Assembly (NCBI RefSeq): GCF_037031225.1
Contig: NZ_JAYEZN010000001.1
Location: 1,178,001-1,242,000, forward strand
Length of the DNA: 64,000 bases
Source: Halorientalis sp. LT38
GTDB taxonomy: Archaea > Halobacteriota > Halobacteria > Halobacteriales > Haloarculaceae
Reading direction: 5' to 3'
Every line of letters starts with the position of its first letter. Within the stretch, counting starts at the first letter, position 1. A model generated the notes under the pieces. That model saw only the letters and a list, made by a program, of their open reading frames with translations, was not told the origin of the DNA and did not search any database. The position numbers and the translations under genes were made by a program. Positions 1-64,000 of the stretch are shown piece after piece.

Positions 1-613
1 ACAGCCCGACGATGGCGAGCGGAAGCAGGATGAGGGTGAACGCCATGTAGACGAACAGGACGAGGAGGGTCGTTGCGCCGAGGCTGCCGACGACGCCGCT
101 GACGAGCCCGTGATCGGTGATAGCCGCGCCGACGTGCTCGAAGAGGAGTGGGTGCCGTCGTACGAGCCACCACCCGAACGCACCGAGAACGAAGAACTGC
201 AGGAGGAAGGCCCCAATCCGCTGTCCCGGCGAGTTCGATGGGGTGGGAGCCTCGAATTGTGAGATCTGCCCGACCGACGCGTCGGAGCTGACAGCAGCGG
301 CGCCCGAATACGTCTGGAGAGTCCCAGTCACAGTTGCGCCGTCAGTGATCGAGAGATTCCCATCGAGAAGGGTCACGTCGCCGTCGACGCTGCCGTTGAT
401 GGCTGCGGTGCCACCGATTACGTAGATATCGCCGTCGAGAGTCGCGTTTCCGGGGACGGTGGAGGTACCGCCGGCGACGACATGCACGTCCGCGAGCGAA
501 TCGGGTTCGCTGTCCCCTTGGAACGTCACGGACAGCTCCTGGACGTCGCCGCCCCCGATGGAGACCATGAGGAGGACGACGATGAGAAGCGGGATAGCCT
601 CGGTCGGACTCAC
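1..613 (-). CDS. Bactofilin-like membrane protein, partial
   Basis: The C-terminus lies beyond the window. An N-terminal membrane segment (residues about 5-20) is followed by a stretch (about 40-125) of short Gly/Asp/Val repeats such as GDIYVIGG and GDVTLLDGN, typical of a polymer-forming right-handed beta-helix. Two further hydrophobic segments follow. The start is a GTG whose last bases form the TGA stop of the upstream MFS gene (GTGA overlap), so the two are probably translationally coupled. Likely a membrane-anchored scaffold on the cell surface; the exact role is unknown. Confidence 0.72.
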   Translation of the reverse strand, partial: MSPTEAIPLLIVVLLMVSIGGGDVQELSVTFQGDSEPDSLADVHVVAGGTSTVPGNATLDGDIYVIGGTAAINGSVDGDVTLLDGNLSITDGATVTGTLQTYSGAAAVSSDASVGQISQFEAPTPSNSPGQRIGAFLLQFFVLGAFGWWLVRRHPLLFEHVGAAITDHGLVSGVVGSLGATTLLVLFVYMAFTLILLPLAIVGL

Positions 614-1917
614 GCACCGACACCTCCGTTCTCGCGAGCGAGTTCAGCCATCCGTCTCGCGTACAGGCCGACCCCGAGTCCGAACAGGAGGAGCAAGGAG
701 AGCGCCTGCACCACGTTCAGGTGCGAGAGGAGCGTGAGGTCGGCCGCCTGGAAGTACAGCGCGAGCGCGGTGCTCGAGAACGTGGCGAGCCACCCAGCGA
801 CGCCGATGCCGATCGCGGAGTGGGTCCCGATCGTCTCTGGGGTGGAGAGGTCAGGCCAGAGCGCGAAGTTCAGCGTCGTATAGAAGCTCACGGCCACCGC
901 ATACAGGGCGGGACTCAGGGGAGACGTCCCGTCGCCGGCGATAGTGGGAAACAACTCCGCGAATCGGAGGTCGGACGTGTACATGACGTGCGTGAGCGCG
1001 AACAGCGCGAACGTCCAGAGGAAGATGCGCGAGAGCGAGTAGTTCGCGTAGATGACGCCGGCCATCACCGCACCGATGACGTGTGCGACGGCGATGAACA
1101 GGCGCGTCGAGAGGTCGGGCGACTGCCAGGAACTCAGGAGGAGCGATGGCGTGTCGATGATCCGGAGAAATCCGAGGCTGTCGATGAAGAACACGCCGAA
1201 CATCAGGACGACCGGCACGACGAACGCGAGACTCCGCGTCCGGATCCGCTCCCCGTGACAGAACCGGCCGATGCCGTAGGTCTCGTGTTGCGTGCCCAGG
1301 GCGTCGAGAAAGGAGTCGAGACGGTCGACACTGACGAACGAAAGGACGCCCAACACGACGAGTCCTGGTGCCATCACGGCGACCAGCAGCCGACTGAAGA
1401 CGTCGATCGACCAGGAAAGCGGGATGGCGTTCGCGAGGAAGTACGTGATCGCCGTGATGGCCGCAGCGACGTACCCCCGGTCCGGGACAGGAACGAGATC
1501 GATCGCGAGCGAGAACGAGACCGGAAAGCCGACACCGAGTCCGATCGACGCGAGGACGATCCACGCGCCGAACGCGGGAACGCTCCGTATCATCGGTGCA
1601 ACGACCGTGAGCGCGAACTGGACGCAGACCACGCCAAACAGGAGTCGAAGCTTCGTTCGAAGGTCCGTGCTCCAGCCGCGGCGGTCCATCGTCACGCCGG
1701 TCACGACCGCGACGACGAGCGTCACGAGCGCGAGCGCGGCCATCCACATCGAGACGGCGGTTTCGGACATCCCGACGAGGCGCGTCCCGAGATCGATGAG
1801 CCCCAGCTGGACGAACGTGATGTTGTAGTAGTAGCCGGCGACCATCAGCGCGACGAACAGAAGATACCCTGACACTGTCGTCCACCGTTGGTGCCGTAGG
1901 TGTGTGAGAAACTGCAT
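610..1917 (-). CDS. Major facilitator superfamily-type transporter
   Basis: A 435-residue polytopic protein with about 12 hydrophobic segments in two halves separated by a hydrophilic loop near residues 200-230 (DRLDSFLDALGTQHETYGIG), the architecture of MFS carriers. A loop after the second or third helix contains the DRRGW segment, resembling the family's motif A position. Substrate cannot be inferred. It overlaps the downstream bactofilin-like gene by four bases. A TATA-like box lies about 35 bases before the ATG. Confidence 0.75.
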   Translation of the reverse strand: MQFLTHLRHQRWTTVSGYLLFVALMVAGYYYNITFVQLGLIDLGTRLVGMSETAVSMWMAALALVTLVVAVVTGVTMDRRGWSTDLRTKLRLLFGVVCVQFALTVVAPMIRSVPAFGAWIVLASIGLGVGFPVSFSLAIDLVPVPDRGYVAAAITAITYFLANAIPLSWSIDVFSRLLVAVMAPGLVVLGVLSFVSVDRLDSFLDALGTQHETYGIGRFCHGERIRTRSLAFVVPVVLMFGVFFIDSLGFLRIIDTPSLLLSSWQSPDLSTRLFIAVAHVIGAVMAGVIYANYSLSRIFLWTFALFALTHVMYTSDLRFAELFPTIAGDGTSPLSPALYAVAVSFYTTLNFALWPDLSTPETIGTHSAIGIGVAGWLATFSSTALALYFQAADLTLLSHLNVVQALSLLLLFGLGVGLYARRMAELARENGGVGA

Positions 1918-1950
1918 CGATCTGTCTGACGTATAGGGGTGACCGAGACG

Positions 1951-1960
1951 CTATAATAAC
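1951..1960 (-). promoter_or_regulatory. TATA box of the MFS gene
   Basis: On the minus strand the sequence reads GTTATTATAG, about 35 bases before the ATG at 1917. Transcription would start around 1928, giving a very short leader. The A+T-rich block stands out in GC-rich DNA. Confidence 0.5.
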
Positions 1961-2174
1961 GGTGTCGAAGCTGTCAGAAACCTCTCTACCAGCAGTATCG
2001 ATCACAGAATGGGAGTAATCGGCACCTCGGGATAGCGTGAAAATCACCATAGATGTTCGCTCTTCGGAACGGCGCGTGGGAATCAGCGGTGGACGAGATC
2101 TCTCAGAGACGCCCGTCTGTGGTCCCGGTTTCGCCAGTACTGATCGCATTCGGCGCAAGAGTTCATCTGTCGGC

Positions 2175-2184
2175 AATATCATAT
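2175..2184 (+). promoter_or_regulatory. TATA box of the small membrane protein gene
   Basis: AATATCATAT is centred about 28 bases before the ATG at 2208, the spacing expected for a leaderless haloarchaeal transcript. Confidence 0.5.
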
Positions 2185-2207
2185 CGAGACATCGTGTATG
2201 AGTAGAT

Positions 2208-2585
2208 ATGAGAACTCTCCTGACGTACGTGGGATCGATCGTTCTCCTCGGACACGGACTGGTTCATTTTCTCGGTACCGCCGTCTATTTCGAACGCACT
2301 GACGTCGCCGAATTCCCCTACAAAACGACGCTTCTCGGCGGTGCAGTAAACCTCGGGGACGCGGGGATGCGGGTGTTTGGGGTCCTCTGGGCGGTGACCG
2401 CCACCGGGTTCGTCGTCGCTGTCGGCGCGGTGCTCACGGACTGGGAGTACTGGCCGTTACTCGTGGGCGCAATCGCGGTCGTTTCGCTGACGTTGACCCT
2501 GCTCGACTATACCGTCGCCTACGCTGGTGTCGTTGTCAACCTGGCATTCTGCTCACAGCAGCATATCAATATTACATCTAACTGA
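2208..2585 (+). CDS. Four-helix membrane protein, odd C-terminus
   Basis: A 125-residue protein with four hydrophobic segments (about 5-22, 42-60, 66-84, 90-115) and no recognised domain. The last residues (FCSQQHINITSN) are hydrophilic and unlike the preceding sequence. The DNA turns A+T-rich at the same point (about 2545 onward), which suggests the original C-terminus was lost by an insertion or deletion. Confidence in the gene is fair; function is unknown. Confidence 0.6.
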   Translation: MRTLLTYVGSIVLLGHGLVHFLGTAVYFERTDVAEFPYKTTLLGGAVNLGDAGMRVFGVLWAVTATGFVVAVGAVLTDWEYWPLLVGAIAVVSLTLTLLDYTVAYAGVVVNLAFCSQQHINITSN

Positions 2586-2712
2586 GATTTATGGTGAGGA
2601 TACCGTCTCATACAGCGGATGTATTGATATTGTACAGACTCCTGGTCTGTGCTCGGCCACCCTTTCCCGAAACTAGACGTGGGAACGACCCCTCGTCGGA
2701 GCCGTAACAGCG

Positions 2713-4398
2713 ATGCGCTCCCACCACGCACTGGTCGACGAGGCGACCGTCCGCCTCGGTTCGCTCCTCGTCGGTGACGACGGCTTCTTCGCCCGGAGTG
2801 TCGACTCCCCGCGCGTCGACGAGATGCTCCCCTCGGTCAGCGTTTCGGTGCCATCCCTGACCGAAGAGGAGTTACACGAACTCTCAGCGGAGACACCCGC
2901 TGGTACAGTCGATGTCGGCATCAAAGTGGCCGAGTGGGTCGGTACTGCTCATCCGACGGTCGTCTACCATCACGGGAACGACGAGCGACCGTTCTCGTCG
3001 AGTCGCTTCACTCCGAACACGTTCCGAGATATTCTGGTCGACCACGCAGACCAGTTCGAGGCGAACGTCATCGGACTCAGGGCTCCGTTTCACGACGGGA
3101 CGACGCAGGACTACGCGCGGAAGATGGGCGACCTGTCGAACTTCGTCGCGATGCTCGCGACGTCCGTCGCGACCGTCGACGGAATCGTCGCCCGGCAGAG
3201 CGGCGGTGGGCCGGTCGTCGTCTCGGGCGTGAGTCTCGGTGGCTGGGTCACGAACCTGCATCGCGCGTACGAGGGAACCGCGGACGTGTACGTCCCGATG
3301 CTCGCTGGGGCGGCGCTCGGGAAGCTGTTCACCAGGTCGGCCTACCGACGGCTGCTGGGGCGAGCCGGACGTGACGATCCCGACGCAATCGAGCGGACGT
3401 TGGATTTCGACGCGGACTTCCGACGTAGCGATGCGGGCAGGGTCTATCCACTGCTGGCGAGACACGACCGATACGTCGAGTCCGAGGTCCAGCGGTCCTC
3501 CTACGATGCGTCCGAGCTAGCGGTCGTCGATCGCGGGCACATCACGGCGACGCTGAACCCGACGCCGCTCCGCGAGCATCTTCACAGCGTGGTGCGAGGA
3601 CTCTCGACGTCGTCGGTCGATAGCCGTGGTCCAGTCGACGCGCCCGCTGTCGTCTTCGTCCACGGTGCAGGTATTTCGCGGAAGCTCTGGGTTCCACAGA
3701 TCGAATCGCTTTCGGACCAGTACAGGACCATCGCACCTGACCTTCCCGGACACGGAGATCGCATCGACGAACCGTTCCGATTCGAGGAGGCTGTCGAGAC
3801 CGTGGAAGCGGTTCTGGCCGACGTGGAGAGCGACTGCACTGTGCTCGTCGGCCACTCGCTCGGCGGGTATGTGGCGACCGAAGTAGCTGCTCGCCACCCA
3901 GACGACGTGGCAGGGCTGGTCCTCTCCGGGAGCAGTGCCGACTACCGCGGTTTGCTGGGACTCAGGACGACCGCGAGTAGCTATCTGTTTCGACTTGGGG
4001 CCAGGATCCCCGGCGGAAAGGGCCGATTCGAGCGAACGATGGCCCAGCGGCTCAGGTCACTCCCACTTTCGGATGCGGTGACCGACGAGATTCTGCAAAC
4101 GGGACTATCGCTAGACGCGTGGGGACAGTCCGGCATAGCACTCGTCGGCAGGGATTTCCCGTCGCGACTTTCGGCGTTCGGAGGGCCAATCTGTCTGGTC
4201 AACGGCGCGGACGATCGGATCAATCGCCCAGCAGCAATCGAGCGGTGCACGGAACTGCCGAACGCGACCCCAGTCGTCGTCCGTGATGCCGGTCATACCG
4301 TCAATCTCGAACGCCCAGCGGCCTACACCGACATCGTCCGCGAGTTCGTCAGAACAGTGTGTGACGTCGACGGCGGTTCGTTTCGTGAGGCGCTCTGA
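2713..4398 (+). CDS. Tandem two-domain alpha/beta hydrolase
   Basis: Two complete alpha/beta-hydrolase domains lie in one 561-residue chain. Domain 1 (about 70-297) has the oxyanion HG near 86-88, nucleophile elbow GVSLGG (Ser174), Asp252 and His276. Domain 2 (about 308-550) has VHGAG, elbow GHSLGG (Ser382), Asp500/501 and His528. Most family members have one domain of 250-300 residues. Both triads look intact, so this may be a bifunctional esterase or lipase, or one domain may be regulatory. No signal peptide is seen, so it is probably cytosolic. Substrate unknown. Confidence 0.8.
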   Translation: MRSHHALVDEATVRLGSLLVGDDGFFARSVDSPRVDEMLPSVSVSVPSLTEEELHELSAETPAGTVDVGIKVAEWVGTAHPTVVYHHGNDERPFSSSRFTPNTFRDILVDHADQFEANVIGLRAPFHDGTTQDYARKMGDLSNFVAMLATSVATVDGIVARQSGGGPVVVSGVSLGGWVTNLHRAYEGTADVYVPMLAGAALGKLFTRSAYRRLLGRAGRDDPDAIERTLDFDADFRRSDAGRVYPLLARHDRYVESEVQRSSYDASELAVVDRGHITATLNPTPLREHLHSVVRGLSTSSVDSRGPVDAPAVVFVHGAGISRKLWVPQIESLSDQYRTIAPDLPGHGDRIDEPFRFEEAVETVEAVLADVESDCTVLVGHSLGGYVATEVAARHPDDVAGLVLSGSSADYRGLLGLRTTASSYLFRLGARIPGGKGRFERTMAQRLRSLPLSDAVTDEILQTGLSLDAWGQSGIALVGRDFPSRLSAFGGPICLVNGADDRINRPAAIERCTELPNATPVVVRDAGHTVNLERPAAYTDIVREFVRTVCDVDGGSFREAL

Positions 4399-4567
4399 AG
4401 CGCCGCGACCGACCGAACTGTTCGACGCGCTCACGACCCGTGTCACGAGCCACGAGGTGTTCGACGACCGGCCGCTCACAGCGGACACACGGGAGCGACT
4501 GCGGGACGTCGCTGTCTCGGCTGTCGACGGGCGAGGGACTCTCTTCACGTTCGAGTGTAAGTGCTGA
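4386..4567 (+). pseudogene. Possible nitroreductase N-terminal remnant
   Basis: The frame overlapping the end of the hydrolase gene reads LFDALTTRVTSHEVFDDRPL and then a helix-like segment. This resembles the first residues of nitroreductase-family proteins (a DALTTR...FDDRPL pattern), but there is no plausible start codon and it stops after about 60 codons. It is either a decayed fragment or chance coding-like sequence. Confidence 0.25.
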
Positions 4568-4632
4568 GGGGATTCCCCGAAAGAGTGGTCTCAAAATGGC
4601 CCGGAGACTCGATACGCTATCGAGATGGTCCG

Positions 4633-6879
4633 TCACTCGCGGTACCCGAGCAACCGGAGGCCGTTCAGTGAGACCAGAACCGTCGATCCCTCGTGGCCGA
4701 CCACTGCGAGCGGGAGCGGGATGCCTCGGAGGAGGATCGTACCGACCATGAGCGCGATGGCACCGAACGCAATCGCGAGATTGACCAGCAGCGTCCGACG
4801 GGTCTTTCGCCCAAGTCCGAGGACGAATGGGATCTTGCTGAGGTCGTCGCCCATCAACACCACGTCGGCGGTTTCGAGCGCGACGTCGGTTCCTGCACCA
4901 CCCATTGCGACACCGAGGCTCGCCGTTGCCAGCGCCGGGGCATCGTTGACGCCGTCGCCGACCATCGCCACGTTCTCGTATCGGTCGACGAGATCCTCGA
5001 TAGTCGTCACTTTCTCCTCCGGGAGCAGTTCTGCCTGCACCTCGTCGATGCCGACCTCCGCGGCGATCCGCTGGGCGACGCGCTCGTTGTCGCCCGTGAG
5101 CATGACGATGTGCTCCACTCCGAGCGAGCGGATGTCGGCGATCATCTCGGCCGCGCCGGGACGGACTGTGTCGGTGAACGCGAGCCACCCCAGCACGGTA
5201 ACGGCGTCCCCTCGTTCTTCGGCGACGAGCACGCTCGTCTTGCCTTCCGATTCGAGCGTTCGGAGCCGCTCTAACCCGGGCTGGAGCCCATCGATCCGTG
5301 TGTCCCCAAGGACGGTGTCGAAGTAACTCCGGTTCCCGATGTGGATGGTCCGCGCCTCGACGTCCGCTCGGACGCCTTTCCCCGCGACCGAGTCGAACCC
5401 CCGTGCACTGGGCACCGTCAGGGAGCGGTCGTCTGCCGCTGTGACGGTCGCGCGAGCGAGGTGATGCTCGGAGCGGGCCTGCACCGCGGCCGCGACCGCG
5501 AGCAGATCGTCGTCCGTCAGTGTCCCGTCCCCTGCGCCATCCCGGACGAACACGTCGGTCAACTGCGTATCGCCCCGCGTGAGCGTCCCGGTCTTGTCGA
5601 ACGCCACGGCGTCGATGTTCGCCGCCGTCTCGACGTGTTCTCCGCCCTTGAACAGGACGCCCTGTCGGCCACCGGACGCGATCGCCGAGAGGACCGCCGC
5701 GGGCGTCGAGATGATGACCGCACACGGCGAGGCAGCGACCATGAGCGTCATCGCGCGGTAGAACGTGCCGGTGAATTCGCTGCCGAGCGCGAGCGGAATC
5801 GCGATCGCTGCGATCGTGAGCGCGAACACCCCGAGGACGTACGGTTGTTCGAGCCGGTCGATGAGTCGCTGTGTCGGGGCCTTCTCGCTCTGGGCACGCT
5901 CGACCATGTGGATGAGTCGGCTGATCGCCGATTCGTGGGCCTGCCTGGTTACCTCGATCTCGAGGCTCCCACTCTCGTTGATCGTCCCGCCGAAGACGTC
6001 GTCGCCGGGTTCTTTCGGCACGGGCACCGACTCGCCGGTGAGCGAGGCCTGATCGACCGTTCCCTCGCCGTCCCTGACGACGCCGTCGAGCGGGATCTTG
6101 TCGCCGGGACGGACGACGAACACGTCACCGACGGCGACCTCGTCGATTGGGACCGTCACTTCCGCACCGTCCCGCAGCACCTGCGCCTCGTCCGGTCGCA
6201 TCTCCACGAGGGACTTGATCGCCCGGCGCGAACGGCCGATGGCGTAATGCTGGAGCGTGTTCGAGAGCGAGAACAGGAAGAGGAGCATCGCTCCCTCGAA
6301 CGGCGCGCCGATCGACAGCGCCCCGAGTGCGGCGACGATCATCAGCAGGTCGATATCCACCGCGCGGTGGCGCAGTGTCTCGATTGCGCCTTTGAGACCG
6401 TACCAACCGCCGAAGACGTACGCGACGCCGTAGCCGGTCCAGAGCAATAGTGGCGGGCCATCGAGCCACCCGGTCACGAGGCCGGTCGCCATGCCGAGCA
6501 ATGTCAGGCCGACGAACAGGGCTTCTCGATTGAGTTCCGAACGGGTACTCGCGTCGGCGGTCCCCCTCTCGAGATCCTCCTGCAGTGAGACGCGCTGGTC
6601 GCGGACCGCTTCCCTGAGCGTGTCGTCGGACGTGACACCCTCGTCGTAGGAGATCCGAACACTTCCAGTTCGAAACGAGACGTCCACGTCGTGAACGCCA
6701 GAAATGCCCTGTAACTGTCGTTCGAGTGCGCGCGCTCCTGCCTCGCTACGACCGCCCCGGCGTTCGATATCGATCGTGCACGTCGAGATCGTGGCAGGGT
6801 CAGTGATGGCCACGTGTTCTACCTCGGGTTGGGACGGGTATCCCGAAGCGGGCACTCTGCCGGGTATTCGTTCGACCAT
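4633..6879 (-). CDS. P1B-4-type heavy-metal translocating ATPase
   Basis: A 748-residue P-type ATPase. It has an N-terminal HMA-like fold (about 30-95) whose CxxC metal site is missing (only Cys34). Then come the TGES actuator motif (281-284), the transmembrane SPC motif (384-386), phosphorylation site DKTGT (428-432), a GDGVNDAP hinge motif and HEGST (729-733) in the last helix. SPC with HEGG/ST defines subgroup P1B-4, whose members export divalent ions such as Co, Fe, Ni or Zn. It acts in the cytoplasmic membrane as an efflux pump. A universal stress gene follows upstream on the same strand. Confidence 0.9.
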   Translation of the reverse strand: MVERIPGRVPASGYPSQPEVEHVAITDPATISTCTIDIERRGGRSEAGARALERQLQGISGVHDVDVSFRTGSVRISYDEGVTSDDTLREAVRDQRVSLQEDLERGTADASTRSELNREALFVGLTLLGMATGLVTGWLDGPPLLLWTGYGVAYVFGGWYGLKGAIETLRHRAVDIDLLMIVAALGALSIGAPFEGAMLLFLFSLSNTLQHYAIGRSRRAIKSLVEMRPDEAQVLRDGAEVTVPIDEVAVGDVFVVRPGDKIPLDGVVRDGEGTVDQASLTGESVPVPKEPGDDVFGGTINESGSLEIEVTRQAHESAISRLIHMVERAQSEKAPTQRLIDRLEQPYVLGVFALTIAAIAIPLALGSEFTGTFYRAMTLMVAASPCAVIISTPAAVLSAIASGGRQGVLFKGGEHVETAANIDAVAFDKTGTLTRGDTQLTDVFVRDGAGDGTLTDDDLLAVAAAVQARSEHHLARATVTAADDRSLTVPSARGFDSVAGKGVRADVEARTIHIGNRSYFDTVLGDTRIDGLQPGLERLRTLESEGKTSVLVAEERGDAVTVLGWLAFTDTVRPGAAEMIADIRSLGVEHIVMLTGDNERVAQRIAAEVGIDEVQAELLPEEKVTTIEDLVDRYENVAMVGDGVNDAPALATASLGVAMGGAGTDVALETADVVLMGDDLSKIPFVLGLGRKTRRTLLVNLAIAFGAIALMVGTILLRGIPLPLAVVGHEGSTVLVSLNGLRLLGYRE

Positions 6880-6943
6880 CTGCGCGCGGGATAGTCCGGA
6901 CCCTCGGTCGTCATCGCCCCGTCGTCCTTCTGTCCAGCCCAGG

Positions 6944-7372
6944 TCATGCGACGACTGTCACCGGGATCCGTGCGCGCCGGGTGACCGTCTCGGCGACGCT
7001 CCCGAGGAGTGTTCGATCGATTCCCGACCGGCCGTGGCTACCGATGACGATCTGGTCGATATCGTTCTCGTCTGCGTACGCCAGAATGGCACGTGCCGGT
7101 TTGCCGATCTCGGTGACAGTATCGAGGTCGATACCGTGTTCTGCTGCGAGATCGCTGGCCGCCGAGTGAATCGAGTTCGCCCGGTCCTGGGCGTTTTCGT
7201 GCCAGTCCTCTGCGACTGAGAGCCCCCTGGCCTCCACGTCGATTACCGAGTGGACTGGATTGATGACGTAGATAGTGGTGATTGCCGCATCCAGGAAGGT
7301 TTCCAGTGCGTAGCCGAGCGCCCGCTCGGCGAGTGGGGACCCATCGATGGCGACGAGCACGTTGTCAGGCAT
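6944..7372 (-). CDS. Universal stress protein, UspA family
   Basis: A 142-residue single-domain UspA protein with the ATP-binding motif GSHGRSGIDRTLLGS at 111-125 and the N-terminal strand NVLVAIDGSP. The ATG at 7372 is preferred because homologous UspA domains begin right there; an upstream in-frame extension is rich in unlikely residues. It lies just before the metal ATPase gene on the same strand (64-base gap), so the two may share a transcript. Confidence 0.88.
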   Translation of the reverse strand: MPDNVLVAIDGSPLAERALGYALETFLDAAITTIYVINPVHSVIDVEARGLSVAEDWHENAQDRANSIHSAASDLAAEHGIDLDTVTEIGKPARAILAYADENDIDQIVIGSHGRSGIDRTLLGSVAETVTRRARIPVTVVA

Positions 7373-7551
7373 GCGATTGATTTTGACAGAGACTCCAATG
7401 AACGTACCGCTCCGAAGCAATTCCTGTCCCCGTGTGACCGACTTGAACCAGAACGCCCTCACATCCCCCTAGACTGCCAAAGCGTGGTCGCTATTCACTG
7501 TCACGATACCGGCATCGGTACACTGAGGTCAAATCGAACGTAGTTCGACAC

Positions 7552-8328
7552 GTGGTTGGTCTCCCATCGTCGTCGCTCGGATTACTCCTGATAGTCAGTT
7601 TGGTCTGCGGTGGGTTGCTCGCACTCGCCTTCGTGCTTCGAGAGGCAGGGGCGATTCGGCAGGTCCTCGGCCCGTCGACGGACGTCTACTCGCTCACGAC
7701 AGGGACGACTGGCCCGGTTAGTATTTCGGGGACAGCGGTTCAGTACGAAGACAGCCTCCCCAGCCCATTCACTGGAACGGAGTCTCTTGCCCTCGCGTAC
7801 GAGGTCCAGGAGCGTCGGACGACCGACAAGGGCACGACGTGGGTCGAGATCGACTCTGGACGTGCTGCGGTTCCGTTCCTGCTCGAAGACGAGACTGCGA
7901 GCGTCCTCGTCGATCCGTCGACGGTCCGACTCGGTCTCGATACGAGCACGACGATCGACGTCGCCGGTGGTGATCGACCCCCCGCTCGGATTCGGGAGTT
8001 CATCGACCGGACCGAGGCCGTCGATTCCGAAGAGCGAACCTGGGACCTGAAGATCATCGAACTGAAAGTCGGCGACGACCGACGATACATCGAGCGCCGA
8101 CTCGATCCCGGTGAGTCAGTGACGGTATTCGGGGAGGCTCACAGTGAATCCGGTGTCAGTACGCGTTCCGGCCAAGTGAATGCTGTACTCAAAGCCGGAG
8201 ACCATCCGCTCGTACTGTCGGAAACCACGCCGTTTCGAACCGTCTTTCGGGTATTCTGGCCCGTGATCGTTGTTGCTCTCATCGGCATCGCACTCCTCGG
8301 TGCAGCAGCGGCCCTGGTAGTTCTCTGA
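7552..8328 (+). CDS. GIDE-domain membrane protein
   Basis: A 258-residue protein with an N-terminal membrane segment (about 8-28), a long extracytoplasmic beta-rich region and a C-terminal membrane segment (about 235-257). The middle (VSISGTAVQYEDSLPSPFTG, then LAYEVQERR and FLLEDETASVLVDPS) matches the GIDE/Mulan-type domain of eukaryotic mitochondrial E3 ligases, without a RING finger. Such proteins are common in haloarchaea and have no assigned role. The start is a GTG. Confidence 0.7.
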   Translation: MVGLPSSSLGLLLIVSLVCGGLLALAFVLREAGAIRQVLGPSTDVYSLTTGTTGPVSISGTAVQYEDSLPSPFTGTESLALAYEVQERRTTDKGTTWVEIDSGRAAVPFLLEDETASVLVDPSTVRLGLDTSTTIDVAGGDRPPARIREFIDRTEAVDSEERTWDLKIIELKVGDDRRYIERRLDPGESVTVFGEAHSESGVSTRSGQVNAVLKAGDHPLVLSETTPFRTVFRVFWPVIVVALIGIALLGAAAALVVL

Positions 8329-8433
8329 GGTGACGAGACTGCTACCACCACAACGAAACCTGTGAGTGCCCGGTCGACGTGCGCGATAAACCGGCGTTGG
8401 TTCTCAGCGGTAGTGTGGGTACGTGTTACGCAG

Positions 8434-8441
8434 AATTATAT
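8434..8441 (+). promoter_or_regulatory. TATA-like box
   Basis: AATTATAT is centred about 26 bases before an ATG at 8464. It is well placed for leaderless transcription of the short reading frame described next. Confidence 0.35.
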
Positions 8442-8463
8442 CCGCAGAAAACAGGGGAACGCT

Positions 8464-8628
8464 ATGGATTCCAACTCACACGGCACCATCGCTCTTGGAG
8501 TCGGACTTGGGAACGCTCCCTTCGGGGAACTGCCGCCACGGCCACCGTCCGGACACGCTATATCGTCAAGTATGCGAGTACCATCAACACGACGTTGTAC
8601 GTCGCGTGTGTCACGATGGGGACCGTGA
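8464..8628 (+). pseudogene. Truncated glycine-zipper-like gene remnant
   Basis: The frame opens MDSNSHGTIALGVGLG, like the start of small glycine-zipper membrane proteins, then changes abruptly to Pro/Arg-rich sequence. It runs over the 3-prime end of the convergent CPBP protease gene. A good TATA box precedes it, so the promoter and the first codons of a lost gene may survive. Weak call. Confidence 0.25.
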
Positions 8629-9271
8629 GGTTGTCAGTGTATTCGTACAGTGCGCCGAAAATGCAGCCGACGGCCACGATGAGTGCTGCGCCGGCGACGA
8701 CGGAGAGGAGTGAACCGGCGTAGTTGGCGAGATGCATCGACCCGAACAGAAGACTTGACCCCGCGATCGCGGGCACAGGACCGACCCGCTGGCGGAGGCG
8801 GCCCTGGATGACGCCGCGAAAGAGCCACTCCTCTGCGGGTGCGACGAGGACCACCGAGAGCGCAGCCAATCCGAGCAGGAACGTCGGATTCCGCGTGGCG
8901 ATCTCGCCGATCACCGACTGTGGCAACAGGTCGAGAACGGTCAGCACGACCGATAGCACAGTTGCGACCACCAGCGCGGCCACGGTTCCACCGAGCGCGA
9001 CGAGGAGCTGTCGACCTGACGGGCGCGCGATGGCGACTGAGATGTCACGAAGCCTGCTGTAGGCGTAGCCAACACCGAGAAACGCGACCTGGCCTGCGGC
9101 TGTTGACCCGACGAGAACCAGCGTCGTTTCGATTCCGTACCCCAGCACAAACATCGGGACGATGAACGCCACGCCAGCGATCAACGAGACGAGAAACGCG
9201 GCAACGGTGAGCCCCACCAGTTCCGCAACTGGACGAACGAGGCCAGAGCGACGAGTATCGACGTTCGACAT
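8558..9271 (-). CDS. CPBP family intramembrane protease
   Basis: A 237-residue membrane protein with about seven hydrophobic helices and the CPBP (Abi/CAAX-protease-like) motifs: Glu147-Glu148 with Arg152 (EEWLFRG), FGSMH with His180, and THATYN with His222 and Asn226. The family comprises glutamate-type intramembrane proteases related to Rce1. The ATG at 9271 is chosen; a GTG three codons upstream is also possible. Substrate unknown. Confidence 0.82.
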   Translation of the reverse strand: MSNVDTRRSGLVRPVAELVGLTVAAFLVSLIAGVAFIVPMFVLGYGIETTLVLVGSTAAGQVAFLGVGYAYSRLRDISVAIARPSGRQLLVALGGTVAALVVATVLSVVLTVLDLLPQSVIGEIATRNPTFLLGLAALSVVLVAPAEEWLFRGVIQGRLRQRVGPVPAIAGSSLLFGSMHLANYAGSLLSVVAGAALIVAVGCIFGALYEYTDNLTVPIVTHATYNVVLMVLAYLTI

Positions 9272-9295
9272 GGGAGACACGACCGCCGCGAGTCA

Positions 9296-9540
9296 AGTAG
9301 GCATTTGGGAAAGCGTTCGATAGAACGCGACGGAGTAGACGCCGAAGAAGTCACCGAACAACGATCTGAGGATGGCACGCTCGCCCTGTCCGGCCCATCG
9401 GCCGGGAGCATCGACCCGGCGAACCCGCCGGCAATGCCACCGAACACGCCGACGAGAATCGACTAACCCAGCGTGCTCACGAGATGCTGGTGGATGGACC
9501 CGGCGAGAAGCTAGCCGATTTTTCACCTTCGCTTCCTGAG
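9296..9540 (-). pseudogene. Frameshifted small membrane-protein remnant
   Basis: Two adjacent frames each hold part of one plausible protein. One reads SILVGVFGGIAGGFAGSMLP after an in-frame stop, and another carries RSLFGDFFGVYSVAFYRTL up to the stop. Joining them needs a frameshift and suppression of a TAG. This pattern suggests decay of a short Gly-rich membrane gene upstream of the CPBP gene. Family not recognised. Confidence 0.35.
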
Positions 9541-9547
9541 TACAGGT

Positions 9548-10006
9548 GTGGCAGATGAGATTCCCTTCCGCGAGGAGCAGAGATTCCGACAGTGGTGGCT
9601 CTGGGCCCTGCTGGGAGTCGTCGGTCTCGTGACTATCGTGGGAAGTGGACCGCTCGGAGTAGTCATCATGGGAGCCGTTTACGGGTTCATGTGGTCACTT
9701 CGCCTGGTCTCGGAGGTACGAGACGACGGACTCTACATCAGGTTTGCTCCACTCCACCGGTCGTTCAGGCGGGTACCGTGGACGGCGATCGAGTTCGTCG
9801 AGGCGACGACGTATCGGCCACTCCGCGACTACGGCGGGTGGGGAATCCGCTGGCGTCCAGGAGCGATCGCGTACAACGTCCGTGGCTCGCGCGGTGTGTT
9901 CCTAACGCGGCCCGGCGACCGCGATCTGCTGGTCGGGAGCCAGCGCCCTGAGGAGTTGGCAACGGCGATTCGAGCGGCGATGTCGGACGCGACTCGTCGA
10001 GGGTAG
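9548..10006 (+). CDS. Small membrane protein, possibly DUF6141 family
   Basis: A 152-residue protein with two hydrophobic segments (about 17-32 and 34-51) after a REEQRFRQWWLW opening, then a soluble beta-rich tail with VRDDGLYIRFAPLH and TRPGDRDLLVGSQRPEEL. The layout (two helices plus a PH-like tail) fits small bacterial and archaeal membrane families such as DUF6141. The assignment is from memory of the pattern and is uncertain. GTG start. Confidence 0.6.
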   Translation: MADEIPFREEQRFRQWWLWALLGVVGLVTIVGSGPLGVVIMGAVYGFMWSLRLVSEVRDDGLYIRFAPLHRSFRRVPWTAIEFVEATTYRPLRDYGGWGIRWRPGAIAYNVRGSRGVFLTRPGDRDLLVGSQRPEELATAIRAAMSDATRRG

Positions 10007-10080
10007 TCCAAGCGACGAGGAACAGCTCCGAGAGGCCTGCAGTACTGCACGCGCGTGTTTCGATACCGGGGTCAACACGT

Positions 10081-10482
10081 TCAGGGGGTACGAGCGTCGG
10101 GGGACTGTTCCTTGCGTGCCGTCGCCACGAGCGTACCACTCAGCAGGAAGCTGAAAACACCCCCAGTACCCGCACCGACGAGAAATCCCGGAAGGATCGG
10201 CCCATCGACCATCCATCCCGTGAGCGCGCCGAGCAGACCGCCGACGAAGAGGCTCACCAGCAGCGTGAACGCCACCACGCGCCGTTCCCAGTTCGGTCGG
10301 TCGAGATGTTCGGCAGTGAAGCGGCCTGCGAAGCCCCCAACGACGAGCCCACCCATCACGCCGAATCCGGTAACGACCGCGAATTGCTCTCCCACGCCAG
10401 AGAGCGTCGCCGCTGTCGCTCCGATACCGGCACCGAACGGGATTCCACTCCCCGTCCCGTATTGTTCCAGTGTGGACGTCAC
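10081..10482 (-). CDS. Glycine-rich four-helix membrane protein
   Basis: A 133-residue protein with four hydrophobic, Gly-rich segments (about 13-30, 33-52, 68-86, 95-115) and a charged tail. No domain recognised. It stands alone between convergent and co-directional genes. Likely a genuine membrane protein from its composition; role unknown. Confidence 0.6.
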   Translation of the reverse strand: MTSTLEQYGTGSGIPFGAGIGATAATLSGVGEQFAVVTGFGVMGGLVVGGFAGRFTAEHLDRPNWERRVVAFTLLVSLFVGGLLGALTGWMVDGPILPGFLVGAGTGGVFSFLLSGTLVATARKEQSPDARTP

Positions 10483-10611
10483 GGGCGAAGCCAGGACTGA
10501 CCAATCCTAAGCATTTGGGATCCGCTTTCATCCCGTTCTCTCCAGTCAGGGGCCAAGCGACCGAGATCGCCGTCGCGACGGTCGCCTGCGCCGAGCGGTG
10601 ACCCCCTCTGA

Positions 10612-12378
10612 TCACGCCGGTGGCGAGTAGCTGTCGAACCGCCGCACAGCCAGGCGGTACGAGACGACGGCGACGACGACCGCTCCGACGACGAGCAGCC
10701 CACTGGCCGCGAACTGGAACCGTCCGACACCGATGGACTGGATTCCGGCACCGATGCCGTGAAACCACGTTCCGACGTCCGAGAGGATGCCCCCATCGCT
10801 CCCGGCAGCGAGTGTGAGGAGGGTCGCCGGGAGAAAGCCCACGACACCAGCGACGACCGACCGGGCGATCCCGGCGTCAATAAGAAGGAGAGCCAGCAGT
10901 AGTCCGGGGATCGTCACGCCGAAGAAGTGAACGAACGTCGTCAGCAATCGCGGCGGAATCACGTCACGGCTCTGCCCGATACTGATCGCGCTGAACCGTG
11001 GGAAATACATCCCCACGGCCGGGGCGGTTGTGACGGCGACGAGGGTCCCGAGGACACTGGTCCCGACGAGTCCGGCGGCGACCGACAGTTCGAACGGGGC
11101 GGCCAGCGCGGCCCCGGTCGTTACCAGCACGACGAGCGGGAGCCCGAAGAGCAGACCGGGAACCATCAGACCACGGACGTACGCCGACCCGGAGATCGCG
11201 ATGAGCGTCGTCGGGAGGACCGGTCCCTCGTCGCCGAACGGATTCATGGCGAACGTGGCGCCGGCCACCCAGGGAAGCAAAACGGTAGCCGCTGGGGCGA
11301 GGACGGCCCAGGGCGACCCGAACTGCGCACTCGAGCTGAGCAGGCCACTCCCGACCCCCACTACGGGGAGCAACAGGAAGTTGAGTCGTCTCGGGTCTCG
11401 GCGAGTTCGCAGGATACTCCACTGGGCGACGCGGCGAACCGGCTGGGTGACACTACGTGGAATCCCGACCGGGGCGATCCCATCGGCGAGCGCCGTCCGC
11501 GTCCTCTCCGATCCGGACGTGGTGTGATCGGTGGGTGCAGCCTTCTCGACGTCACCGCTGACGGGGTCGGTGAACCAGAGCCGCGTCGCCTCCCGCTCGA
11601 CGAGGAGGATGCCGACGAGGACGACCAAGAGACTCCCACCCAGGGCCACGACTGCACGGGTCGTCGAGCCACGGACGGGGCTGCCGAGAACGGCGAGGTC
11701 CACGAACCATCCGACGGGGAGTACCGCCAGCGCCTCCTGGCCGATACCGCCGAACTGGGGGAGGGTCACAAGCAGGTAGCCTCCGATTGCGAGGAACGCG
11801 GCGAGGCCTCCGAGAACGGTCTTGTGACGAGCGACGAACGGTGACGTTGCGATCAAGAGCGCGATGGCGTAACCCAGCACCATTCCCAGGAGGACGGCGG
11901 TGAGGCCGAAAAGCACCGCCGCGAGTGGAATCAGGACGGCACTCACGGGGGAGGCGAAGAGGGAGACCACCCCACCCGTGAGGACGAGTACCGGGAGGGC
12001 CAGATAGGCGAGCACGCGAAGCGTCTCGGCGATCAGGAGACCGCCCACGACCGTCCGTGCGGAGACGGTCGTGAGCATGAGTGGTTCGGCGTCGATACGC
12101 GGGCGAGCGGAAACAACCCTCTGGGTGGCGATGAACACGCCGAACAGCCAGAGGAGGGCGACGGTTCCACGGGCGACCGGGGGGAGTGAAATCGAGCCGG
12201 CCTCCCTGATCACGTCGGCGAAGAGGTAGAGAAAGCCGACGAGCATGAGCGAGGGGAACACCAGTCCAGCAGCCATCAGGAACGCCCGTGCCTTGTCGTC
12301 GACAATGGCGCGGATTGTGCGCCGGAACTCGAAAACGCCAACCTGGAGGACGTGGCGTGGCCAGCCCGGTTCAGTCAT
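10612..12378 (-). CDS. ABC-2 type transporter permease
   Basis: A 588-residue permease with about 12 hydrophobic segments in two similar halves, joined by a hydrophilic linker around residues 285-330. It partners the ATP-binding protein encoded immediately upstream; its ATG at 12378 overlaps that gene's stop by eight bases. The fused-halves form is typical of haloarchaeal exporters of the NatA/NatB and ABC-2 kind. Substrate unknown. Confidence 0.8.
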   Translation of the reverse strand: MTEPGWPRHVLQVGVFEFRRTIRAIVDDKARAFLMAAGLVFPSLMLVGFLYLFADVIREAGSISLPPVARGTVALLWLFGVFIATQRVVSARPRIDAEPLMLTTVSARTVVGGLLIAETLRVLAYLALPVLVLTGGVVSLFASPVSAVLIPLAAVLFGLTAVLLGMVLGYAIALLIATSPFVARHKTVLGGLAAFLAIGGYLLVTLPQFGGIGQEALAVLPVGWFVDLAVLGSPVRGSTTRAVVALGGSLLVVLVGILLVEREATRLWFTDPVSGDVEKAAPTDHTTSGSERTRTALADGIAPVGIPRSVTQPVRRVAQWSILRTRRDPRRLNFLLLPVVGVGSGLLSSSAQFGSPWAVLAPAATVLLPWVAGATFAMNPFGDEGPVLPTTLIAISGSAYVRGLMVPGLLFGLPLVVLVTTGAALAAPFELSVAAGLVGTSVLGTLVAVTTAPAVGMYFPRFSAISIGQSRDVIPPRLLTTFVHFFGVTIPGLLLALLLIDAGIARSVVAGVVGFLPATLLTLAAGSDGGILSDVGTWFHGIGAGIQSIGVGRFQFAASGLLVVGAVVVAVVSYRLAVRRFDSYSPPA

Positions 12379-13141
12379 CCTCGGCCTCCACGGACGCCCC
12401 GGCTGCTGGGTCCGTGCTCGTGACTTCGAGGAATGCGTCTTCGAGGGTTCGGGCATCACCAGTTTCAGCGCGCCGGGTCAACTGCTCGGGCGTGTCCTCG
12501 GCGACGAGTCGTCCCTCGTAGAGGATGCCGACAGTATCGGCGATCTCCTCGACCACTGGAAGAATATGTGTCGTGAGGAAAACCGTCGTCCCCTCGTCGG
12601 TGAGTTCGCGGATGTGTTCACGGATGGTTCGAGCCGCGCGTGGGTCGAGCCCGGATGTCGGCTCGTCGAGAAAGGCGATGTCTGGACTGTGGAGTACTGC
12701 CTGGACGTAGGCGACCTTCTGGCGCATCCCCTTCGAGTAGTCGGCGATTCGGGTTGCGGCATCGTCCGGCGACAGGCCCACACGGTCGAGGAGACTATCG
12801 ATGCGGTTCTGGACTTCCTGCTGTGGGATATCCCGGAGACCGGCGATGTATTCGAGTTGTTCATAGGCCGTGGCCTGCTCGTACAGGGGTGGTTCCTCGG
12901 GGAGGTAGCCGATGTGAGGGCGGAGAGCTTTTCGGTTGGTGACGGAAACACCAGTGACAGTTGCAGTTCCGCTGGTTGGCGTTGTCAGGCCGGTGAGCAT
13001 CCGCATCGTCGTGGTCTTGCCGGAGCCATTCGGACCGAGGAAGCCATAGACGGTTCCCTCGGGAACGGTGAGGTCGAGGCTATCCACGGCGGTCGTCTCG
13101 CCGTAGCGTTTGGTCAAAGCGGAGGTCTCAATCGCTCGCAT
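12371..13141 (-). CDS. ABC transporter ATP-binding protein
   Basis: A 256-residue nucleotide-binding domain with Walker A GPNGSGKTT (36-44), signature-like DYSKGMRQK, Walker B IAFLDEP and the switch His in LTTHIL. The DYSKGMRQK form is usual in CcmA/NatA-type drug and antibiotic exporters. The ATG at 13141 gives the family's normal N-terminus (AIETSALTKRYG). It is co-transcribed with the overlapping permease gene. Confidence 0.92.
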   Translation of the reverse strand: MRAIETSALTKRYGETTAVDSLDLTVPEGTVYGFLGPNGSGKTTTMRMLTGLTTPTSGTATVTGVSVTNRKALRPHIGYLPEEPPLYEQATAYEQLEYIAGLRDIPQQEVQNRIDSLLDRVGLSPDDAATRIADYSKGMRQKVAYVQAVLHSPDIAFLDEPTSGLDPRAARTIREHIRELTDEGTTVFLTTHILPVVEEIADTVGILYEGRLVAEDTPEQLTRRAETGDARTLEDAFLEVTSTDPAAGASVEAEDD

Positions 13142-13254
13142 GGAGGGTCTCGGGAGCACCATCACCTCCGTGCACGAAAAATGTGACTCACTGGAGCTGT
13201 TGACGTCCCCAGCAGCCCGTAGAATTGCTGTGCTGGGCCCAGCGGGCGTTCAGT

Positions 13255-14064
13255 TCACAGCACCGCGACCTGTACGAGCGAGAGCACGAGGAGGGGGACG
13301 TGAAACGAGGCGTGAGCGACCATCGCGGTTTCGAGACTGCGTCGCCAGTAGAGCCAGCCAAAGAGGACGCCGGCGACCGCGTTCAGCAGTACCGTCCGAG
13401 CAACCAGTGCCGGCGTGAGGGCGACTGACTGGGCGAGTGCCGGAAGATGACCCACGCCGAACAGGACGGCGGACACGACGATTGCGAACCAGACGACTCT
13501 CGGTTGCGGGCCGTCAGTTCGTCGCCCAGTGACGCGCCAGCCGGCATACACGAGGACGGACATCAGTCCGAACCGGAGCATGAGTTCCTCGGTGATTCCC
13601 CCGTAGAGAAATCGGACGGGCGCGTAGGCGAGGACATCGAGCACAGTTGGCCTGGTCGCTCCGAGAACCGACTGTGGCAGGTCCTGGGCGACGAACGGCA
13701 TCAACATTGCGTCGAGGACGACGATCAGGATACCTCCGATGATGCCGCTTCCGACCGCTAGACCGGCTTCAGCACGGAGGTGTTGCCAGATGCCGTCATC
13801 GGTGCCAGATCCCTCGATGGCGTACGAGCGCAGTCGGACCCGCGGCGCTGCGAACGCACCAAGCAGACACGCGACACCGAGGAGCAACAGTGGGTTGATC
13901 GCCGAGACCACAGCGAGAAGCGGGAGTGACAGCCCGGCCGGGACCGCAGTAGCCGGCGTCATGAGGTAGATGTAGCCGACGAGGGCCAGGATTCCAGGCA
14001 AACCCAGCAGCAGGCCCAGACCGAATCGCTTCCCGAACGAAGGGACGTTTTCAGTCGGAGACAT
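13255..14064 (-). CDS. CPBP family intramembrane protease
   Basis: A 269-residue membrane protein with about eight hydrophobic helices. CPBP motifs are present: Glu159-Glu160 with Arg164 (EELMLRFG), FGVGH with His206, and AHASFH with His251. It is encoded just upstream of the ABC transporter pair on the same strand (113-base gap), so they may work together. The ATG at 14064 begins MSPTENVPSF. The open frame continues far upstream only because antisense GC-rich DNA lacks stops. Confidence 0.82.
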   Translation of the reverse strand: MSPTENVPSFGKRFGLGLLLGLPGILALVGYIYLMTPATAVPAGLSLPLLAVVSAINPLLLLGVACLLGAFAAPRVRLRSYAIEGSGTDDGIWQHLRAEAGLAVGSGIIGGILIVVLDAMLMPFVAQDLPQSVLGATRPTVLDVLAYAPVRFLYGGITEELMLRFGLMSVLVYAGWRVTGRRTDGPQPRVVWFAIVVSAVLFGVGHLPALAQSVALTPALVARTVLLNAVAGVLFGWLYWRRSLETAMVAHASFHVPLLVLSLVQVAVL

Positions 14065-14121
14065 GACCCCGACGACTCCCGGTGTCGAGAAAGGAGTTAT
14101 GGAACCGCTGGCTTCCCCCGT

Positions 14122-14429
14122 CACTGCCCCTCCGAACTGGGGCCGGCAGTCGGCACCGTCGCGGCACCCGGATCGGTCTCGTACACCTCGTTCGCGCCCT
14201 AGCAGTCGTGCTCGTTGAGCAGGGCGCGGATCTCGTCGGGGACGCTCGTCCCCTCGGCGAGGTCGAGGCGGTCCTCGTGGTGGCCGACGGCGACGATCCG
14301 GCGGGCGCCCAGCCGACGAGCGGCGAGGACGCCACAGAGGCCGAGCGCGTCGGTCGGAGCCGTCAGTTCCGGTTTCGGGACCTCCTCGACGCGGACGTCG
14401 CCGGGGCCGTGAAAGACTGCTGCGCGCAT
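14122..14429 (-). pseudogene. Chimeric remnant: alcohol dehydrogenase fused to neighbour gene copy
   Basis: The remnant opens with the N-terminus of a zinc-type alcohol dehydrogenase (MRAAVFHGPGDVRVEEVP). It jumps to a piece of the NAD-binding domain (GLCGVLAARRLGARRIVAVG) with about 140 residues missing, then continues as the C-terminal part of the small gene at 17994-18299 (LDLAEGTSVPDEIRALL). The junction falls at LDLA, shared by both parents. The next Tyr codon of the donor (TAC) is TAG here (14199-14201), and the reading continues GANEVYET before diverging. Both parent functions are lost. Confidence 0.7.
14174..14268 (+). repeat. 95-base direct repeat, copy 1
   Basis: Matches 18098-18192 with two mismatches. 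It forms the 3-prime part of the chimeric alcohol-dehydrogenase remnant. One mismatch creates the TAG stop in this copy. Confidence 0.9.
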
Positions 14430-14528
14430 ACTCCACCCAGGAGCCAGCAGAGACAAAGAAGCACGGTCTCCCGCCTGCTCCAGGCCGACTGGCGGGGCGG
14501 GCCACCGACCCACGACGCGACTCACCGA

Positions 14529-16274
14529 TCAGGGGCTCCCGTCGGTCCCGTCCGTTCCCTCCGACTCGGAGGTCTCCCGGTCGGGCTCCGACCAGTCCTC
14601 GGTCCCGACCTCGATGTCGACCGGCACCCCATCGAGCAACTCCCGCCAGTGTGGCTTCGCCGGCGGCATCGACCCCCTGATCGACTGGTCGTCGGTCAGG
14701 ACGCGGTCGAGTTCGCGTTCCACGTCGGCCAGCAACGACTCGCCGACGTCCCCGCGGATCTCCCCGCGCTGGACGACTCGCTTGATCGCCTCGTGTTCGG
14801 CCTGAAGGACGCGCCGCTCGCTCCGTCGGCGTTCGTGGGCTCTGAGCGCGGGATACGTCCGGAGCAACTGTTCGATCGCGTCGACGATCTCGGTCCGTTC
14901 GTCCCGGTAGGCCGCCGTGATATCGATGTAGACGCTCTCGGGGATCTCGTCGTCCGAGAACAGGCTGTCGGCGGTTTCGAGGGCCGCGTCGACGCCGTGG
15001 AGGCGGCCGACGAGCGCGTCGTAGAGCAGTCGCCAGGGATCGTCGCCGGAGAGGTCGAGTCGGTCGACGAGTCCAGACATCGTCGTCCCGTTGACGACGA
15101 GCGTGAACGCGGCGACGCCGAACAGCAACGCCGTGAACTCTTCGGCGAGCGCGGTCGGGAGCTGCGCCCGGGCGTCGAGTACCAGCGCGACCGAGACCGC
15201 TGCGTGGATGCCCGACCAGGCGACGACGTGCTGGGCGGCACGCGAGATCGGCGTCGCCTGCCACCAGTTGTACAGTTCGAGCAACGGGTAGACGACCAGC
15301 GCCCGGGCGAGAAACGCGAGGACGACGGTCACGGCGATGGCCGGCGCGTGGGCCACGAGGAGATCGACCGGCGTGATGAGTCCGATCGAGACGAACACGA
15401 TGGTGTTGGCGAGCACAGCGACCAGGTCCCACGCGAACCCGATCGAAAAGTGAATCTCCGGGGCGATGTCGGCGGGCCCGTCCTCCGCCCCGAGGACGAA
15501 CCCTGCGGCGAGGGTGCCGATGACACCGCTGGTACCGAACTGGTAGAGCAGGAGGTAGACGCCGTAGGCGGTCAGGACCGAGACGATCACGGCGGTCGGT
15601 CGGTCGTCGGCGAACGCGACGACGACCGCGGCGAGCGCGCCCGCGGCGCCCCCGACGAGGACGCCCCCGACGAACGCGACGGTGATGCCAGCCCCCACGT
15701 CGAGAGCGAGTTCGACCGGCCCGTGAAACCGGACGGGATCGACGCCGAGGGGCCCTGCCTCGAGGACGCCCAGAACCGTCGCGTAGACGACGATGGCGAC
15801 CCCGTCGTTCAGGAGGCTCTCGCCCTCGACGAGGACTGCGAGCCGATCGGGGACGTCGAGTTCCTCGAAGATCGCCACGACCGAGACGGGATCGGTCGGC
15901 ATGACGATCGCACCGAACAGAACCGCGACGACGAGCGAGAAGCCAAACAGGTAGCGACTCGCGACCGCGACCAGCGCGATCGAGCAACAGAAGCCGACGA
16001 CGGCGAGCAACAGGATCGGCGTCAGGTTCGCACGGAGCGCCCTGGCGTCGATCGTCACGGCGTCTCTGAAGATCAGCGCCGGGAGCAAGACGAGCAGGAT
16101 GAACTCGGACGTGATGGGGTCGGGGATCGGCGGCCCGAGTGCCGAGACGAGCAACCCGGTGACGACCAGACCGATCGTGTACTGGATCCGGGCGTCCCTC
16201 GCCGCGAGCACGCCGACGACCGCAGCGATCCCGAACAGCGCCAGCAGTCCCCAGAGTTGCCCCTCGATCCCCAT
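14529..16274 (-). CDS. Na+/H+ antiporter, CPA1 (NhaP) family
   Basis: A 581-residue protein with about 12-13 membrane helices up to residue 410, then a 170-residue charged cytoplasmic tail. Family motifs visible are MPTDPVSVVAIF, GESLLNDGVAIV (the ND pair that carries ions) and GIHAAVSVALVL. CPA1 antiporters exchange Na+ for H+ across the cytoplasmic membrane, which suits a salt-in halophile. The long helical tail (ERRRSERRVLQAEHEAIKR) probably senses pH or ligands. ATG start; monocistronic. Confidence 0.9.
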   Translation of the reverse strand: MGIEGQLWGLLALFGIAAVVGVLAARDARIQYTIGLVVTGLLVSALGPPIPDPITSEFILLVLLPALIFRDAVTIDARALRANLTPILLLAVVGFCCSIALVAVASRYLFGFSLVVAVLFGAIVMPTDPVSVVAIFEELDVPDRLAVLVEGESLLNDGVAIVVYATVLGVLEAGPLGVDPVRFHGPVELALDVGAGITVAFVGGVLVGGAAGALAAVVVAFADDRPTAVIVSVLTAYGVYLLLYQFGTSGVIGTLAAGFVLGAEDGPADIAPEIHFSIGFAWDLVAVLANTIVFVSIGLITPVDLLVAHAPAIAVTVVLAFLARALVVYPLLELYNWWQATPISRAAQHVVAWSGIHAAVSVALVLDARAQLPTALAEEFTALLFGVAAFTLVVNGTTMSGLVDRLDLSGDDPWRLLYDALVGRLHGVDAALETADSLFSDDEIPESVYIDITAAYRDERTEIVDAIEQLLRTYPALRAHERRRSERRVLQAEHEAIKRVVQRGEIRGDVGESLLADVERELDRVLTDDQSIRGSMPPAKPHWRELLDGVPVDIEVGTEDWSEPDRETSESEGTDGTDGSP

Positions 16275-16416
16275 ACGCCCGGTTCCACGTTGTGCCGGAA
16301 AAACGCGGGGTGGGTCCGCCGAGACACATGTCTGACCCCTGGCTCCGTCGCTCGCCTGCCGTCGGCACGCCTACCGCGACGGCGACCGACTCAGCGCCGC
16401 TCGATCGAGCGTGCGG

Positions 16417-16770
16417 TCACCCCAGTCGTTCGGTCTGTCGTTCGAAGCGTCTCCAGGCGCGCATTCCGTTGGAGACGGACTTCGCGTCGAAGCCGTGTGC
16501 CCGCAGGAACTCGGCAGCGCGAGCGGACGTGACGCCGGCCTTGCAGACGACCGCGATCTCCTCGTCGTCGGGGAGGTCGTCGAGGTGCGTCTCGAGTCCC
16601 GAGAAGTCGTACTGGAGGAGGTCCTCGTAGACGGGGACGTTCGCGCTCCCGGGAATCCGATGCGACGCGTAGTCGTCCGTCTCGCGAACGTCAACGACGA
16701 AGAGGTCCGGAGCGTCTTCCGTCGCGAGACGACGCGCGACCTCGGCGACTTCGATATCGGTATTGCTCAC
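16417..16770 (-). CDS. Rhodanese-domain protein
   Basis: A 117-residue single rhodanese domain: VVDVRETDDYASHRIPGSANVP, then the active-site loop CKAGVTSAR with the sulfur-accepting Cys. The GTG start at 16770 gives a normal family length; upstream codons are unlike a protein. Such single-domain rhodaneses carry persulfide sulfur. It is divergent from the methyltransferase and second rhodanese genes that follow. Confidence 0.85.
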   Translation of the reverse strand: MSNTDIEVAEVARRLATEDAPDLFVVDVRETDDYASHRIPGSANVPVYEDLLQYDFSGLETHLDDLPDDEEIAVVCKAGVTSARAAEFLRAHGFDAKSVSNGMRAWRRFERQTERLG

Positions 16771-16966
16771 GTTGACCAATATCGGAGAGTGTCGAAGCCA
16801 TAAGTATGTCGGAAGTGAAACGGTTTCTCGCGTTCGTATAGTCCCACGAACAGGATAATTGCGTCTGTGAGGGAGGGACTGTCCGGCGAGGCGACAGGCT
16901 GGACAACCCGGACGTGTTCCGCGGAATTCAGCAGTCATTTCACGGTCCATACACAACTATCTTCGA

Positions 16967-17527
16967 ATGGGACATCACACGTTCGACGCGGGAAAAGCGG
17001 CGAAACTCGAGGACGCCGCGGCCCGGTATCGGTCCGTCTCCCGCGAGGAACTCCTCTGGGCACTCGACCCGACAGGAACGGACGCGGTAGTCGACCTCGG
17101 GAGCGGGACGGGGTTTTACACCGACGACGTCGCTCCACACGTCGATCGCGTCTACGCCGTCGACATTCAGGAGGCGATGCACGACCACTACCGTGAAAAG
17201 GGCGTCCCCGAGAACGTGGCCCTCGTCACCTCGGGAATCGAGGATCTCCCGTTCGACGACGGCGAACTCGACGCAGCCGTCTCGACGATGACCTACCACG
17301 AGTTCGCAACGGACGGTGCGCTCGCCGAACTCGCCCGAGTCCTCGCGTCCGGCGGCCGCCTCGTCGTGGCCGACTGGTCCGCGGACGGGACCGGCGAGGA
17401 CGGACCACCGCTCGACGAACGGTTCAGCGAAACCGAGGCCGCCTCGGCGCTCGACGCGGCCGGTTTCGAGATCGAGTTCCGGGCGACGCGGTCGGAAACG
17501 TTCCTGCTGGTCGCGACGAGACGATGA
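16967..17527 (+). CDS. Class I SAM-dependent methyltransferase
   Basis: A 186-residue methyltransferase of the UbiE/arsM-like class I fold. Motif I VVDLGSGTGFYTDDV and acidic strand-2 end YAVDIQEAM bind SAM; IEDLPFDDGELDAAVS follows. The short length has no extra domain. It overlaps the following rhodanese gene by four bases (ATGA), so the two are coupled and may serve sulfur or chalcogen metabolism. Substrate unknown. Confidence 0.87.
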   Translation: MGHHTFDAGKAAKLEDAAARYRSVSREELLWALDPTGTDAVVDLGSGTGFYTDDVAPHVDRVYAVDIQEAMHDHYREKGVPENVALVTSGIEDLPFDDGELDAAVSTMTYHEFATDGALAELARVLASGGRLVVADWSADGTGEDGPPLDERFSETEAASALDAAGFEIEFRATRSETFLLVATRR

Positions 17528-17892
17528 GCGGGATCGGGCCGGGTCGACTCGACGACCGACGTGCGGCCGACGACGTGTTCGTCCTCGACGTCAGACCGGC
17601 GGACAGCTACCGGGACGGCCACCTCGAGGGGAGCTACAACGCGCCGGTATACGACGACCTGCGGGAGGGGGCCGTGGAGGCTCTCGATCCGCACCTGGAC
17701 GCGCTCCCCGAGGATACCGAGATCGTCACGGTCTGCAAGGCCGGCATCGTCGCCCGGACGGCCACCGACCACCTCGAATCGGCGGGGTACGACGCCACCA
17801 CGCTCACCGGCGGCTACGCCGGGTGGCGACAGTACGAGCGGAACACGGTGCTGTACCGCCTCGCCGCGCTCGCCCGGCGCATCCTGCCCTGA
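17524..17892 (+). CDS. Rhodanese-domain protein
   Basis: A 122-residue rhodanese domain (VLDVRPADSYRDGHLEGSYN) with active-site loop CKAGIVART and a basic C-terminal helix (LYRLAALARRILP) that might touch the membrane. Its ATG overlaps the methyltransferase stop. It is a paralogue of the divergent rhodanese at 16417-16770. Confidence 0.85.
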   Translation: MSGIGPGRLDDRRAADDVFVLDVRPADSYRDGHLEGSYNAPVYDDLREGAVEALDPHLDALPEDTEIVTVCKAGIVARTATDHLESAGYDATTLTGGYAGWRQYERNTVLYRLAALARRILP

Positions 17893-17993
17893 CGCGAGGG
17901 TAGATCGGTTCTCGTCGGTCCGGCCGAAATGTCGGCGTCGACCCGTGTCACTGCGGGGGCTAGGAAGCCGAGGGGAACGCGCGGGCGACGCCG

Positions 17994-18299
17994 TCACTCC
18001 ACCACGTAGGACTGGTGGTCGCCGCGCGTCTGCACGTCGACGAACTGGTGGCGCGTCTCGTCGCCGACCGCGCCCGCGAAGGACGCGTCGGCCGCGCCGG
18101 TCTCGTACACCTCGTTCGCGCCGTAGCAGTCGTGCTCGTTGAGCAGGGCGCGGATCTCGTCGGGGACGCTCGTTCCCTCGGCGAGGTCGAGGACCAGCAG
18201 GCGGTCGGTGAAACTCTTGGCCAGCCACGCGTCCGCGACGGCCTCGTGCTCGCGGAGGTCGGTCGCGAGTTCGCGGAGTCGGTCCGCGCGGTCGGTCAT
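17994..18299 (-). CDS. Conserved haloarchaeal protein, parent of the duplicated segment
   Basis: A 101-residue soluble protein starting at the ATG at 18299 (MTDRADRLRELATDLREHEA); an ATG nine codons upstream is an alternative. An N-terminal helical half is followed by LLVLDLAEGTSVPDEIRALL and a C-terminal half rich in polar residues. No domain recognised. Its central 95 bases are duplicated at 14174-14268, which shows this copy is the intact parent. Confidence 0.65.
   Translation of the reverse strand: MTDRADRLRELATDLREHEAVADAWLAKSFTDRLLVLDLAEGTSVPDEIRALLNEHDCYGANEVYETGAADASFAGAVGDETRHQFVDVQTRGDHQSYVVE
18098..18192 (+). repeat. 95-base direct repeat, copy 2
   Basis: The copy inside the intact small gene at 17994-18299; 93 of 95 bases match 14174-14268. 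Confidence 0.9.
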
Positions 18300-18405
18300 C
18301 GACGATAGTAGGTCACGATCGGCCATAGCCGCGGTGGCGAACATGTTGTCCGGCCGGTCACGGGGTCCCATCGGTGACCGACCGAACCGGTTCGGCCGAG
18401 ACGAC

Positions 18406-18609
18406 ATGCCGGTCCGACCGCTCGTGGACGATGTGACCGTTCGCTCGCGACTCGGCCGACGGCCGTCGCTGCCGCTGGGACTCCTGGGCGTGGGCGTCGG
18501 GTTCGCCGTCGGCGGGGGTACCGCGACCGTCCTCGGTGGCACCATCGGGTTCTTCTTCGGCAAATCGCTCCGGAGCGTCGTCCGCACGTTCAGGACTGGG
18601 ACCGAGTGA
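18406..18609 (+). CDS. Small glycine-rich membrane protein
   Basis: A 67-residue frame starting MPVRPLVDDV, with a Gly-rich hydrophobic span (about 25-47: LGLLGVGVGFAVGGGT) and a basic tail. It is divergent from the preceding small gene and ends 63 bases before the oxidase gene. It is likely real from the amphiphilic composition. An upstream in-frame ATG at 18346 is possible. Confidence 0.5.
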   Translation: MPVRPLVDDVTVRSRLGRRPSLPLGLLGVGVGFAVGGGTATVLGGTIGFFFGKSLRSVVRTFRTGTE

Positions 18610-18672
18610 CAGGGGGAGGCGAAGATATTCGCGACAACACCCTTAGGGAACTCGCTTGAACGCGGCCGTAGA

Positions 18673-20487
18673 ATGGCAATTCCGTCGTGGACGAGCGTCG
18701 TACTGATGGGGGTGGTGCTTGTCGGCACCGCCGCCTGGTTGCGTCGGGTCGAAGACTGGCAGTCGTACACGCCGATAGGGTCGGCCGATGGTGACGGCCT
18801 CTTCGGGGGCGCCGAACACGGACACGTCGAGAAACCGGGCGGCATCGTCCGGTGGCTGACGACCGTCGACCACAAGGACATCGGACTGATGTACGGCGCC
18901 TTCGCCGTGCTCGCGTTCGCGTGGGGCGGCGTCGCCGTCCTGCTGATGCGCGTCGAACTGCTCGGGCCGGCCGCGGACATCATGGAGACCTCGGTGTACA
19001 ACGGGCTGTTGACCAGCCACGGGATCACGATGCTGTTCCTGTTCGGCACGCCCATGCTCGCGGCCTTCTCGAACTACGTGATCCCCCTGCTGATTGGCGC
19101 CGACGACATGGCCTTCCCGCGGATCAACGCCATCGCGTTCTGGCTGCTCCCGCCCGGCGCACTCCTGATCTGGGGCGGCTTCTTCCTGCCGAGCATCGAC
19201 CCGGCCCAGACCGCCTGGACGATGTACACGCCGCTGTCGGTCGAGCAGACCAACGCCGGCGTCGACCTCATGCTGCTCGGCCTGCACCTCACCGGCGTCT
19301 CGGCGACGATGGGGGCGATCAACTTCATCGTGACAATCCTCACCGAGCGCAGCGAGGACGTCAACTGGGCGAAACTCGACATCTTCTCCTGGACCGTCCT
19401 CGTCCAGTCCGCCCAGATCATCTTCGCCTTCCCGCTGCTTGGCTCGGCGCTGATCATGCTGCTGATGGACCGCAACTTCGGGACGACCTTCTTCGCGGCC
19501 GACGGCGGCGGCGTGATGCTGTGGCAACACCTGTTCTGGTTCTTCGGCCACCCGGAGGTGTACGTCCTCGTCCTCCCGCCGATGGGACTGATCAGCTACA
19601 TCCTCCCGAAGTTCACCGGCCGGAAGCTGTTCGGGTTCAAGTTCGTCGTCTACTCGACGCTGGCGCTGGGGGTCCTCTCCTTCGGCGTCTGGGCCCACCA
19701 CATGTTCGCGACGGGGATGGACCCGCGCCTGCGCGCCTCCTTCATGGCCGTCTCCATCGCCATCGCGATACCCAGCGCGGTGAAGACGTTCAACTGGATC
19801 GCGACGATGTGGAACGGGAAGCTACGACTCACTGCTCCCTTCCTCTTCTGCGTCGGGTTCGTCTTCAACTTCATCATCGGCGGGGTCACCGGCGTCTTCG
19901 AGGCCTCGATCCCCGTCGACCTGGTGTTGCACGACACCTACCACGTCGTCGCGCACTTCCACTACGTCATCATGGGCGCCATCGCCTTCGCAGTGTTCGC
20001 GGGGATCTACTACTGGTTCCCGCTGGTGACGGGCCGGCACTACCAGCGGTCGCTGGCGAAGGGGCACTTCTGGCTGACGATGATCGGCACCAACCTCACC
20101 TTCTTCCCGATGGTGATCCTCGGCTACGCCGGCATGCCCCGGCGCTACGCCACCTACGTCCTCGAGGTGGGGCCGATCGACCTGTTCACCCTGCTCCACC
20201 AGCTGGCGACCCTCGGAGCCTTCGTGCTGGCCATCGGGCAGATCATCTTCCTCTACAACATCGTCACCTCGTGGCTCGAAGGGCCACGGGTCGCCGACGG
20301 TGACCCCTGGGATCTGGACGAGTCCGGACAGCTCGGTCGCGAGTGGGACTGGTTCGGGGACGAGCGACTGCCGGCGATGACCGACGGCGGTGAGGAAATC
20401 GAAGATTCGCGATCCTCGTCGGACCCCCGGTCCGACGGCGGAGAAGAGATCGAAGATTCGGCGCCGTCGTCGACCGACGATACCTGA
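18673..20487 (+). CDS. Haem-copper oxidase subunit I (type A)
   Basis: A 604-residue terminal oxidase catalytic subunit with 12 or more membrane helices. His116 (SHGITM) is a haem ligand. HPEVY (293-297) holds the CuB His and the cross-linked Tyr typical of A-type oxidases, a His pair in WAHHMF adds CuB ligands, and HDTYHVVAHFHYV holds the haem-binding His. Subunits II and III are not adjacent. The acidic tail contains two copies of DGGEEIEDS. It reduces oxygen to water and pumps protons. Confidence 0.92.
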   Translation: MAIPSWTSVVLMGVVLVGTAAWLRRVEDWQSYTPIGSADGDGLFGGAEHGHVEKPGGIVRWLTTVDHKDIGLMYGAFAVLAFAWGGVAVLLMRVELLGPAADIMETSVYNGLLTSHGITMLFLFGTPMLAAFSNYVIPLLIGADDMAFPRINAIAFWLLPPGALLIWGGFFLPSIDPAQTAWTMYTPLSVEQTNAGVDLMLLGLHLTGVSATMGAINFIVTILTERSEDVNWAKLDIFSWTVLVQSAQIIFAFPLLGSALIMLLMDRNFGTTFFAADGGGVMLWQHLFWFFGHPEVYVLVLPPMGLISYILPKFTGRKLFGFKFVVYSTLALGVLSFGVWAHHMFATGMDPRLRASFMAVSIAIAIPSAVKTFNWIATMWNGKLRLTAPFLFCVGFVFNFIIGGVTGVFEASIPVDLVLHDTYHVVAHFHYVIMGAIAFAVFAGIYYWFPLVTGRHYQRSLAKGHFWLTMIGTNLTFFPMVILGYAGMPRRYATYVLEVGPIDLFTLLHQLATLGAFVLAIGQIIFLYNIVTSWLEGPRVADGDPWDLDESGQLGREWDWFGDERLPAMTDGGEEIEDSRSSSDPRSDGGEEIEDSAPSSTDDT

Positions 20488-20918
20488 CCGATCTCGGACG
20501 CCGGGAGCCGGTCAAGGTGCCCCTCCTCGGTCCGCCCAGTCACAGTCGAGGCGGACCTGACCGTGGGTCGTCTCCTCGGTCGGCTGGCCACCCTCCTGGT
20601 CGTTCCGTACGGTACGTCACCCGCTTGACAGTCGTCGTGATCGATCCGTCATGGTTTTCGCAGTGGTACCGAATCCACTCCCCCGCCGAGAGACCGGGTG
20701 ATCAGGACGACCTGAACAGTGGAGGGGTATTTCAGTCCAGTTCCGAATGCCTCAGGAGCGCCGTTCGCGGGCCGGATTCCCGTATGAACGGGCGGTCGAT
20801 GGTTTTCGGTCGTTTATCGTGGTCGCTGCGGCGCAGATTTCTCCGAGTCGTCGCCGAATAAAATCCCCCCGAATGGTTTGGTCGCACTGTTACGGGACCC
20901 CTCCACAACGAGGTGTCC
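20488..20918. other. Intergenic stretch without a convincing gene
   Basis: A minus-strand reading ends GQVRLDCDWADRGGAP near 20512, which looks protein-like but has an upstream stop and no start codon. An A+T-rich AATAAAAT lies about 55 bases before the next gene and may be promoter sequence. Nothing else was seen. Confidence 0.5.
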
Positions 20919-21710
20919 ATGGTGTTACAGGGGGATTCGAACGGTCAAGCGCCGCCATTCGACGCATCGCTGTACAACGCATCGCTGACGCCGTCGACGC
21001 CGGCCAGCGAACACGAGATCGAGTACCGGGACTGCGACGCGGTGCTCGCGTTCTTCACGACCACGCCGGACGTCGAGGCGATCCTGCCGGAGGGGATCGT
21101 TCCCTACTCGAACCCGCCGACGGCGGGCGTCCTGTTGACCCACTACCCGTTCAGCACGGTCGGGGAGTACCACGAGTACCTGACGGTGATCCAGGTCGAG
21201 GACCTCGACGGGGAACTGGCGTACTACATCCCCTACATCTACGTGACCAACGACGCGGCGCTGGCGGCCGGTCGCGAGATGGCGGGCGCACCGAAGAAAC
21301 TCGCCGAGATGGACCTCGATACCGAGGGGACAATCGTGAGCGGGCACCTCGACCGGGAGGGCGATCGGCTGGCCGCCATGTCCGTCAAACCCGAGAGTCG
21401 CGCCCGGGGCGGCCTCGTCGAGACGCTGCTCGACGAGCGCATGCCCCTGCTCTCGATCCGGCACCTCCCGCCCATCGAGGGTGGCGACGGTTGTACGCAA
21501 CTGGTCAAGTGGTACGCCGACATGGACTTCCTGGCGGACGCGAAGGGGCGCGAAAAGCGATGGGTCGGCCCGGCCGACCTCAGCTACGAGGCCGAGTCGC
21601 CCCACGACCCCGTCCACAAGGTATCGGTCGAGCGGCTGATGACCGGCCTCTACGGCGAGTTCGACATGGCGCTCGGGACGACCGAGGTCCACAAGGAGTG
21701 GGAGCTATGA
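20919..21710 (+). CDS. Acetoacetate decarboxylase family protein
   Basis: A 263-residue ADC-fold protein. GREMAGAPKKLAEM carries the Lys pair whose first member forms the Schiff base in acetoacetate decarboxylase; the upstream VGEYHEYLTVIQVE supplies the conserved acidic partner. An in-frame GTG two codons upstream is an alternative start. The stop overlaps the next gene's ATG (ATGA), so both are one unit. Whether it decarboxylates acetoacetate or another beta-keto acid is open; the dehydrogenase partner suggests a branched or cyclic acid route. Confidence 0.8.
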   Translation: MVLQGDSNGQAPPFDASLYNASLTPSTPASEHEIEYRDCDAVLAFFTTTPDVEAILPEGIVPYSNPPTAGVLLTHYPFSTVGEYHEYLTVIQVEDLDGELAYYIPYIYVTNDAALAAGREMAGAPKKLAEMDLDTEGTIVSGHLDREGDRLAAMSVKPESRARGGLVETLLDERMPLLSIRHLPPIEGGDGCTQLVKWYADMDFLADAKGREKRWVGPADLSYEAESPHDPVHKVSVERLMTGLYGEFDMALGTTEVHKEWEL

Positions 21711-23014
21711 GCTACCTCGAACTCGACACGGAGTACGGCGAGGACGACAGCCTGCAGATGCTCCGCGAGGAGGTCCACGACTTCGCGAAAAACGAGGTCC
21801 GGCCGGCGGCGCTGGAGATCGACCGGCTGGGTCGTGATGAGTACCTCGACATCGGGGACGCGGGCTCGCCCTTCCGCGAGGTCATGGCCCAGATGAAGGA
21901 ACTGGGCTATCACAGCGCGGTGATCCCCGAGGAGTTCGGCGGCGGCGGGCTCTCCGGTCGGGAGTTCCACGTCATGCTCGAGGAACTGGCCTGGGGGAGT
22001 TCCGGGTTCGCCATCGCGCTCGGGGTCGACTTCCTGCCGGCCACCTTCGCGTCGCTGTCGTTCGACGACGAGATCCAGGAGTCGTTCCTCGATCCCTACC
22101 TGGCCGACGACGCCGGCAGGTACATCGGTTGCTGGGGCGTCACCGAACCGAACCACGGGTCGGAGCTGGTCTCCTCGGCCTCGTTCACCGAGAACGGGAT
22201 CGACGGGGCGAGCCGGGAGAACATCTCACCGCCGGATATCACGATCGAGCAGGACGGCGACGAGTGGATCCTGAACGGGGTGAAGGCCTCGTGGGTGTCG
22301 GCCGCGCCGGCCGCGACCCACTGTGCGCTCCACGCGGGAATGGACCCGTCGAACGCCGACCCCGGCTACGCCGTCCTCGTCCCGCTCGACGCCGACGGCG
22401 TCACGAAGGGGCCTCCGATCGACAAACTCGGACAGCGGGACTGTCCGCAGGGCGAACTCGTCTTCGACGACGTCCGGGTCCCCGACTGCAACGTCGTGAT
22501 GACGCCGTCGATGCTCCACCCGGACACGGGTTACGTCGACTTGACCCAGATCCTCTGTATCACGAGTTCCGGGATGGCGGCGATCGCCACCGGCCTCGCG
22601 CGGGCCGCCTTCGAGGAGGCCCTCGCCTACGCCCGCGAGCGCGAGCAGAGCGGGAAACCGATCTGCGAGCACCAGTCGGTCAAGGCGAAGCTCTACGACA
22701 TGTTCGAGAAGGTCGAGACCTGCCGGGCCTACTCCCGCCGGGTCTGTGAACACGTCTTCGACCGGAACATGAGCGCCTTCGAGTTCGACGCCTCTCACCG
22801 GCACGCGCTGGCCGCGCAGGTGTACTGCAAGCGGACGGCCTTCGAGGTGGCCCACGAGGCGGTGCAGATCCACGGGGCCAACGGGATCACCCGCGACTAC
22901 CCCGTCGAGAAGCTGTTCCGCGACGCCCGCGTCAAACTGATCGAGGACGGAACCTGCGAGGTCCTCGGGCTGGAGTCCGCGGACGGCGTCATCGAGAACT
23001 ACGAAGTCGGGTGA
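21707..23014 (+). CDS. Acyl-CoA dehydrogenase family protein
   Basis: A 435-residue flavoprotein with N-terminal helical, middle beta and C-terminal helical ACAD domains. The FAD/substrate segment CWGVTEPNHGSE and the signature AVQIHGANGITRDYPVEKLFRDARV are present. At the usual catalytic Glu (YEGT in MCAD) this protein has EDGT, so the aligned residue is Asp. The alternative isovaleryl-type Glu on helix G is also absent (VDLTQIL). It overlaps the decarboxylase-like gene. It may have altered chain specificity or slow turnover. Confidence 0.88.
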   Translation: MSYLELDTEYGEDDSLQMLREEVHDFAKNEVRPAALEIDRLGRDEYLDIGDAGSPFREVMAQMKELGYHSAVIPEEFGGGGLSGREFHVMLEELAWGSSGFAIALGVDFLPATFASLSFDDEIQESFLDPYLADDAGRYIGCWGVTEPNHGSELVSSASFTENGIDGASRENISPPDITIEQDGDEWILNGVKASWVSAAPAATHCALHAGMDPSNADPGYAVLVPLDADGVTKGPPIDKLGQRDCPQGELVFDDVRVPDCNVVMTPSMLHPDTGYVDLTQILCITSSGMAAIATGLARAAFEEALAYAREREQSGKPICEHQSVKAKLYDMFEKVETCRAYSRRVCEHVFDRNMSAFEFDASHRHALAAQVYCKRTAFEVAHEAVQIHGANGITRDYPVEKLFRDARVKLIEDGTCEVLGLESADGVIENYEVG

Positions 23015-23212
23015 CCACGCCTGCCGCCCGGTTCGAGGAGACTGACGAAAGACTCGTGTTCGAGGCGGTCCCGTGACCCGGGATCGGCCCCCACAAAGTC
23101 CTCGGCCACGGTCGCGCGGTATCGACACCGTCGCGTCGTGCCCTCGATGCGGGTTTTCCAGACGGTACTCGCCTGTCCGGTATCGGCCGGAAAAGAACCA
23201 CGGTCGGTCGCC

Positions 23213-23278
23213 TTACTCGGCTTCGTCGTCCATTACCTCGTCCCAGTCCGCGTCGTCCCAGGATACACTTCCCAACAT
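23213..23278 (-). CDS. Possible 21-residue acidic micropeptide
   Basis: The frame starts MLGSVSWDDADWDEVMDDEA and ends one residue later at TAA. It is strongly acidic with two Trp-Asp units, as in other haloarchaeal micropeptides. No promoter or Shine-Dalgarno site was identified, so this is tentative. Confidence 0.3.
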   Translation of the reverse strand: MLGSVSWDDADWDEVMDDEAE

Positions 23279-23313
23279 GCGTGACGGGCTACGTCAGTGA
23301 GAGGGATTAACAC

Positions 23314-23339
23314 ACACCCAAAGAGCTGTGGGGTGTTTT
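23314..23339 (+). terminator. Possible terminator after the dehydrogenase gene
   Basis: ACACCC pairs with GGGTGT across an 11-base loop and is followed by a TTTT run. It sits between the convergent dehydrogenase and DUF2249 genes, about 300 bases past the dehydrogenase stop. Confidence 0.35.
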
Positions 23340-23404
23340 CTACCGGATCGAGTCTGTAATTTTCGTCCCCGGGGCCTAACCGACGGCAGGGAAGCCGATC
23401 GAAC

Positions 23405-24463
23405 TCAGAACGGGGCTTCCGTCTCCCCCGCGCCGGGCGAGTCGGCGCTCCCTTCGGCCTTGCCGATCACCACTCTGAACTCGCCGGGTGCTTTCTGCCG
23501 GTACGCCCAGCGGAACTCCGGACCGGCCTCGGCCTCGAACTGGTGGTACAGCGGCTTCGGATCGTGGTCGTTCACCAGCACGAATCCCTCACCCGTCGCC
23601 AGTTCGTCGTACGCGTCGAAGATCCGTTCGTGACGCTGGGCCGGCGGCAGGTCCCGGACGTCGAGTTCCTCGGTGATCTCGATTTCGTCGTCGCCCGCCG
23701 ACGACGGCGCCGCGTCCGCGTCGGTGCCGGACGATCCGTCATCCCCACCGGCGTCCTCGCCCTTCGTCACCTGTACGCGGCAGCGACCCGGTTCGGACTC
23801 GACGACCTCCCAGGTGAACGAGTCGCCGTAGCGCTGGCGGAACTCCTGGTGGAGCGGTCGCGGCTCGTGGGGGGCGATCAGTTCCATCGTCCCGCCCTCG
23901 GGGATCATCCCGTACCGGTGGTGGATCGTGGGGTGGCGTTCCGGCTTCGGGATGTCGCGGACGTCGTACCGCGTGACGACGTCCTCGTCCGCCGCGTCGG
24001 ACTCGCCGGTCTTGGCGACCTCGACGCGCCACTCGCTGCCCTGGCTCGCGTACTCCCAGTCGACCACGTCACCGTGCATCGACCGGAGTTCGTGATACAG
24101 CGGCTTCGGGTCGTGGTCGTTCACCAGCACGAACCCCTCGTCCGCTCCCAGTTCGTCGAAGATCCCGAGGAGCGCCTCGTGTCGCCGCTGGGGTTTGAGG
24201 TCGCGGACGTCGATGGTCCCGAGCGTGCCGTCGAGGGACTCGCCCACGGTCACCCGGAGTTCCCGCGGTTCCGCGTCGGGGTCGGCGTACTCCCAGTCCA
24301 GCGCGCGATCGCAGTCGATCTGATAGCGAACCAGGTGCGGGTCGACATCTCGATCGGCGACGATCTCGAACTCGTCGCCGGAGTCTGCGCGCTCCAGTCG
24401 ATCGAACAGGCGCTCGCGGCGTTCCGTCTCCGGCCAGTCGCGGACGTCGACGTCCGTGGTCAT
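23405..24463 (-). CDS. Four-domain DUF2249 protein
   Basis: A 352-residue protein made of four DUF2249 units at about 5-75, 84-152, 166-235 and 267-337, each opening with a DVRD(L/I/W)P-like turn. Units 2 and 4 keep DHDPKPLYH and unit 3 keeps HEPRPLHQ; unit 1 is degenerate (DVDPHLV). Acidic linkers join units 2-3 and 3-4. DUF2249 proteins are often near nitrogen-oxide or oxygen respiration genes and may bind metal or a redox partner. A small membrane gene lies upstream on the same strand. Confidence 0.85.
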   Translation of the reverse strand: MTTDVDVRDWPETERRERLFDRLERADSGDEFEIVADRDVDPHLVRYQIDCDRALDWEYADPDAEPRELRVTVGESLDGTLGTIDVRDLKPQRRHEALLGIFDELGADEGFVLVNDHDPKPLYHELRSMHGDVVDWEYASQGSEWRVEVAKTGESDAADEDVVTRYDVRDIPKPERHPTIHHRYGMIPEGGTMELIAPHEPRPLHQEFRQRYGDSFTWEVVESEPGRCRVQVTKGEDAGGDDGSSGTDADAAPSSAGDDEIEITEELDVRDLPPAQRHERIFDAYDELATGEGFVLVNDHDPKPLYHQFEAEAGPEFRWAYRQKAPGEFRVVIGKAEGSADSPGAGETEAPF

Positions 24464-24559
24464 GCGCCAATGGTATCGGAGCGAACAGTTGAGAACTGTG
24501 CCGAAGGGATTCGGTTTCCGCCACGCCGGCGACGGGAACTGGCCGGTCCGGCGATCGGT

Positions 24560-25006
24560 TTACAGAACCGCCGCCTGCAGAAACCCGACGAACAGGACCG
24601 CGAACCCACCGATCTCGCCGACGATTAGCAGCCACATCGATCCGTGGACGACGACCGGCGGGAGTTCGAAGCGGCCCAGGACGTGTGGCTTACGGAACTG
24701 GTTGTCCGTATCCTGCAGCACGCCGTGGACGACGTAGGTCCCGATGGCGAACACGAAGAAAAAGAGCGTGACGCCGACCGCGAGGAGTTCGAGCCACTGC
24801 GGGAACTGACTCACAAGGGCGAACTGGTACAGTATCAGCGCCGCAAAGGAGTACAATAGCGACGCCCGGTGGGCGGTGTTGACGTAGTAGTGTGCGCTCG
24901 TGTCCTCGCTCGCGCACATCTGTGCGTACTTCCAGACGCCGGTGACGAGTCCGACCATGAACAGTCCGCCGCTCGCGCCGAGTGCCAGCGTCGCCGACGA
25001 CTCCAT
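24560..25006 (-). CDS. Four-helix membrane protein with conserved-looking histidines
   Basis: A 148-residue protein with four membrane segments (about 5-22, 46-68, 74-95, 118-142). Histidines lie near membrane ends (HYYVNTAHR, YVVHGVL, PVVVHGSMW), suggesting haem or metal ligation. It is 96 bases upstream of the DUF2249 gene on the same strand, so a respiratory link is plausible. ATG at 25006 chosen. Confidence 0.7.
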   Translation of the reverse strand: MESSATLALGASGGLFMVGLVTGVWKYAQMCASEDTSAHYYVNTAHRASLLYSFAALILYQFALVSQFPQWLELLAVGVTLFFFVFAIGTYVVHGVLQDTDNQFRKPHVLGRFELPPVVVHGSMWLLIVGEIGGFAVLFVGFLQAAVL

Positions 25007-25096
25007 CACCGGTCAACCCCCTGGTACATTCGTTCGACAGTCATGTGTGCGCATATACTGGTCTGACAGGTAAGGAGTACGGTCGAACGCGTTCGA

Positions 25097-25261
25097 GTGC
25101 CGACGGCTCCCCAGGACACGACCACGACCGCCCTGGAGATTCTCCGCGAGCTGCGGGGCGGAATGGGACCCGAGGACGAACCGCTCGTCGTGACCGTCAC
25201 CGACGTGACGAGAGCCGTCCCGACCGAGAGGGACCACGCGTCCTCACGGGCGGCCGAATGA
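25097..25261 (+). CDS. Small hypothetical protein
   Basis: A 54-residue frame with a GTG start (VPTAPQDTTTTALEILRELR), a helix, GPEDEPLVVTVTDVTR and a charged tail. It lies in the gap between the membrane-protein gene and the acidic-repeat gene, divergent from the first. Coding-like composition supports it; no family recognised. Confidence 0.42.
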   Translation: MPTAPQDTTTTALEILRELRGGMGPEDEPLVVTVTDVTRAVPTERDHASSRAAE

Positions 25262-25275
25262 CCAGGATTCGAGGG

Positions 25276-26028
25276 TCAGTCGACGTCGAAGCTAAACTCG
25301 GGTTCCTCCGGAATGTCGAAGCTGAATTCGGGTTCTTCCTCGATGTCGAAGCTGAATTCGGGTTCCTCCGGAATGTCGAAGCTGAATTCGGGTTCTTCCT
25401 CGATGTCGAAGCTGAACTCGGGCTCCTCCTCGTCGATGTCGAAGTCGAACTCCGGCTCTTCTTCGTCTACGTCGAAATCGAATTCGGGTTCCTCGTCGTC
25501 CACGTCGAACTCGAACTTCCGTCGGTCGTCGTCGTGGTCGTCGTACTCGTCGTGATCGTCGTCTTTCCCGTCCTTCTCGCCGTCCCCCTTGCCATCCTCG
25601 TCGTCGGCGTGGTCCTCGCAGTCGACGCGGGCCACTCGGTCGCCGTCGTGGTAGACGCAGACGCCCTCGGGTGGGTGGTTCAGGTCCGAGACCTCGACGG
25701 AATACTCGATGGCGACGCGCTCGTGCGTGCAGTCCTCGGAGTCGGCGACGGTCTCGACGTACAGCGAGAGTTCGCCGTCCTCGCGGCCGTAGTCGGCCAG
25801 TTTCGCGGTGTGACAGGATTTCTCGCCGACGATCAGGCCGCGGACGGTCGTGGGCGTCCCGCAGTCGACGTCGACCTCTTCCTCGGCGTCGTCCGCGTCG
25901 GTTCGGCGGTCCTCGACCTCGAAGTCGACGTCGAACTCGCCGGCCAGTGCGGTCCCGGTCGCGCCGCCCAGTAGGCCGACGGACAGGGCACCCGCGCCCG
26001 CGTAGCGGAGCAGTGTTCTGCGTTGCAT
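25276..26028 (-). CDS. Secreted protein with acidic EEPEF tandem repeats
   Basis: A 250-residue protein. The Tat signal (MQRRTLLRYAGAG then a hydrophobic run to TALA) directs folded export. A globular part (about 32-145) holds at least five Cys, suggesting disulfides or metal. A Lys/Asp-rich linker leads to a tail of about seven units of 10-11 residues built on EEPEFSFDI, EEPEFDFDV and variants. The ATG at 26028 puts RR at residues 3-4. The tail could bind divalent cations or surface partners; function unknown. Confidence 0.8.
   Translation of the reverse strand: MQRRTLLRYAGAGALSVGLLGGATGTALAGEFDVDFEVEDRRTDADDAEEEVDVDCGTPTTVRGLIVGEKSCHTAKLADYGREDGELSLYVETVADSEDCTHERVAIEYSVEVSDLNHPPEGVCVYHDGDRVARVDCEDHADDEDGKGDGEKDGKDDDHDEYDDHDDDRRKFEFDVDDEEPEFDFDVDEEEPEFDFDIDEEEPEFSFDIEEEPEFSFDIPEEPEFSFDIEEEPEFSFDIPEEPEFSFDVD
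25286..25504 (+). repeat. Tandem 30- and 33-base repeats within the acidic-repeat gene
   Basis: Four units of 30 bases (25286-25405) alternate in a 60-base pattern, and three units of 33 bases follow (25406-25504). All begin TCGAA on the plus strand. They encode the EEPEF repeats. Near-identity of the 60-base pairs suggests recent slippage or gene conversion. Confidence 0.9.
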
Positions 26029-26299
26029 CGGTCCGAGGTTTCGTTCGACGATACCCCGTATGAAACCAGTTCTCACGGGCAAGCAAGCGGGTGCAAGACG
26101 GGCGGGAGACGCTGCTGACGGTAACCAAGCCGTCGCTACGCCGGGACTGGTCGGATGCGAACGGCCGGGAAACGGTCGCGAGTGCAGCCAACCGGGGCGA
26201 AGCGCGCGGACGGGTGTGGTCGGTCCCGGGCCATGTCGTCGCGAGCCGAAACCGATCGGGTGGCGACCGGCGCGCAGACCTCGGTGTGCGGATCGATCC

Positions 26300-27553
26300 T
26301 CAGGCTTCCAGCCACCAGCCGAGGAGTTTCTGGGCGTCCTCGCGGTCGCCCGGAGACCGTTTCTTGCTGTCGGCGTACTCCTTGTCGTCGAGGACGTTGC
26401 GTTCGAGGTTGTCGCGGGCGCCGCGGATGGCCGGGGCCGCGCCGTACTCCTCGCCCGTGCCGGCGAAGCGGCCCTTGTTCGTGAACAGGCGGATGGTCGC
26501 GCGGACGAGCGGCGTCCCGCGCTGGCGCTCGGTGTGGGCCTGGAGCACGACGTAGGCCTCGATGAGGTCCATCTCGGCGTACTTTTCGTCGATCTCCTCG
26601 ACGAGTTCGGCCACCTCCTCCCGGGACATTCCGGTGAGCAGGTCCACGCCGAAGATCTGGATCCGGAACGGCTCCGCCTCGGTCCAGGTGAGCGAGCGGA
26701 CCACGTCCGTCATGGTCAGGATGCCCACCGGCTGGTCGTCGCCGTCGACCACCACGAGCGAGGCGAACCCGTTCGAGAGCATCTCGTCGGCCGCCGCCTC
26801 GAGGGAGGTGCTCGGGGTGATCGTCGCGACGGGGACGTTCATCACGTCTCTCGCGGGCAGGTCCAGCAGGCGGTCCTCGTCGCCGGCGCGTTCGCCGAAG
26901 CCGCCGTGCGACTGGAACGTGTCGTTCGAGCCGCCACCGTCGTGGCCGTCGAACCCCTCGTGATCGCCGCCCTGTTGCTTGCTGGTCGAGCGGACGATGA
27001 AGCCCACCAGATCGGCGAGGCTCACCATCCCGAGAACCTCACGGCGGACGCCCCCGCCCGCGTCCGTCTCGTCGATCACGGGGACCCTGGAGATGCGGCG
27101 CTCGCGGACAGTGTTGATCACCTCGCCCATGGTCGTCTCCGGCCCGATCGAGATCAGATCGCGGGTGTAGACGTCGTCGACGTCGAGCGCGTCGAGGTTG
27201 GGCTGGACCGCTGCGACGAGGTTCTCGGCGGTGACGACGCCGCGGAAGGTTCCGTCCTCGAAGACCGGCAGGGTCGAGAGTTCGCTCTCGATCATCAGCC
27301 GCGCGGTCTCGCGGACGTCTTCGGTGGGCTCGATCCGCGGCGGATCGTCGCGCACCACGTTCGCGACGCGCTCGTCCGGGTCGTGTTTCGACGCGAGGAG
27401 CTGGCGCCGGTTCACGACGCCGACGAACCCGTCGTCGTCGGTGACCACGACGACCCGCGCCGCCCGGTCTGTGAACGCGCTGACGAGCTTGGCGACCCGG
27501 GTCGACGCGTCGATGGACGGAAACTCCGTCGTGAGAATGTCGGTGCAGTCCAT
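26300..27553 (-). CDS. Four-CBS-domain protein with HPF-like C-terminal domain
   Basis: A 417-residue protein. CBS motifs occur at about 1-55, 62-118, 124-187 and 233-290, with a Gly/Asp/His-rich loop at 190-230. Residues 296-390 (RIQIFGVDL, VRATIRLFTNKGRFAGTGEE, IRGARDNLERNV) follow the beta-alpha-beta-beta-beta-alpha order of ribosome hibernation factor HPF/RaiA. CBS pairs bind adenine nucleotides, so this could couple energy state to ribosome inactivation. The HPF match is by pattern only. Confidence 0.8.
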   Translation of the reverse strand: MDCTDILTTEFPSIDASTRVAKLVSAFTDRAARVVVVTDDDGFVGVVNRRQLLASKHDPDERVANVVRDDPPRIEPTEDVRETARLMIESELSTLPVFEDGTFRGVVTAENLVAAVQPNLDALDVDDVYTRDLISIGPETTMGEVINTVRERRISRVPVIDETDAGGGVRREVLGMVSLADLVGFIVRSTSKQQGGDHEGFDGHDGGGSNDTFQSHGGFGERAGDEDRLLDLPARDVMNVPVATITPSTSLEAAADEMLSNGFASLVVVDGDDQPVGILTMTDVVRSLTWTEAEPFRIQIFGVDLLTGMSREEVAELVEEIDEKYAEMDLIEAYVVLQAHTERQRGTPLVRATIRLFTNKGRFAGTGEEYGAAPAIRGARDNLERNVLDDKEYADSKKRSPGDREDAQKLLGWWLEA

Positions 27554-27679
27554 CGACCGACGGGACGCGACGGAGACGTTTCAACGCCCTGCCGTCGCAT
27601 GCAAACACGCCCCCGGCACGTGCAGGCAGCCACACGTTCGGCGAGAAGGGGTGAATCGACCGAGTGATTTCGAGCCACC

Positions 27680-27704
27680 AACGACCGGTGTCGCGCCGGT
27701 CGTT
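27680..27704. repeat. Nine-base-pair inverted repeat upstream of the CBS gene
   Basis: AACGACCGG and CCGGTCGTT are perfect arms around a seven-base loop. It lies between two divergent genes and directly before an A+T-rich tract (ATAATTATTATA), so an operator is more likely than a terminator. The divergent interval of about 300 bases holds no gene. Confidence 0.5.
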
Positions 27705-27855
27705 CGACGAGCTATCATAATTATTATATTCGCGCCTCAGAGCCCGCTCCGTCCGACAGTTTCACTTTCACTCCGCATGGGTCGCCTACATATCCCTCCA
27801 GGTTCTCACTGTGGGTAGAGGGCGATCAGCCCTCCCGTGTCACACGCTCCTTTCG

Positions 27856-28008
27856 ATGCACAACACCACCAGCGAGAGTCTCGGGTCCTGTCCGGACTGC
27901 GAGACGCCGATACCGGTACGGTACCTGCTCATCCGGTACGAACGGGGAGACGATACCGCGGGGTACGCGACCTGTCCCGACTGCGAGATCCCGGTTCGTC
28001 CCGTCTGA
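27856..28008 (+). CDS. Micro zinc-finger protein
   Basis: A 50-residue protein with CPDCETPIP and CPDCEIPVR at its two ends, a four-Cys site able to hold one zinc. The ATG at 27856 gives MHNTTSESLG. A six-base-pair hairpin (27818-27834) lies in the leader about 20 bases before the ATG. Such CPxC proteins are numerous in haloarchaea; roles are mostly unknown. Confidence 0.7.
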   Translation: MHNTTSESLGSCPDCETPIPVRYLLIRYERGDDTAGYATCPDCEIPVRPV

Positions 28009-28059
28009 GATACCCGGACCGTGGCTTCATGCCCGAGGCCGCCGTACTGATTTCCAACC

Positions 28060-28248
28060 GTGAGTACACCCGCACACCGCTGTGCCGGCTGCGGCGCACT
28101 GCTCGAGTCCGTCGACGAACTCGACCGCCAGACCGGGACGGCCGGCCGATCCTGGTCGTGTACCTACTGCGGAACGTCGGTCCCGGGCATCGTCGGGGAG
28201 AAACTCAGCCACCGTCGGGACGGCTCGGCGACCGATCGCCGGTCCTGA
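28060..28248 (+). CDS. Micro zinc-finger protein
   Basis: A 62-residue protein with a GTG start. CAGCGALLESVDELD and CTYCGTSVP form a zinc-ribbon-like four-Cys site. A charged tail (LSHRRDGSATDRRS) follows. It is 51 bases after the preceding zinc-finger gene and in the same direction. Confidence 0.65.
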   Translation: MSTPAHRCAGCGALLESVDELDRQTGTAGRSWSCTYCGTSVPGIVGEKLSHRRDGSATDRRS

Positions 28249-28281
28249 GCCGGCGACCGTCGGCTGAAGTATTCACACGTA

Positions 28282-28289
28282 GGAAATAA
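28282..28289 (+). promoter_or_regulatory. TATA-like box of the HTH gene
   Basis: GGAAATAA is centred about 29 bases before the ATG at 28315, consistent with a leaderless mRNA. Confidence 0.4.
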
Positions 28290-28314
28290 GTACGACCGCG
28301 GAGTGGCTTCGAAC

Positions 28315-28551
28315 ATGCCAGAGGCAGGCAGAGAGACGCAGTTCACGGAGTCGGAAGTGCTGGACGTGTTCACCGGACGCGAGGACTACGCGGAACCGCT
28401 GACGGCGACGGAGGTGGCGGAGCGACTCGAGTGCTCGCGCCGGACGGCGCTGAACAAACTGCACGCGCTCTCGGAGAAGACCGAAGTCACGAGCAAGAAG
28501 GTCGGCGGTCGGAGCCGCGTCTGGTGGATTCCCGTCCACGTCGATAACTGA
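28315..28551 (+). CDS. Small winged helix-turn-helix regulator
   Basis: A 78-residue protein whose LTATEVAERLECSRRTALNK is a helix-turn-helix, followed by a wing with KKVGGRSRVWW. It has no ligand domain and probably acts as a dimeric DNA-binding protein. The ATG at 28315 is preferred over a GTG four codons upstream because of the TATA spacing. Confidence 0.78.
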   Translation: MPEAGRETQFTESEVLDVFTGREDYAEPLTATEVAERLECSRRTALNKLHALSEKTEVTSKKVGGRSRVWWIPVHVDN

Positions 28552-28577
28552 AAAATCCGCGTCAGCGACGGTGCCGC

Positions 28578-28694
28578 TCAGTGGACCCAGAGTCCGTGTT
28601 CACGCCGGGCGTGCTCCAGCAGTTCTTCCGTGGAGTCGAACTGCTCACCGCAGCCACACGAGTGGTAGGCCATCGAGTGCTGGCGTGTCGCCAT
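28578..28694 (-). CDS. C2H2-type micro zinc finger
   Basis: A 38-residue protein. CGCGEQFDSTEELLEHARREH has two Cys followed by His spaced as in a single C2H2 finger (Cys-x-Cys, His-x4-His). Starts at ATG 28694 or seven codons later at 28673. Convergent with the HTH gene. Confidence 0.6.
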   Translation of the reverse strand: MATRQHSMAYHSCGCGEQFDSTEELLEHARREHGLWVH

Positions 28695-28765
28695 ACGGGA
28701 GTACAAACACCACGGAACGTAATAACTGTTTGTGCGAGCTAGCTCGTCGAATTCGGCCGTAAACG

Positions 28766-29326
28766 TCACTCACAGACGTCCTCGAGGCCCCATTCGGTCG
28801 CTCGCTCCCGGGCCTCCTCGCGAGCGCGTTCGCGGATCGCCTCGATCTTCCGTTCGTCCTCGAGGAACGCCTCGACGGCGCTCTCCTGGCCCGGCTCACC
28901 CTCGTCCGGTGTGGTGCGGTCGCAGAGGTGGTCCTCGGGCGCCCTGTCCCGCGTCCGGGCGGCGAGCTCGGGGTCGCCGGCCAGCCGTTCGGCGGGCATC
29001 CCCGGGGGCACGCGGAGGGCGGTCGCCTCGTGGAGGTCGGCGAGGACGTCTGCCGCCAGCGCGACGAGTTCCAGCCGGTAGGGGCCGGGCACCGCCAGGT
29101 CCGCGAGCGCGGGCGGGCCACCGCGGTCGGTCTCGGTGTGGTAGCAGAGGACGGGAACGCCCTCGGCGAAGGTGAGTACGCCCCTGGCGTCGGCGGCCAG
29201 AAGCAGCGTCTCCTGGGGCTCGAGGACGGCGTAGCCGGTGAGGTCGCGGTCGAGGGCCGCCGCGAGCGCGCGGCCGGGGTCGTCGACCACCCGCGAGTGG
29301 ACCAGCCGTCCCTCGGGGAGTTTCAT
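28766..29326 (-). CDS. MinD-partner protein of unknown function
   Basis: A 186-residue acidic protein. The N-terminal part (LVHSRVVDDPGRALAAAL, YAVLEPQETLLLAADARGVL) looks like a compact alpha/beta domain; the C-terminus is a charged helix (DERKIEAIRERAREEARERA). Its ATG overlaps the stop of the MinD-type gene (ATGA), so the two are translated together and probably interact. Family not recognised. Confidence 0.7.
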   Translation of the reverse strand: MKLPEGRLVHSRVVDDPGRALAAALDRDLTGYAVLEPQETLLLAADARGVLTFAEGVPVLCYHTETDRGGPPALADLAVPGPYRLELVALAADVLADLHEATALRVPPGMPAERLAGDPELAARTRDRAPEDHLCDRTTPDEGEPGQESAVEAFLEDERKIEAIRERAREEARERATEWGLEDVCE

Positions 29327-30093
29327 CGTGGATCCGGGATCACGGCGCTCCGGAAGCGAGCGGCCACGTCGTCGGCCTCGCCCGACCGGACGTCGAGCGT
29401 CCGGGCGGCCTCGCGGTAGGCCGCGGCGGCCTCGGTCGCCGGGGCGTGCGCGAGCAGCGGTTCGCCGGCGCGACGGGCCTCGCGGGCGGCGTCGCTGTCC
29501 GGGACCGTCGCGAGCGTCGGCCCGTCGAAGTACCGCCGGGACTTCTCGGCGACCGACTCCACGTCGTCCGGTTCGGTCACCTTGTTGAAGATCGTGCCCG
29601 CGGTCTCCGTCCCGTAGGAGTGGGCGTACTCCTGGACTTTCAGCCCGTCCGAGAGCGCCGGGATGGTGGGCTGGAGGACGACCACGACCCGGTCGGCCAG
29701 CACGATCGGCAGGACCGCCGACTTCGAGCCCAGCGTGGCGGGCGAGTCCAGGAGGATCACGTCGGTGTCGGCGGCGAGGGTGGCGACCACCTCGCGCAGG
29801 CGCTCGGGTTCGGCCGCCTCGAAGCCCGCGAGGCTCGTCCCGCAGGGGACGACGGACATCCCGAACCGGTCGTAGACCGCTGCCTCGACGGGCGCGCCGC
29901 CCGCGACGAGCACGTCGTGCAGCGTCGTGTCGACCGACGAGAGGCCGGCGTGAAAGAGCAGGTTCGCCATCCCCGTGTCCGCGTCGATGACCGTCACGTC
30001 GTACTCCTCGGCCAGCGCCATCCCCAGCGCGAGCGTGCTGGTGGTCTTGCCGGTGCCCCCTTTCCCGCTCGCGACCGCGAACGCCTCGACCAT
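29323..30093 (-). CDS. MinD/ParA-type P-loop ATPase
   Basis: A 256-residue deviant-Walker ATPase: GKGGTGKTT (10-18) with the signature Lys, DADTGMANL, and DVILLDSPATLGSKS. Family members position proteins or surface structures by ATP-driven dimerisation. There is no MinE or ParB beside it; instead a coupled gene of unknown function follows. Archaea carry several MinD paralogues, so a role in division itself is not implied. Confidence 0.85.
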   Translation of the reverse strand: MVEAFAVASGKGGTGKTTSTLALGMALAEEYDVTVIDADTGMANLLFHAGLSSVDTTLHDVLVAGGAPVEAAVYDRFGMSVVPCGTSLAGFEAAEPERLREVVATLAADTDVILLDSPATLGSKSAVLPIVLADRVVVVLQPTIPALSDGLKVQEYAHSYGTETAGTIFNKVTEPDDVESVAEKSRRYFDGPTLATVPDSDAAREARRAGEPLLAHAPATEAAAAYREAARTLDVRSGEADDVAARFRSAVIPDPR

Positions 30094-30160
30094 TACCGGC
30101 AGGTGGCCGCGGTTTCACATTTAAACCTACGCATCGCGGTCGACGGGCGCTGGCGACGAA

Positions 30161-31678
30161 TCAGAATCCGATCGGAGCCAGGTCGAGGTGCTCGCGGAGG
30201 AGCGCCGCGGCCCGGTCGGCGGCCGCGTCGATCCCGCCGTCAGCGCTGTCCGCGACACCGCCGTCGGCCGGACGATCTAGGCCAGCGTCCGCGAACACCG
30301 CGTCGAGGAACGCCTCGCGGACGATCCGGTTCTCGAACAGGCCGTGGAGGTAGGTTCCGAGCACTCGCTCGATCGCGGCTCCCTCGGCCGCGCGCTCGCC
30401 ATCGGCGGGGAAGGGGCGCTCGACCTCACCCGTCAACCGGGTTCGGCCCATGTGGATCTCGTAGCCGGTGATCGAGCCCGCCGCGCCGGCCAGGGGACCG
30501 ACGCCCCGCAGTTCGCGGGCCACCGGCTCGACGTCTTTGGCCGTCTCGAAGCGCGTCTCGACGGGGAGGAGTCCGAATCCGTCCACGACGTCGAGGTCGT
30601 CGGTACTCTCGACGCCCGCGTTCGTGATCCGCTCGCCGAGCATCTGGTAGCCTCCGCAGAGGCCGACGACCGGGCCGTCGAACGCTCGCAGGTTCTCGCC
30701 GAACCCCGCGTCGTGGAGCGCCCGGAGGTCGTCGACCGTGTTCTTCGACCCGGGCACGACGACGGCGTCGGCATCACCGAGGGAGGCGTCGAGGGGGAGA
30801 TAGGCCACCCGGACGCCGGGCTGGCGGGCCAGCGGTTCGAGGTCGGTCATATTGGAGGCCCTAGGGAGTCGCGGGACGGCGATCCGGACGCTCTCCTCGT
30901 CGGGGACGCCGTCGTCGCCGTGGACGGCCCGTTCGCCTTCGGCCGGGAGCGACACGCTGTCCTCCTCGGGGAGTCCGGGGTCGTCGTACGGGAGCACGCC
31001 CAGGATCGGCACACCCGTCCGGTCCTCGAACTCCGCGATGCCGGACGCCAGCAGCGAGCGGTCGCCCCGGAACTTCGTGATGGCCGCGCCCACGACGCGG
31101 TCGCGGAGATCCTCGGGCATGAGTTCCAGGGTCCCGACGAGCGAGGCGAAGACCCCGCCGCGTTCGATGTCCGCGACGAGGAGGATCCGAGCATCAGAGA
31201 ACCGCGCCGTCTCGACGTTTGCCAGGTCGCGCTCGCGGAGGTTCGGTTCCGCGATCGAACCTGCTCCTTCGGCGACGATCACCTCGTGGTCGGCGGCGAG
31301 TCGGGCGAACGAGTCGCGGGCCGCCTCGAGCGCGTCGTCCCAGTGCTCGTCGTAGTACTCCCCGGCGCCGTAGTGGGCGACGGCCTCGCCCTGCAGGACC
31401 AGCTGGGACTCGCCGTCCCCGCGGGGCTTCAGGAGAACCGGGTTGTGGTCGGTCGTCGCCGGGACGCGAGCGGCCCGCGCCTGGACGTACTGCGAGACGC
31501 CGATCTCGCCGGTCGAGCCGTCCGGATCGGCCACCGCGCGGGCGTTGTTGCTCATGTTCTGGGCCTTGAACGGGGCGACGTCGACGCCCCGGTCGGAGAG
31601 CAGACGACAGCAGCCGGCGGCGACGGTGCTCTTGCCGACGTGGCTGGCGGTGCCGGCGACGAGGATCGTCCGCGCCAT
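30161..31678 (-). CDS. cbiP: Cobyric acid synthase CbiP/CobQ
   Basis: A 505-residue enzyme that amidates four side chains of adenosylcobyrinic acid diamide using glutamine and ATP. The N-terminal dethiobiotin-synthetase-like domain has [10 protein letters not shown] and [11 protein letters not shown]; the C-terminal class I glutaminase has the Cys in [10 protein letters not shown] and later YEIHMGRT and YLHGLF. The ATG at 31678 is the family start. It is separated from the other cobalamin genes by a divergent CaCA gene. Confidence 0.93.
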
Positions 31679-31812
31679 CTGACTCCGCTTCGACCGGCCG
31701 GCACACGAGTCTTCCGGGGTCCAACCGCCGCCTACATGCCGACGGACACCGTCTCCCAGACGATGACAGGCGCGAGAATTCCGGGTCGGCAAGAGACACT
31801 CGGGAGGCGAGG

Positions 31813-32745
31813 ATGGCGGTCGCTGCGGTAGCGCTCGACCTCCTGCTGGTGGCCGCGGCCGTCGTCGCGCTGTGGTACGGCGGGCTCCGGTTCGTCGAGT
31901 CCGCCTCGGCCCTGGCGCGGCGGCTGGGCGTCTCGGACCTCGTGATCGGGTTGACCGTCGTCGGCTTCGGGACGTCGCTCCCGGAGTTCGCAGTGACCCT
32001 CGACGCCGCCGTGGTCGGACGGGCCGACATCGCCGTCGGGAACGTCGTCGGCTCGAACGTGTTCAATCTCGGTCTCGTTCTGGGAGCGGTCGCGCTGTTC
32101 GGGTCGGTCACGGTCTCGCGGACGCTCGTCCGCCGGGACGGGAGCGCCGTCGTCGCCAGTACCGTCCTCGCAGGCCTGGTCTGCTGGGACCTGACGGTCA
32201 CCCGGCTCGAAGCCGGACTGCTGTTCGCCGCGTTTCTGTCCTACCTGCTCCTCGTCGTGATTCGAGAAGTTCAGGGCGAACCGGCGGCCGGGGCGACCGA
32301 AGCGGCGACCCTCCGCACGGGACTGACTTTGGTCGTCGGCCTCGCGTCGATCGTGCTGGGCGCGAACCTGATGGTCGGTTCGGCGGCCGATCTCGCGCGG
32401 GTGGTCGGCCTCAGCGAGTGGGAGATCGGCGAAACCGTCGTCGCCGCTGGCACGTCGTCGCCAGAGTTCGTCGCCTCGCTCGCCGCCGCCCGCCGCGGGT
32501 TCGGCGACGTGGCCGCCGGCAACCTGCTGGGCAGCAGCGTGTTCAACCTGCTGGGCGTGCTGGGACTGGCCGGACTGCTCGTCCCGCTGTCGGTCGCGCC
32601 GGCCGCCGCGACGAGTCTCGTCTGGCTGCTCGGACTCAGCGCCCTCGCGGTGGTGCTGCTCGCGACCGGCGGCGGTATCTCGCGTATCGAGGGCGTCCCG
32701 CTGGTACTCGTGTCCGTGGCCAAGTGGGTCGTCGATCTGGTCTGA
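31813..32745 (+). CDS. CaCA-family Ca2+/Na+ exchanger
   Basis: A 310-residue protein of about ten membrane helices with two inverted alpha repeats: [13 protein letters not shown] then [10 protein letters not shown], and [13 protein letters not shown] then [10 protein letters not shown]. The Glu in each PEF binds the transported cation. It exchanges Ca2+ (or another cation) for Na+ at the membrane. The gene runs opposite to the surrounding cobalamin genes and looks inserted between cbiP and cobA. Confidence 0.9.
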
Positions 32746-32875
32746 TCGTCCGCAGGAGCGTGTGACTGTGGGGAGAGCGCGTCGCGCCCGTCCGCCACGA
32801 ACTACGAGGGGAGGGGGTGGGTAATGTGTCTTGTGGCAGTCGTTCGACGCGCGTCGGACGGCCGTCTGTCGGTTT

Positions 32876-33535
32876 TCAGAATTCCGTTCCCTTCCGCGCA
32901 CCCTGCCCGGCCTCGATCGGATGGGACTCCTTCCCGACCTGGGTGACCAGATCCGCCAGGTCGGTGACGTACTCGGGCCGATCGTGCCCGCCCGTCAGCA
33001 CGAGTTCCAGGTCGTCGGGTTTGTCCTCGATCAGCGCGACCACGTCCGACGGGTCGATCAGCCCGCGGTTTGCTGCGTAGAGGATCTCGTCGAGGACGAG
33101 CATGTGGACGCCCTCGGCGGGGTCGGAGTCCAGCGGGAACGGTTCGGAGAGGTCGGCTTCGTCGGCGCCCTCCATCAGCTCTCGCGTGCGAGCGAGCGCG
33201 CCGCGGGCGCGGGCCTCGTGCTCGTCGTCCTCGCTGTCGTCCATGAACCCGTGCCAGCCGTAGTGGCCGGCGTTCTCGTAGGAGATGGCGGGCATCGCGG
33301 CCATGGCGTTGTACTCCCCGCGGACGTCTTCCACGGTACTCGTCCCGCCCTTCATGAACTGGAGGACGTGGACGCGGTAGCCGTGGCCCGCGGCCCGGAA
33401 AGCCATGCCAAGAGCCGCGGTAGTCTTGCCTTTCCCGTCGCCCCACCAGACCTGTACGAGGCCGAACTCGTCGGGTGCGCTCGGTTCGATCGGGTGGGGG
33501 CCGAGCGGGTCACTCTCCGCTGGCGAATCGGTCAT
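32876..33535 (-). CDS. cobA: Cob(I)alamin adenosyltransferase, CobA/CobO type
   Basis: A 219-residue enzyme that adds the 5-prime-deoxyadenosyl group of ATP to cob(I)inamide or cob(I)yrinate species. The P-loop is GDGKGKTTAALG (33-44), followed by VLQFMKGG and LVLDEI. The ATG at 33535 is used. Last gene of the probable operon running from the HAD gene at 38361. Confidence 0.92.
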   Translation of the reverse strand: MTDSPAESDPLGPHPIEPSAPDEFGLVQVWWGDGKGKTTAALGMAFRAAGHGYRVHVLQFMKGGTSTVEDVRGEYNAMAAMPAISYENAGHYGWHGFMDDSEDDEHEARARGALARTRELMEGADEADLSEPFPLDSDPAEGVHMLVLDEILYAANRGLIDPSDVVALIEDKPDDLELVLTGGHDRPEYVTDLADLVTQVGKESHPIEAGQGARKGTEF

Positions 33536-33563
33536 AGTTACGGCTGGGAGGGCGAGGCACCTA

Positions 33564-34289
33564 TCACTCCCGGTCGCCGGGCTCGAAGACGGTCGCCCGG
33601 CGGTCGGTCCGGACCCCGTGCTCGGCGTCTCCCACCGAGTCCGGAACCGAGCGGTCCGCGTAGCGCGAGTCGAGACTCGCCCGGACCGCCTCGCGGACGC
33701 AGGCCCGGGTCGCCGACCCGACGTCGGTCCCGCTGCCGGCGAATGCGGCGGGATCGCCCTCGGGGTCGCAGCCGACGACGACCGCGTCCGAGGTGGTCCC
33801 GGTGAAACCCGTCGCCGAGTGGAGCGTGGCGGTCTTGGCCTCGACGGCGGTCGCCAGCAGGGTCGCGAGCGCCCCGTCGTCGAGCGATCTCTCTGTGCCG
33901 ACGAGCAGGTTGACCGTGCCGACGCGGCGGTCGGCCTGGTCGTCCCGGGGATCGCCTTTCGGAACACCCTCGTCGGGATCCATCGGCAGTTCGGCAGGGT
34001 TCGAGAGCCCGGCAGTCGCGACCACGGTGACGGGCCCCGCGCGAGCGCCGCAGGCGTGCGTGAGGTTCACACCCGTCAGCAGGGCCGGGCCGGAATCCTC
34101 GAACCCGGCGCGTTCTCGTCGCTCGGTGACGTAGGCGGAGAGATCTGTCCGGTCGAACCCCTCGGGGACGGAGACGTTGTACGCCGCGGGGGCGTTCCGA
34201 TAACCGCCGTCCGGTCCGGTCGCCAGCCAGCGCGTGGCGGGACCGCGAAACTGGAGGACGCCCTCGGCAATGGTCGTCCGGAAACTCAT
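33564..34289 (-). CDS. cbiZ: Adenosylcobinamide amidohydrolase CbiZ
   Basis: A 241-residue salvage enzyme that removes the aminopropanol of adenosylcobinamide to give adenosylcobyric acid. The family pattern LTGVNLTHACGARAGPVTVVATAG and later VNLLVGTERSL are clear. It overlaps cobD by four bases. Its presence shows that the cell can reuse scavenged cobinamides. Confidence 0.9.
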   Translation of the reverse strand: MSFRTTIAEGVLQFRGPATRWLATGPDGGYRNAPAAYNVSVPEGFDRTDLSAYVTERRERAGFEDSGPALLTGVNLTHACGARAGPVTVVATAGLSNPAELPMDPDEGVPKGDPRDDQADRRVGTVNLLVGTERSLDDGALATLLATAVEAKTATLHSATGFTGTTSDAVVVGCDPEGDPAAFAGSGTDVGSATRACVREAVRASLDSRYADRSVPDSVGDAEHGVRTDRRATVFEPGDRE

Positions 34290-35338
34290 ACCCCGAGCGC
34301 GGCGAGCAACTGGTCGTTCTCGCCGGGCATCCGCACGGCGACGCGGAAATGTGAGTCCAGCCCGCGGAACGTGCGGGCGTCCCGGACGGCGATGTTGGCC
34401 TCTCGTGCTTCGGTGATCACGTCGTCGACGGCCTCGCTCGATCCGGCGTCACACAGGAGAAACGGCGAGTCCGAGTCGGACACGTCGAAGCGGTCGCCGA
34501 GGCGGGCCGCCATTCGGGGCCGCTCCCGGGCGACGCGCTGGCGCGTCTCGGCGACGAACTCGGACTGGTTCATGCAGTGGACGGAGACCGCGTTGGCCGG
34601 TTCCGACAGCGACCAGGTGAGCCGCGCGGCCGCGAGTCGTTCGCGGAGGTCGCCCGTGGCGACCGCGAAGCCGGCCCTGAGTCCGGGCAGGCCGAACATC
34701 TTGGTCAGCGAGCGGGCGACGATCACGCCGTCGGTCCCCGCGAGCGAGGGATCGTCGGTGAAGTCGAGGAAGGCCTCGTCGACCAGGAGGACGGTGTCGG
34801 CCTCGCGACAGCGGTCGGCGTAGGCCCGGAGCCGGTCGGCGTCGTACAGCTCGCCGGTGGGGTTGTTCGGGTTGCAGACCGCGACCATCGCGTGCCCGGC
34901 GGGGTCGGTCTCGAGCAGTTCGTCGTGGGGGACGAACTCCGGTTCGGCGCCCTGGAGTCGGATCTCCCGGGCGTACTCGCTGAAACTCGGATAGGGGAGG
35001 ACGACCGAGTCGCCGGACCGGAGGACGGTGTTCGCGGCGAGTCGGATCGCTGCGAGGCCGCCCGCGGTGGGGAGCACGCACTGGGGAGCGCAATCGACGT
35101 ACTCGGCGGCGGTCACCCGGAAAGAGCAGTAGTCGTCGGCGGGGTAGTCGCGGGCGCTAGGCAACGCGGACTCGTACACGCGCGGGACCGCTTCGGGGTA
35201 TCGCGGGTTGGTGTTCGCACTGAAGTCGAGTACCTGGGGGTCGTCCGAACTCCCGTGGGCCACCCGCGCACCGTCGGAGACGGGGTCCTGGTCGTCGCGA
35301 GCGCCGGAGAGCAAGGCCTCGACCGCGTCGGGATCCAT
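34286..35338 (-). CDS. cobD: Threonine-phosphate decarboxylase CobD-like aminotransferase
   Basis: A 350-residue PLP enzyme of the HisC/CobD fold: FSANTNPRYP, CNPNNPTGELYD, and SLTKMFGLPGLRAG with the PLP Lys. CobD makes aminopropanol phosphate for the nucleotide loop of B12. Placement between cobY and cbiZ supports CobD rather than histidinol-phosphate aminotransferase. Confidence 0.88.
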   Translation of the reverse strand: MDPDAVEALLSGARDDQDPVSDGARVAHGSSDDPQVLDFSANTNPRYPEAVPRVYESALPSARDYPADDYCSFRVTAAEYVDCAPQCVLPTAGGLAAIRLAANTVLRSGDSVVLPYPSFSEYAREIRLQGAEPEFVPHDELLETDPAGHAMVAVCNPNNPTGELYDADRLRAYADRCREADTVLLVDEAFLDFTDDPSLAGTDGVIVARSLTKMFGLPGLRAGFAVATGDLRERLAAARLTWSLSEPANAVSVHCMNQSEFVAETRQRVARERPRMAARLGDRFDVSDSDSPFLLCDAGSSEAVDDVITEAREANIAVRDARTFRGLDSHFRVAVRMPGENDQLLAALGV

Positions 35339-35374
35339 CGCCTGTGACCACCGGGCCCGGCCGAAATATACTTT

Positions 35375-35968
35375 TCACTCCTTCGGCCCGCCGAGTCGTG
35401 GCGCCAGCCAGTCGGCGACCGCCGCGTCCGACAGGCGGTTGACGTTGACCGCCAGCCGCGCGTCCTCGCTGACCCAGACGTCGCCGTCCGCCCCCTCGCC
35501 GACGACGTTGAGCCCCGAGGGGGCCAGTTCCCGGTCGTTCTCCTCGAAGGTCGTGTCGGCACTCACGCCGAGTCGGCGCTTCAGCGCCGCCGACACCGCG
35601 ACGGTCAGCGAGGGTGCCGATCGCGATCGATACGCGGCAAGCGCGGCGTCGACTGATTCGGGCGCGAGCAGGGGGAGGTCGGCCGCGCAGGTGACGGCTG
35701 GCTGCTCGACGGTCGACAGCGTGTCGTCGAGATCCGCGACGTAGCCCTCCCCGGGCGTCTCGACGACGGCGGCGCCCCGCTCGCGGAGGTGGGCCGCGGT
35801 CGCGGGCGCGTGTGGAGACGTCGCTGCGACGACCGAATCGATCGAACTCCCGGCCAGCGCGTCGTGGACCCGGTCGACCATCGGTCGCCCCGCGATCTCG
35901 TAGAGTGGTTTCTCGACGGGCGCGTCCAGGCGCGTCCCGCGACCGCCACACATCAGAAGAGCGTCCAC
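35375..35968 (-). CDS. cobY: Adenosylcobinamide-phosphate guanylyltransferase CobY
   Basis: A 197-residue MobA-like nucleotidyltransferase: LLMCGGRGTRL binds GTP and EKPLYEIAGRPM follows. CobY is the archaeal replacement for bacterial CobU and lacks kinase activity. It transfers GMP to adenosylcobinamide phosphate. It overlaps cobS by 16 bases. Confidence 0.92.
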   Translation of the reverse strand: MDALLMCGGRGTRLDAPVEKPLYEIAGRPMVDRVHDALAGSSIDSVVAATSPHAPATAAHLRERGAAVVETPGEGYVADLDDTLSTVEQPAVTCAADLPLLAPESVDAALAAYRSRSAPSLTVAVSAALKRRLGVSADTTFEENDRELAPSGLNVVGEGADGDVWVSEDARLAVNVNRLSDAAVADWLAPRLGGPKE

Positions 35969-36768
35969 GCGATCACCCCGGCGTGCAGCGCGACGACGCG
36001 GGCGAGTTCGTTCGCGGCGCCGAAGACGTCCCCGTTGACGCCCCCGAGATTTCGGTCGGCCCAGCCCCGGAGCGCGAGTACCGTAAGGACGCCCGTGAGC
36101 AACGCGACCGCAGCGGCGGGCGAGGGCACGCCGAGGAAGGCCGCCGGGAGGGCCAGGAGTGCAGGGAGAAGCAGGTCGCGATCGCCGGAGGCCTGCGTCA
36201 GCTGTGCGCCCAGTCCGTCGGCTGGCGCACTCGCGAGACAGGCCAGCAGCGCCATCCCGAACTTCGCGCTCACCTCGGCGGCGACGACGACGGCCAGCGC
36301 CGCGACCGGCGGGATGCCAGCGAGCGCGGCCCCCGCGACGACCAGTCCGGCAACGACCAGTGCGAGCGCCAATGTCCCGCCGACCCCGACGGCGCTGTCT
36401 TTCAGTACCCGTCGGCGCGCCGCGATCTCGTCCTCTCCCTGACTGTGGACGACCGCCGCGTCACCGACGTCCGCGACGCCGTCGGCGTGGTTGATCCCGG
36501 TGAGCGCGACCAGCAGTACGGGAAAGGCGATCGCGAGCGTCGCGGTCGGCAGCGGGAGGAAGAACGGGAGCGCAGCGACCGCGCCGACGAGGTAGCCCAC
36601 CGGGACGAACGTCGCCGGCGTTCGACGGAAGGCCTCCCAGGCCCGCAGGTCCGTCCCGACCGGGAGCCGCGTCAGGAATCCGAGCGCGCCGAGGCCCGCC
36701 TGGGTCAGTCCGGTCCCGGCGTGGTCGGCGCCCGCGGACTCGGATCGGCGGTCGTCGGCCACGGTCAC
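35953..36768 (-). CDS. cobS: Adenosylcobinamide-GDP ribazoletransferase CobS
   Basis: A 271-residue membrane enzyme of about six helices that joins adenosylcobinamide-GDP to alpha-ribazole (phosphate). The metal-binding motif NHADGVADVGDA is intact. GTG start at 36768 overlaps the cbiB stop (GTGA). Confidence 0.92.
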   Translation of the reverse strand: MTVADDRRSESAGADHAGTGLTQAGLGALGFLTRLPVGTDLRAWEAFRRTPATFVPVGYLVGAVAALPFFLPLPTATLAIAFPVLLVALTGINHADGVADVGDAAVVHSQGEDEIAARRRVLKDSAVGVGGTLALALVVAGLVVAGAALAGIPPVAALAVVVAAEVSAKFGMALLACLASAPADGLGAQLTQASGDRDLLLPALLALPAAFLGVPSPAAAVALLTGVLTVLALRGWADRNLGGVNGDVFGAANELARVVALHAGVIAWTLF

Positions 36769-37673
36769 CGCACCTCCGGAAGTACCACGACGAACGCGGC
36801 GAGCGCATAGGCCAGAACGCCCGCGACGGCGACGACCCGCCGGGCCCGCCGGGAGTCCTCGACGGTCGGCAACGCCGCCGTCGGATTGAGGACGTACGCG
36901 CCGGGTTTTTCGAGTCTGACCGACAGGGCCGCGGCGAGCGTCCCCATCGGCCAGCCGGAGTTGGGCGAGGGGACCGACTCGACCCAGTAGGCGGCCCGAG
37001 CGAGCGCCGTCGGGGCGCCCGCCGCGACCGCGAGCAGCAGCGCGCTCGCGCGTGCGGGGGTCCACATGACCGCGTCGTCCAGCCGCGCGGGCGCCCAGCC
37101 GACGGGTTTGGAGCGGTAGCCGAGCATCGAGTCCATCGTGTTGACCGCCTTCACCCAGACCGCGGCGGCCGCACCCAGGGCCAGCGAGACCTGCGCGCCC
37201 AGCGCGAAGGCCGCGAGCGGCGCGACCAGCCCGTCCGCCAGGTTCTCGGCGGCGCTCTCGACGGCCGCACTGCGAACCTGCCCGGCCGTCAGTTCCGAGG
37301 CGTCACGGCCCGCCAGCGCGCGCAACCCCTCGCGGGCGGCCGGGAGGTCCCGCTCGCTGTCCTCGCTCACCTGCCGGGCCGTCGAGAGCAGACGCCGGAG
37401 GCTCGTCGTGACGAACAGCGCGAGGCCCGCGAGCACGGCCCCCAACAGGAGGGAAGCGGTCGTCGCGGCCGTGATACCGACCCACGCGACCGCGGCGGCG
37501 GTCAGCGGGAGCGCGACCGCGCTGCACAATCCCACGAGTCGGGGCGCGCCCCACTCACGATCGAGAGGCGCGACGGCGCGGCCGAACCAGGCGACGGGGT
37601 GGAGCGAGTTCGGGAGTTCCGCCACGGCGGTGTCGAGGGCGAGCGCCAGCCCGACGGCGCCGGCGCTCAGCAC
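36765..37673 (-). CDS. cbiB: Adenosylcobinamide-phosphate synthase CbiB
   Basis: A 302-residue membrane protein with four to five helices. LHPVAWFGRAVAPLDREWG opens the conserved part and VKAVNTMDSMLGYRS is the family signature. It attaches aminopropanol phosphate to cobyric acid. The GTG at 37673 fits the family N-terminus. Confidence 0.9.
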   Translation of the reverse strand: MLSAGAVGLALALDTAVAELPNSLHPVAWFGRAVAPLDREWGAPRLVGLCSAVALPLTAAAVAWVGITAATTASLLLGAVLAGLALFVTTSLRRLLSTARQVSEDSERDLPAAREGLRALAGRDASELTAGQVRSAAVESAAENLADGLVAPLAAFALGAQVSLALGAAAAVWVKAVNTMDSMLGYRSKPVGWAPARLDDAVMWTPARASALLLAVAAGAPTALARAAYWVESVPSPNSGWPMGTLAAALSVRLEKPGAYVLNPTAALPTVEDSRRARRVVAVAGVLAYALAAFVVVLPEVR

Positions 37674-37689
37674 GGCTGACTCACCCCGT

Positions 37690-38361
37690 TCAGTCCCACG
37701 CGCGACCCTCCAGGTAGGACGGGAGTTCGGTGAGGGGGACGTCCGCGAGGAGGACCTGGTTCGGACCGGCGTCGGCCCCTCGCTCCCCCTCGCCGTCGCG
37801 GTCGACGACCCGCCCGTCCGTCTCCGGGTCGTCGCCGACGTGCCAGAGCGACGCGAGGGGGACGTCCAGTTGCGCAGCGGCCTCGGCGAAGGCGCGCCGG
37901 TCGGGTTTGCGCCAGCCACAGCCGGCGCTCGTGACGATGGCGTCGAGCTCGTCGCGTGAGATTTCGGAGCGGATGAGCACGCGCGAGACGAGTTCCCCCA
38001 GGCTGCAGTTCGAGAGGACGCAGACCGGCCCTCGATCCGCGGCGGCGCGGACGGCGTCGACCGCGCCGGGTCGGGTCTCCACCTCGGGATCGAACGCGGA
38101 GACGACCGCCCGCCTGATCGCCGTGCCCGGCGCGTGGACGCCGCGGCTGGCGAGGGCGGCGTTGACGTGCGCCGGAAACGGGACCTCCGCGCCCGCGGGC
38201 GCGTCGACGTGAGATTCCCGGTAGGCGCTGGCCCAGTCCGGCGGGACCTCGACGTCGCGCTCAGCGAGCGCCGCGCCCACTGCGGCCGCGGGGTCGGCCG
38301 TCCTGTCGACGGCGACGAGCGTCCCGAAGAGGTCGAACGATACTGCCACGCGCTGTCTCAA
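37690..38361 (-). CDS. HAD-family hydrolase in the cobalamin operon
   Basis: A 223-residue HAD protein with nucleophile Asp10 (FDLFGTL), motif II Ser117 (VLSNCS), Lys152 (WRKPD) and metal Asp177/178 (GDDPETD). The second motif-I Asp usual in phosphatases is Phe here, as in some dehalogenase-like members. It is the first gene of the cobalamin operon, 16 bases before cbiB. The alpha-ribazole-5-prime-phosphate phosphatase (CobC/CobZ) is missing nearby, so this may fill that step. Confidence 0.75.
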   Translation of the reverse strand: MRQRVAVSFDLFGTLVAVDRTADPAAAVGAALAERDVEVPPDWASAYRESHVDAPAGAEVPFPAHVNAALASRGVHAPGTAIRRAVVSAFDPEVETRPGAVDAVRAAADRGPVCVLSNCSLGELVSRVLIRSEISRDELDAIVTSAGCGWRKPDRRAFAEAAAQLDVPLASLWHVGDDPETDGRVVDRDGEGERGADAGPNQVLLADVPLTELPSYLEGRAWD

Positions 38362-38599
38362 TTCGCGGTACTCACTTCAACTCCGCGGTCGGGGGTAAGT
38401 CTGGCCTGAGAGACCTGTTCGGAGCGTGAATTCACGGGCCGCCGAGGGCGGCGTGACGGCGTCGCCATCTCCCGGTTGAACGGTCTGCCCCCTTCAATAC
38501 CCCGACGCCCAACTGGCCAGGTATGACTGCCATCCACGGTCGGTCCACCGTCCTCGCTCCGAACGCCTCCCGCACACCTCGAGGCCCGAGGTGACAGCA

Positions 38600-38785
38600 G
38601 TGGGGACGCTGGGGCGACTGAAAGCGTACTTCGCGAACGACGGTTCGGCGGCCAGCTACGAGTGTCTCAGCTGTCGCGCGCGATTCGAGCGCCAGCACCA
38701 GGTCTGTCCGGAGTGTGGCGGCTACGACGTGCGCTCGCGGGAGTGGCTCGATAGCGGCGACGATCCGGACGGTGACGACCGATAA
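38600..38785 (+). CDS. Small zinc-ribbon protein
   Basis: A 61-residue protein with CLSCRARFE and CPECGGYDV, a four-Cys zinc ribbon, and an acidic end. A Shine-Dalgarno-like GAGGTGA lies five bases before the GTG at 38600; an in-frame GTG three codons earlier overlaps it and is less likely. Haloarchaeal family of unknown function. Confidence 0.7.
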   Translation: MGTLGRLKAYFANDGSAASYECLSCRARFERQHQVCPECGGYDVRSREWLDSGDDPDGDDR

Positions 38786-38788
38786 GGG

Positions 38789-39091
38789 TCAGACCTGTTC
38801 GCGGAGTTCGATCTCGCCGTCGCTGTGGACGACGACGAGGAGTCCTTCGTAGTTGAAAGAGAGCGAGCCGTGGACCCCCGACTGGTCGGTCGTCGGTCCG
38901 AAGACGTGATCGAGGGCGTCCGGATCGACGTACTCGTCGAGTGGCTCGAGCGCCGTCGGTTCGGCGTCTCTGACCGCACCGACGGCTTCGAGGACCCGAA
39001 TACTCGGGTTCTCCGTCGCCGTGTCGTAGGAGGTGCGGTACGTGCCGGTCCCGGCATCGTACGCAACCTCCCTGTCTTCAGGGGATGTCAT
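38789..39091 (-). CDS. HalOD1 output-domain protein
   Basis: A 100-residue single HalOD1-like domain: YDTATENPSIRVLEAVGAV, a helix, DEYVDPDALDHVF and SLSFNYEGLLVVVHSDGEIE. Freestanding copies are common in haloarchaea and are thought to act as signal outputs. It is convergent with the zinc-ribbon gene, only three bases apart. Confidence 0.78.
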   Translation of the reverse strand: MTSPEDREVAYDAGTGTYRTSYDTATENPSIRVLEAVGAVRDAEPTALEPLDEYVDPDALDHVFGPTTDQSGVHGSLSFNYEGLLVVVHSDGEIELREQV

Positions 39092-39311
39092 ATCGATTTG
39101 AGTCTCGGGGCCGCCGCAGAACGACAAAATCGTCTCGGTGCAAGGTTCGCGAGGTGTCTATTTAACGTGTCGTTCTCCGTCCAGTCTTTCGCCGGTGCGG
39201 TCACGCGGAATCCGACCGACCGTCGACGGCCGACGTGACCGCGAAATTGTCCGTTTCGACCCATATTCCTGCCGAAAATAAGGGTTTAGGGCTTCACGTG
39301 GAGGGGCGAGT

Positions 39312-39974
39312 ATGGCCGAAGCAGACTGGAGCGTCAGCTCCGACGCGATCGTCGAGCGACCGCGCCGCATCCGGAACCACCCCCTGCTGTCGGCGGTCTA
39401 CGACCACCACGACGCCCTGATCGGAGAGCACCTCCCCGACGGCGAGTTCCTCGAAGTGGCCTTCGGCCAGTACATGCACCCCGAGGCCGACGTGGGACTC
39501 GAGGCCTGGCCCTCGAACGTCCGCGAGACGGACGAACCCGCGATCGTCGGGGACGCCCGGTCGCTGCCCGTCCCCGACGACTCCTTCGACGGGATCATCG
39601 GCCGCCGGTTCCTCCACCACGTCCCCGAACGGGATCGCCACGAGATCGTCCGGGAGTGCGAGCGCGTGCTCAGACCCGGCGGCAGGCTGATCCTCCTCGA
39701 AGGCACCCCCGGGCTCTACCGACGGGTGACCAAGGGGATGGCGTTCCGGCTCGGCGTCATGGACGAGGACAACGACCTCTACGGCCACCTGTCCAGGGAG
39801 GAACTTCGCGACCTGCTCGGGCAGGAGTTCGAGATCGTGGCCGACGAGCCGCTCGGGTCGCCACTGATGATGGCCTGCATCTCCGAGTCCGAACTATCGA
39901 AGTACCTGTTCCCCGTATACGAGCGCACACAGGTCGTCACCTGGTGGACGCTGATCGTCGGCGAGGTGACCTGA
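39312..39974 (+). CDS. Class I methyltransferase-like protein
   Basis: A 220-residue protein with methyltransferase order (VVGDARSLPVPDDSFDGIIG-like region, LHHVPERDRHEIVRECERVLRPGGRLILLEG). The Gly-rich SAM loop is degenerate (LEVAFGQYMHPEAD), so SAM binding may be altered. A Shine-Dalgarno GGAGG lies seven bases before the ATG. Substrate unknown. Confidence 0.75.
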   Translation: MAEADWSVSSDAIVERPRRIRNHPLLSAVYDHHDALIGEHLPDGEFLEVAFGQYMHPEADVGLEAWPSNVRETDEPAIVGDARSLPVPDDSFDGIIGRRFLHHVPERDRHEIVRECERVLRPGGRLILLEGTPGLYRRVTKGMAFRLGVMDEDNDLYGHLSREELRDLLGQEFEIVADEPLGSPLMMACISESELSKYLFPVYERTQVVTWWTLIVGEVT

Positions 39975-40056
39975 GGGGGCGTTGACACGGAAGTTCGGCC
40001 CTGGAGGAGGCCAGTGAACACACGTTCAACTCCGCGCGATCGGAGTAGCAAAACGA

Positions 40057-40130
40057 GTCCGCCCTCCCCGATTTGAACGGGGGGCAAGTCGATCTACAGT
40101 CGACTGCTCTACCAGTCTGAGCTAAGGGCG
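40057..40130 (-). tRNA. tRNA-Tyr (GTA)
   Basis: The acceptor arms CCGCCCT and AGGGCGG pair with an A discriminator, and the anticodon loop CTGTAGA gives GTA. The T arm has GTTCAAATC. No CCA is encoded and no intron is seen. The C1-G72 pair is the archaeal Tyr identity element. Confidence 0.95.
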
Positions 40131-40253
40131 GTCGCATGAAAACGTAGGACCACTGCCGGACTTAACGGTTACCATTCAGTGGCCGCCCGTGGGGGCCTTT
40201 GCCGTCGTCGCCGCGGCCGACCATCGTCAGACGCTCGGGAAGATTGATATACC

Positions 40254-40261
40254 TCGGGTGA
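40254..40261 (+). promoter_or_regulatory. TATA box of cdrL
   Basis: TTGATATA is centred about 24 bases before the ATG at 40281, consistent with a near-leaderless start. Confidence 0.45.
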
Positions 40262-40280
40262 GAAGCCGTTGACAGGTCGA

Positions 40281-40808
40281 ATGAGTAAAATAACCTTCCG
40301 CGCGGACGACGAACTCATCGAGCGGCTCGAGGAGTTCGACGCGTCGAAGAGCGAGGTCATGCGGGAGGCCCTTCGGACGTACCTCGACGGGGCCGACGAC
40401 GACGCGACGTCGACGGACCCCACCGAGGAGAGCCTCGACGACCTCGTGGCCGAGCGGGTCGACGCCATGATCGCGGACCGGCTGGAGACCGCGTTTACGC
40501 CGACCCGACCCCAGGATATCAACGTAAACATCGCTCTCGACGGCGAATCCGCGTCGTCCGACGACGTGAACGTCGACCGGCGTAAGACGACCGTCGAGGA
40601 CGACGCGGACGCGAGCGCGGACGAACACACGTCGTGCCAGCAGTGCGGAGACGAGCTGGGACCGAACCACGTCTACTGCCCGAACTGCGGGGAGAAGGCG
40701 GCCCGGCGTGCGTTCTGTGAGTGCGGCGACGAACTGCGATCGGACTGGGCGTTCTGCCCCGGCTGCGGCCGCCGGACCCCGGCCGCCGACGTACTGGACC
40801 GATCGTAA
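40281..40808 (+). CDS. cdrL: CdrL-like ribbon-helix-helix/zinc-ribbon protein
   Basis: A 175-residue protein. Residues 1-37 form a ribbon-helix-helix (ITFRADDELIERLEEFDASK), residues 40-115 are an acidic linker, and two zinc ribbons follow (Cys119/122/133/136 and Cys146/148/159/162). It sits before a short RHH gene and ftsZ2, the order described in Haloferax as cdrL-cdrS-ftsZ2. Probably a partner regulator of division. A TTG four codons upstream is rejected as start. Confidence 0.85.
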   Translation: MSKITFRADDELIERLEEFDASKSEVMREALRTYLDGADDDATSTDPTEESLDDLVAERVDAMIADRLETAFTPTRPQDINVNIALDGESASSDDVNVDRRKTTVEDDADASADEHTSCQQCGDELGPNHVYCPNCGEKAARRAFCECGDELRSDWAFCPGCGRRTPAADVLDRS

Positions 40809-40813
40809 TACTC

Positions 40814-40840
40814 CGTAAACGGCAAAAACGCCGCGTTTAC
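40814..40840 (+). terminator. Inverted repeat after cdrL
   Basis: GTAAACGGC and GCCGCGTTTAC pair with a two-base bulge around AAAAAC, just after the cdrL stop. It may end cdrL transcription or be an operator, since the GTAAAC half-site recurs downstream. Confidence 0.4.
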
Positions 40841-40877
40841 CCGGGTAAGCAAGCCGTGTCTTACAGCAGGGGAAACC

Positions 40878-40884
40878 TTTATAA
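40878..40884 (+). promoter_or_regulatory. TATA box of cdrS-ftsZ2
   Basis: TTTATAA preceded by a purine-rich GGGGAAACC (BRE-like). Transcription would start near 40908, leaving a leader of about 130 bases before cdrS, unusually long for haloarchaea. Confidence 0.6.
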
Positions 40885-40909
40885 CCCAACAGTATGATGT
40901 AAACTCTGC

Positions 40910-40928
40910 GTAAGACGATGCGTCTTAC
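40910..40928. promoter_or_regulatory. Palindrome at the cdrS transcription start, likely operator
   Basis: GTAAGACGATGCGTCTTAC is a perfect eight-base inverted repeat with a three-base centre. It lies at the predicted transcription start. Related half-sites GTCTTAC (about 40858) and GTAAAC (40898, 40979) surround it. Position suits repression by a ribbon-helix-helix dimer such as CdrS or CdrL. Confidence 0.55.
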
Positions 40929-41036
40929 ACACCGGGTCCGGGGCACGACGCCCACCGCCCTCGGGCGGTTTCCGGTGTGTAAACACGGGGCGCGGTGCGC
41001 AACCCCGCGTCGTCTTACCTCACAGGGGAACCAACA

Positions 41037-41222
41037 ATGGAGCGTGTGACACTACGGATTCCGAAGCAGCAGATCGAAGAGGTCGAACGAATGGTCGATT
41101 CGGGCGAGTACCCGAACCGCAGCGAGGCCATCCGATCGGCCGTCCGCGACATGCTAAATGAACAAGAGGACAGCCGGGAGCGGTCCTCCGAGAAGCGCAA
41201 ACGTTCCTGGGCCAAGGTGTAG
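41037..41222 (+). CDS. cdrS: CdrS ribbon-helix-helix division regulator
   Basis: A 61-residue RHH protein: [20 protein letters not shown] then [15 protein letters not shown] and a basic tail. CdrS is a known short transcriptional regulator of division genes in haloarchaea, co-transcribed with ftsZ2. Here it ends three bases before ftsZ2. The ATG at 41037 is the family start. Confidence 0.92.
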
Positions 41223-41225
41223 ACG

Positions 41226-42443
41226 ATGCAGGACCTCGTGAAGTCGGCCTTGGAGAACGACGAGAAGGAGAAGGAAAAGCAGGAGAACGCTGGCGCGGAA
41301 GGGTTCGGTGACCCCCGCATCGTGATCGTCGGCGCGGGCGGTGCCGGCAACAACACGGTCAACCGACTGTACAACATCGGCGTCGACGGCGCCGAGACGG
41401 TCGCGATCAACACCGACCGCCAGCACCTCGAGATGATCGAGGCCGACACGAAGATCCTGGTCGGCAAGAGCCTCACCAACGGGCTCGGCGCGGGCGGCGA
41501 CCCCAGCATGGGCGAGCGCGCGACCGAGATGGCACAGGGCACGATCAAGGAAGTCCTCGGCGAGGCGGACCTCGTGTTCGTCACCGCGGGCATGGGCGGC
41601 GGCACCGGCACGGGTGCGGCCCCCGTGGTCTCGAAGATCGCCAAGGAACAGGGCGCCATCGTCGTCGGCATGGTCTCGACGCCGTTCAACGTCGAGCGCG
41701 CCCGGACTGTCAAGGCCGAGGAAGGTCTCGAGAAACTGCGTAACGAGGCCGACTCGATCATTGTCCTGGACAACAACCGGCTGCTCGACTACGTCCCGAA
41801 CCTGCCCATCGGCAAGGCGTTCTCGGTGATGGACCAGATCATCGCCGAGACGGTCAAGGGCATCTCGGAGACGATCACCCAGCCGAGCCTGATCAACCTG
41901 GACTACGCGGACATGTCCGCCATCATGAACAAGGGTGGCGTGGCAGTCATGCTGGTCGGGGAGACTCAGGACAAGAACAAGACCGAGGAGGTCGTCAAAG
42001 ACGCGATGAACCATCCCCTCCTCGACGTGGACTACCGCGGCGCCTCCGGTGGGCTGGTCCACATCACCGGCGGCCCCGACCTCACGCTGAAGGAGGCCGA
42101 GGGCATCGCCCAGAACATCACCGACCGACTGGAAGCCGACGCCAACGTCATCTGGGGCGCGCGCATCCAGGAGGAGTACAAGGGCAAGGTCCGCGTCATG
42201 GCCATCATGACCGGCGTCCAGAGCGCCCAGATCCTGGGTCCGACGACCCAGAAGCAGGCCAACAAGTCCAAGCAGGCGATGGACGCCGAGAGCGAGGACT
42301 TCGACGGCCAGTTCGACGCGAGCGAGAACGTCAACAACGGTGCGGCCAACGCCTCGGGCGCCCGCGGCGACGGCTGGGCCGACGGCGGCCAGGACGAGTC
42401 CAGCGAGCAGAAGAACGGACTCGACGTCATCCGGACGAACTGA
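41226..42443 (+). CDS. ftsZ2: Cell division protein FtsZ2
   Basis: A 405-residue tubulin-like GTPase. [14 protein letters not shown], the tubulin signature GGGTGTG (124-130) and the T7 synergy loop NLDYAD (224-229) are intact. The N-terminal 28 residues are charged and the C-terminal 60 residues are a disordered acidic linker. FtsZ2 drives constriction in archaea with two FtsZ proteins. The tight link to cdrS identifies this copy as FtsZ2. Confidence 0.95.
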
Positions 42444-42544
42444 CGCCACCCAACTTCGCCTTTTTCGCACAGTCATCCCCGCGAGCCGCGGCTCTCCAAC
42501 GATCGCTCGGAGGATTATTTCACTCGACGGTAGCGGCCCGCCGA

Positions 42545-43561
42545 TCAGTCCGCGGCGTGGACCGCCTCGACCAGCGAGCACTTCCGACAGACCTCGCCGG
42601 TCGTGGTGGCGCCGCAGCGCTCGCACTCGCCGTACTCCGGGCCGCCGCCGTTCCGGTAGGCCCGGGCGGCCATCGCGGCGATGTCCTCGTAGCCGGCCAT
42701 GATCGAGTGGCGGACGCCGGGGTGGCCCTCTTCCATCTCGAAGAGGAGCTGCTGGATCTCGCCGCGGTAGGCCTCGCTGGAGTGGGGACACTCCGTGATG
42801 TGAGCGGGTAGCTCCTTCAGTTGGGCGTAGAGAGCGACCTCCTTCTCGGGGACGTCCCGGAGGGGCTTGGCGCGCGGGACGAACGGGCCGTCAGTGCTGA
42901 CGCGGGTCGGTGTGCCGTCGCGGTCGGCGGCGTTCTCGGAATCATCGGCGCTCGGGAAGGCGCCCAGACTCGCGTCGAAGTGCTTGGCCATCTGCTCGAC
43001 GTCCCCCTCGAAGAAGTTCATCAGCGCGGTCTGGGCCTCGTCGTCGAGGTTGTGGCCGGTCAGGAGTTTGTCGGCCTCGTACTCCGCCGCGTACTCCGAG
43101 AGGAGGTCCCGGCGGAAGACCCCGCAGTAGGCGCAGGGGGCCATGTCCAGCGGGTCGTCGCTGGCCACGTCGTCCATCCGGAGGTCGAACTCCTCCTCGT
43201 AGGTGACCAGTTCGTGGCGGATGTCGAGGTCGTCGGTGAGGTCGAGACAGGCCGAGAGCGACTCGTCGCGGTAGCCCTCGATGCCCTCGTGGATGGTGAG
43301 CGCGACGAGTTCGACTCGCGGGTCCTGCGCGAAGGTGTCGTGGAGAATCTCCGTGAGGACGACGCTGTCCTTGCCCCCCGAGAGGCCGATCAGCCAGGTC
43401 TCGGGGTCGTCGGGGGTGGCGTCGTCGGGGAGGAGGTTGTCCTCGCGGACCCGTCGGCGGACCCGGGTCTCGACGGAGCGGCAGAAGTGCTCGGCGCACA
43501 TGTGGAGCCCCGAGTAGGCGGCGTGCATGACCGCCTCGTCGCCGCACTTGTCGCAGTCCAT
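42545..43561 (-). CDS. ncsA: tRNA 2-thiouridine synthase NcsA (Ncs6/TtuA family)
   Basis: A 338-residue PP-loop enzyme that thiolates U34 of Lys, Glu and Gln tRNAs using SAMP-type sulfur carriers. Motifs seen are an N-terminal zinc site (CDKC, MCAEHFC), PP-loop SGGKDS (61-66), catalytic CAYCG (143-147) and a C-terminal zinc site (CERCG, CRKC). An acidic insert around 205-220 is a halophile feature. Single gene, convergent with ftsZ2. Confidence 0.93.
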   Translation of the reverse strand: MDCDKCGDEAVMHAAYSGLHMCAEHFCRSVETRVRRRVREDNLLPDDATPDDPETWLIGLSGGKDSVVLTEILHDTFAQDPRVELVALTIHEGIEGYRDESLSACLDLTDDLDIRHELVTYEEEFDLRMDDVASDDPLDMAPCAYCGVFRRDLLSEYAAEYEADKLLTGHNLDDEAQTALMNFFEGDVEQMAKHFDASLGAFPSADDSENAADRDGTPTRVSTDGPFVPRAKPLRDVPEKEVALYAQLKELPAHITECPHSSEAYRGEIQQLLFEMEEGHPGVRHSIMAGYEDIAAMAARAYRNGGGPEYGECERCGATTTGEVCRKCSLVEAVHAAD

Positions 43562-43651
43562 TGGCGACCCCTTCTCGCCCCGGCAGGTTGACCGTTACGT
43601 TCCGGACCCGGGAGCGAACCGTTTAGGCCGTCGCCGACCAACCGGCGAGCA

Positions 43652-44305
43652 ATGAGCGAGTTCGAGCGCGACGCGGCCGTCGACCGCGTCGCGGATCTCG
43701 TCGAGACCGTCGCGACAGCGCCGATGCCCGTCCCGGTCACGGAAGTGTGGGTCTACGGCGACGTCGCCCTCGGCCTGGATCCGGTCGAGCGGCTGGACGT
43801 CTACGTCACCAAGGACATGCTGTTCGGTCGAGATTCGGATCGCGAATCGGAGTTCCGCGAGTCCCACGGCGTGAAGGGCGTCGGCGAGACGGTCGACGCC
43901 GACTGGGCGGCCGAGTACCCCGAGTACCTGCGAGCCAACGCCAGCGGCCACGCCGCCCCCGAGAAGTGCCTGGCCGCCCACCTCCTCGAGGACGACGAGC
44001 CGATCCACCTGGAGGTCTGCAACGCTTCCTTCGAGGGCAACGTCCGACAGCGACTGGAGGGCGCGATGGCCCAGGAGAACTACGAGCGGATCCTGGACCC
44101 ACGCGGGGTCTGTCTCTGGGCGGAGGGTCAGCGCAGCGACGAGGCCTTCCGGAAGCTCCGCGAGAGCGAGTTCGCCTTCCCGCCGCTCTCCGGGGCGCTG
44201 GAGATGCTCGGGCTAGATCCGGAGGAGGCAGCGGAAGCGGCCGAGGCGGTCCGCGAGTACCGGGCCGAAGAGGACGGCGTGACGGTTCGGGGCGACGTGC
44301 TCTGA
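43652..44305 (+). CDS. Conserved haloarchaeal protein (possibly DUF7095)
   Basis: A 217-residue acidic soluble protein with VTEVWVYGDVALGLDPVERLDVYVTKDMLF, reminiscent of a nucleotidyltransferase-like start, and a long C-terminal helix (DPEEAAEAAEAVREYRA). Recurring haloarchaeal family of unknown role; the DUF number is from memory. Divergent from ncsA. Confidence 0.75.
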   Translation: MSEFERDAAVDRVADLVETVATAPMPVPVTEVWVYGDVALGLDPVERLDVYVTKDMLFGRDSDRESEFRESHGVKGVGETVDADWAAEYPEYLRANASGHAAPEKCLAAHLLEDDEPIHLEVCNASFEGNVRQRLEGAMAQENYERILDPRGVCLWAEGQRSDEAFRKLRESEFAFPPLSGALEMLGLDPEEAAEAAEAVREYRAEEDGVTVRGDVL

Positions 44306-44342
44306 ACGCAACTGTCATGTCGGTCCCCCGTCGAGTTCGGGT

Positions 44343-44834
44343 ATGACCGGTCGGGGCGTTCTGGTGTACGGCAGCCTGCTCCACGAGCCCACGCTGGCGG
44401 CAACGTTCTCCGAGGGCACCGTCGCCGACGCGGTCCCGGTCGAAGTCGACGGCTATCGCCGCCGGTTCGACAAGGCCTCGGCCTACCGCGAGGGCGACGG
44501 TGGCGAGACGGCCATCCTGAACGCTGCGCCCGATCCCGAGAGCTGGCTCAACGCCGTGCTCGTCCCGGACGTTCCCGAGGGCGAGTTCGAGGAGTACGAG
44601 CGGCGGGAGTTTCGCTACGAACTGGTCGACGTGCCGGCGAACGACGTGACGCCCTACTTCGAGGCCGACGAGCCTGTCGTCGAGCCCCTCGACGAGCGTC
44701 TGATCGCGACGAGCGATGGCGGGCTCGACGATCCCGAGCCGATTCCCTACTACGCCGACCAGTGCGTGGAGGGTGCCAGGGGCTGGGGCGAGAAGTTCCT
44801 GGCCGACTTTCTGGTGACGACCGATCGGGTGTGA
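44343..44834 (+). CDS. Gamma-glutamylcyclotransferase-like protein
   Basis: A 163-residue GGCT-fold protein with VYGSLLHEPTL, the substrate-binding loop of the family, and the probable catalytic Glu in EEYERREF (about 83-90). It may act on gamma-glutamyl or related amides; haloarchaea use gamma-glutamylcysteine as a thiol. It is 37 bases after the preceding gene. Confidence 0.75.
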   Translation: MTGRGVLVYGSLLHEPTLAATFSEGTVADAVPVEVDGYRRRFDKASAYREGDGGETAILNAAPDPESWLNAVLVPDVPEGEFEEYERREFRYELVDVPANDVTPYFEADEPVVEPLDERLIATSDGGLDDPEPIPYYADQCVEGARGWGEKFLADFLVTTDRV

Positions 44835-44921
44835 GAGAGCGAACGCGCGTCTCACTCACTCCGTGGGGTACTCCCGGCCGAAACGTGGGATCGAAACATC
44901 AAAATATTGCTCTCAGAGGAT

Positions 44922-45293
44922 CTAAACACCGTTCTCAGTGCTCCCGAGCGCAACGGAGTCGACGTCGGAGGGAATCACCAGCACACCCGCAGTCGCGGTC
45001 CGACACATCGAGATCACATTTGCGCCGCGGTGCGCGATCGCCATCTTCCTCAGATGGCAGGTTGCACGCATCTGCTCGCCGCTCTCGTGTTCGACTACGA
45101 CGCCATCTTCGGAGGGATCGAAACTCGCTCGACGAGAGACTACGTCGTAATCGGTGGGTGTCTCGACCTTCACTGAGAGTTCCTGTTTCCATCCGGGCGG
45201 GTCGAGTCGTTCACGCCGCTCACTGAGAGCCGGGCTCTCCCACCGTAGTCGATGGACGCCGCTGGATTCAGCACGACCGCCAGACTCGCTCAT
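44922..45293 (-). CDS. Hypothetical protein, accessory stretch
   Basis: A 123-residue frame from ATG 45293. The middle (VKVETPTDYDVVSRRASFDP, GVVVEHESGEQMRA) looks like a beta-rich domain; the ends are less convincing. No family recognised. Surrounding DNA is less GC-rich than the core genes. Confidence 0.45.
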   Translation of the reverse strand: MSESGGRAESSGVHRLRWESPALSERRERLDPPGWKQELSVKVETPTDYDVVSRRASFDPSEDGVVVEHESGEQMRATCHLRKMAIAHRGANVISMCRTATAGVLVIPSDVDSVALGSTENGV

Positions 45294-45377
45294 CGACGGG
45301 GCGTTTCAACGGCGCGATGTCTTCCATTCCACGTCAGAGGGGGTATAGACTGGCCTCCTTTGTCGTCTGCGGGCTCT

Positions 45378-46640
45378 CTAACACTCCTTCGGGAGGTGGT
45401 ACAGTTCGGGAGCGGCGAGCGTTCCAGCGACTTCCAGTGGTTGGTCATAGCCGAATACCGGGTCTCCCTTGTAATCTTCACCGAACTGTGTCTCGAATAT
45501 CAGGTAAATTGCCCGCCCGACCTCGATGAATCGCGACCGTAGCTCGGGGGATGGATCTGTGACGAAGTCGTCGATCGAGGTGCCAAATTCGTCGGTGAGC
45601 CGTTCGATCTGATAGCCACGATTGCCGTTACACCCGAGGGGGGCTCCCGCAGGCTTGCTTTTGTCCTGCTCCCCGTTTTCGACCACCGATAAGGCGGAGC
45701 CGACGAGGGCTTTCCGGAGTTCCCCGTCCTTGAGTAGCTCTTGTTCCCGCATCTTCGCCGCTTTTCGGTAGTCGAGGGCCGTGACAAAGTGTTCGGGAAA
45801 CTGTTTCAGCGGTCGGCCCTGTGTCCCGTGCATCGTGTAGAAATCCGTGGACAGCGGTTCCCGGTAGACGCTCTCGGCTGGTCTCCGAAGCGTATCGCGT
45901 AGATACCACGGATTGAATGGCGGCCTATCGACGTATCGTAGTTGGACCCCATCGTCGGTTTCGAACATGAGGAGGTACAGAGTCGTTCGCATCTCCCCGA
46001 AAGTCCCGACCCGTTCCATTGCGACCGGCGGGCTAGCGCCCGTGTTCCGGATCGTCTCCGGCTTGAGGTCGTCGTAGCGGGCTGGGACAGGGTTTACCGC
46101 GAGGATTGGAGAGAGACTGTAGGCTGGGAAATCGTAGTCGAGTTCTTCGATGGCGTATTTTGCAATATTCGTCACGATATTACTCGGGAACTCAGCCCCT
46201 GAAACGTCGTCCTCGGCGGCGATTAACGCCTCCGTGAACGCGACCGCTCCGCTCGTCTCGGCACTCTCATACCTCTCTTGGGTCCGGGTGATGATTTCGT
46301 CTGGTGTGCCGGGGGTTCCATCTGTTGGCTGTACCGTCTCACCGGCCATGTAGGCCTCGGCATATTCGACATCGTTCAATCGGAGTTCTTCCCAGTCAGC
46401 TTCCGTGCGCGTGTTCTCGATTACCTGCCAGTCCGCAGCGTCCGCTGGTGGTGGGGAATGCTCGGCGACAGCGCCGAGTGTTCCGGACGTATCCTCGAAA
46501 ACGTATCTGAACCGTTGATCTTCCGGTGGGCCGGTCCGGTCGCTCCCGTCGTCGTCCGAACTGGAGCATCCCGCGAGTGCGCTCCCGAGCCCGACGATGG
46601 CTCCCGCCTGAAAGTGAGAGAGGAAATTACGTCGATACAC
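45378..46640 (-). CDS. Tat-exported lipoprotein of unknown function
   Basis: A 420-residue protein. MYRRNFLSHFQAGAIVGLGS with lipobox LAGC (Cys25) marks a twin-arginine lipoprotein. The mature part is acidic with no recognised domain. It starts after a Ser/Asp linker and ends LYHLPKEC. It anchors to the outer face of the membrane. Accessory context and no partner genes. Confidence 0.75.
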   Translation of the reverse strand: MYRRNFLSHFQAGAIVGLGSALAGCSSSDDDGSDRTGPPEDQRFRYVFEDTSGTLGAVAEHSPPPADAADWQVIENTRTEADWEELRLNDVEYAEAYMAGETVQPTDGTPGTPDEIITRTQERYESAETSGAVAFTEALIAAEDDVSGAEFPSNIVTNIAKYAIEELDYDFPAYSLSPILAVNPVPARYDDLKPETIRNTGASPPVAMERVGTFGEMRTTLYLLMFETDDGVQLRYVDRPPFNPWYLRDTLRRPAESVYREPLSTDFYTMHGTQGRPLKQFPEHFVTALDYRKAAKMREQELLKDGELRKALVGSALSVVENGEQDKSKPAGAPLGCNGNRGYQIERLTDEFGTSIDDFVTDPSPELRSRFIEVGRAIYLIFETQFGEDYKGDPVFGYDQPLEVAGTLAAPELYHLPKEC

Positions 46641-46712
46641 GTGTTGGACTACTCGGGATAATGTAAAGATTCTTGGGGATTTTTGTGGGTGCGATAGTCC
46701 CGCGTAACGTAC

Positions 46713-46991
46713 TCACAGAACCGATATTTCGACGTGAGAGGTCTGAGCAGTAGGTGGTGCATTCAAGCCGCACCTCGGAATGTATCCGGTCACTCGCCTA
46801 GCAGTACTGGTCCAGCACGTGTAGCGTTCAGTTCGCAACTGGGATTTTCTGCTGTCCTCAGCGTCATTATAGCCGTCTTCGACGATCTGGCAGACAGATG
46901 GATAGTCAACATCTTCGCCCTCTGGTATTACGACTTTTCCGAGAGTCGAGTTATCAACCATGAAGGCATACCGGGTGAGAGTCGATCGCAT
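46713..46991 (-). CDS. Doubtful short reading frame
   Basis: A 92-residue frame from the ATG at 46991 reads MRSTLTRYAFMVDNSTLGKV and VDYPSVCQIVEDGYNDAEDS, then loses coding character (TSTARRVTGYIPRCG). It fills part of a 430-base interval otherwise empty. It may be a decayed gene. Confidence 0.28.
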   Translation of the reverse strand: MRSTLTRYAFMVDNSTLGKVVIPEGEDVDYPSVCQIVEDGYNDAEDSRKSQLRTERYTCWTSTARRVTGYIPRCGLNAPPTAQTSHVEISVL

Positions 46992-47070
46992 GCACTCCTG
47001 GGGGCCCACTCCCAGCTGGCTTCAGCCGCTGTCCTGATGACTGGCCATGTCTATCACCCGGGGTGTGAAT

Positions 47071-47868
47071 TCACCCCGGAGAGACAGATCCGATCGTGAC
47101 AAAGAAGGGAACCACTTCGCGGCGGCGGTAGTCCTCGGTCTGCATCTGCCGGATTACGTCACGGCCCATCTCGCGCCAGGCCGCTCGGAGGTCGTCGACG
47201 TCCTCGGGCGTGGCGTCGCCGGCGAGCATCGTCTCCCGATCGACTTCCAGGCCGTCGCCGCTGGCCTTCCGGCGGGCCGCCTGGACAGCCTGCTCGGAAT
47301 AAGGTGGGTCGATCCGGCGCTCGTGATCGTACCGGGAAGTCCGGACGTCGGACAGGCCGACGTCCTCGAAGACGTCGGCCGCGTCGGCGCCGAGGGCGGC
47401 GTTCGTGGAGACGCCGTCGAGATACATCTCTCGCGCGCGTCGCGAGAGGCGGGCCTCGGGGTCGGCCGACGAGGTCACCGACACCGCGGCGTTGTCGGGT
47501 TCGATCGCCGCGACCAGGTCCGTGGAGACGCGCCGGAACTCCGCCACCGCGGCGGCCGGATCGGGGAGGTTGACCAGCAGCGCCTGACAGACCACCAGGT
47601 CGAAACTGTCGTCGGCAAAGGGCAGCCGGACGGCGTCGCCCTGCACTCTCGGCGAGTCGACCGACGCGAGGAGTTCCCGGTCGGCGTCGAGGCCGACGAC
47701 CGTCCCCGGCGATTCCTCGCGGAGGACCCGAGTGAGTTCGCCCGTTCCGCAGCCGACGTCCAGGACGCGCTCGCGGGAGGGGAGGGCGAGCCCGTCGAGG
47801 GCGGCCCGGGAGTCGTCCCACATCCCGACTCTGGTCGCCTCCAGGTACTCGGCGCTGAACTGGCGCAC
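47071..47868 (-). CDS. Class I SAM-dependent methyltransferase
   Basis: A 265-residue methyltransferase with motif I VLDVGCGTGELTRVL, acidic VVGLDADRELL, and AVRLPFADDSFDLVVCQALL. The N-terminal RQFSAEYLEATRVGMWDDSR segment is typical of haloarchaeal members, supporting the GTG at 47868. Substrate unknown. Located downstream of endonuclease IV on the same strand, separated by a strong inverted repeat. Confidence 0.87.
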   Translation of the reverse strand: MRQFSAEYLEATRVGMWDDSRAALDGLALPSRERVLDVGCGTGELTRVLREESPGTVVGLDADRELLASVDSPRVQGDAVRLPFADDSFDLVVCQALLVNLPDPAAAVAEFRRVSTDLVAAIEPDNAAVSVTSSADPEARLSRRAREMYLDGVSTNAALGADAADVFEDVGLSDVRTSRYDHERRIDPPYSEQAVQAARRKASGDGLEVDRETMLAGDATPEDVDDLRAAWREMGRDVIRQMQTEDYRRREVVPFFVTIGSVSPG

Positions 47869-47918
47869 ACCCCCGATTGACGCGAGCGAGGCAAAAACCG
47901 TCCGGTGTTCGATTATTT

Positions 47919-47952
47919 CCTTCGTGTGAATTTGGTTATTTTCACACGAAGG
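47919..47952. repeat. Perfect 12-base inverted repeat between nfo and the methyltransferase
   Basis: CCTTCGTGTGAA and TTCACACGAAGG flank a ten-base loop. It ends four bases before the nfo stop codon and about 50 bases upstream of the methyltransferase start. No T tract follows, so it may be an operator or RNA hairpin. Confidence 0.75.
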
Positions 47953-47955
47953 CAA

Positions 47956-48792
47956 TTATTCGTCTTCCCGGAGTTCCTTGACGCGTTCGACGTTCCAGGC
48001 GAAGCCGCGGCCGTCCTCGGTGGGCGTCTCGAGGACCAGCGGGACGTCGCGGATGGCGTCGTGGTTGACGAACGCGCGCATGCCGTCGTCGCCGATCAGG
48101 CCCTCGCCCACGTGGGCATGTTCGTCCTTGTTCGTGCCGCAGTCGTGTTTCGAGTCGTTGAGGTGGACGCAGGCCAGGTCCTCGAGGCCGACCACGTCGT
48201 CGAACTCCGCGAGGGTGTCGTCGACGGCCTCGGGCGTCGAGAGGTCGTAGCCCGCGGCGAAGGCGTGGGCTGTGTCCAGACAGAACTCGATGTCCTGGTC
48301 GGTGCGTTTGCGGACACCCGCGAGGTGCTCGAACTCGCCGCCGAGTTTGGTGCCGCTGCCCGCGTCGCTCTCGACGAGGATCGTCACACCGTCTGGGACG
48401 TCCAGTTCGTCCAACGCGCTCGCGGCGTTGTCCAGGCCGCCCTCGACGCCCGCACCGGTGTGGGCGCCGAGGTGGACGTTGACGTACCCGATGTCCAGTT
48501 GGTCGGCCGCGTCGAGTTCCGCCTGCATCGAGTCGATCGACTTCTGGCGGAGATCGTCTTTGGGCGTACAGAGGTTCACCAGGTACGAGGAGTGGATGAC
48601 CCACGGACCGACGTCGGCCTCGGCCGAGCTGTCGCGGAACTGCGCCGCGTTGTCGGGGTCGAGATTCGGGTCCTGCCAGACCTGCGGCGAGTGTGAGAAG
48701 ATCTGCCCGCAGTTGCCCTCGTACTCCAGCTGTTCGTCGACGGCGTTGTGGACGCCGCCGGCGATAGACGTGTGTGCGCCGACTCTGAGCAT
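47956..48792 (-). CDS. nfo: Deoxyribonuclease IV (AP endonuclease)
   Basis: A 278-residue TIM-barrel AP endonuclease of base-excision repair: [44 protein letters not shown] and [22 protein letters not shown] supply the His, Glu and Asp ligands for three zinc ions. It cuts 5-prime of abasic sites. The ATG at 48792 is the family start. Confidence 0.93.
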
Positions 48793-48953
48793 AGGGGCTC
48801 TGGGGGGCAGGGGAGCAAAGTGGCTTCGATGCGAGACGACGCTGCGCGATCACATCGGTGAGCGGGGTTCGGTCCATCACGTTCGACGATAGTCTAAATT
48901 TCATCCAAGAGGAAATTACTAAATGCATCAACGCAGAATAGTTAGTTACCAGG

Positions 48954-49112
48954 GTGAAAACGGTGGGCAGATATCCGAAGGCGGTCCGGGCAGCCAGTAT
49001 CAAGTGTATCGATTGCAACGCGCCAGTCGTCGAGACGGTCGACCGGGCGTACGTGTGTGCCGAGTGTGGGAGCTCGCCGATCCGGTCGCGCACCGGACGG
49101 GACGGCAGGTGA
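48954..49112 (+). CDS. Micro zinc-finger protein
   Basis: A 52-residue protein with a GTG start. CIDCNAPVVETVD and CAECGSSPIR form a four-Cys site; a basic N-terminus (GRYPKAVRAASIK) may bind nucleic acid. It ends ten bases before the glycosyltransferase gene. An in-frame GTG at 48963 is an alternative start. Confidence 0.6.
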   Translation: MKTVGRYPKAVRAASIKCIDCNAPVVETVDRAYVCAECGSSPIRSRTGRDGR

Positions 49113-49122
49113 TCCAGCGGTC

Positions 49123-50394
49123 ATGTCGAACGCGTCTGATACGCCGCACGACCAGTCCGGTGTGAACGCCGAGGCCACGGCGGACGCGGATCCCATCGCC
49201 GAGCGCACGCCGGAGACGGATCTGAGCGGCGACGAACTGCTGGTGGGTGCAGACAGCGACCAGACGCCGAGCCTGACGATCGTGATGCCCACGCTCAACG
49301 AGGAGCAGGGCATCGAGGAGTGCATCCAGCGGGCCAAACGCGCCATCGAGGAACTGGGCGTCGTCGCCGAGATCGTGATCAGCGACAGCTCGACCGATCG
49401 CACGCCCGAGATCGCTCGCGAGATGGGGGCCATCGTCGTCGAGCCGACCGAGAGCGGCTACGGCAACGCCTACAAGTACGGCTTCGAGCACGCCCGCGGG
49501 GAGTACGTCGCCATCGGCGACGCCGACACGACCTACGACTTCGAGGAGCTCCCGAAGCTCGTCCGGCTCGCGACCCGCGAGGACGTCGACATCGCGATGG
49601 GGAGCCGGCTGGAAGGCGAGATCAAGGACGGGGCGATGCCGCCCCTGCACCGCTACGTCGGCAACCCCCTCCTGACCACCTTCCTGAACACGTTCTACGA
49701 CGCCGGGGTGAGCGACGCCCACAGCGGGTTCCGCGTCATCGACGGCGACGCGCTGGACGAACTGGCCCTCGAGACCGGCGGCATGGAGTTCGCCAGCGAG
49801 ATGGTGATGGACGCCGCCGCCCAGGACATGAACATCGAGGAGGTGCCGATCACCTACCACGAACGGGAGGGGGAGGCGACCCTCGACAGCTTCCGGGACG
49901 GCTGGCGACACGTGAAGTTCATGCTCGTCAACGCCCCAGGCTACCTCTTCTCGCTGCCGGCTGCGCTGTTCGCGCTGCTGGGCGTCTCCATCATGGCACT
50001 CTCGCTCGTCGGCGCGCAGTTCGGCGCCGTGACCTTCGGGCTCCAGACGATGATCGGCGGCAGCCTGATCACCATCGTCGGCTACCAGGTCGGTAGCCTC
50101 GCGATGTTCAGCTCCATCGCGACCGACCCCATCCGGGAACCGCGCGACCCGATCACGCAGTGGATCCGGAACCGGTTCCAGCTCGAACACGGGGCGTCAG
50201 TGGGGGTCGTCCTCTTCGTCGCCGGCGCGCTCGTCCTGAGCTACGCCGTCGTCGGCTGGACGATCACCGGCTACGCCGCCGTCCCGTCGGCGACCGTCAA
50301 CCTGCTCGCCTCGACCGTGACGCTGCTGGGCGTCCAGACCGTCTTCTGTTCCTTCTTCCTCAGCATGCTGGCGACCTCCGGCGACGCGGCCTGA
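49123..50394 (+). CDS. Family 2 glycosyltransferase, dolichol-phosphate sugar synthase type
   Basis: A 423-residue protein. An acidic N-terminus (1-48) precedes a GT-A domain with IVMPTLNEEQGIEECI, ISDSSTDRT and the metal-binding DAD (133-135). Four membrane helices follow (about 270-410). This layout is that of DPM1/GtrB-like enzymes that load sugars onto dolichol phosphate for glycan assembly. Donor unknown. Preceded closely by the zinc-finger gene. Confidence 0.88.
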   Translation: MSNASDTPHDQSGVNAEATADADPIAERTPETDLSGDELLVGADSDQTPSLTIVMPTLNEEQGIEECIQRAKRAIEELGVVAEIVISDSSTDRTPEIAREMGAIVVEPTESGYGNAYKYGFEHARGEYVAIGDADTTYDFEELPKLVRLATREDVDIAMGSRLEGEIKDGAMPPLHRYVGNPLLTTFLNTFYDAGVSDAHSGFRVIDGDALDELALETGGMEFASEMVMDAAAQDMNIEEVPITYHEREGEATLDSFRDGWRHVKFMLVNAPGYLFSLPAALFALLGVSIMALSLVGAQFGAVTFGLQTMIGGSLITIVGYQVGSLAMFSSIATDPIREPRDPITQWIRNRFQLEHGASVGVVLFVAGALVLSYAVVGWTITGYAAVPSATVNLLASTVTLLGVQTVFCSFFLSMLATSGDAA

Positions 50395-50454
50395 AGCCGC
50401 GTCTTCCCGTCGTCCCGACCTCCGAATTCAGTCGCTGATAACCGGGAAGTTCGA

Positions 50455-50462
50455 TTTATATA
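50455..50462 (+). promoter_or_regulatory. TATA box of the small membrane protein gene
   Basis: TTTATATA is centred exactly 27 bases before the ATG at 50485, with a purine-rich GGGAAGTTC upstream as BRE. This is strong support that the small gene is expressed as a leaderless mRNA. Confidence 0.7.
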
Positions 50463-50484
50463 CGAGTGTTGGGACTCGGAAGTA

Positions 50485-50676
50485 ATGAGTTCACAGCGAG
50501 GCCCCCTCGGGTACAGTATCGCCGTCTGTCGTATCCTCGTCCTGCTCGCGGTGTACGTCGCGGCCCTGGCGGGCCTGACCGTCGCGGCGACGGGCAAGCG
50601 GACCCTCGGCCGGATCCGATCGGCCGGCGGCCAGGTCGTCGGTCGCCGCTCGCGGCCGCGCTCGTCGCGTCGTTGA
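50485..50676 (+). CDS. Small single-helix membrane protein
   Basis: A 63-residue protein: one membrane segment (about 13-36, IAVCRILVLLAVYVAALAGL) then a strongly basic tail (TGKRTLGRIRSAGGQVVGRR). A well-placed TATA box supports translation from the ATG. The basic tail is unusual for a haloarchaeal protein. No family recognised. Confidence 0.6.
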   Translation: MSSQRGPLGYSIAVCRILVLLAVYVAALAGLTVAATGKRTLGRIRSAGGQVVGRRSRPRSSRR

Positions 50677-50772
50677 GGTCACTCCGCAGAGCGTTTCGGC
50701 GAACGCAGAGAATCGAAGACGCCTCGTTCTCGCAGTCGCAGCCCGGTTCGAATCCGCGATGGGGAGCGCTCG

Positions 50773-52392
50773 TTACCGTCGCCGACCGGCCAGCAGCGCG
50801 AGCGCAGTCAGCGCGAGGGCGGCTGCCGCGAGTCCGAACCCGGCGCCGTCACTGCTGGTCGTGTCGGTCGCCGCCTCGGTGCCCGGGTCGGCCGCTGCCT
50901 GACCGGGATCGGCCAGCGGGCTCCCCTCGCCTGGTTCACCGTCCTCGTCGTCGTCACCCTGGTCGCCCTCACCGGGCTGGCCCTCGCCTTCGTCCGCGTC
51001 GTCCTCGGTCGTGGTCACGCCGTCGTCGGTGCCGTCACCATCGCCTCCGTCGTCGGGTTCGTCGGCGTCATCGTCCTCGTCGTTCCCGGGATTCCTGGGC
51101 CCAGCGTCGTCACCCGCACCGCCGCCACCGGCACCGGGGTTCCCGCCGCCGGAATTGATCCGGATTTGCCCGGTCTTCGTCGCCGTTTCGTTGGGCCCCT
51201 CGCCTTCGGCCACGTAGACGTACTGGTAGGGTCCGTTCGACCAGTTGACGAACGTCTCCACGGTGAGTTCCGCCTCGGAACCGTCCTTCTCGACGGCGAC
51301 CGCCGAGGCGTCGAGCGTCGCGTCGCCCGTCGAGACGGTTCCCGGCGGCTCGGTCCCGATGCTCGTCGCGACGAAGTCGATCAGGCCGGGCAGTTCGACG
51401 GTCGGTGAGACCCGGCGGTCCGAGACGTCGACGCCCATCACCGAGAGGTCGTTCTCGATCTCGCCGACGCCGTTGACCCGGTCGAGCGAGTGCTCGATGG
51501 CGACGTCCTCGGGCCGGACGTCGCCGCTGACCTCGTCGACGTTCAGTGTGGCCCGCTGGCCGACGAGGGTGGGTCGATGGTAGAGCACGAGCGCGTGCGT
51601 AACGTCGTCTTCGCCCAGGTTCGCGTCCACGTCGAAGGTGGCCTCGTCGCCGGGTGCGATCCGTGCATCCGCTGGCGAGACGTCGGCCGCCGCGCGCTGG
51701 ACCGGCGCGGAGTCGACGCCGACGATCGTCACCTCGCCGTCGACGGTCGCGTCGCCGTCCGCGACCTCGAACCCGTCACCGTCCTCGACGACGGCGACGG
51801 CGAACACGTGGACGCCGCTCTCGCTCGGCGTGAAGGACGTCTCCAGGCCGCCCTCGGCGTCGAGTTCGTCGACGCCCTGGCTATCGTCCAGCAGGTCGTA
51901 CGTGACGTTCTCGTTCGTCCCGGCCAGCAGGTCGGCGGCGTCACCCCCGAATCCGCCCAGGCTGAGGACCGCCCGAGCCGTTTCGGCGTCCTGCACGTTG
52001 GCCACGAGCACCTGTGCCTCCTTCCCGGCGAAGTCGCCGGTCCCGGCGCCGGTCGTATCAGGGTCCAGCGACAGCTCGATTCGCTCGCCGGTGTCGTAGA
52101 CGTTCAGCTGACGCTTGTTCAGCGGCACGTCGCCGGTGCTGAACTCCTCCACGTTGACGAACGAATTCACGCTCGTGACTCGCGTCGCGCCCGGGGTCGT
52201 CGCCCGGAGCGGCAACGCGGCGCGTTTCCAGACGTCGACCTCGTCCGTGACCTGGAGGACGCTCTCGTTCTCGATCGCGACGGCCGTGTTTGCCTGGCCG
52301 TCGGACTGTGCCAGCCCGGGCTGGACGCCCGCGAACGCGAGCGCCGCGATCCCGACCGCCAGCAGACACGCCGTACCCACCCGAAGTGTCAT
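50773..52392 (-). CDS. Cell-surface protein with sorting-like C-terminus
   Basis: A 539-residue secreted protein. A signal peptide (MTLRVGTACLLAVGIAALAF, cleaved near AQS) is followed by beta-rich domains to about 430, then a long Gly/Asp/Glu-rich linker and a C-terminal GFGLAAAALALTALALL helix with RRR. This resembles the PGF-CTERM signal for archaeosortase A, but the tripeptide is AGF rather than PGF. ATG at 52392. Confidence 0.8.
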   Translation of the reverse strand: MTLRVGTACLLAVGIAALAFAGVQPGLAQSDGQANTAVAIENESVLQVTDEVDVWKRAALPLRATTPGATRVTSVNSFVNVEEFSTGDVPLNKRQLNVYDTGERIELSLDPDTTGAGTGDFAGKEAQVLVANVQDAETARAVLSLGGFGGDAADLLAGTNENVTYDLLDDSQGVDELDAEGGLETSFTPSESGVHVFAVAVVEDGDGFEVADGDATVDGEVTIVGVDSAPVQRAAADVSPADARIAPGDEATFDVDANLGEDDVTHALVLYHRPTLVGQRATLNVDEVSGDVRPEDVAIEHSLDRVNGVGEIENDLSVMGVDVSDRRVSPTVELPGLIDFVATSIGTEPPGTVSTGDATLDASAVAVEKDGSEAELTVETFVNWSNGPYQYVYVAEGEGPNETATKTGQIRINSGGGNPGAGGGGAGDDAGPRNPGNDEDDDADEPDDGGDGDGTDDGVTTTEDDADEGEGQPGEGDQGDDDEDGEPGEGSPLADPGQAAADPGTEAATDTTSSDGAGFGLAAAALALTALALLAGRRR

Positions 52393-52531
52393 GCGTCGTG
52401 ATTTTACGCACAGTTTCTTATCGATTTGGTTTCCGCCGAGTACTGTCTGCAACCATCGAGCGGCGGATCGGCGACGGCGGGGACGTGATGGACTGGAAAC
52501 AGTTTTCCGCGAGTGGGCCCTCAGTTCGAGT

Positions 52532-53461
52532 ATGCGAACCGGACTGGTTGCGGGCTCGCTGGTCCTCGTCGCGCTGTGTCTGCTGAGCGTGGGCGCCGGT
52601 GCGGCTGCTGTCGGAACGCAGTCCGCCGACGCCGACTACAACGTGACGGTCGCAGACGCCGTCGACGGCCCGACCCGGACTATCTCCTTCGAGGGCACCA
52701 CCTTCGAACTCTCCGCCGTCGCCAGGCGGGCGCCGGGTGAGTCCGTGACGGCGACGGTGAGCGCGCCAGCCGACACCGGGTACGACCTCTACCTCTACGA
52801 CGCAGATCGGAGCATCCAGGCCACGGCGCGGCAGACCGGCCCCGGAGCGGCGACGTTCCAGACCGACGGGCTCGAGCCGGGGTCGTACGTGATAGCGGTC
52901 TACAAACAGGGCGAGTTCCGCGACGTGTTCCCCGTCGTCGTCACCGGGTACGACGTCGCCGTCACCGCCCCCGACGAACCCGTGACCGACCGGCGAGCCG
53001 AGATCGAGGTGGAACTCACCCCGCGCGGCGAGCGGGACCGACCCGACGCGGTCGAGGTCGTGCTGGCGAACGGGAGCGAGACGATCAGAACGACCGCGAC
53101 GGCGACCGAGGGGACGCGCTACGTGGCATCGGTCCCGGTCGCCGGCCGATCGCCCGGGGAGTACCGCGTCTTCGCCGTCGCGACCGAGCGGCGCTCGGAC
53201 GCGGTCGATCAGGTCCTCGGCGTCAGCGACGCGGGAACCGTCACGATCGGCGAGACGCCGGCCCCGAACGGCAGTGCGACCGACGACCGGAACCCGTCCG
53301 GAAACGAGTCGGGCAGTTCGCCCGGCGGCGCGGCGGACGTGCTCTCGCCGAACGACTCGTTCACGACGACGCGGGCGGACGGGCAGAGTACGGCCCCTGC
53401 GGCGCTGGCGGTGCTGCTCGCGGCATACGGGCTCGTGGTGGCGAGTCGCCGTCGCCGCTGA
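52532..53461 (+). CDS. Secreted surface protein with C-terminal anchor
   Basis: A 309-residue protein with a signal peptide (1-26), beta-sandwich-like domains (YDLYLYDADRSIQA, YVIAVYKQGEFRDVFPVVV), an Asn/Gly/Ser linker and a C-terminal helix (APAALAVLLAAYGLVVA) with SRRRR. Divergent from the other surface-protein gene across a 139-base promoter region. It ends one base before the convergent ABC permease gene. Function unknown. Confidence 0.75.
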   Translation: MRTGLVAGSLVLVALCLLSVGAGAAAVGTQSADADYNVTVADAVDGPTRTISFEGTTFELSAVARRAPGESVTATVSAPADTGYDLYLYDADRSIQATARQTGPGAATFQTDGLEPGSYVIAVYKQGEFRDVFPVVVTGYDVAVTAPDEPVTDRRAEIEVELTPRGERDRPDAVEVVLANGSETIRTTATATEGTRYVASVPVAGRSPGEYRVFAVATERRSDAVDQVLGVSDAGTVTIGETPAPNGSATDDRNPSGNESGSSPGGAADVLSPNDSFTTTRADGQSTAPAALAVLLAAYGLVVASRRRR

Positions 53462-53462
53462 A

Positions 53463-54689
53463 TCACCGCGGGAGGTGCCGGAGCGGCGAGACGCGAGCGA
53501 CGAGGAGGCCCGCCGCGAGCGCGGCGACGAAACTGACGACCACGGCGATGGCGAATCCGCCGGCGAGGACCAGCCGGGGCGTCTGGACGAGTCCCTCGAA
53601 CCCGACGACCGCCGACGCGACGGCCTCCAGGCCTGCTGCGACGGGAATCGTCAGTGCAACGCCGAGCGAACCCCCGATGATCCCGATGATCAGTGCCTCG
53701 ACCAGTGCCACGCCCGCGAGCGTGCTCGCGGACGCGCCCAGCGCCTTCAACGCGGCCAGTTCCTCACGCTGCTGGGAGACCAGCGAGAGCACGAGGTTGA
53801 CCGTCAGCGACAGGCCCGCGAGCACGGCGAGGACGACGAGACTGAGCCCGCCGGCGATCACGAGCGACTGGTCGCCGACGATCGAGCGCAACTGCTCGCG
53901 GTTGGTTCGCACTTCGTATTCCGGGTACTCGCGTTCGATCCGGTCCGCGACGGCGGCGGGGCTCGCGCCCTCGGTGAGCCTGACGGTGAGCAGCGAGGCT
54001 CGATCGGCGTCGGCGGTCCCGGTCAGTTCCTGCAGTTCGCTCAGGTGGAGCGCGATCGTCGGCGTCCGGAGGAATCGGGAGTAGGTCGGCGAGATCCCGA
54101 CGACGGTGAACTGGCGCTCTCTGGCCTCGGCGACGGTCCCGCCGACGTGGATCCGGTCGCCGACCGAGACGTTCAGCGCCGCGGCGGCGCGCGGGCTGAG
54201 CACCGTCTCGTTCGTCCAGGGGCCGTCGTAGCTCCCGTTGGCGTAGTGGACGTCCGACGAATTGAACCCCGATCCCTCGGTCAGTTGCACGGCGTTGCTG
54301 GAGGCCGGACCGCCGACGCCGACGACCGTCTCCAGCGCCGACTCGTTCGGGCCGGCGTACACCGCCTGGAAGGAGAGTGCGGAGGCGGTCGCCACGTCCG
54401 GCATCGCCGAGACGTTCGCCGTCACGGCGTGGGCGTCGACCAGGCCGTTCTCGAAGCCGCCGACAGTCCCCGGCTGGATCCGACCCGGGCCGCCGGAGAC
54501 CCAGAGGTCCCGGCCGGACTGGTCGAACTGGCGTTCGCCGGCCTCCAGCACCCCGACGCCGACGCCGGCCAGGAGCGTGGTCGCGAGCACCGCGACGACG
54601 ACGCCGAAGACGGCCAGCGTCGTCCGCGTCCGGTCGTGTCGGAGCTGGGCGACGGCGATCCCGACCACGGCCCGCAGCCGCGGGATCAC
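53463..54689 (-). CDS. ABC transporter permease, MacB/FtsX type
   Basis: A 408-residue permease with one N-terminal helix, a large extracytoplasmic domain (about 65-265) and three C-terminal helices: the MacB/LolC layout. The GTG start overlaps the upstream permease stop (GTGA). It works with the other permease and the ATPase as a mechanotransmission-type transporter. Substrate unknown. Confidence 0.87.
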   Translation of the reverse strand: MIPRLRAVVGIAVAQLRHDRTRTTLAVFGVVVAVLATTLLAGVGVGVLEAGERQFDQSGRDLWVSGGPGRIQPGTVGGFENGLVDAHAVTANVSAMPDVATASALSFQAVYAGPNESALETVVGVGGPASSNAVQLTEGSGFNSSDVHYANGSYDGPWTNETVLSPRAAAALNVSVGDRIHVGGTVAEARERQFTVVGISPTYSRFLRTPTIALHLSELQELTGTADADRASLLTVRLTEGASPAAVADRIEREYPEYEVRTNREQLRSIVGDQSLVIAGGLSLVVLAVLAGLSLTVNLVLSLVSQQREELAALKALGASASTLAGVALVEALIIGIIGGSLGVALTIPVAAGLEAVASAVVGFEGLVQTPRLVLAGGFAIAVVVSFVAALAAGLLVARVSPLRHLPR

Positions 54690-55921
54690 CGCCTGAGCAC
54701 CTCCCCGACCGAACTCCGGCGGTCGAGCCAGGCCGGGTACGGCGCGGCCAGCAGCCCGATCAGGATCGCGACGGCGAGCCCGTAGCCGAGCAGGAGCGGG
54801 TGGAAGGCCGTCACCGAGTCGACGCCGAACTGCCACGCCGCGACGGCGTCGACGAGCGCCATCCCGCCCAGGCCGAGTACCAGCCCGACGAGGCCACCGC
54901 AGACGGCGACGCAGAGCACTTCACCGGCGACCAGCAGCGACCGCGATCGGGCCGAGTAGCCGACCACCGAGAAGACCGCGAGTTGCCGGCGGTCGGCGGT
55001 CACCTCCAGCCCCATCATCGTCCCGACGAAGAGGACGCCGACGACCAGCGCCGTGACGAAGGCCGCGACGGCGACCGCGAGCGAGAGGTCGTCGGTCGGC
55101 GGCCGCGACGCGAACCCTTCCTTCGCGACGACCGTCGTGTCCGGGTAGACCCCCTCGAGTTGCGACCTCACCGACGGGTCGCTCGTCGACACGAGGATCT
55201 GGCTGGCCTGATCCGATCCGGTCGTCCCCGTCAGCGACTGGAGTTCGCTCAGGTGCATAGCGACGACCGGGAGCTGCTCGCTCCCGGGATCGGTCGCCCC
55301 GTCGACGCCGACGACGGTCACGTTCCGGGCCTCCCCGCGTGCGCGTACTCGAACCCGGTCCCCCGCCGACGCGTCGAGGAGTCCCGCGGCCGCGGCGCTG
55401 AGGACCACCTCGTCGGTGCGCGGTCCGTCGTAACTCCCGTTCGCGTAGTGGGGATCGCCCGGCGTGAGCTGGCTCGTGTTGACCCCGGCGACCGTCTCCG
55501 TTCGCTCGCCCGGGATCAGGCCGACGGCGAGCGCGTATTCGCTCCCCGCGTCGCTCTCGACGGAGACGAGCCGTGGCAACACCGGCGTCACCGCGTCGAT
55601 CCGATCGTCCGCGAGGAGGCGCTCGCGAGTGCGGTGGACGTCGCCGAGTTGCGGCTGGCCGACCTCGACGGTGATCGCCGAGGCCGCGCCGTCCGAAGGG
55701 ACGATCCAGTAGTCGACGCCCTCGCTCTCGACGGTCGCGGGCGTCGCCAGCCCGAGCGCGACGCCGGTGACGGCGACCATCAGCCCGACGGCGAAGCCAA
55801 CGCCGACGACGGCAATCAGCACTCGCCGCGAGGCCGCGCCGGTCAGGCGGCCGACGACGCGGTACGCGGCGATGCCGAGGACGCCCCGGAGCCGTCGGAG
55901 CCGCGATCCCTCTCTAGTCAT
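54686..55921 (-). CDS. ABC transporter permease, MacB/FtsX type
   Basis: A 411-residue permease with the same layout as its neighbour; one N-terminal helix (32-55), periplasm-facing domain and three C-terminal helices. Shared segments (HYANGSYDGP, VVAMHLSELQSLTG) show the two permeases are paralogues. It overlaps the ATPase gene by eight bases. Confidence 0.88.
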   Translation of the reverse strand: MTREGSRLRRLRGVLGIAAYRVVGRLTGAASRRVLIAVVGVGFAVGLMVAVTGVALGLATPATVESEGVDYWIVPSDGAASAITVEVGQPQLGDVHRTRERLLADDRIDAVTPVLPRLVSVESDAGSEYALAVGLIPGERTETVAGVNTSQLTPGDPHYANGSYDGPRTDEVVLSAAAAGLLDASAGDRVRVRARGEARNVTVVGVDGATDPGSEQLPVVAMHLSELQSLTGTTGSDQASQILVSTSDPSVRSQLEGVYPDTTVVAKEGFASRPPTDDLSLAVAVAAFVTALVVGVLFVGTMMGLEVTADRRQLAVFSVVGYSARSRSLLVAGEVLCVAVCGGLVGLVLGLGGMALVDAVAAWQFGVDSVTAFHPLLLGYGLAVAILIGLLAAPYPAWLDRRSSVGEVLRR

Positions 55922-56660
55922 CGACGCGTCCGTCCCTGAGCCGCAGGAGCCGATCCGCCCGATCCAGCGCCTGGCCGTCGTGGGAGGCGATCACGACCCC
56001 CGTGTCCTCGCCCAGCGAGGCCAGCAGATCGAGGACGCGCTCGCTCGTCGCTGTGTCGAGTTCACCCGTCGGTTCGTCCGCGACGACGAGTTCGGGGTCG
56101 GTCGCCAGCGCGCGGGCGATGGCGACTCGCTGGCGCTCCCCGCCGCTGAGTTCGCCCGGCCGATGGTCCGTCCGATCGGCCAGTCCGACCCGCTCTAAGA
56201 GTTCGGTGGCGCGTTCTCTTCGATCTCGTTTGCTCCAGCCGAGTTCGACCAGCGGGAGCGCGACGTTGGCCCGCGCGGACAGCGCGGGCAGCAGGTGGAA
56301 CCGCTGGAAGACGACGCCGACGTGTTCGAGTCGCAGCCGGGCGCGACCCCGTTCGGACAGCGTCGCCGTGTCGGTCCCGGCCACGGAGACGGTCCCGCTC
56401 GTCGGCGTGTCGAGCGCTGCCAGCAGGTGCAAGAGGGTGGTCTTCCCGCTGCCGCTCGGCCCGGCGATGCCCAGGATCTCCCCCGGAGTGACCGCCATCG
56501 AGACGCCGTCGACGGCCCGGACCGCGGGACTCGACCCGTTCCGGCGACCGAGCCGTCCGCCGCGACTGTACTCCCGGACGACCGACTCACAGCGCGCGAC
56601 GGCCGACCGCTCCCCCTCCCAGGACGGTGCAGCCGTCCCGTCCGGTTCGTCTGTTCGCAC
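55914..56660 (-). CDS. ABC transporter ATP-binding protein, MacB/LolD type
   Basis: A 248-residue ATPase with Walker A GPSGSGKTT, Q-loop VFQRFHLLP, signature LSGGERQRVAIARA, Walker B LVVADEPTGELD and switch His SHD. VADEPTGELD and Gln/Leu-rich spacing are typical of LolD/MacB ATPases. First gene of the three-gene operon; the N-terminal 20 residues are an extension. Confidence 0.92.
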   Translation of the reverse strand: MRTDEPDGTAAPSWEGERSAVARCESVVREYSRGGRLGRRNGSSPAVRAVDGVSMAVTPGEILGIAGPSGSGKTTLLHLLAALDTPTSGTVSVAGTDTATLSERGRARLRLEHVGVVFQRFHLLPALSARANVALPLVELGWSKRDRRERATELLERVGLADRTDHRPGELSGGERQRVAIARALATDPELVVADEPTGELDTATSERVLDLLASLGEDTGVVIASHDGQALDRADRLLRLRDGRVDD

Positions 56661-56773
56661 GTTGACGGATCATCGCGGCACGGCCTGAATAATATTCCGC
56701 CGGGCGTTCGCCCGAACCATACCCCTTATTGTTCGGCGGGATGACCTGTCGACCAAGCCAGCGTCCCCAGTCC

Positions 56774-57589
56774 ATGCCAGACGAAAACGCCCTCGCGTCG
56801 GGTCCGCTCGGGCGACTCCGAGCCCGCGGTCTCCGGGTCGGCGACCTCGCCGTCGTCGGCCCCTTCCTCGCCATCGCCGGCAGCGAGACGGCGCTCTATC
56901 TCGGCTACCTCGACGTCACGCTGTGGGGCCACGCGCTCACGTTGCTCGCCTGCCTATTCGCGCCGCTGTGGCTCGACGGCGAGACCGCCACGTTGCGTGC
57001 GTTCGCACTCGTGCCGCTCTTTCGCCTGGTCAACCTCGGGATGCCGATCTTCTTCGTGCTGACGCTCTCCTGGTTCCCCTTCATCTACGGCCCGCTCGTC
57101 CCCGCGCTGTATCTCGTCGTCAGCGGTGACAACGATCTGAATCCCCGTGCCGGCCTCCGCTCTGCCGTCACGCTGTTTCCCGCGATCCTCCTCGGCGCGT
57201 GGCTGCTCGCCCACCTCGAGTTCGCGGTCATTCAACCCGACGGCCTCCTCCCGGCCTGGTCGCCCCTCCACGTCGCCTTCCTCGCCGTCGTGATGATCGG
57301 GTTCGTCGGCTTCGTCGAGGAGTTGCTCTTCCGCGGGATCCTCCAGCGCACGCTCGAGTCCCGGATGGGCTACTGGCCCGGCATCCTCACCGCAAGCGTC
57401 GTCTTCGGCCTGATGCACTCCGGATACAGCGACCCCAACGAGGTCGCGCTGGCGGCCGGCATCGGGCTGGCGTTTGGCCTTCTCTACGACTGGACCGACA
57501 GTCTGGCCGCCGTGACGGTCGCCCACGGCCTGCTCAACATCTTCCTGTTCGGGGCCCTGCCGATGGACGTGCTGCGACTGGGCGGGTGA
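56774..57589 (+). CDS. CPBP family intramembrane protease
   Basis: A 271-residue membrane protein of about eight helices with CPBP motifs Glu182-Glu183/Arg187 (EELLFRGIL), FGLMH with His215, and AHGLLN with His251 and Asn255. It is divergent from the MacB-like operon. Some bacterial CPBP proteases give bacteriocin immunity, so proximity to the RiPP locus is notable, but no direct link is shown. ATG at 56774. Confidence 0.85.
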   Translation: MPDENALASGPLGRLRARGLRVGDLAVVGPFLAIAGSETALYLGYLDVTLWGHALTLLACLFAPLWLDGETATLRAFALVPLFRLVNLGMPIFFVLTLSWFPFIYGPLVPALYLVVSGDNDLNPRAGLRSAVTLFPAILLGAWLLAHLEFAVIQPDGLLPAWSPLHVAFLAVVMIGFVGFVEELLFRGILQRTLESRMGYWPGILTASVVFGLMHSGYSDPNEVALAAGIGLAFGLLYDWTDSLAAVTVAHGLLNIFLFGALPMDVLRLGG

Positions 57590-57665
57590 TGAACGCGGGC
57601 GGAAGAGAGCCGATCGGCGACGGCTTCGTGAAAACAGCGGGGGACTGAACCGAGGATGGACCGAT

Positions 57666-57944
57666 TTAGATCAGCTGTAGCGACTCGTAGACGACGACGC
57701 CGCCGAAGGCCATCCCGAGCGGGAGGACGGTGGCGACGAGTGACCGCCGGAGGCGGGGGTTCTCGAACCGCGACGCGTCCAGCAGGTCCAGGTACGCCAG
57801 CAGGAGGACGAGCGCCGCGGCGACGAAGATGCCGCCGACGCCCAGTCCGACCGGCGAGGTCAGCGACGTCGCGCTCGCGGAGGCACTGGCCGCTGAACTG
57901 GAGGCGCTACTGGCCGAACTGGAGACGATGGCGGTCAGTCCCAT
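57666..57944 (-). CDS. Small Ser/Ala-rich membrane protein
   Basis: A 92-residue protein. An N-terminal low-complexity Ser/Ala run (about 8-30) precedes two membrane segments (about 33-52 and 68-88). The loop DASRFENPRLRRS is basic. Composition supports a real membrane protein; family unknown. Confidence 0.6.
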   Translation of the reverse strand: MGLTAIVSSSASSASSSAASASASATSLTSPVGLGVGGIFVAAALVLLLAYLDLLDASRFENPRLRRSLVATVLPLGMAFGGVVVYESLQLI

Positions 57945-58170
57945 TCTCTATTCCAGAGTTGGATACCGCGGCATAAATTAATTCCGGCTGGGCAATACTT
58001 TCGATCGGCACAGCCAGGAAACGATGGTCGGGATAGCCGAGGTCTATCGAACACGGAACGCTTTTCAGGTGAGTTCAACTCAGTGATAGTACGGTGACGC
58101 GGGGGACCTCGAGTCGGCAACCTGAACTGCCAGAGATCGACCTCCGAGCGCCTGCAGAGGCGGTCCGTCG

Positions 58171-58824
58171 ATGACGGACGACGACCCGACGGACCGCCCG
58201 GAGAGTGACGGTCCCGACGGGGACGAGGCCACGAGTGGGGACCGTTCGGAGGCGGTTGCGGACGGCGCCTCGACCGGCGACGCCGAGGAATCGGTGGCGG
58301 CCGAGGAAGACGCTCCGGGACCCACTGGGCGATCGGCGTGGCTGGCCCGCGGCGAGCGCGTCCTGACCTGGGTGCTCGCGCTCGCGCTCCTCCTCTCGCT
58401 GGCCGGGGTCGTCTACGTCGCCATGGTTCCCCCGGAGACGACCGACCCCTACACCGAGTTCTATATCCTGGGCCCAGACGGCAACGCCAGCGGCTATCCG
58501 ACGCAGCTGGCCCCCGGCGACACGGGCACCGTGATCGTGGGGATCACCAATCACGAGCAGCGAGACGTCGACTATCGCGTGGCCGTGACCTGGAACGGGA
58601 GTCAGTCCTTCGAGCGGAACGTATCCGTGGCCGACGAGGCGACCGAAGAGTTCCGGGTGAGCCTGTCCGCGCCCGACGAGTCGGGACGGTATCGCGTTCT
58701 CTTCCACCTGACGAACGAGGCCGGCGGCGAACCGACGCCGCCCAATCGGCTGTGGATCGACGTCGGGAACGAGACGGTCGACGCTGGAGACGAAACGGCC
58801 AACGGGACAGAGTCTCCCGAATAG
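58171..58824 (+). CDS. DUF1616-like membrane-anchored protein
   Basis: A 217-residue protein: acidic cytoplasmic tail (1-58), one membrane helix (about 66-86), then an outer beta domain with YTEFYILGPDGNASGYP, GDTGTVIVGITNHEQRDVDY and FRVSLSAPDESGRYRV. This matches the DUF1616 outer domain common in archaea. It lies 98 bases before the RiPP cyclase gene, same strand. Confidence 0.72.
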   Translation: MTDDDPTDRPESDGPDGDEATSGDRSEAVADGASTGDAEESVAAEEDAPGPTGRSAWLARGERVLTWVLALALLLSLAGVVYVAMVPPETTDPYTEFYILGPDGNASGYPTQLAPGDTGTVIVGITNHEQRDVDYRVAVTWNGSQSFERNVSVADEATEEFRVSLSAPDESGRYRVLFHLTNEAGGEPTPPNRLWIDVGNETVDAGDETANGTESPE

Positions 58825-58890
58825 TCGAGCGTCGGCGATCCAGTTCGAGGCGACGATAGCACAGCGTCCGTTCGTCGGGCGGAAGGTATT

Positions 58891-58898
58891 TTCAAATA
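58891..58898 (+). promoter_or_regulatory. TATA-like box of the cyclase gene
   Basis: TTCAAATA is centred about 28 bases before the ATG at 58923, after purine-rich GGAAGG. It suggests the RiPP locus has its own promoter. Confidence 0.45.
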
Positions 58899-58922
58899 GC
58901 TTGCATTCCGAACCCTTTGTCA

Positions 58923-60797
58923 ATGGGCGGTATCGTCGCGCTCGTCGATCGATCCGGGCAGGGGGTCGACTCCGTTGCCGTCGACTCGATGGTCGAGGCG
59001 CTCTCCCATCGCGGCCCCGACGGGAGCGACCAGTGGGTCGACGGTCCATGTGGGCTGGGCCATCTGCACCACTACACGACGCCGACGGCCGGGAGGCCCG
59101 ATCAGCCGCTCCGGAGGGACGACTGCGTCGTCGTCGCGGACGGCCGAGTCGACAATCGCCGCGAACTCGAGGAATTGCTCGATCTCGACGCCGGCGTGAC
59201 GACCGACGCCGAGTACCTGCTGGCCGCCTACCGGAAGTGGGGGACGGCGTGTCCGGAGCACGTCGTGGGCGCCTACGCGTTCGCGATCTGGGACGAAAGC
59301 AGACGACGGCTGTTCTGTGCGCGGGACCACGCCGGAATCCGGCCGTGCTACGTGGCAACCGGGGACGGACGGGTCGCCGTCGCCTCCGAGATACGAGCGC
59401 TCCGGCGACTCCCGTTCGTCTCGACGGCTCTCGACGAGATCGCGGTAGGCGACTTCCTGGTCGGAGACCCGGCCGACACGGAGCGGACGTTCTTCGAGGA
59501 CGTGACGCGCCTGCCACCGGGGCACGCGCTGGTCGCGACCGACGACGAGGTGCGCACGTGGCAGTACTGGAGCCTCGACCCGACCGTGGAGATCAGCATG
59601 GAGTCGGACGAGGCCTACGCCGCGGCGTTCAAACAGCTGTTCGAGCGGGCCGTCCAGTGTCGGTTGCGTCGCCCGCCTGAGGGACGGGTCGGGTCGACGC
59701 TGAGCGGCGGGCTCGATTCCTCCGCCATCGCCACCGTGGCCCAGCGGTTCACGCCCGCCGAGACCGGCCCGTTCCCGACGGTTTCACTTTCCTTCGAGGG
59801 CATCCCGGGCGTCGACGAGACCGCGTACGCCGAGTCTGTCCTCGAGACCGGTGACTTCGACGGCCGGTTCGTCGCGGCGGCGGACCTCCACCCTTTCCGG
59901 GACGTCGACCGTGTCCTGACCGCCCAGGAGACACCCTTCTTCGCGAACAGCCTCTTCCTGCACTGGGGGATGTACGGGACAGCCGCCGACATGGACGTCC
60001 GAGTCATGCTCGACGGATACGGCGGCGACGAGACGCTGGGTCGGGGCGTCGCGTATTTGGCCGGGCTGGCTCGCAGTGGCCAGCTCCGTCGACTCGCAGC
60101 GGAGATACCCGCGACCGCCGACAGGCGGGGAGAGTCCGTGAGGACGGTGCTCCTGAACGAGGTCGTTGCCCCGCTGGTACCGGAGCCGCTGTGGCGAGCC
60201 CGGCGACTCGTCCGTGGAGAGTCCGATCCGCTGGCGGATCGGACGTCGGTCCTCAATACCGACTTCACAGATCGGATCGGAATCCGCAAGCGACTGCAAC
60301 GACGGGAGGAACCACCGCCAAAGACTGTCCGGGACGACCACCGCTGGCTGGTGACACAGGGGCTGCTGTCTCGGGATCTGGTCGCCGCCAACAAGGCCGG
60401 GATCGCGTTCGGCATCGAGCCGCGGTTCCCGTTCCTGGATCGGCGGCTCGTGGAGTTCTGTCTGGCGCTGCCCGCGGACCAGAAGTTCCGGCGGGGGTGG
60501 GAGCGATTCGTCCTCCGCCGGGCGCTGGGCGAGTACCTGCCATCGGACGTCCGCTGGCGCGAGGACAAGGCCGACCTGCGCCCGTGTTTCCTCGAGGGAC
60601 TTCGGACACACGACGCCGAGCGACTCCGGAGTCTCGCTGGGGAGGAAGAGGAAGTAGAGACGTGGCGATACGTCGACCGCGCGGCGTTCGGGACGAACGT
60701 GGACGCCTTCCTCGACGGCCGTGACCTGAACGCCCGCAGGGCGGTCTGGCGACCCGCACTGCTGGGATCGTGGTTACGGCGGCGCCGGAACACCTGA
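58923..60797 (+). CDS. Asparagine-synthetase-like lasso-type macrocyclase
   Basis: A 624-residue homologue of asparagine synthetase B. The N-terminal glutaminase-like domain (1-210) begins MGGIVALVD, so the catalytic Cys2 of true synthetases is Gly. The synthetase domain keeps the ATP loop SGGLDSS (261-267), later LDGYGGDETL, and the conserved GIEPRFPFLDRRLVEFCL. Loss of Cys2 with an intact ATP site is what lasso cyclases (McjC type) show: they adenylate a side-chain acid and close a lactam instead of using ammonia. First gene of the cluster. Confidence 0.88.
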   Translation: MGGIVALVDRSGQGVDSVAVDSMVEALSHRGPDGSDQWVDGPCGLGHLHHYTTPTAGRPDQPLRRDDCVVVADGRVDNRRELEELLDLDAGVTTDAEYLLAAYRKWGTACPEHVVGAYAFAIWDESRRRLFCARDHAGIRPCYVATGDGRVAVASEIRALRRLPFVSTALDEIAVGDFLVGDPADTERTFFEDVTRLPPGHALVATDDEVRTWQYWSLDPTVEISMESDEAYAAAFKQLFERAVQCRLRRPPEGRVGSTLSGGLDSSAIATVAQRFTPAETGPFPTVSLSFEGIPGVDETAYAESVLETGDFDGRFVAAADLHPFRDVDRVLTAQETPFFANSLFLHWGMYGTAADMDVRVMLDGYGGDETLGRGVAYLAGLARSGQLRRLAAEIPATADRRGESVRTVLLNEVVAPLVPEPLWRARRLVRGESDPLADRTSVLNTDFTDRIGIRKRLQRREEPPPKTVRDDHRWLVTQGLLSRDLVAANKAGIAFGIEPRFPFLDRRLVEFCLALPADQKFRRGWERFVLRRALGEYLPSDVRWREDKADLRPCFLEGLRTHDAERLRSLAGEEEEVETWRYVDRAAFGTNVDAFLDGRDLNARRAVWRPALLGSWLRRRRNT

Positions 60798-60832
60798 CGG
60801 TGGCGACGCAACTGTTGCCGGGAAAGCAGAAC

Positions 60833-60840
60833 GATTATGC
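60833..60840 (+). promoter_or_regulatory. TATA-like box of the precursor gene
   Basis: GATTATGC is centred 27 bases before the GTG at 60864, with purine-rich GGAAAGCAGA as BRE. Exact leaderless spacing suggests separate, probably high expression of the precursor. Confidence 0.55.
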
Positions 60841-60863
60841 GCGAGAAATAAAAACGAACCAAC

Positions 60864-61019
60864 GTGACAGACGCAAACGACGAATACGAACCCCCGGAAC
60901 TGGTTTCGTTCGGCTCTCTCGAGGAGATCACCGAGGGGAGCAAGGGGAAGGGTCGCGGACGCGGTCGCGGGCGTGGGCGCGGGGCGAGCAGGGGCGACGG
61001 CCTCGGTGGCGGACGGTAA
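60864..61019 (+). CDS. Lasso-type RiPP precursor with Gly/Arg-rich core
   Basis: A 51-residue peptide with a GTG start. The leader (1-24) carries the lasso signature Tyr-x-x-Pro-x-Leu, a Gly, then Thr at the penultimate position: YEPPELVSFGSLEEITE. The predicted core (25-51) starts with Gly-Ser-Lys-Gly-Lys-Gly, then five Arg-Gly pairs, Ala-Ser-Arg-Gly-Asp and a Gly-rich end with Arg. There is no Asp or Glu at core positions 7-9; the only acid is core Asp21. Flanked by cyclase and kinase genes. Confidence 0.82.
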   Translation: MTDANDEYEPPELVSFGSLEEITEGSKGKGRGRGRGRGRGASRGDGLGGGR

Positions 61020-61035
61020 GACCGTCCCACAGTCG

Positions 61036-61932
61036 ATGGACGACGAGACGTATCGTGCGTTCGGCCTGACGCTGGAGTCTTCGATTCCACTCCCGGAACT
61101 GCCACGGACCGATATCCGGGCGGAGCCGACCGTACGGATCGAGCGGGATTCTCTCGCGTTCCCGGCGTCGGAGACGGCCTCGTATCGGGTCGCCGACGGT
61201 GGGGTCTACCTGAACTACGACGTGGGGACGTTCTTCGTCGACGAGACCACCGTCGTCGCCGATCCGATCCGGGAGCCGGACCAGCTCTTCCGTCAGTACC
61301 TGCTCGGGCGCGTGATCGGGATGGTCCTCGTCCTGCGCGGGTCCCTCTGTCTCCACGCGAGCGCCGTCGCCGTCGACGGTCGCGCCGTCCTCTTCGCGGG
61401 GCCGAGCGGGGCCGGCAAATCGACCACGGCGCTCGCGGTGGCGCTGTCCCGGGACGGCGGCTCGTTCGTCACCGACGACGTCGCGCCGATCGCCGCGGAC
61501 GCCGACCCGACGTTGCAGCCCGGGCCGCCGCTCGTCAAGTTCAGTGCCGACAACCCGCTCTGCGCCGTCGCGGATATCGATCCCGTCCTCGACGACGGGA
61601 GCGGACCCGCTCTCGGGAAACGATGGTACCGGGTCGGCGGCGAAGTCGGGAGCGAGCCCCTGCCAGTCGACCGGATCTACCTGCTCGAACCAGGAGCGCC
61701 AGTCGGCGTCGAACCGGTCACCGGTCGGGAGGCGGCGATCGAACTGCGACGCCAGTCGTTCTTCGCGTCGGATTCGGCGTTCCTGCGCGAGGCGGACTTC
61801 GAGACGGCACAGTTCCTCCAGTGCGCCGACGTCGCGGACGCCTGTCGGATGCGGCGGCTCCAGAGCGGGCGGGACCTCGACGACCTGCCAGACGTCGTCT
61901 CGGCCGTCGAATCCGATCTCGAGAGCGACTGA
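61036..61932 (+). CDS. HPr-kinase-like RiPP tailoring kinase
   Basis: A 298-residue HprK-fold protein. LHASAV (His107) and P-loop GPSGAGKST (122-130) lead to an acidic FVTDDVAPI. In some lasso pathways such kinases phosphorylate the C-terminal Ser of the core. Here the core ends in Arg, and Ser occurs only at core positions 2 and 18. Starts 16 bases after the precursor stop, so co-transcribed. Other HprK-like roles cannot be excluded. Confidence 0.83.
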   Translation: MDDETYRAFGLTLESSIPLPELPRTDIRAEPTVRIERDSLAFPASETASYRVADGGVYLNYDVGTFFVDETTVVADPIREPDQLFRQYLLGRVIGMVLVLRGSLCLHASAVAVDGRAVLFAGPSGAGKSTTALAVALSRDGGSFVTDDVAPIAADADPTLQPGPPLVKFSADNPLCAVADIDPVLDDGSGPALGKRWYRVGGEVGSEPLPVDRIYLLEPGAPVGVEPVTGREAAIELRRQSFFASDSAFLREADFETAQFLQCADVADACRMRRLQSGRDLDDLPDVVSAVESDLESD

Positions 61933-62003
61933 TTGCTGAAGGTTCGACGGCGTTCTCGGCCCCGCGTCTTCACGATGGTCGACGGGCTCGGCCCCGCAGT
62001 CCG

Positions 62004-62011
62004 GATTATAG
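62004..62011 (+). promoter_or_regulatory. TATA-like box before the PqqD gene
   Basis: GATTATAG lies about 38 bases before the GTG at 62046. It may give the leader-processing genes separate transcription. Confidence 0.4.
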
Positions 62012-62045
62012 ACGCTGAGCTGACCAGTACCTCTTTTGTGAGATA

Positions 62046-62387
62046 GTGACAGTACGACGCATGGACGGCCGTGATGGCGACCGTGAACGGACGCTTCCAG
62101 CCGATGCGGTCGTCCAGGCGACCGACGCGTGTCTGCACACGACCGTCGACGGCGAGGAGGTACTCCTCCAGACCGAGACCGGCGAGTACTACGGGCTCAA
62201 CGCCGTCGGCACCCGGATCTGGGAGGCCGTTCAGGAACCACGGCGCGTCGCGGACGTCGAGGAGACGATCCGGGCGGAGTTCGACGTCTCGGCCGCCGCG
62301 TGTCGCGAGGACGTCCAGGCGTTCCTGACGGACCTCCGGGAGGCACAGCTGCTCGAACTCGTCGAATCGGACGGGACGGAGACGTGA
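62046..62387 (+). CDS. PqqD-type RiPP recognition element (lasso B1)
   Basis: A 113-residue PqqD-fold protein: VVQATDACLHTTVDGEEVLL, GEYYGLNAVGTRIWEAV and a C-terminal helix. PqqD/B1 proteins bind the leader (the YxxPxL segment) and hand it to the peptidase. GTG at 62046 or ATG at 62061 may be the start. It overlaps the next gene (GTGA), as for split B1-B2 systems. Confidence 0.9.
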   Translation: MTVRRMDGRDGDRERTLPADAVVQATDACLHTTVDGEEVLLQTETGEYYGLNAVGTRIWEAVQEPRRVADVEETIRAEFDVSAAACREDVQAFLTDLREAQLLELVESDGTET

Positions 62388-62830
62388 CGGCGTCGGGTCA
62401 CGCCAGACGAGCGCGACGGCTCGCGGTCCCCACGGGGCTCTTGCTGATCGTCGCCTCGGCCGGCCTGCGGTGGATTTCGGCAACGCGGGTCCGGACACAC
62501 CTCCGACGAATGGCACGCGTCGTCGTCCTGGTGACATCCGGTTCCGTGGACGGACCGGTCGTCCGGGGTGCGGTCCGTCGGGCCGACGGCGCGATGCCGG
62601 GGCAGCGGAGTTGTCTCGCCAAATCTCTCGTCGCCGCGGCGCTCCTCGAGGCGGCCGGTCGGGACGCGACCGTCCGACTCGGCGTCGCCAGGCCGGACGA
62701 GGGATTTCAGGCCCACAGCTGGGTCGAGAGCGATGGATGGGTCGTCGTCGGCGACGACTACCGGCTCGAACAGTACGAGCCCCTGGGAACCCTGGCCGAC
62801 GTCGACGCCGCGGACTACGAATTCGAGTAG
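62384..62830 (+). CDS. Lasso-type B2 leader peptidase
   Basis: A 148-residue transglutaminase-like cysteine protease of the lasso B2 family. Cys77 (GQRSCLAKSL), His111 (FQAHSWVE) and a following Asp in VVGDD form the expected catalytic set. It removes the leader after the Thr-x site. GTG start overlaps the PqqD stop. Confidence 0.9.
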   Translation: MTASGHARRARRLAVPTGLLLIVASAGLRWISATRVRTHLRRMARVVVLVTSGSVDGPVVRGAVRRADGAMPGQRSCLAKSLVAAALLEAAGRDATVRLGVARPDEGFQAHSWVESDGWVVVGDDYRLEQYEPLGTLADVDAADYEFE

Positions 62831-62842
62831 GAGGGACCAGTC

Positions 62843-63958
62843 GTGGACACAGCAGAGTCACCGGATCCGATGTCAGTCGTTCGGGAGTGCTGTCGGCAGG
62901 CGCTCGGGACCAGCCGCGGGTCCCCGCCCGACCTCGACGATGAGTTCGCCCGGCGAACGCTTTCGGTCGCGCGCGCTCACGGCGTCGAGCCACTCGTGTC
63001 GTCGGTCCTGGCCGACTCCTCGGCGGGCGACGTCGCTGCCGTCGCGGACGAACGACGCCGGACGGCGCAGTCGAACCTCCAGGCCGTCGCCCAGGCGCGC
63101 ACCGTCGTCGACGCGTTCGCGGACCGCGGCATCGAGGCGCTCGTCTACAAGGGGCCCGTGCTCGCCGCGAGAGCCTATGGAGAGGTTGGCCGGCGAGCGT
63201 TCGACGACATCGACCTCCTCGTCGCGCCCGAGGATTTCGACGCCGCCCAGGACGTGCTCGCGTCCCGGAGATACCGCGTTGCGGAGCGCCTCGACGGCCT
63301 CCGAGAGGTCGCGTTCGCGCCGCCGGAGGGATATCACGTCGACCTCCACGCCACGCCGATCCCGCGCTACTTCCCCGGCGACCTCCCGTTCGAGGATCTC
63401 TGGGCTCGTCACGTCGACGTGGACGTCGCCGGAACGACGCTCCCCGGCCTCGCGCCGGCCGACCTGTTCGTCGTGCTGGCGATCCACGGCACCAAACACT
63501 GCTGGTATCGACTCTCCTGGATCTGTGACGTCGCGGCGCTGGCCGAGGGCGTGTCGTGGGCAACGGTCGCAGATCGGGCACGGGCGAGCAGGAGCCGCAG
63601 GATGGTCGCATCGGCGGTCGCGCTCGCCGAGGCGTGTCTCGGCGCTTCAGGGCCGCCGGCGCGCACTTTCGACGTCGAGCAGCCGGTCGCGGACCGCCTC
63701 GCGGATGCCTCGCTGGATCGCGTGCTCGACCCGGACCCAGAGCCGCCCGAGTGGGGCGACCGGATCCGCTATCAGCTGCAGGCGCTGGATAGCGCCGGTG
63801 ACAGCGCGCGCTTCCTCGGCTCGCTCGCGTTCGCGCCGACGGTCGCCGACCGGGAGTTCCTCGACCTGCCGACACCGCTGACGCCCCTGTACGCTGTCGT
63901 CCGGCCGGTTCGACTCGCGGTTCGGACGCTCCGTCGGGTCCTGTCGGGCAGTCCGTAG
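62843..63958 (+). CDS. Nucleotidyltransferase of the RiPP cluster
   Basis: A 371-residue NTase_5-type protein. KGPVLAARAYGEVGRR (103-118) then DDIDLLV (121-127) hold the metal-binding Asp pair. Such enzymes accompany kinases in some lasso clusters and further modify the phosphorylated peptide, for instance with sugar. It is 12 bases after the peptidase gene. GTG start. Target on this core is unknown. Confidence 0.85.
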   Translation: MDTAESPDPMSVVRECCRQALGTSRGSPPDLDDEFARRTLSVARAHGVEPLVSSVLADSSAGDVAAVADERRRTAQSNLQAVAQARTVVDAFADRGIEALVYKGPVLAARAYGEVGRRAFDDIDLLVAPEDFDAAQDVLASRRYRVAERLDGLREVAFAPPEGYHVDLHATPIPRYFPGDLPFEDLWARHVDVDVAGTTLPGLAPADLFVVLAIHGTKHCWYRLSWICDVAALAEGVSWATVADRARASRSRRMVASAVALAEACLGASGPPARTFDVEQPVADRLADASLDRVLDPDPEPPEWGDRIRYQLQALDSAGDSARFLGSLAFAPTVADREFLDLPTPLTPLYAVVRPVRLAVRTLRRVLSGSP

Positions 63959-63965
63959 GGCAGGG

Positions 63966-64000
63966 CTATTCCATCGTGACGACCTCGCGCCGGAGCGTCG
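63966..64000 (-). CDS. C-terminal end of a minus-strand gene
   Basis: The last bases read on the minus strand as TLRREVVTME and a TAG stop, convergent with the NTase gene and seven bases after its stop. Too short to identify; the gene continues beyond the window. Confidence 0.35.
   Translation of the reverse strand, partial: TLRREVVTME

Follow-up and report, generated by a model that had tools for sequence, protein, structure and literature searches.

In the 64,000-nucleotide stretch of Halorientalis sp. LT38 DNA analysed here (the window), the gene at 26300-27553 is best explained as encoding a ribosome hibernation factor of the HibA family that falls in an accessory clade, set apart from core HibA, and that probably has a hold of its own on the 50S subunit via a long loop (rough probability of this reading, 0.7). 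The comparisons and models described below establish the family membership of the protein, the fold of its tail, its clade, the length of its loop, and the association of the clade with plasmids and stress genes. The gene is the second HibA gene of its genome and its loop is enlarged, both of which go beyond the earlier note on this DNA. The features of the gene are as follows.

26300..27553, minus strand: HibA gene assigned to the accessory clade, 417 aa, ATG start
26678..27553, minus strand: CBS module, residues 1-292, four tandem CBS domains (Pfam and structural matches)
26864..26989, minus strand: enlarged CBS3-CBS4 loop, residues 189-230, 42 aa long where the aligned PTC-loop segment of P. 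abyssi has 18 aa
27008..27031, minus strand: CBS3 motif GMVSLADL, residues 175-182, Asp181 invariant in 43/43
26702..26725, minus strand: CBS4 motif GILTMTDV, residues 277-284, Asp283 invariant in 43/43
26369..26662, minus strand: predicted HPF/RaiA-fold tail, residues 298-395 (AlphaFold2 models, fold matches, profile matches)
26393..26410, minus strand: NLERNV, residues 382-387, end of the last HPF helix (helix 372-395 in the model)
26303..26368, minus strand: C-terminal extension, residues 396-417, ending in GWWLEA (W413 invariance; mostly low pLDDT)

The earlier note had the coordinates of the open reading frame (minus strand, 417 aa) exactly right, and the four CBS motifs that it had pointed out correspond to four stretches in Pfam (E 1.7e-41). 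By sequence, the closest solved chain is 9l96_a (E 5.7e-96, residues 1-416 of the window protein); P. abyssi HibA (Q9UYR4; chain 9sr9_H) is matched in two stretches (E 2.3e-35, query residues 4-197 and 218-392), with about 29% identity over the aligned residues. The window protein shares with HibA the four N-terminal CBS domains, the C-terminal HPF/RaiA-fold domain, homology to the P. abyssi protein along most of its length, and an occupied PTC-loop position between CBS3 and CBS4, which is enlarged to 42 aa versus 18 aa in P. abyssi. The placement of the gene in the HibA family is thus firm, and a role of its product in ribosome hibernation, predicted from this homology, is well supported. The fusion of CBS domains with an HPF tail, as such, is already known, being that of HibA.

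HibA, an archaeal family of hibernation factors, was published in April 2026, and archaeal factors of this CBS-HPF type have been described only recently. According to the main text of that report (PMC13324472), the tail of P. abyssi HibA occupies the mRNA:tRNA channel of the 30S subunit, the CBS module takes up three positions on the 50S subunit, in one of which loop residues 190-207 encircle A2834 of the 23S rRNA in the peptidyl-transferase centre, and deletion of hibA in T. barophilus leads to slower recovery and smaller 70S pools. By analogy with this homologue, from which the ribosome sites, nucleotide binding and protection are all taken here, the accessory HibA would keep idle ribosomes inactive and protected. 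A further protein of this architecture, HVO_2384 of Haloferax volcanii, likewise combines tandem CBS domains with a C-terminal hibernation-factor domain; its mass of 42.5 kDa, rather than its sequence, suggests that it belongs to the core clade, and the text that describes it only proposes a ribosome role (PMC12607858).

The C-terminal tail is predicted to have the HPF/YfiA/RaiA fold. The Pfam match of residues 311-392 to Ribosomal_S30AE (PF02482) scores 14.4 bits and is sub-threshold (cut-off 23.7), so that by Pfam alone the tail is unproven and, by the same cut-off, falls short of bacterial HPF/RaiA proper; the core HibA copy of the same genome scores 19.0-21.3 bits, and Pfam and NCBIfam by themselves do not settle the identity of the tail. 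An AlphaFold2 model of the whole protein (46 sequences in the alignment, mean pLDDT 76.7, pTM 0.59) arranges residues 298-395 in the HPF order of strand, helix, three strands and helix, which bears out the order read earlier from the letters, as does the position of NLERNV within the last helix of the model. Because CBS modules crowded the fold searches with the whole protein, with 9l96 and 9sr9 absent from both lists, the tail was modelled alone (128 aa, 41 sequences, mean pLDDT 78.1, pTM 0.70), with the same succession of elements. Judging by chain and entry titles, the best 25 Foldseek rows for this model are all of the HPF/YfiA/RaiA type, and the best VIA-align rows are the HPF of Vibrio cholerae and E. 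coli (Z 11.2, with 88 residues at an rmsd of 2.4 A); the comparison with HPF that the earlier note had proposed thus yields an HPF fold rather than an unrelated one. A sequence profile of the tail matches 9l96_a (2e-49) and 9sr9_H (3.5e-15), followed by eight weak matches (E 0.13-1.2), six of which are bacterial HPF chains. The window tail accordingly has the fold of bacterial HPF/RaiA (YfiA; Z up to 11.2), with sub-threshold sequence similarity, but the bacterial proteins lack the CBS module. E384 and R385 of the NLERNV helix and W413 in the C-terminal extension are invariant in an 11-sequence alignment, and the C-terminal end of the tail differs between the window copy and the core HibA of the same genome.

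The genome (3.58 Mb, two contigs) carries two HibA genes, the second of which (contig C1, 2912191-2913282) encodes a 380-aa protein that is 41% identical to the window copy. Among the 39 genomes searched, including this one, 37 have a family match; the core form was assigned to 33 and the accessory form to 16, some of the latter with two or three accessory copies, by a reading of single-stretch versus split matches that was checked in the tree for an accessory copy of the 16 genomes and for 15 core proteins, the remainder being assigned by match shape only. Within the genus (eight genomes), an accessory copy was found only in this genome and in G003 and G004, whose best copies share 42% and 49% identity with the window copy; the core proteins of this genome and of G007 are 92% identical. 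One genome (G015, contig C1) has three full-length accessory copies (at 3343726, 3598672 and 3707756) in addition to a core gene, and in Natronomonas sp. LN261 (L115, about 2684 to 5500) a core-type HibA gene adjoins an accessory one on a single contig.

In a tree of 43 rows, the 15 core proteins form one group (support 100/99), and 27 rows, including the window copy and 9l96_a, form the accessory group with moderate support (91/65). The window copy falls in a four-row subclade (100/99) with two copies from Halobaculum plasmids and one from the genome G024. Judged from these sequences, it is a member of the accessory clade and is distinct from the near-universal core HibA. A literature search found no description of the accessory clade; the main text of PMC13324472 contains 'halo' once and 'paralog' once, and haloarchaeal paralogues may be treated in its supplements, which lay outside the search. 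In the literature searched, this long-loop, often plasmid-borne clade is thus a variant for which we found no earlier description.

The PTC-loop segment sets the two groups apart: in the alignment, it has 18 aa in P. abyssi, 18-19 aa in all 15 core proteins and 30-43 aa in all 27 accessory rows, and across 46 aligned accessory proteins the range is 29-43 aa. The loop of the window protein is Gly-rich (QGG ... GGFGERAG), and throughout the clade the insert is bracketed by QGG and GGFGxRxG-like residues. For the course of the long loop and the reason for its length, we infer that the doubled, Gly-rich segment would provide the CBS module with a hold of its own on the 50S subunit. The principal alternative, which we regard as a real but lesser possibility, is that the protein is an ordinary HibA duplicate that has the same sites and action as the core form and is retained solely for dosage or to be expressed under other stresses, with the long loop as a neutral, disordered halophile insertion. 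This alternative accounts for the CBS3 and CBS4 aspartates and the tail residues that core and accessory forms have in common, for the predicted disorder of the loop (pLDDT under 50 at residues 191-224 of the window protein) and for its variable length within the clade, from 29 to 43 aa. However, G195, G196, G218, G220, R222 and G224, which bracket the loop, are invariant or nearly so in the 46 sequences, and the loop lengths fall into two groups: among 125 rows, duplicates included, 106 are long and 19 short, and none is from 23 to 26. The charge of the loop bears on the preferred reading: that of the window protein is acidic (three K+R and nine D+E, compared with seven and five in 9l96_a), which is unexpected for a simple rRNA-binding loop and weakens the idea that the loop binds the 50S subunit.

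A further argument against a mere duplicate is that an accessory member of the family, but no core one, was found in deposited 50S entries. The tree row of 9l96_a matches, with 100% identity across the 404 compared residues, a protein encoded on pHME505 of Haloferax mediterranei (WP_004060604.1; our locus L046), which resembles the window protein in its accessory clade, its long QGG...GGFG loop and a full-length match at 45% identity, and differs from it in belonging to another subclade and in its less acidic loop. A search with uL2 returned eight large-subunit entries in one set, including 9l96, 9l98, 9l9c and 9l9v, all four with the CBS protein; none of the eight was listed in searches with uS12 and uS7, an absence that could reflect partial models. 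aIF6, which blocks the joining of 50S and 30S subunits, as stated for P. abyssi in PMC13324472, is present in 9l9c, 9l9j and 9l9v, and two of these three contain the CBS protein as well; given the presence of aIF6 beside it, the entries with the 9l96-type CBS protein look like free 50S complexes. A literature search found no paper on the 9l96-series entries.

The free-50S-like entries are a feature of the H. mediterranei protein itself, and since the main text of PMC13324472 reports that no 50S:HibA complex was observed in P. abyssi, capping of the 50S subunit does not appear to be family-wide. A specialization of the accessory clade for the 50S subunit can nevertheless be proposed, and its members could also cap free large subunits, as the H. 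mediterranei relative appears to do. Carried further, this would amount to a second, horizontally moving hibernation system of haloarchaea, in which HibA paralogues from plasmids and stress islands use their doubled PTC loop to plug free 50S subunits, whether or not aIF6 is present, apart from the core HibA that caps 70S ribosomes; we put this forward as a tentative and somewhat doubtful extension. If it is true, large subunits are stored separately, and the storage of ribosomes as such becomes a transferable, accessory trait.

The CBS module also invites a reading in which binding of AMP or ATP switches the association of the protein with the ribosome. In a structural search, residues 1-292 resemble MJ1225, the SriA/SriB and SriD entries, Dri and AMPK gamma (Z about 20-25). 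Dri (Pyrobaculum calidifontis) and SriA-SriD (Methanosarcina acetivorans) are themselves ribosome-bound CBS modules; Dri consists of two fused CBS modules without an HPF tail, whereas the window protein has one module and an HPF-fold tail, and the matched Sri chains, at 270-339 aa, are about the size of a CBS module, which suggests that they have no HPF tail. The (S/T)xxD motif of CBS domains binds nucleotides. In the alignment, the aspartates of this motif in CBS3 and CBS4 are invariant in 43/43 proteins and those of CBS1 and CBS2 are mostly absent, a pattern that fits a single CBS3-CBS4 adenylate site, as in P. abyssi. There, the AMP/ATP-binding pair is CBS3 and CBS4, and the isolated CBS module binds ADP, ATP and, with the highest affinity (Kd 12 uM), AMP (PMC13324472). 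Adenylate sensing by CBS3 and CBS4 of the clade is therefore possible, given the invariance of the corresponding aspartates. Nevertheless, a switch of this kind is unlikely, considering that, in the main text of the same report, native P. abyssi HibA-ribosome complexes are without nucleotide, AMP or ATP leave the ribosome-bound states largely unchanged, and the authors leave open regulation via a sequestering partner. The earlier proposal of an energy-gated hibernation factor therefore holds for hibernation, by HibA homology and the fold of the tail, but finds no support for the gating, since AMP and ATP had little effect on the ribosome-bound states in P. abyssi. That the protein is a CBS-module regulator acting off the ribosome, with the tail as a relic, would accord with the many roles of CBS modules and with HhpR, described as a transcription regulator that is a stand-alone CBS module, but is highly improbable given the conservation of the tail in profile and fold and the presence of a member of the same clade in deposited ribosomal-subunit entries.

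The accessory HibA clade is also linked to plasmids and stress genes. In tblastn searches, the window protein as query matched family members on 41 plasmid records, none of which reached 60% identity, and the core protein of the same genome found 41 records, 40 of them under 60% and one (Natronorubrum bangense) at 60-80%, so that about 40 of the 41 are of the accessory type. All ten of the 41 records that were placed in the tree belong to the accessory clade. The phage records searched contained no HibA-family gene. The accessory loci were gathered by an alignment-based search of genome contigs, a single-protein query having matched nothing. Universal stress protein genes were found at 37 of 80 accessory loci, compared with one of 20 arbitrary 20-kb stretches and one of 20 core loci, where the 80 are the best 80 of 156 and related, so that the counts are not independent, and the queries were drawn from accessory neighbourhoods, which favours the accessory set. 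Such a clade, with its remodelled loop and its frequent location on plasmids and close to stress genes, would show that hibernation can form part of the accessory genetic cargo and may be specialised by subunit. This scheme is open to experiment: for one member, coordinates with the 50S subunit are already deposited, and genetic work is feasible in Haloferax species.

The window copy itself is located on the large contig of its genome, with the nearest universal stress protein gene about 19 kb away. No conserved gene order was found around it: of ten neighbouring open reading frames, only a cation exchanger was matched, in 4 of 92 loci (L042-L133, of which L052 and L053 are ribosomal-gene loci). 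Predicted RNA folding upstream of the gene is indistinguishable from that of shuffled sequences (z -0.13). An inverted repeat lies at 27680-27704, some 130 bp upstream of the ATG of the HibA gene; its 9-bp arms (AACGACCGG / CCGGTCGTT) are separated by a 7-base loop, and it adjoins an AT-rich stretch and might be a terminator or a regulator site. Elsewhere in the window, the minus-strand open reading frame at 25276-26082 (268 aa) ends in C-terminal tandem acidic repeats (EEPEFSFDI and similar) and has no Pfam match, and four DUF2249 stretches are encoded at 23405-24463, also on the minus strand (Pfam E 2.9e-86). Near accessory HibA genes on plasmids, we observed copies of the ribosomal protein genes P1 and S17e (L050, 7413-7736, and L044, 489-692). 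Both Halobaculum plasmid copies are followed downstream by genes for another CBS-domain protein, roughly 300 aa long, and for a HalOD1 protein (L042, 9151-10059; L043, 11015-12010).

Follow-up and report, generated by a model that had tools for sequence, protein, structure and literature searches.

The Gene Cluster

The window analyzed in this study is a stretch of 64,000 nucleotides from Halorientalis sp. LT38. Between positions 58923 and 63958 it contains six intact open reading frames on the plus strand, which code for a lasso-type cyclase, a precursor peptide, an HPr-kinase-like (HPrK-like) enzyme, a PqqD-type RiPP recognition element (RRE), a B2 leader peptidase, and an NTP_transf_5 nucleotidyltransferase (NTase), in this order. 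The initial annotation had described six consecutive same-strand genes with the functions of a lasso pathway, and profile matches bear out this description. Since four of the six proteins match lasso-specific NCBIfam models, three of them over the curated cut-off (cyclase, leader, and B2) and PqqD below it, this gene set is far above chance. The cyclase gene is separated from the precursor gene by 66 bases. The remaining spacings are exactly those given by the initial annotation: 16 bases from precursor to kinase, 113 bases from kinase to the GTG start of PqqD (128 to the ATG), a GTGA overlap between PqqD and B2, and 12 bases from B2 to the NTase. A defense-system reading was rejected because a scan of six proteins gave no PADLOC match.

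The macrolactam cyclase (C protein, 58923–60797, plus strand, 624 residues) scores 585.7 bits against NF033535 (cut-off 525) and matches the PF00733 and GATase_7 domains of Asn-synthetase-like proteins. The SGGLDSS motif, D369, and K549 are retained, as are the residues that are invariant in haloarchaeal relatives. We rejected the possibility that this protein is a plain asparagine synthetase, since it starts with MGGI and thus without the Cys found at the N-terminus of glutaminase-type Asn synthetases, and since other PF00733 genes are found elsewhere in the genome. In a phylogenetic tree the protein falls into a single clade of haloarchaeal cyclases (SH-aLRT 92), and its sister is the cyclase of haloarchaeal genome G002 (SH-aLRT 95). 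On the basis of this clade we rejected recent transfer from bacteria, although identity to bacterial cyclases is equally high, reaching 42%.

Among the downstream enzymes, the kinase (61036–61932, plus strand, 298 residues) matches PF07475 with an E-value of 6.2e-5, below the Pfam cut-off, scores far below the cut-offs of HprK_rel_A/B, and finds only weak HPrK matches in the PDB. H107, K128, D147, and D148 are invariant in 16 sequences; His, Lys, Asp, and Asp residues have been reported for lasso kinases (review, PMC9266682). PqqD (B1, a discrete RRE; 62061–62387 from the ATG or from the GTG at 62046, plus strand) and B2 (62384–62830, plus strand, 148 residues) had been assigned to lasso pathways from the sequence alone. 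A failure of these two to match lasso families would have counted against the initial annotation, but both do match. PqqD scores 71.3 bits against PF05402 (cut-off 23.4), 70.9 against the lasso-specific NF033536, which is below the cut-off of 80, and finds TbiB1 as its best PDB match (E = 5.5e-14). B2 scores 74.4 against NF033537 (cut-off 33), also matches PF13471, and contains C77 and H111, which are invariant in 16 sequences; a search of the B2 profile against the PDB gave no match. Finally, the NTase (62843–63958, plus strand, 371 residues) matches PF14907 with 167 bits (cut-off 31.2).

The Precursor Peptide

The precursor (60864–61019, plus strand, GTG start) comprises 51 residues. Its leader scores 24.1 bits against NF033521 (cut-off 19, E = 2e-4) and is the sole match over the cut-off in this 3.58 Mb genome, with the next best hit (15.2 bits) inside a frame of 831 residues. 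Given this uniqueness we can dismiss the idea of a chance open reading frame. Alignment with 24 other precursors revealed that M1, P11, and G17 are invariant and that Y8 and T23 are nearly so. The Y..P.L motif (here YEPPEL) and the Thr at position −2 are features of lasso leaders, and from the location of this Thr the leader is predicted to span 24 residues (60864–60935). The predicted core would then consist of the 27 residues GSKGKGRGRGRGRGRGASRGDGLGGGR (60936–61016).

This core does not contain Asp or Glu at positions 7–9, the region that provides the macrolactam acid according to the definition of lasso peptides in PMC10368454. Its sole acid is D21, it includes two Lys, and it ends in Arg rather than in Ser. 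As a measure of how unusual this arrangement is, we collected leader-bearing open reading frames within 2.5 kb of cyclase matches, leaving out those inside strong coding matches as well as exact duplicates (107 rows reduced to 104). The collection was made with a fixed regular expression and hence misses precursors with diverged leaders; it also retains several Mesorhizobium near-copies and one probably spurious frame. An acid is present at positions 7–13 in 99 of these 104 sequences (at 7–9 in 73 and at 10–13 in 26), one has an acid only before position 7, and four have none up to position 13. One of these four (L169) is the frame that looks spurious. The core from the window has both the highest Gly fraction (0.48) and the highest net charge (+8) in the collection. 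None of the open-access papers listed by a literature search mentions, in its title or the opening lines of its abstract, a lasso precursor whose core is Gly-rich or has no acceptor.

The initial annotation spoke of a complete lasso pathway. This claim stands for the cyclase, B2, PqqD, the leader, the kinase, and the NTase, but not for the core, where the canonical acceptor at positions 7–9 is absent. Because the only apparent substrate is a glycine–arginine repeat without the usual ring-closing acid, the product is probably not an ordinary lasso peptide. A canonical ring could be rescued if the leader were cleaved earlier, before G17, to give a core that begins with GSLEEITE-GSKGKG, an eight-residue ring from G17 to E24, and a Gly/Arg tail. 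E24 is indeed present at the canonical distance, but 24 other precursors conserve the G-x5-T segment as part of the leader, and these include precursors in which a D8 acceptor follows it. We consider cleavage at this earlier site very doubtful.

It is also improbable that the cluster makes an ordinary lasso peptide from a precursor encoded elsewhere, with the GR peptide as a decayed or secondary substrate. Such a scenario would account for the fully intact cyclase, and the sister locus in G002 does pair its cyclase with an adjoining D8 precursor, GTGGGDFDAFATGSP. However, the genome offers no second leader over the cut-off, and the leader of the GR peptide ranks third-best among all matches in 391 haloarchaeal genomes. 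Its gene directly follows the cyclase gene, a frequent place of canonical precursors, and the codons of the five GR units (60951–60980, plus strand) differ at third positions alone, all synonymously.

Haloarchaeal Relatives and Genomic Context

The combination of these genes in an archaeon had been called rare, which is at odds with the detection of B2 over the cut-off in 31 of 391 sampled haloarchaeal genomes. Archaeal lassopeptide clusters have also been reported through antiSMASH mining (PMC12144867), and in the portions of the open-access literature covered, archaeal lasso peptides appear only as genome-mining mentions. All 15 haloarchaeal genomes that contain B2 but no cyclase in the 20 kb locus also lack an over-cut-off cyclase genome-wide, so cyclase-less maturation looks common. 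By core sequence, the closest relatives of the window precursor belong to the Gly-rich family of genome G390, which share KGKGRG and are 42–55% identical across the whole precursor. G390 contains B2, PqqD, kinase, and NTase genes, and a genome-wide search with the lasso cyclase model at 1e-20 found no match.

These observations lend some weight to the idea that the cyclase is idle or repurposed and that the product stays linear, with phosphate and perhaps also sugar attached. Such a peptide would resemble, in archaea, the linear polyphosphorylated peptides (LPPs), which their discoverers propose to be linear (PMC13381572). On the other hand, an intact lasso cyclase adjoins the precursor at a distance of 66 bases, which argues against an idle enzyme. 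On balance, we judge a linear end product unlikely, though it deserves to be kept in view.

A search for the Gly-rich precursor type, with a model built from the same sequences, returned only G390 and G247, both from another family, as non-self members. A B2 match was obtained in 33 of the 391 genomes, and G247 is not one of them. No genome in this sample contains a close relative with the window core. Since one genome alone carries it, the core may have decayed. The locus could even be a pseudo-cluster in which a slippage-expanded core persists as a non-functional relic, and a GR repeat within a GC-rich genome would fit this description. We nevertheless hold little belief in a relic, since all six frames are intact, KGKGRG is common to the window and G390, and the GR units vary only synonymously, although this last sign is weak because the changes are few.

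The initial annotation treated the six genes as the whole unit, but the surroundings also recur in another genus. Upstream of the cyclase lie genes for a CPBP intramembrane protease (PF02517; 56774–57589, plus strand), a 92-residue membrane protein (57666–57944, minus strand), and a DUF1616 membrane protein (PF07760; 58171–58824, plus strand). In G002, a CPBP homologue (48%) lies beside the pqqD-B2-NTase genes and a homologue of the 92-residue protein (49%) immediately after the NTase; DUF1616 homologues are found at the G002 and G391 loci (43–44%). The G002 and window loci also have in common a pilin-like gene and, from a glycan island, GT4, sulfatase, and flippase genes. The best reading of these data is that a paeninodin-like pathway is linked with a surface-glycan island in three genera. 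Within the genus of the window, the CPBP neighbor was matched in one of eight genomes, namely in the window's own. A point against the maturation proposed below is that the cluster has no exporter gene. Of 40 haloarchaeal loci, 31 include an ABC ATPase homologue, whereas the nearest one here is part of a MacB-like pair encoded on the other strand.

Proposed Maturation

We think it fairly probable that the window contains a real paeninodin-like RiPP cluster of the lasso family beside a surface-polysaccharide island, the substrate core of which has lost the canonical lasso ring. In this pathway, PqqD would bind the YEPPEL leader and B2 would cleave after T-E to release a mature Gly/Arg peptide of 27 residues with a net charge of +8. 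Since the C-terminal Ser of paeninodin is absent, the kinase may phosphorylate Ser2 or Ser18 of the core, and the NTase could attach a sugar or a nucleotide to this phosphate. As D21 is the only side-chain acid in the core, the cyclase, if it acts at all, may join Gly1 to this residue. We regard the resulting 21-residue ring, far beyond the norm of 7–9, as conceivable but somewhat short of an even prospect, and a lasso-type ring of this size has no precedent that we found in the literature covered. The scarcity of acids, together with the two Lys, would also suit a head-to-tail or other closure with an activated C-terminal carboxylate or a Lys amine in the bond, but we give little credence to such chemistry, for which the literature covered held no precedent in this enzyme family.

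More speculatively, haloarchaea may have re-used lasso enzymes for low-complexity peptides. In this scenario, expansion of the GR repeat would have displaced the acceptor outward, the cyclase would close the Gly1–Asp21 ring on (Gly-Arg)n, and the phosphorylated product would carry a strong positive charge and be linked to the glycan of the cell surface. The cluster is a natural test of whether a lasso cyclase can form very large rings, act on another target, or stay idle. Because an acid at positions 7–9 is part of the lasso definition, an intact cluster with a single precursor that lacks it is easily overlooked or mis-annotated.

Comparison with Known Systems

The enzyme classes in the window are those of paeninodin- and pseudomycoidin-type lasso peptides (C, B1, B2, HPrK-like kinase, and NTase). 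The kinase keeps the His-Lys-Asp-Asp set of lasso kinases (PMC9266682) and remains below curated HPrK cut-offs. Unlike paeninodin-type precursors, the substrate lacks an acid at positions 7–9 and a C-terminal Ser, and its leader contains Tyr where paeninodin RREs favor Trp (PMC13381572). As for phosphorylation at a site other than a C-terminal Ser, the Bsf cluster may serve as a model: its lasso precursor is phosphorylated at Ser3, but BsfA forms a Gly1–Asp8 ring, for which the window core has no acid (PMC10368454).

Haloarchaeal cyclase-bearing clusters of the lasso type (for example in G064, G118, and G103) contain the same gene set as the window, but their precursors have acids at positions 8–13 and in many cases end close to a GS motif, and most of these clusters have an ABC ATPase nearby. 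The Gly-rich precursors of G390 and G247 resemble the window precursor in the leader and in the KGKGRG or GRGRG core, and differ from it in that most of their cores hold PIGYG near the end.

Bacillota LPP systems share the RRE, the HprK-like kinase, the NTP transferase, and a Y..P leader with the window, but they lack a cyclase, and a signal-peptidase-like enzyme removes their leader, where the window encodes a cyclase and B2 (PMC13381572). Like the window cluster, LPP loci often lie in a polysaccharide neighborhood (PMC13381572). This parallel suggests that haloarchaeal phosphorylated RiPP systems associate with surface-polysaccharide loci as reported for Bacilli, and it provides a concrete lead to the function of such systems in both domains.

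Gene Set and Precursor Peptide

The lasso gene set at 58923-63958 of the window, which spans 1178001-1242000 of contig C1 in a 3.58 Mb haloarchaeal genome, is real. All six ORFs are intact and lie on one strand, and on re-measurement their spacings match those in the initial annotation exactly. The cyclase scores 585.7 against NF033535 (curated cut-off 525), begins with MGGI, lacks the Cys found in Asn synthetases of the glutaminase type and retains SGGLDSS together with further invariant residues. Precursor and NTase also exceed the cut-offs of their models (NF033521, the lasso leader model: 24.1, cut-off 19; PF14907: 167, cut-off 31). The expectation that B2 and PqqD would match lasso families was borne out: B2 scores 74.4 against NF033537 (cut-off 33) and retains its Cys and His, and PqqD scores 71.3 against Pfam PqqD (cut-off 23.4), has TbiB1 as its best PDB relative and gives 70.9 of the required 80 with lasso-specific NF033536. 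Matches of the kinase to HPrK models are weak (PF07475 at 6.2e-5 falls short of the cut-off); its residues H107, K128, D147 and D148, which correspond to residues named for lasso kinases in a review (PMC9266682), are invariant in 16 of 16 aligned sequences.

With the core start placed from the conserved T(-2), following PMC10368454, the predicted core GSKGKGRGRGRGRGRGASRGDGLGGGR comprises 27 residues, including 13 Gly, 7 Arg and 2 Lys, and its sole acid is at position 21. Lasso peptides are defined by Asp or Glu at core positions 7-9 (PMC10368454), and the window core has neither residue there. Because this defining acceptor is missing, the earlier claim of a complete lasso pathway fails, and on present evidence the product should not be classed as a lasso peptide.

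For comparison, haloarchaeal loci and 80 genome contigs were searched for leader-bearing ORFs no more than 2.5 kb from a cyclase hit. This yielded 104 distinct ORFs: in 73 the core has an acid at positions 7-9, in 26 at 10-13 and in one only before 7. No acid occurs up to 13 in the remaining four, which come from the window, Rubrobacter taiwanensis (L072), a Rhodothermus MAG (L104) and L169, the last of them apparently spurious. The window core has the highest Gly content and the highest cationic charge of the 104. The two bacterial precursors (L072 7884-8087; L104 2777-2950) adjoin lasso-type cyclases and contain no acid before position 30; one is Gly/Pro-rich, the other His/Pro/Gly-rich.

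The hexamers coding for the five GR units of the window core vary solely at third positions, mild evidence of selection keeping the peptide. Since we found no other leader over cut-off in the genome, a second substrate for the cluster is unlikely.

Haloarchaeal Relatives

A cyclase tree of 93 rows (quick method, SH-aLRT support only) groups the window enzyme with haloarchaeal sequences (92) and pairs it with the G002 cyclase as its sister (95). The precursor of that G002 enzyme carries D8 in its core, GTGGGDFDAFATGSP. In a second haloarchaeal cyclase subclade, the precursors (L035 15192-15338, L041 6612-6746, L164 9591-9722) have the conserved ring G(R/N)HFS(R/A)VD (D8) and Gly/Arg/Asn-rich tails.

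B2 matches occur in 33 of 391 haloarchaeal genomes, in 31 over cut-off. Sixteen of these 31, window and G002 included, have a cyclase near B2 (20 kb away in G002), whereas the 20 kb locus of the other 15 has none. These 15 genomes contain no lasso cyclase over cut-off anywhere; at 1e-20, seven give no match to the lasso cyclase model, and the remaining eight hold 11 sub-threshold matches, of which nine start with the glutaminase MC and two were not resolved. Judged by these counts, haloarchaea carry the pathway without a cyclase roughly as often as in its lasso form. One such system, with core WWDHDDGYGKWS, is nearly invariant across many genomes of a single genus (L042, L043, L045-L047, L049-L051, L053-L055). 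Another cyclase-less locus (L033 14726-18429, G322) has at least five short tandem precursors, the majority bearing an SEP motif. In G080, a leader-bearing ORF distant from the cluster (L206 near 1500) encodes a low-complexity Asp/Trp/Gly-repeat core (WDWGWGDDD...).

By sequence, the nearest relatives of the window precursor (42-55% identity) are three precursors from G390, a genome that gives no match to the lasso cyclase model, and an orphan from G247, which is absent from the 33 genomes with a B2 match. All four share YEPP and FG with the window precursor, and two of them also KGKGRG or GRGRG. In three of these cores an acid is found 9-12 residues in, which suggests that GR-repeat expansion shifted the core acid out to 21 in the window. 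The G390 precursors (L048 10233-11678; cores KGKGRG, NGKG and poly-Gly with 19 Gly) adjoin B2, PqqD, kinase and NTase.

Proposed Pathway and Genomic Context

The cluster looks as if it were a working paeninodin-type pathway as far as the ring step. B2 cleavage should free a cationic Gly/Arg peptide. HPrK-like kinases of related systems phosphorylate Ser, C-terminal in paeninodin and Ser3 in Bsf and the linear polyphosphorylated peptides (LPP) of Bacillota (PMC9266682, PMC10368454). Since the window core ends in Arg, the kinase would likely phosphorylate Ser2 or Ser18. PsmN is reported to attach a hexose onto phosphorylated Ser. Closure of a 21-residue ring at D21 by the cyclase and a peptide that stays linear seem about equally probable from the sequence.

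The window cluster contains no exporter gene, whereas 31 of 40 other haloarchaeal loci have an ABC ATPase homologue. The sole transporter seen nearby is a MacB-like ABC ATPase with an FtsX permease on the opposite strand (54686-56660).

Downstream of the cluster lie glycosyltransferases, a sulfatase, a pyruvyl transferase and a flippase, and G+C drops there from ~0.7 to 0.43. The G002 locus has homologues of the window's pilin-like gene, 92-aa protein, CPBP protease, DUF1616, GT4 (70%), sulfatase (58%), GT2 and flippase. Its glycan genes are flanked by pqqD-B2-NTase on one side and by kinase-precursor-cyclase on the other. In G391, NTase, DUF1616, GT4 (62%), flippase and cyclase cluster fall within 28 kb. 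Among 146 genomes of the family, GT4 occurs in four (E <= 1e-60), the cyclase in 11 (1e-50) and both together in three (hypergeometric, 0.0012; 0.012 once the window's genome is left out). Like the paeninodin and LPP clusters of Bacilli, which are reported to adjoin capsule loci (PMC13381572), the window cluster sits beside surface-polysaccharide genes.

Follow-up and report, generated by a model that had tools for sequence, protein, structure and literature searches.

The gene cluster

The window, by which we mean the whole 64,000-nucleotide stretch of DNA analyzed, carries a complete lasso-type cluster of six genes (C, precursor, K, B1, B2 and N), all on the + strand (Table 1). They comprise a macrolactam synthetase C, a B1 RRE, a B2 cysteine peptidase, a YxxPxL leader with Thr at -2 and an HPrK-like kinase. 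The C protein has Asn_synthase and GATase domains, and the motifs SGGLDSS, DGYGGDE and REDK are all there. Residues H107, the P-loop GPSGAGKST and D147-D148 are conserved in the kinase, homologues of which occur in nearly every haloarchaeal locus. The B1 gene may truly start at the ATG at 62061. Cys77 and His111 of B2 are kept in 32 of 32 relatives, and this is the sole B2 gene above cut-off in the genome. PADLOC gave no match for the nucleotidyltransferase, and no transporter gene was recognized directly in the cluster. From the gene content, the locus is probably a haloarchaeal lasso-type RiPP cluster of the paeninodin/Bsf/pseudomycoidin kind, for which the ring register, cleavage site and modifications are proposed below.

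Downstream of the cluster lies an exopolysaccharide-type glycan locus (L042 5601-18852) with glycosyltransferases, a Polysacc_synt flippase-like protein, a pyruvyl transferase and three sulfatases. LPP and paeninodin clusters of Bacilli are likewise often found within capsule loci (PMC13381572).

Table 1. Genes of the cluster and segments of the precursor, numbered from the first letter of the window.
Feature	Position	Strand	Details
Lasso-type macrolactam synthetase (C)	58923..60797	+	624 aa, ATG start; NCBIfam lass_lactam_cya (NF033535) 583 bits, cut-off 525
Precursor peptide gene (A)	60864..61019	+	51 aa, GTG start; product MTDANDEYEPPELVSFGSLEEITEGSKGKGRGRGRGRGRGASRGDGLGGGR
Leader MTDANDEYEPPELVSFGSLEEITE	60864..60935	+	YxxPxL, G, T at -2; codon phase in frame
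Proposed repeat-expanded spacer GSKGKGRGRGRGR (putative)	60936..60974	+	Hexamer array; variable spacing in relatives
Proposed 8-residue ring GRGASRGD, Gly14-Asp21 (putative)	60975..60998	+	Likeness to GRHFSRVDG
Proposed 6-residue tail GLGGGR (putative)	60999..61016	+	Direct reading; sister's precursor 8+7
HPr-kinase-like peptide kinase (K)	61036..61932	+	298 aa; Hpr_kinase_C E 6e-5, HprK_rel_B E 3e-8, each below curated cut-off
PqqD-family RRE (B1)	62046..62387	+	PqqD (PF05402) E 9e-20; lasso_PqqD_Bac E 9e-20
Lasso B2 leader peptidase, transglutaminase-like	62384..62830	+	lasso_biosyn_B2 (NF033537) 74 bits, cut-off 33
Nucleotidyltransferase (N), NTP_transf_5	62843..63958	+	Pfam NTP_transf_5 E 7e-49

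The precursor peptide

The precursor is not a chance reading frame, because it is flanked by the lasso-type cyclase gene and the HPrK-like kinase gene. Its translation contains every element of the lasso leader rule that the initial annotation had described, namely Y8-x-x-P11-x-L13, G17 and T23 (-2), with G25 as core residue 1; residue -1 is E24. The leader matches the NCBIfam model lasso_leader_L3 (NF033521) at 24.1 bits (cut-off 19). In our alignment of precursors (A1), M1, Y8, P11 and G17 are invariant columns and T23 is nearly invariant. The gene is the sole match to lasso_leader_L3 above cut-off in the 3.58-Mb genome and also the sole genome match (E 1.5e-10) to a haloarchaeal precursor profile, which was built with this sequence included. 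The possibility that a second precursor with Asp or Glu at positions 7-9 lies near the cluster had been raised earlier; by these two profiles there is no second precursor anywhere in the genome.

Of the 27 core residues of MTDANDEYEPPELVSFGSLEEITEGSKGKGRGRGRGRGRGASRGDGLGGGR, two are Lys and seven Arg; Asp21 is the sole acid, and R-G-R occupies positions 7-9 when the count starts from the leader Thr. The translation thus bears out both the absence of an acceptor at 7-9 and the polycationic character noted before. The description of this charge as extreme for a halophile was overstated, as GK/GR-rich cores or tails are present in several other haloarchaeal members. Serine occurs only at core positions 2 and 18, and the C-terminal residue is Arg; neither of the known kinase target serines (C-terminal, or core Ser3) is found. 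At the DNA level, the Arg-Gly run is an imperfect array of GGNCGN hexamers (60951-60983), which GSKGKGRGRGRGR overlaps.

The cyclase and its phylogeny

In its PPi-loop and catalytic-region motifs the window cyclase is like its relatives. We considered a dead cyclase and rejected it, as the main motifs are present. The protein deviates at nine columns where 27 haloarchaeal cyclases show at least 90% conservation. The most notable of these is residue 486 (comparison numbering), which is Val here and Glu in all 27 of the others, and the window cyclase may have an altered specificity. No close orthologue was found, the best identity being about 42%; a scan of genome contigs gave only bacterial matches of about 24-36% identity.

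The cyclase tree places the window as sister to G002 (99/94), and both share a clade with G437 and cyclases of the GRHFSRVDGNSGTTGN/GRHFSRVD type (93/94). The G002 cluster has the same C-A-K gene order as the window, and its core, GTGGGDFDAFATGSP, has 15 residues (8+7) with Asp8. In a tree of concatenated B1 and B2, the window groups with G002, G437 and G390 (94.7/96), the last of which is cyclase-less. The window kinase was unplaced in the kinase tree.

Diverged lasso-type cyclase genes were also seen in facing pairs at two loci (L048 3579-7373 and L108 8004-11741), with two similar precursors nearby.

Haloarchaeal relatives

We surveyed 391 Halobacteria genomes. B2 is present in 31 of them; 16 have the cyclase (E <= 1e-80). 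Reading of the relatives' loci gave three kinds of cluster. Type I clusters have C and precursors with a K-x5-D motif (for example G420, ITRTGSGTNKVGDNTDEY). Those of the second kind, the GRHFSRVDGNSGTTGN type, have C and a precursor with a Gly/Arg/Lys-rich tail. The third kind has B1, B2, a kinase and usually a nucleotidyltransferase, without C. No relative of C (E <= 1e-20) was found genome-wide in seven of 12 cyclase-less genomes, and the other five have just Asn-synthetase homologues about 30% identical to C. Cores of the cyclase-less clusters have no fixed acceptor, and GK/GR, poly-Gly and Arg-rich sequences are among them. Near their end, most carry a Tyr, often as GYG, which is absent from the window core.

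The window precursor is 41-42% identical to those of G002, G396 and G344, and 52% identical to two precursors of the cyclase-less G390, the most similar found. In three G390 paralogues and one precursor of G247 (an orphan), the leader is followed at once by GK/GR or poly-Gly runs that differ in length and stand ahead of a shared C-terminal motif. The three G390 paralogues lie together (L055 9733-11178), and one has 19 consecutive glycines ahead of PIGYGQ.

Several other precursors came to light in the survey. A near-invariant 32-residue precursor, MKEYETPSVETYGTVEEKTNWWDHDDGYGKWS, stands beside B1, B2, kinase and nucleotidyltransferase genes, with no cyclase in the loci read (L021, L022, L024, L025, L028-L030 and L032-L034 of genus g3; larger loci L052, L053, L057 and L066). 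It is identical or has one change across at least 10 genomes, and this conservation suggests a signal or structural role. A cyclase-less locus of G322 (L043 14726-18429) has six near-identical short leaders in an array (MTYEKPTLETYGRVESLTQ...), with differing tiny cores. In G080, an ORF resembling a precursor, its core an Asp/Trp/Gly repeat (WDWGWGDDDHDDWDWGWGDDDDDDWGR), lies just 5' of a kinase homologue (L269 9287-9487).

Spacing between leader and acceptor

To count core positions, we started from Y+17 (the Thr(-2) rule) in 35 haloarchaeal precursors adjoining lasso-type cyclases. An acid at 7-9 is absent in 17 of the 35 (the window and 16 others). The K-x5-D acceptor is invariant in 30 other precursors. 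Its register is fixed and its distance from the leader is not: the Asp stands at position 9 (n=12), 10 (n=8), 11 (n=3), 12 (n=5) or 13 (n=2). The leader-to-acceptor spacing thus varies in haloarchaea, since the invariant motif itself moves between positions 9 and 13. The acceptor stays at position 8 from Thr in the G002 and GRHFSRVD types. An 8-residue ring that starts at the residue before Lys would fit all 30 K-x5-D precursors; for the first ring residue, Asn has been seen in metanodin (PMC12670498). The comparison of precursors beside homologous cyclases, which the initial annotation had proposed, revealed this variable spacing; it turned up no close orthologue with which to judge conservation of the Arg-Gly core.

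In haloarchaea, then, the ring acid does not lie at a set distance from the leader Thr. Genome mining by the usual rule, which expects an acid 7-9 residues past Thr-x, would overlook about half of the surveyed precursors. Either the B2 cut sites are variable or the rings are larger than those known.

Proposed ring position and mechanism

A small residue and an acid at ring distance (7-9) are present within the window core, from Gly14 to Asp21, and would give an 8-residue ring. In this register Asp21 is ring residue 8 and the core is the 14-residue GRGASRGDGLGGGR (8+6), near the 15 residues of G002. Core residues 14-22, GRGASRGDG, are identical at six of nine positions to GRHFSRVDG, which occurs beside related cyclases. 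A shuffled core reaches this match in 0.11% of cases, or 0.36% with the Gly positions fixed (permutation P 0.001-0.004, post hoc). The match was found post hoc in a Gly/Arg-rich sequence, and P comes closer to 0.01-0.02 once the inspection of several relatives is taken into account. The residue at -2 of Gly14 is Gly, not Thr. B2 prefers Thr(-2) (PMC10368454), and a cut between Arg13 and Gly14 would break this preference because of the Gly at -2.

The explanation we favor, though tentatively, is a lasso cluster with a kinase, similar to that of paeninodin, whose GK/GR repeat has expanded between leader and ring. By analogy with characterized systems (PMC10368454, PMC8498205), the B1 RRE would bind the YxxPxL leader. 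A precursor Ser is probably the residue that the kinase and nucleotidyltransferase modify. The most plausible phosphorylation site would be Ser18, ring residue 5, which is common to GRHFSRVD. B2 would take off the leader, and C would close the macrolactam, most likely as an ordinary 8-residue ring, Gly14-Arg-Gly-Ala-Ser-Arg-Gly-Asp21, with GLGGGR as the tail. The segment GSKGKG(RG)n would be a low-complexity spacer that has grown by repeat duplication between leader and ring. Its removal would call for a B2 cut beyond the usual site or for a second trimming step. No isolated archaeal lasso peptide was found in the literature searched.

The initial annotation had suggested a different cyclisation, at Asp21 or the C-terminus, or another reaction of the cyclase. 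Asp21 stands as the likely acceptor. Neither a different cyclisation nor another reaction is needed, because a ring start two residues past Thr fails for about half of the cyclase-linked precursors and a ring at Gly14 would be of ordinary size. The claim of another cyclisation is thereby weakened to a less likely possibility. The nucleic-acid- or membrane-binding role that the initial annotation also put forward is a conjecture.

Alternative explanations

The Arg-Gly core could itself be the real product. The cyclase would then make a non-lasso macrocycle (for example a Gly1-Asp21 lactam) or leave the peptide linear, with haloarchaeal synthetases accepting acceptors far outside 7-9. We regard this as rather unlikely. 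If true, archaea would obey a different rule for ring size or for leader cleavage.

A linear cationic peptide, cleaved from its leader and modified by the kinase in the manner of bacterial LPPs, is also unlikely as the product; the cyclase would then be vestigial or act elsewhere. The many haloarchaeal B1/B2/K/N clusters in genomes where no lasso-type cyclase was found, with their GK/GR, poly-Gly and Arg-rich cores, speak for such a peptide. It is also favored by the B1+B2 tree, which puts the window together with G390, the genome with the most similar precursors. Bacterial LPPs have the same RRE/HprK/NTP-transferase set without a cyclase and are linear as far as traced (PMC13381572). In the window, however, a full-length cyclase gene immediately precedes that of the precursor, in the C-A-K order of G002, the core is without the near-terminal Tyr of most cyclase-less cores, and no other precursor for the cyclase was found in the genome.

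A cut after Glu24, followed by joining of Gly1 to Asp21, would give a 21-residue macrolactam, which would not be a classical threaded lasso. Thr(-2), Gly1 and Asp21 as the sole acid agree with the usual rule of cleavage, the cyclase differs at one otherwise invariant residue, and larger rings would be a trend of the family if the cut is always at Thr(-2), with acceptors already at 9-13. Still, this ring seems improbable: reviewed lasso rings have 7-9 residues (PMC8498205, PMC10368454), a change of one residue in ring size sharply cuts the yield (PMC13352647), and the main cyclase motifs are ordinary.

Last, a recent frameshift, an assembly error or a decaying cluster is likewise improbable, and frameshift or sequencing error was rejected. 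Removal of one base near 60950 gives GSKGKVADAVAG, with Asp8 and partial similarity to the G002 core (as in GTGGGDFDAFATG), and within the Arg-Gly stretch alone codon phase favors the shifted frame; but 48% of synonymous back-translations also give a ring by a single indel, similarity to G002 is as high in 9% of them (P 0.09), the codon-phase differences fall short of significance (P 0.15 and 0.53), the shifted frame is stop-free into the kinase so that two indels are needed, the flanking GSKGKG and ASRGDGLGGGR favor the annotated frame, and every enzyme gene is full-length with conserved motifs.

Comparison with known systems

The interest lies less in this single core than in how loosely leader and ring are spaced in haloarchaeal lasso-type precursors, and in the sister clusters that have no cyclase. 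The phosphorylated lasso clusters (paeninodin, Bsf and pseudomycoidin) resemble the window in their YxxPxL-type leader, discrete PqqD-type RRE, B2, C, HPrK-like kinase and nucleotidyltransferase (PMC10368454, PMC8498205). The window differs in being archaeal, in an acceptor at 21 rather than 7-9 from Thr, in the Gly-Lys/Gly-Arg repeat after the leader, and in having no C-terminal Ser, no Ser3 and no recognized transporter gene.

The GRHFSRVDGNSGTTGN... precursors (G396, G344 and G103) share with the window related cyclases, a similar sequence at the (in the window, proposed) ring, GRxxSRxDG, and Gly/Arg/Lys-rich stretches. Their ring follows directly after Thr-x, and the cationic stretch is in the tail and not before the ring.

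The LPPs of Bacillota (PMC13381572) are alike in the RRE, HprK-like kinase, NTP transferase, YxxP leader and adjoining polysaccharide genes. They have no cyclase and use a signal-peptidase-like (SpI-like) leader peptidase, whereas the window has C and B2. The cyclase-less haloarchaeal clusters (G390, genus g3 and others, and the orphan precursor of G247) share the leader type and the B1/B2/K/N set with the window; they differ in that no lasso-type cyclase was found in the genome and in the near-terminal Tyr, often GYG, of most cores. These sister clusters are likely an archaeal counterpart of LPPs.
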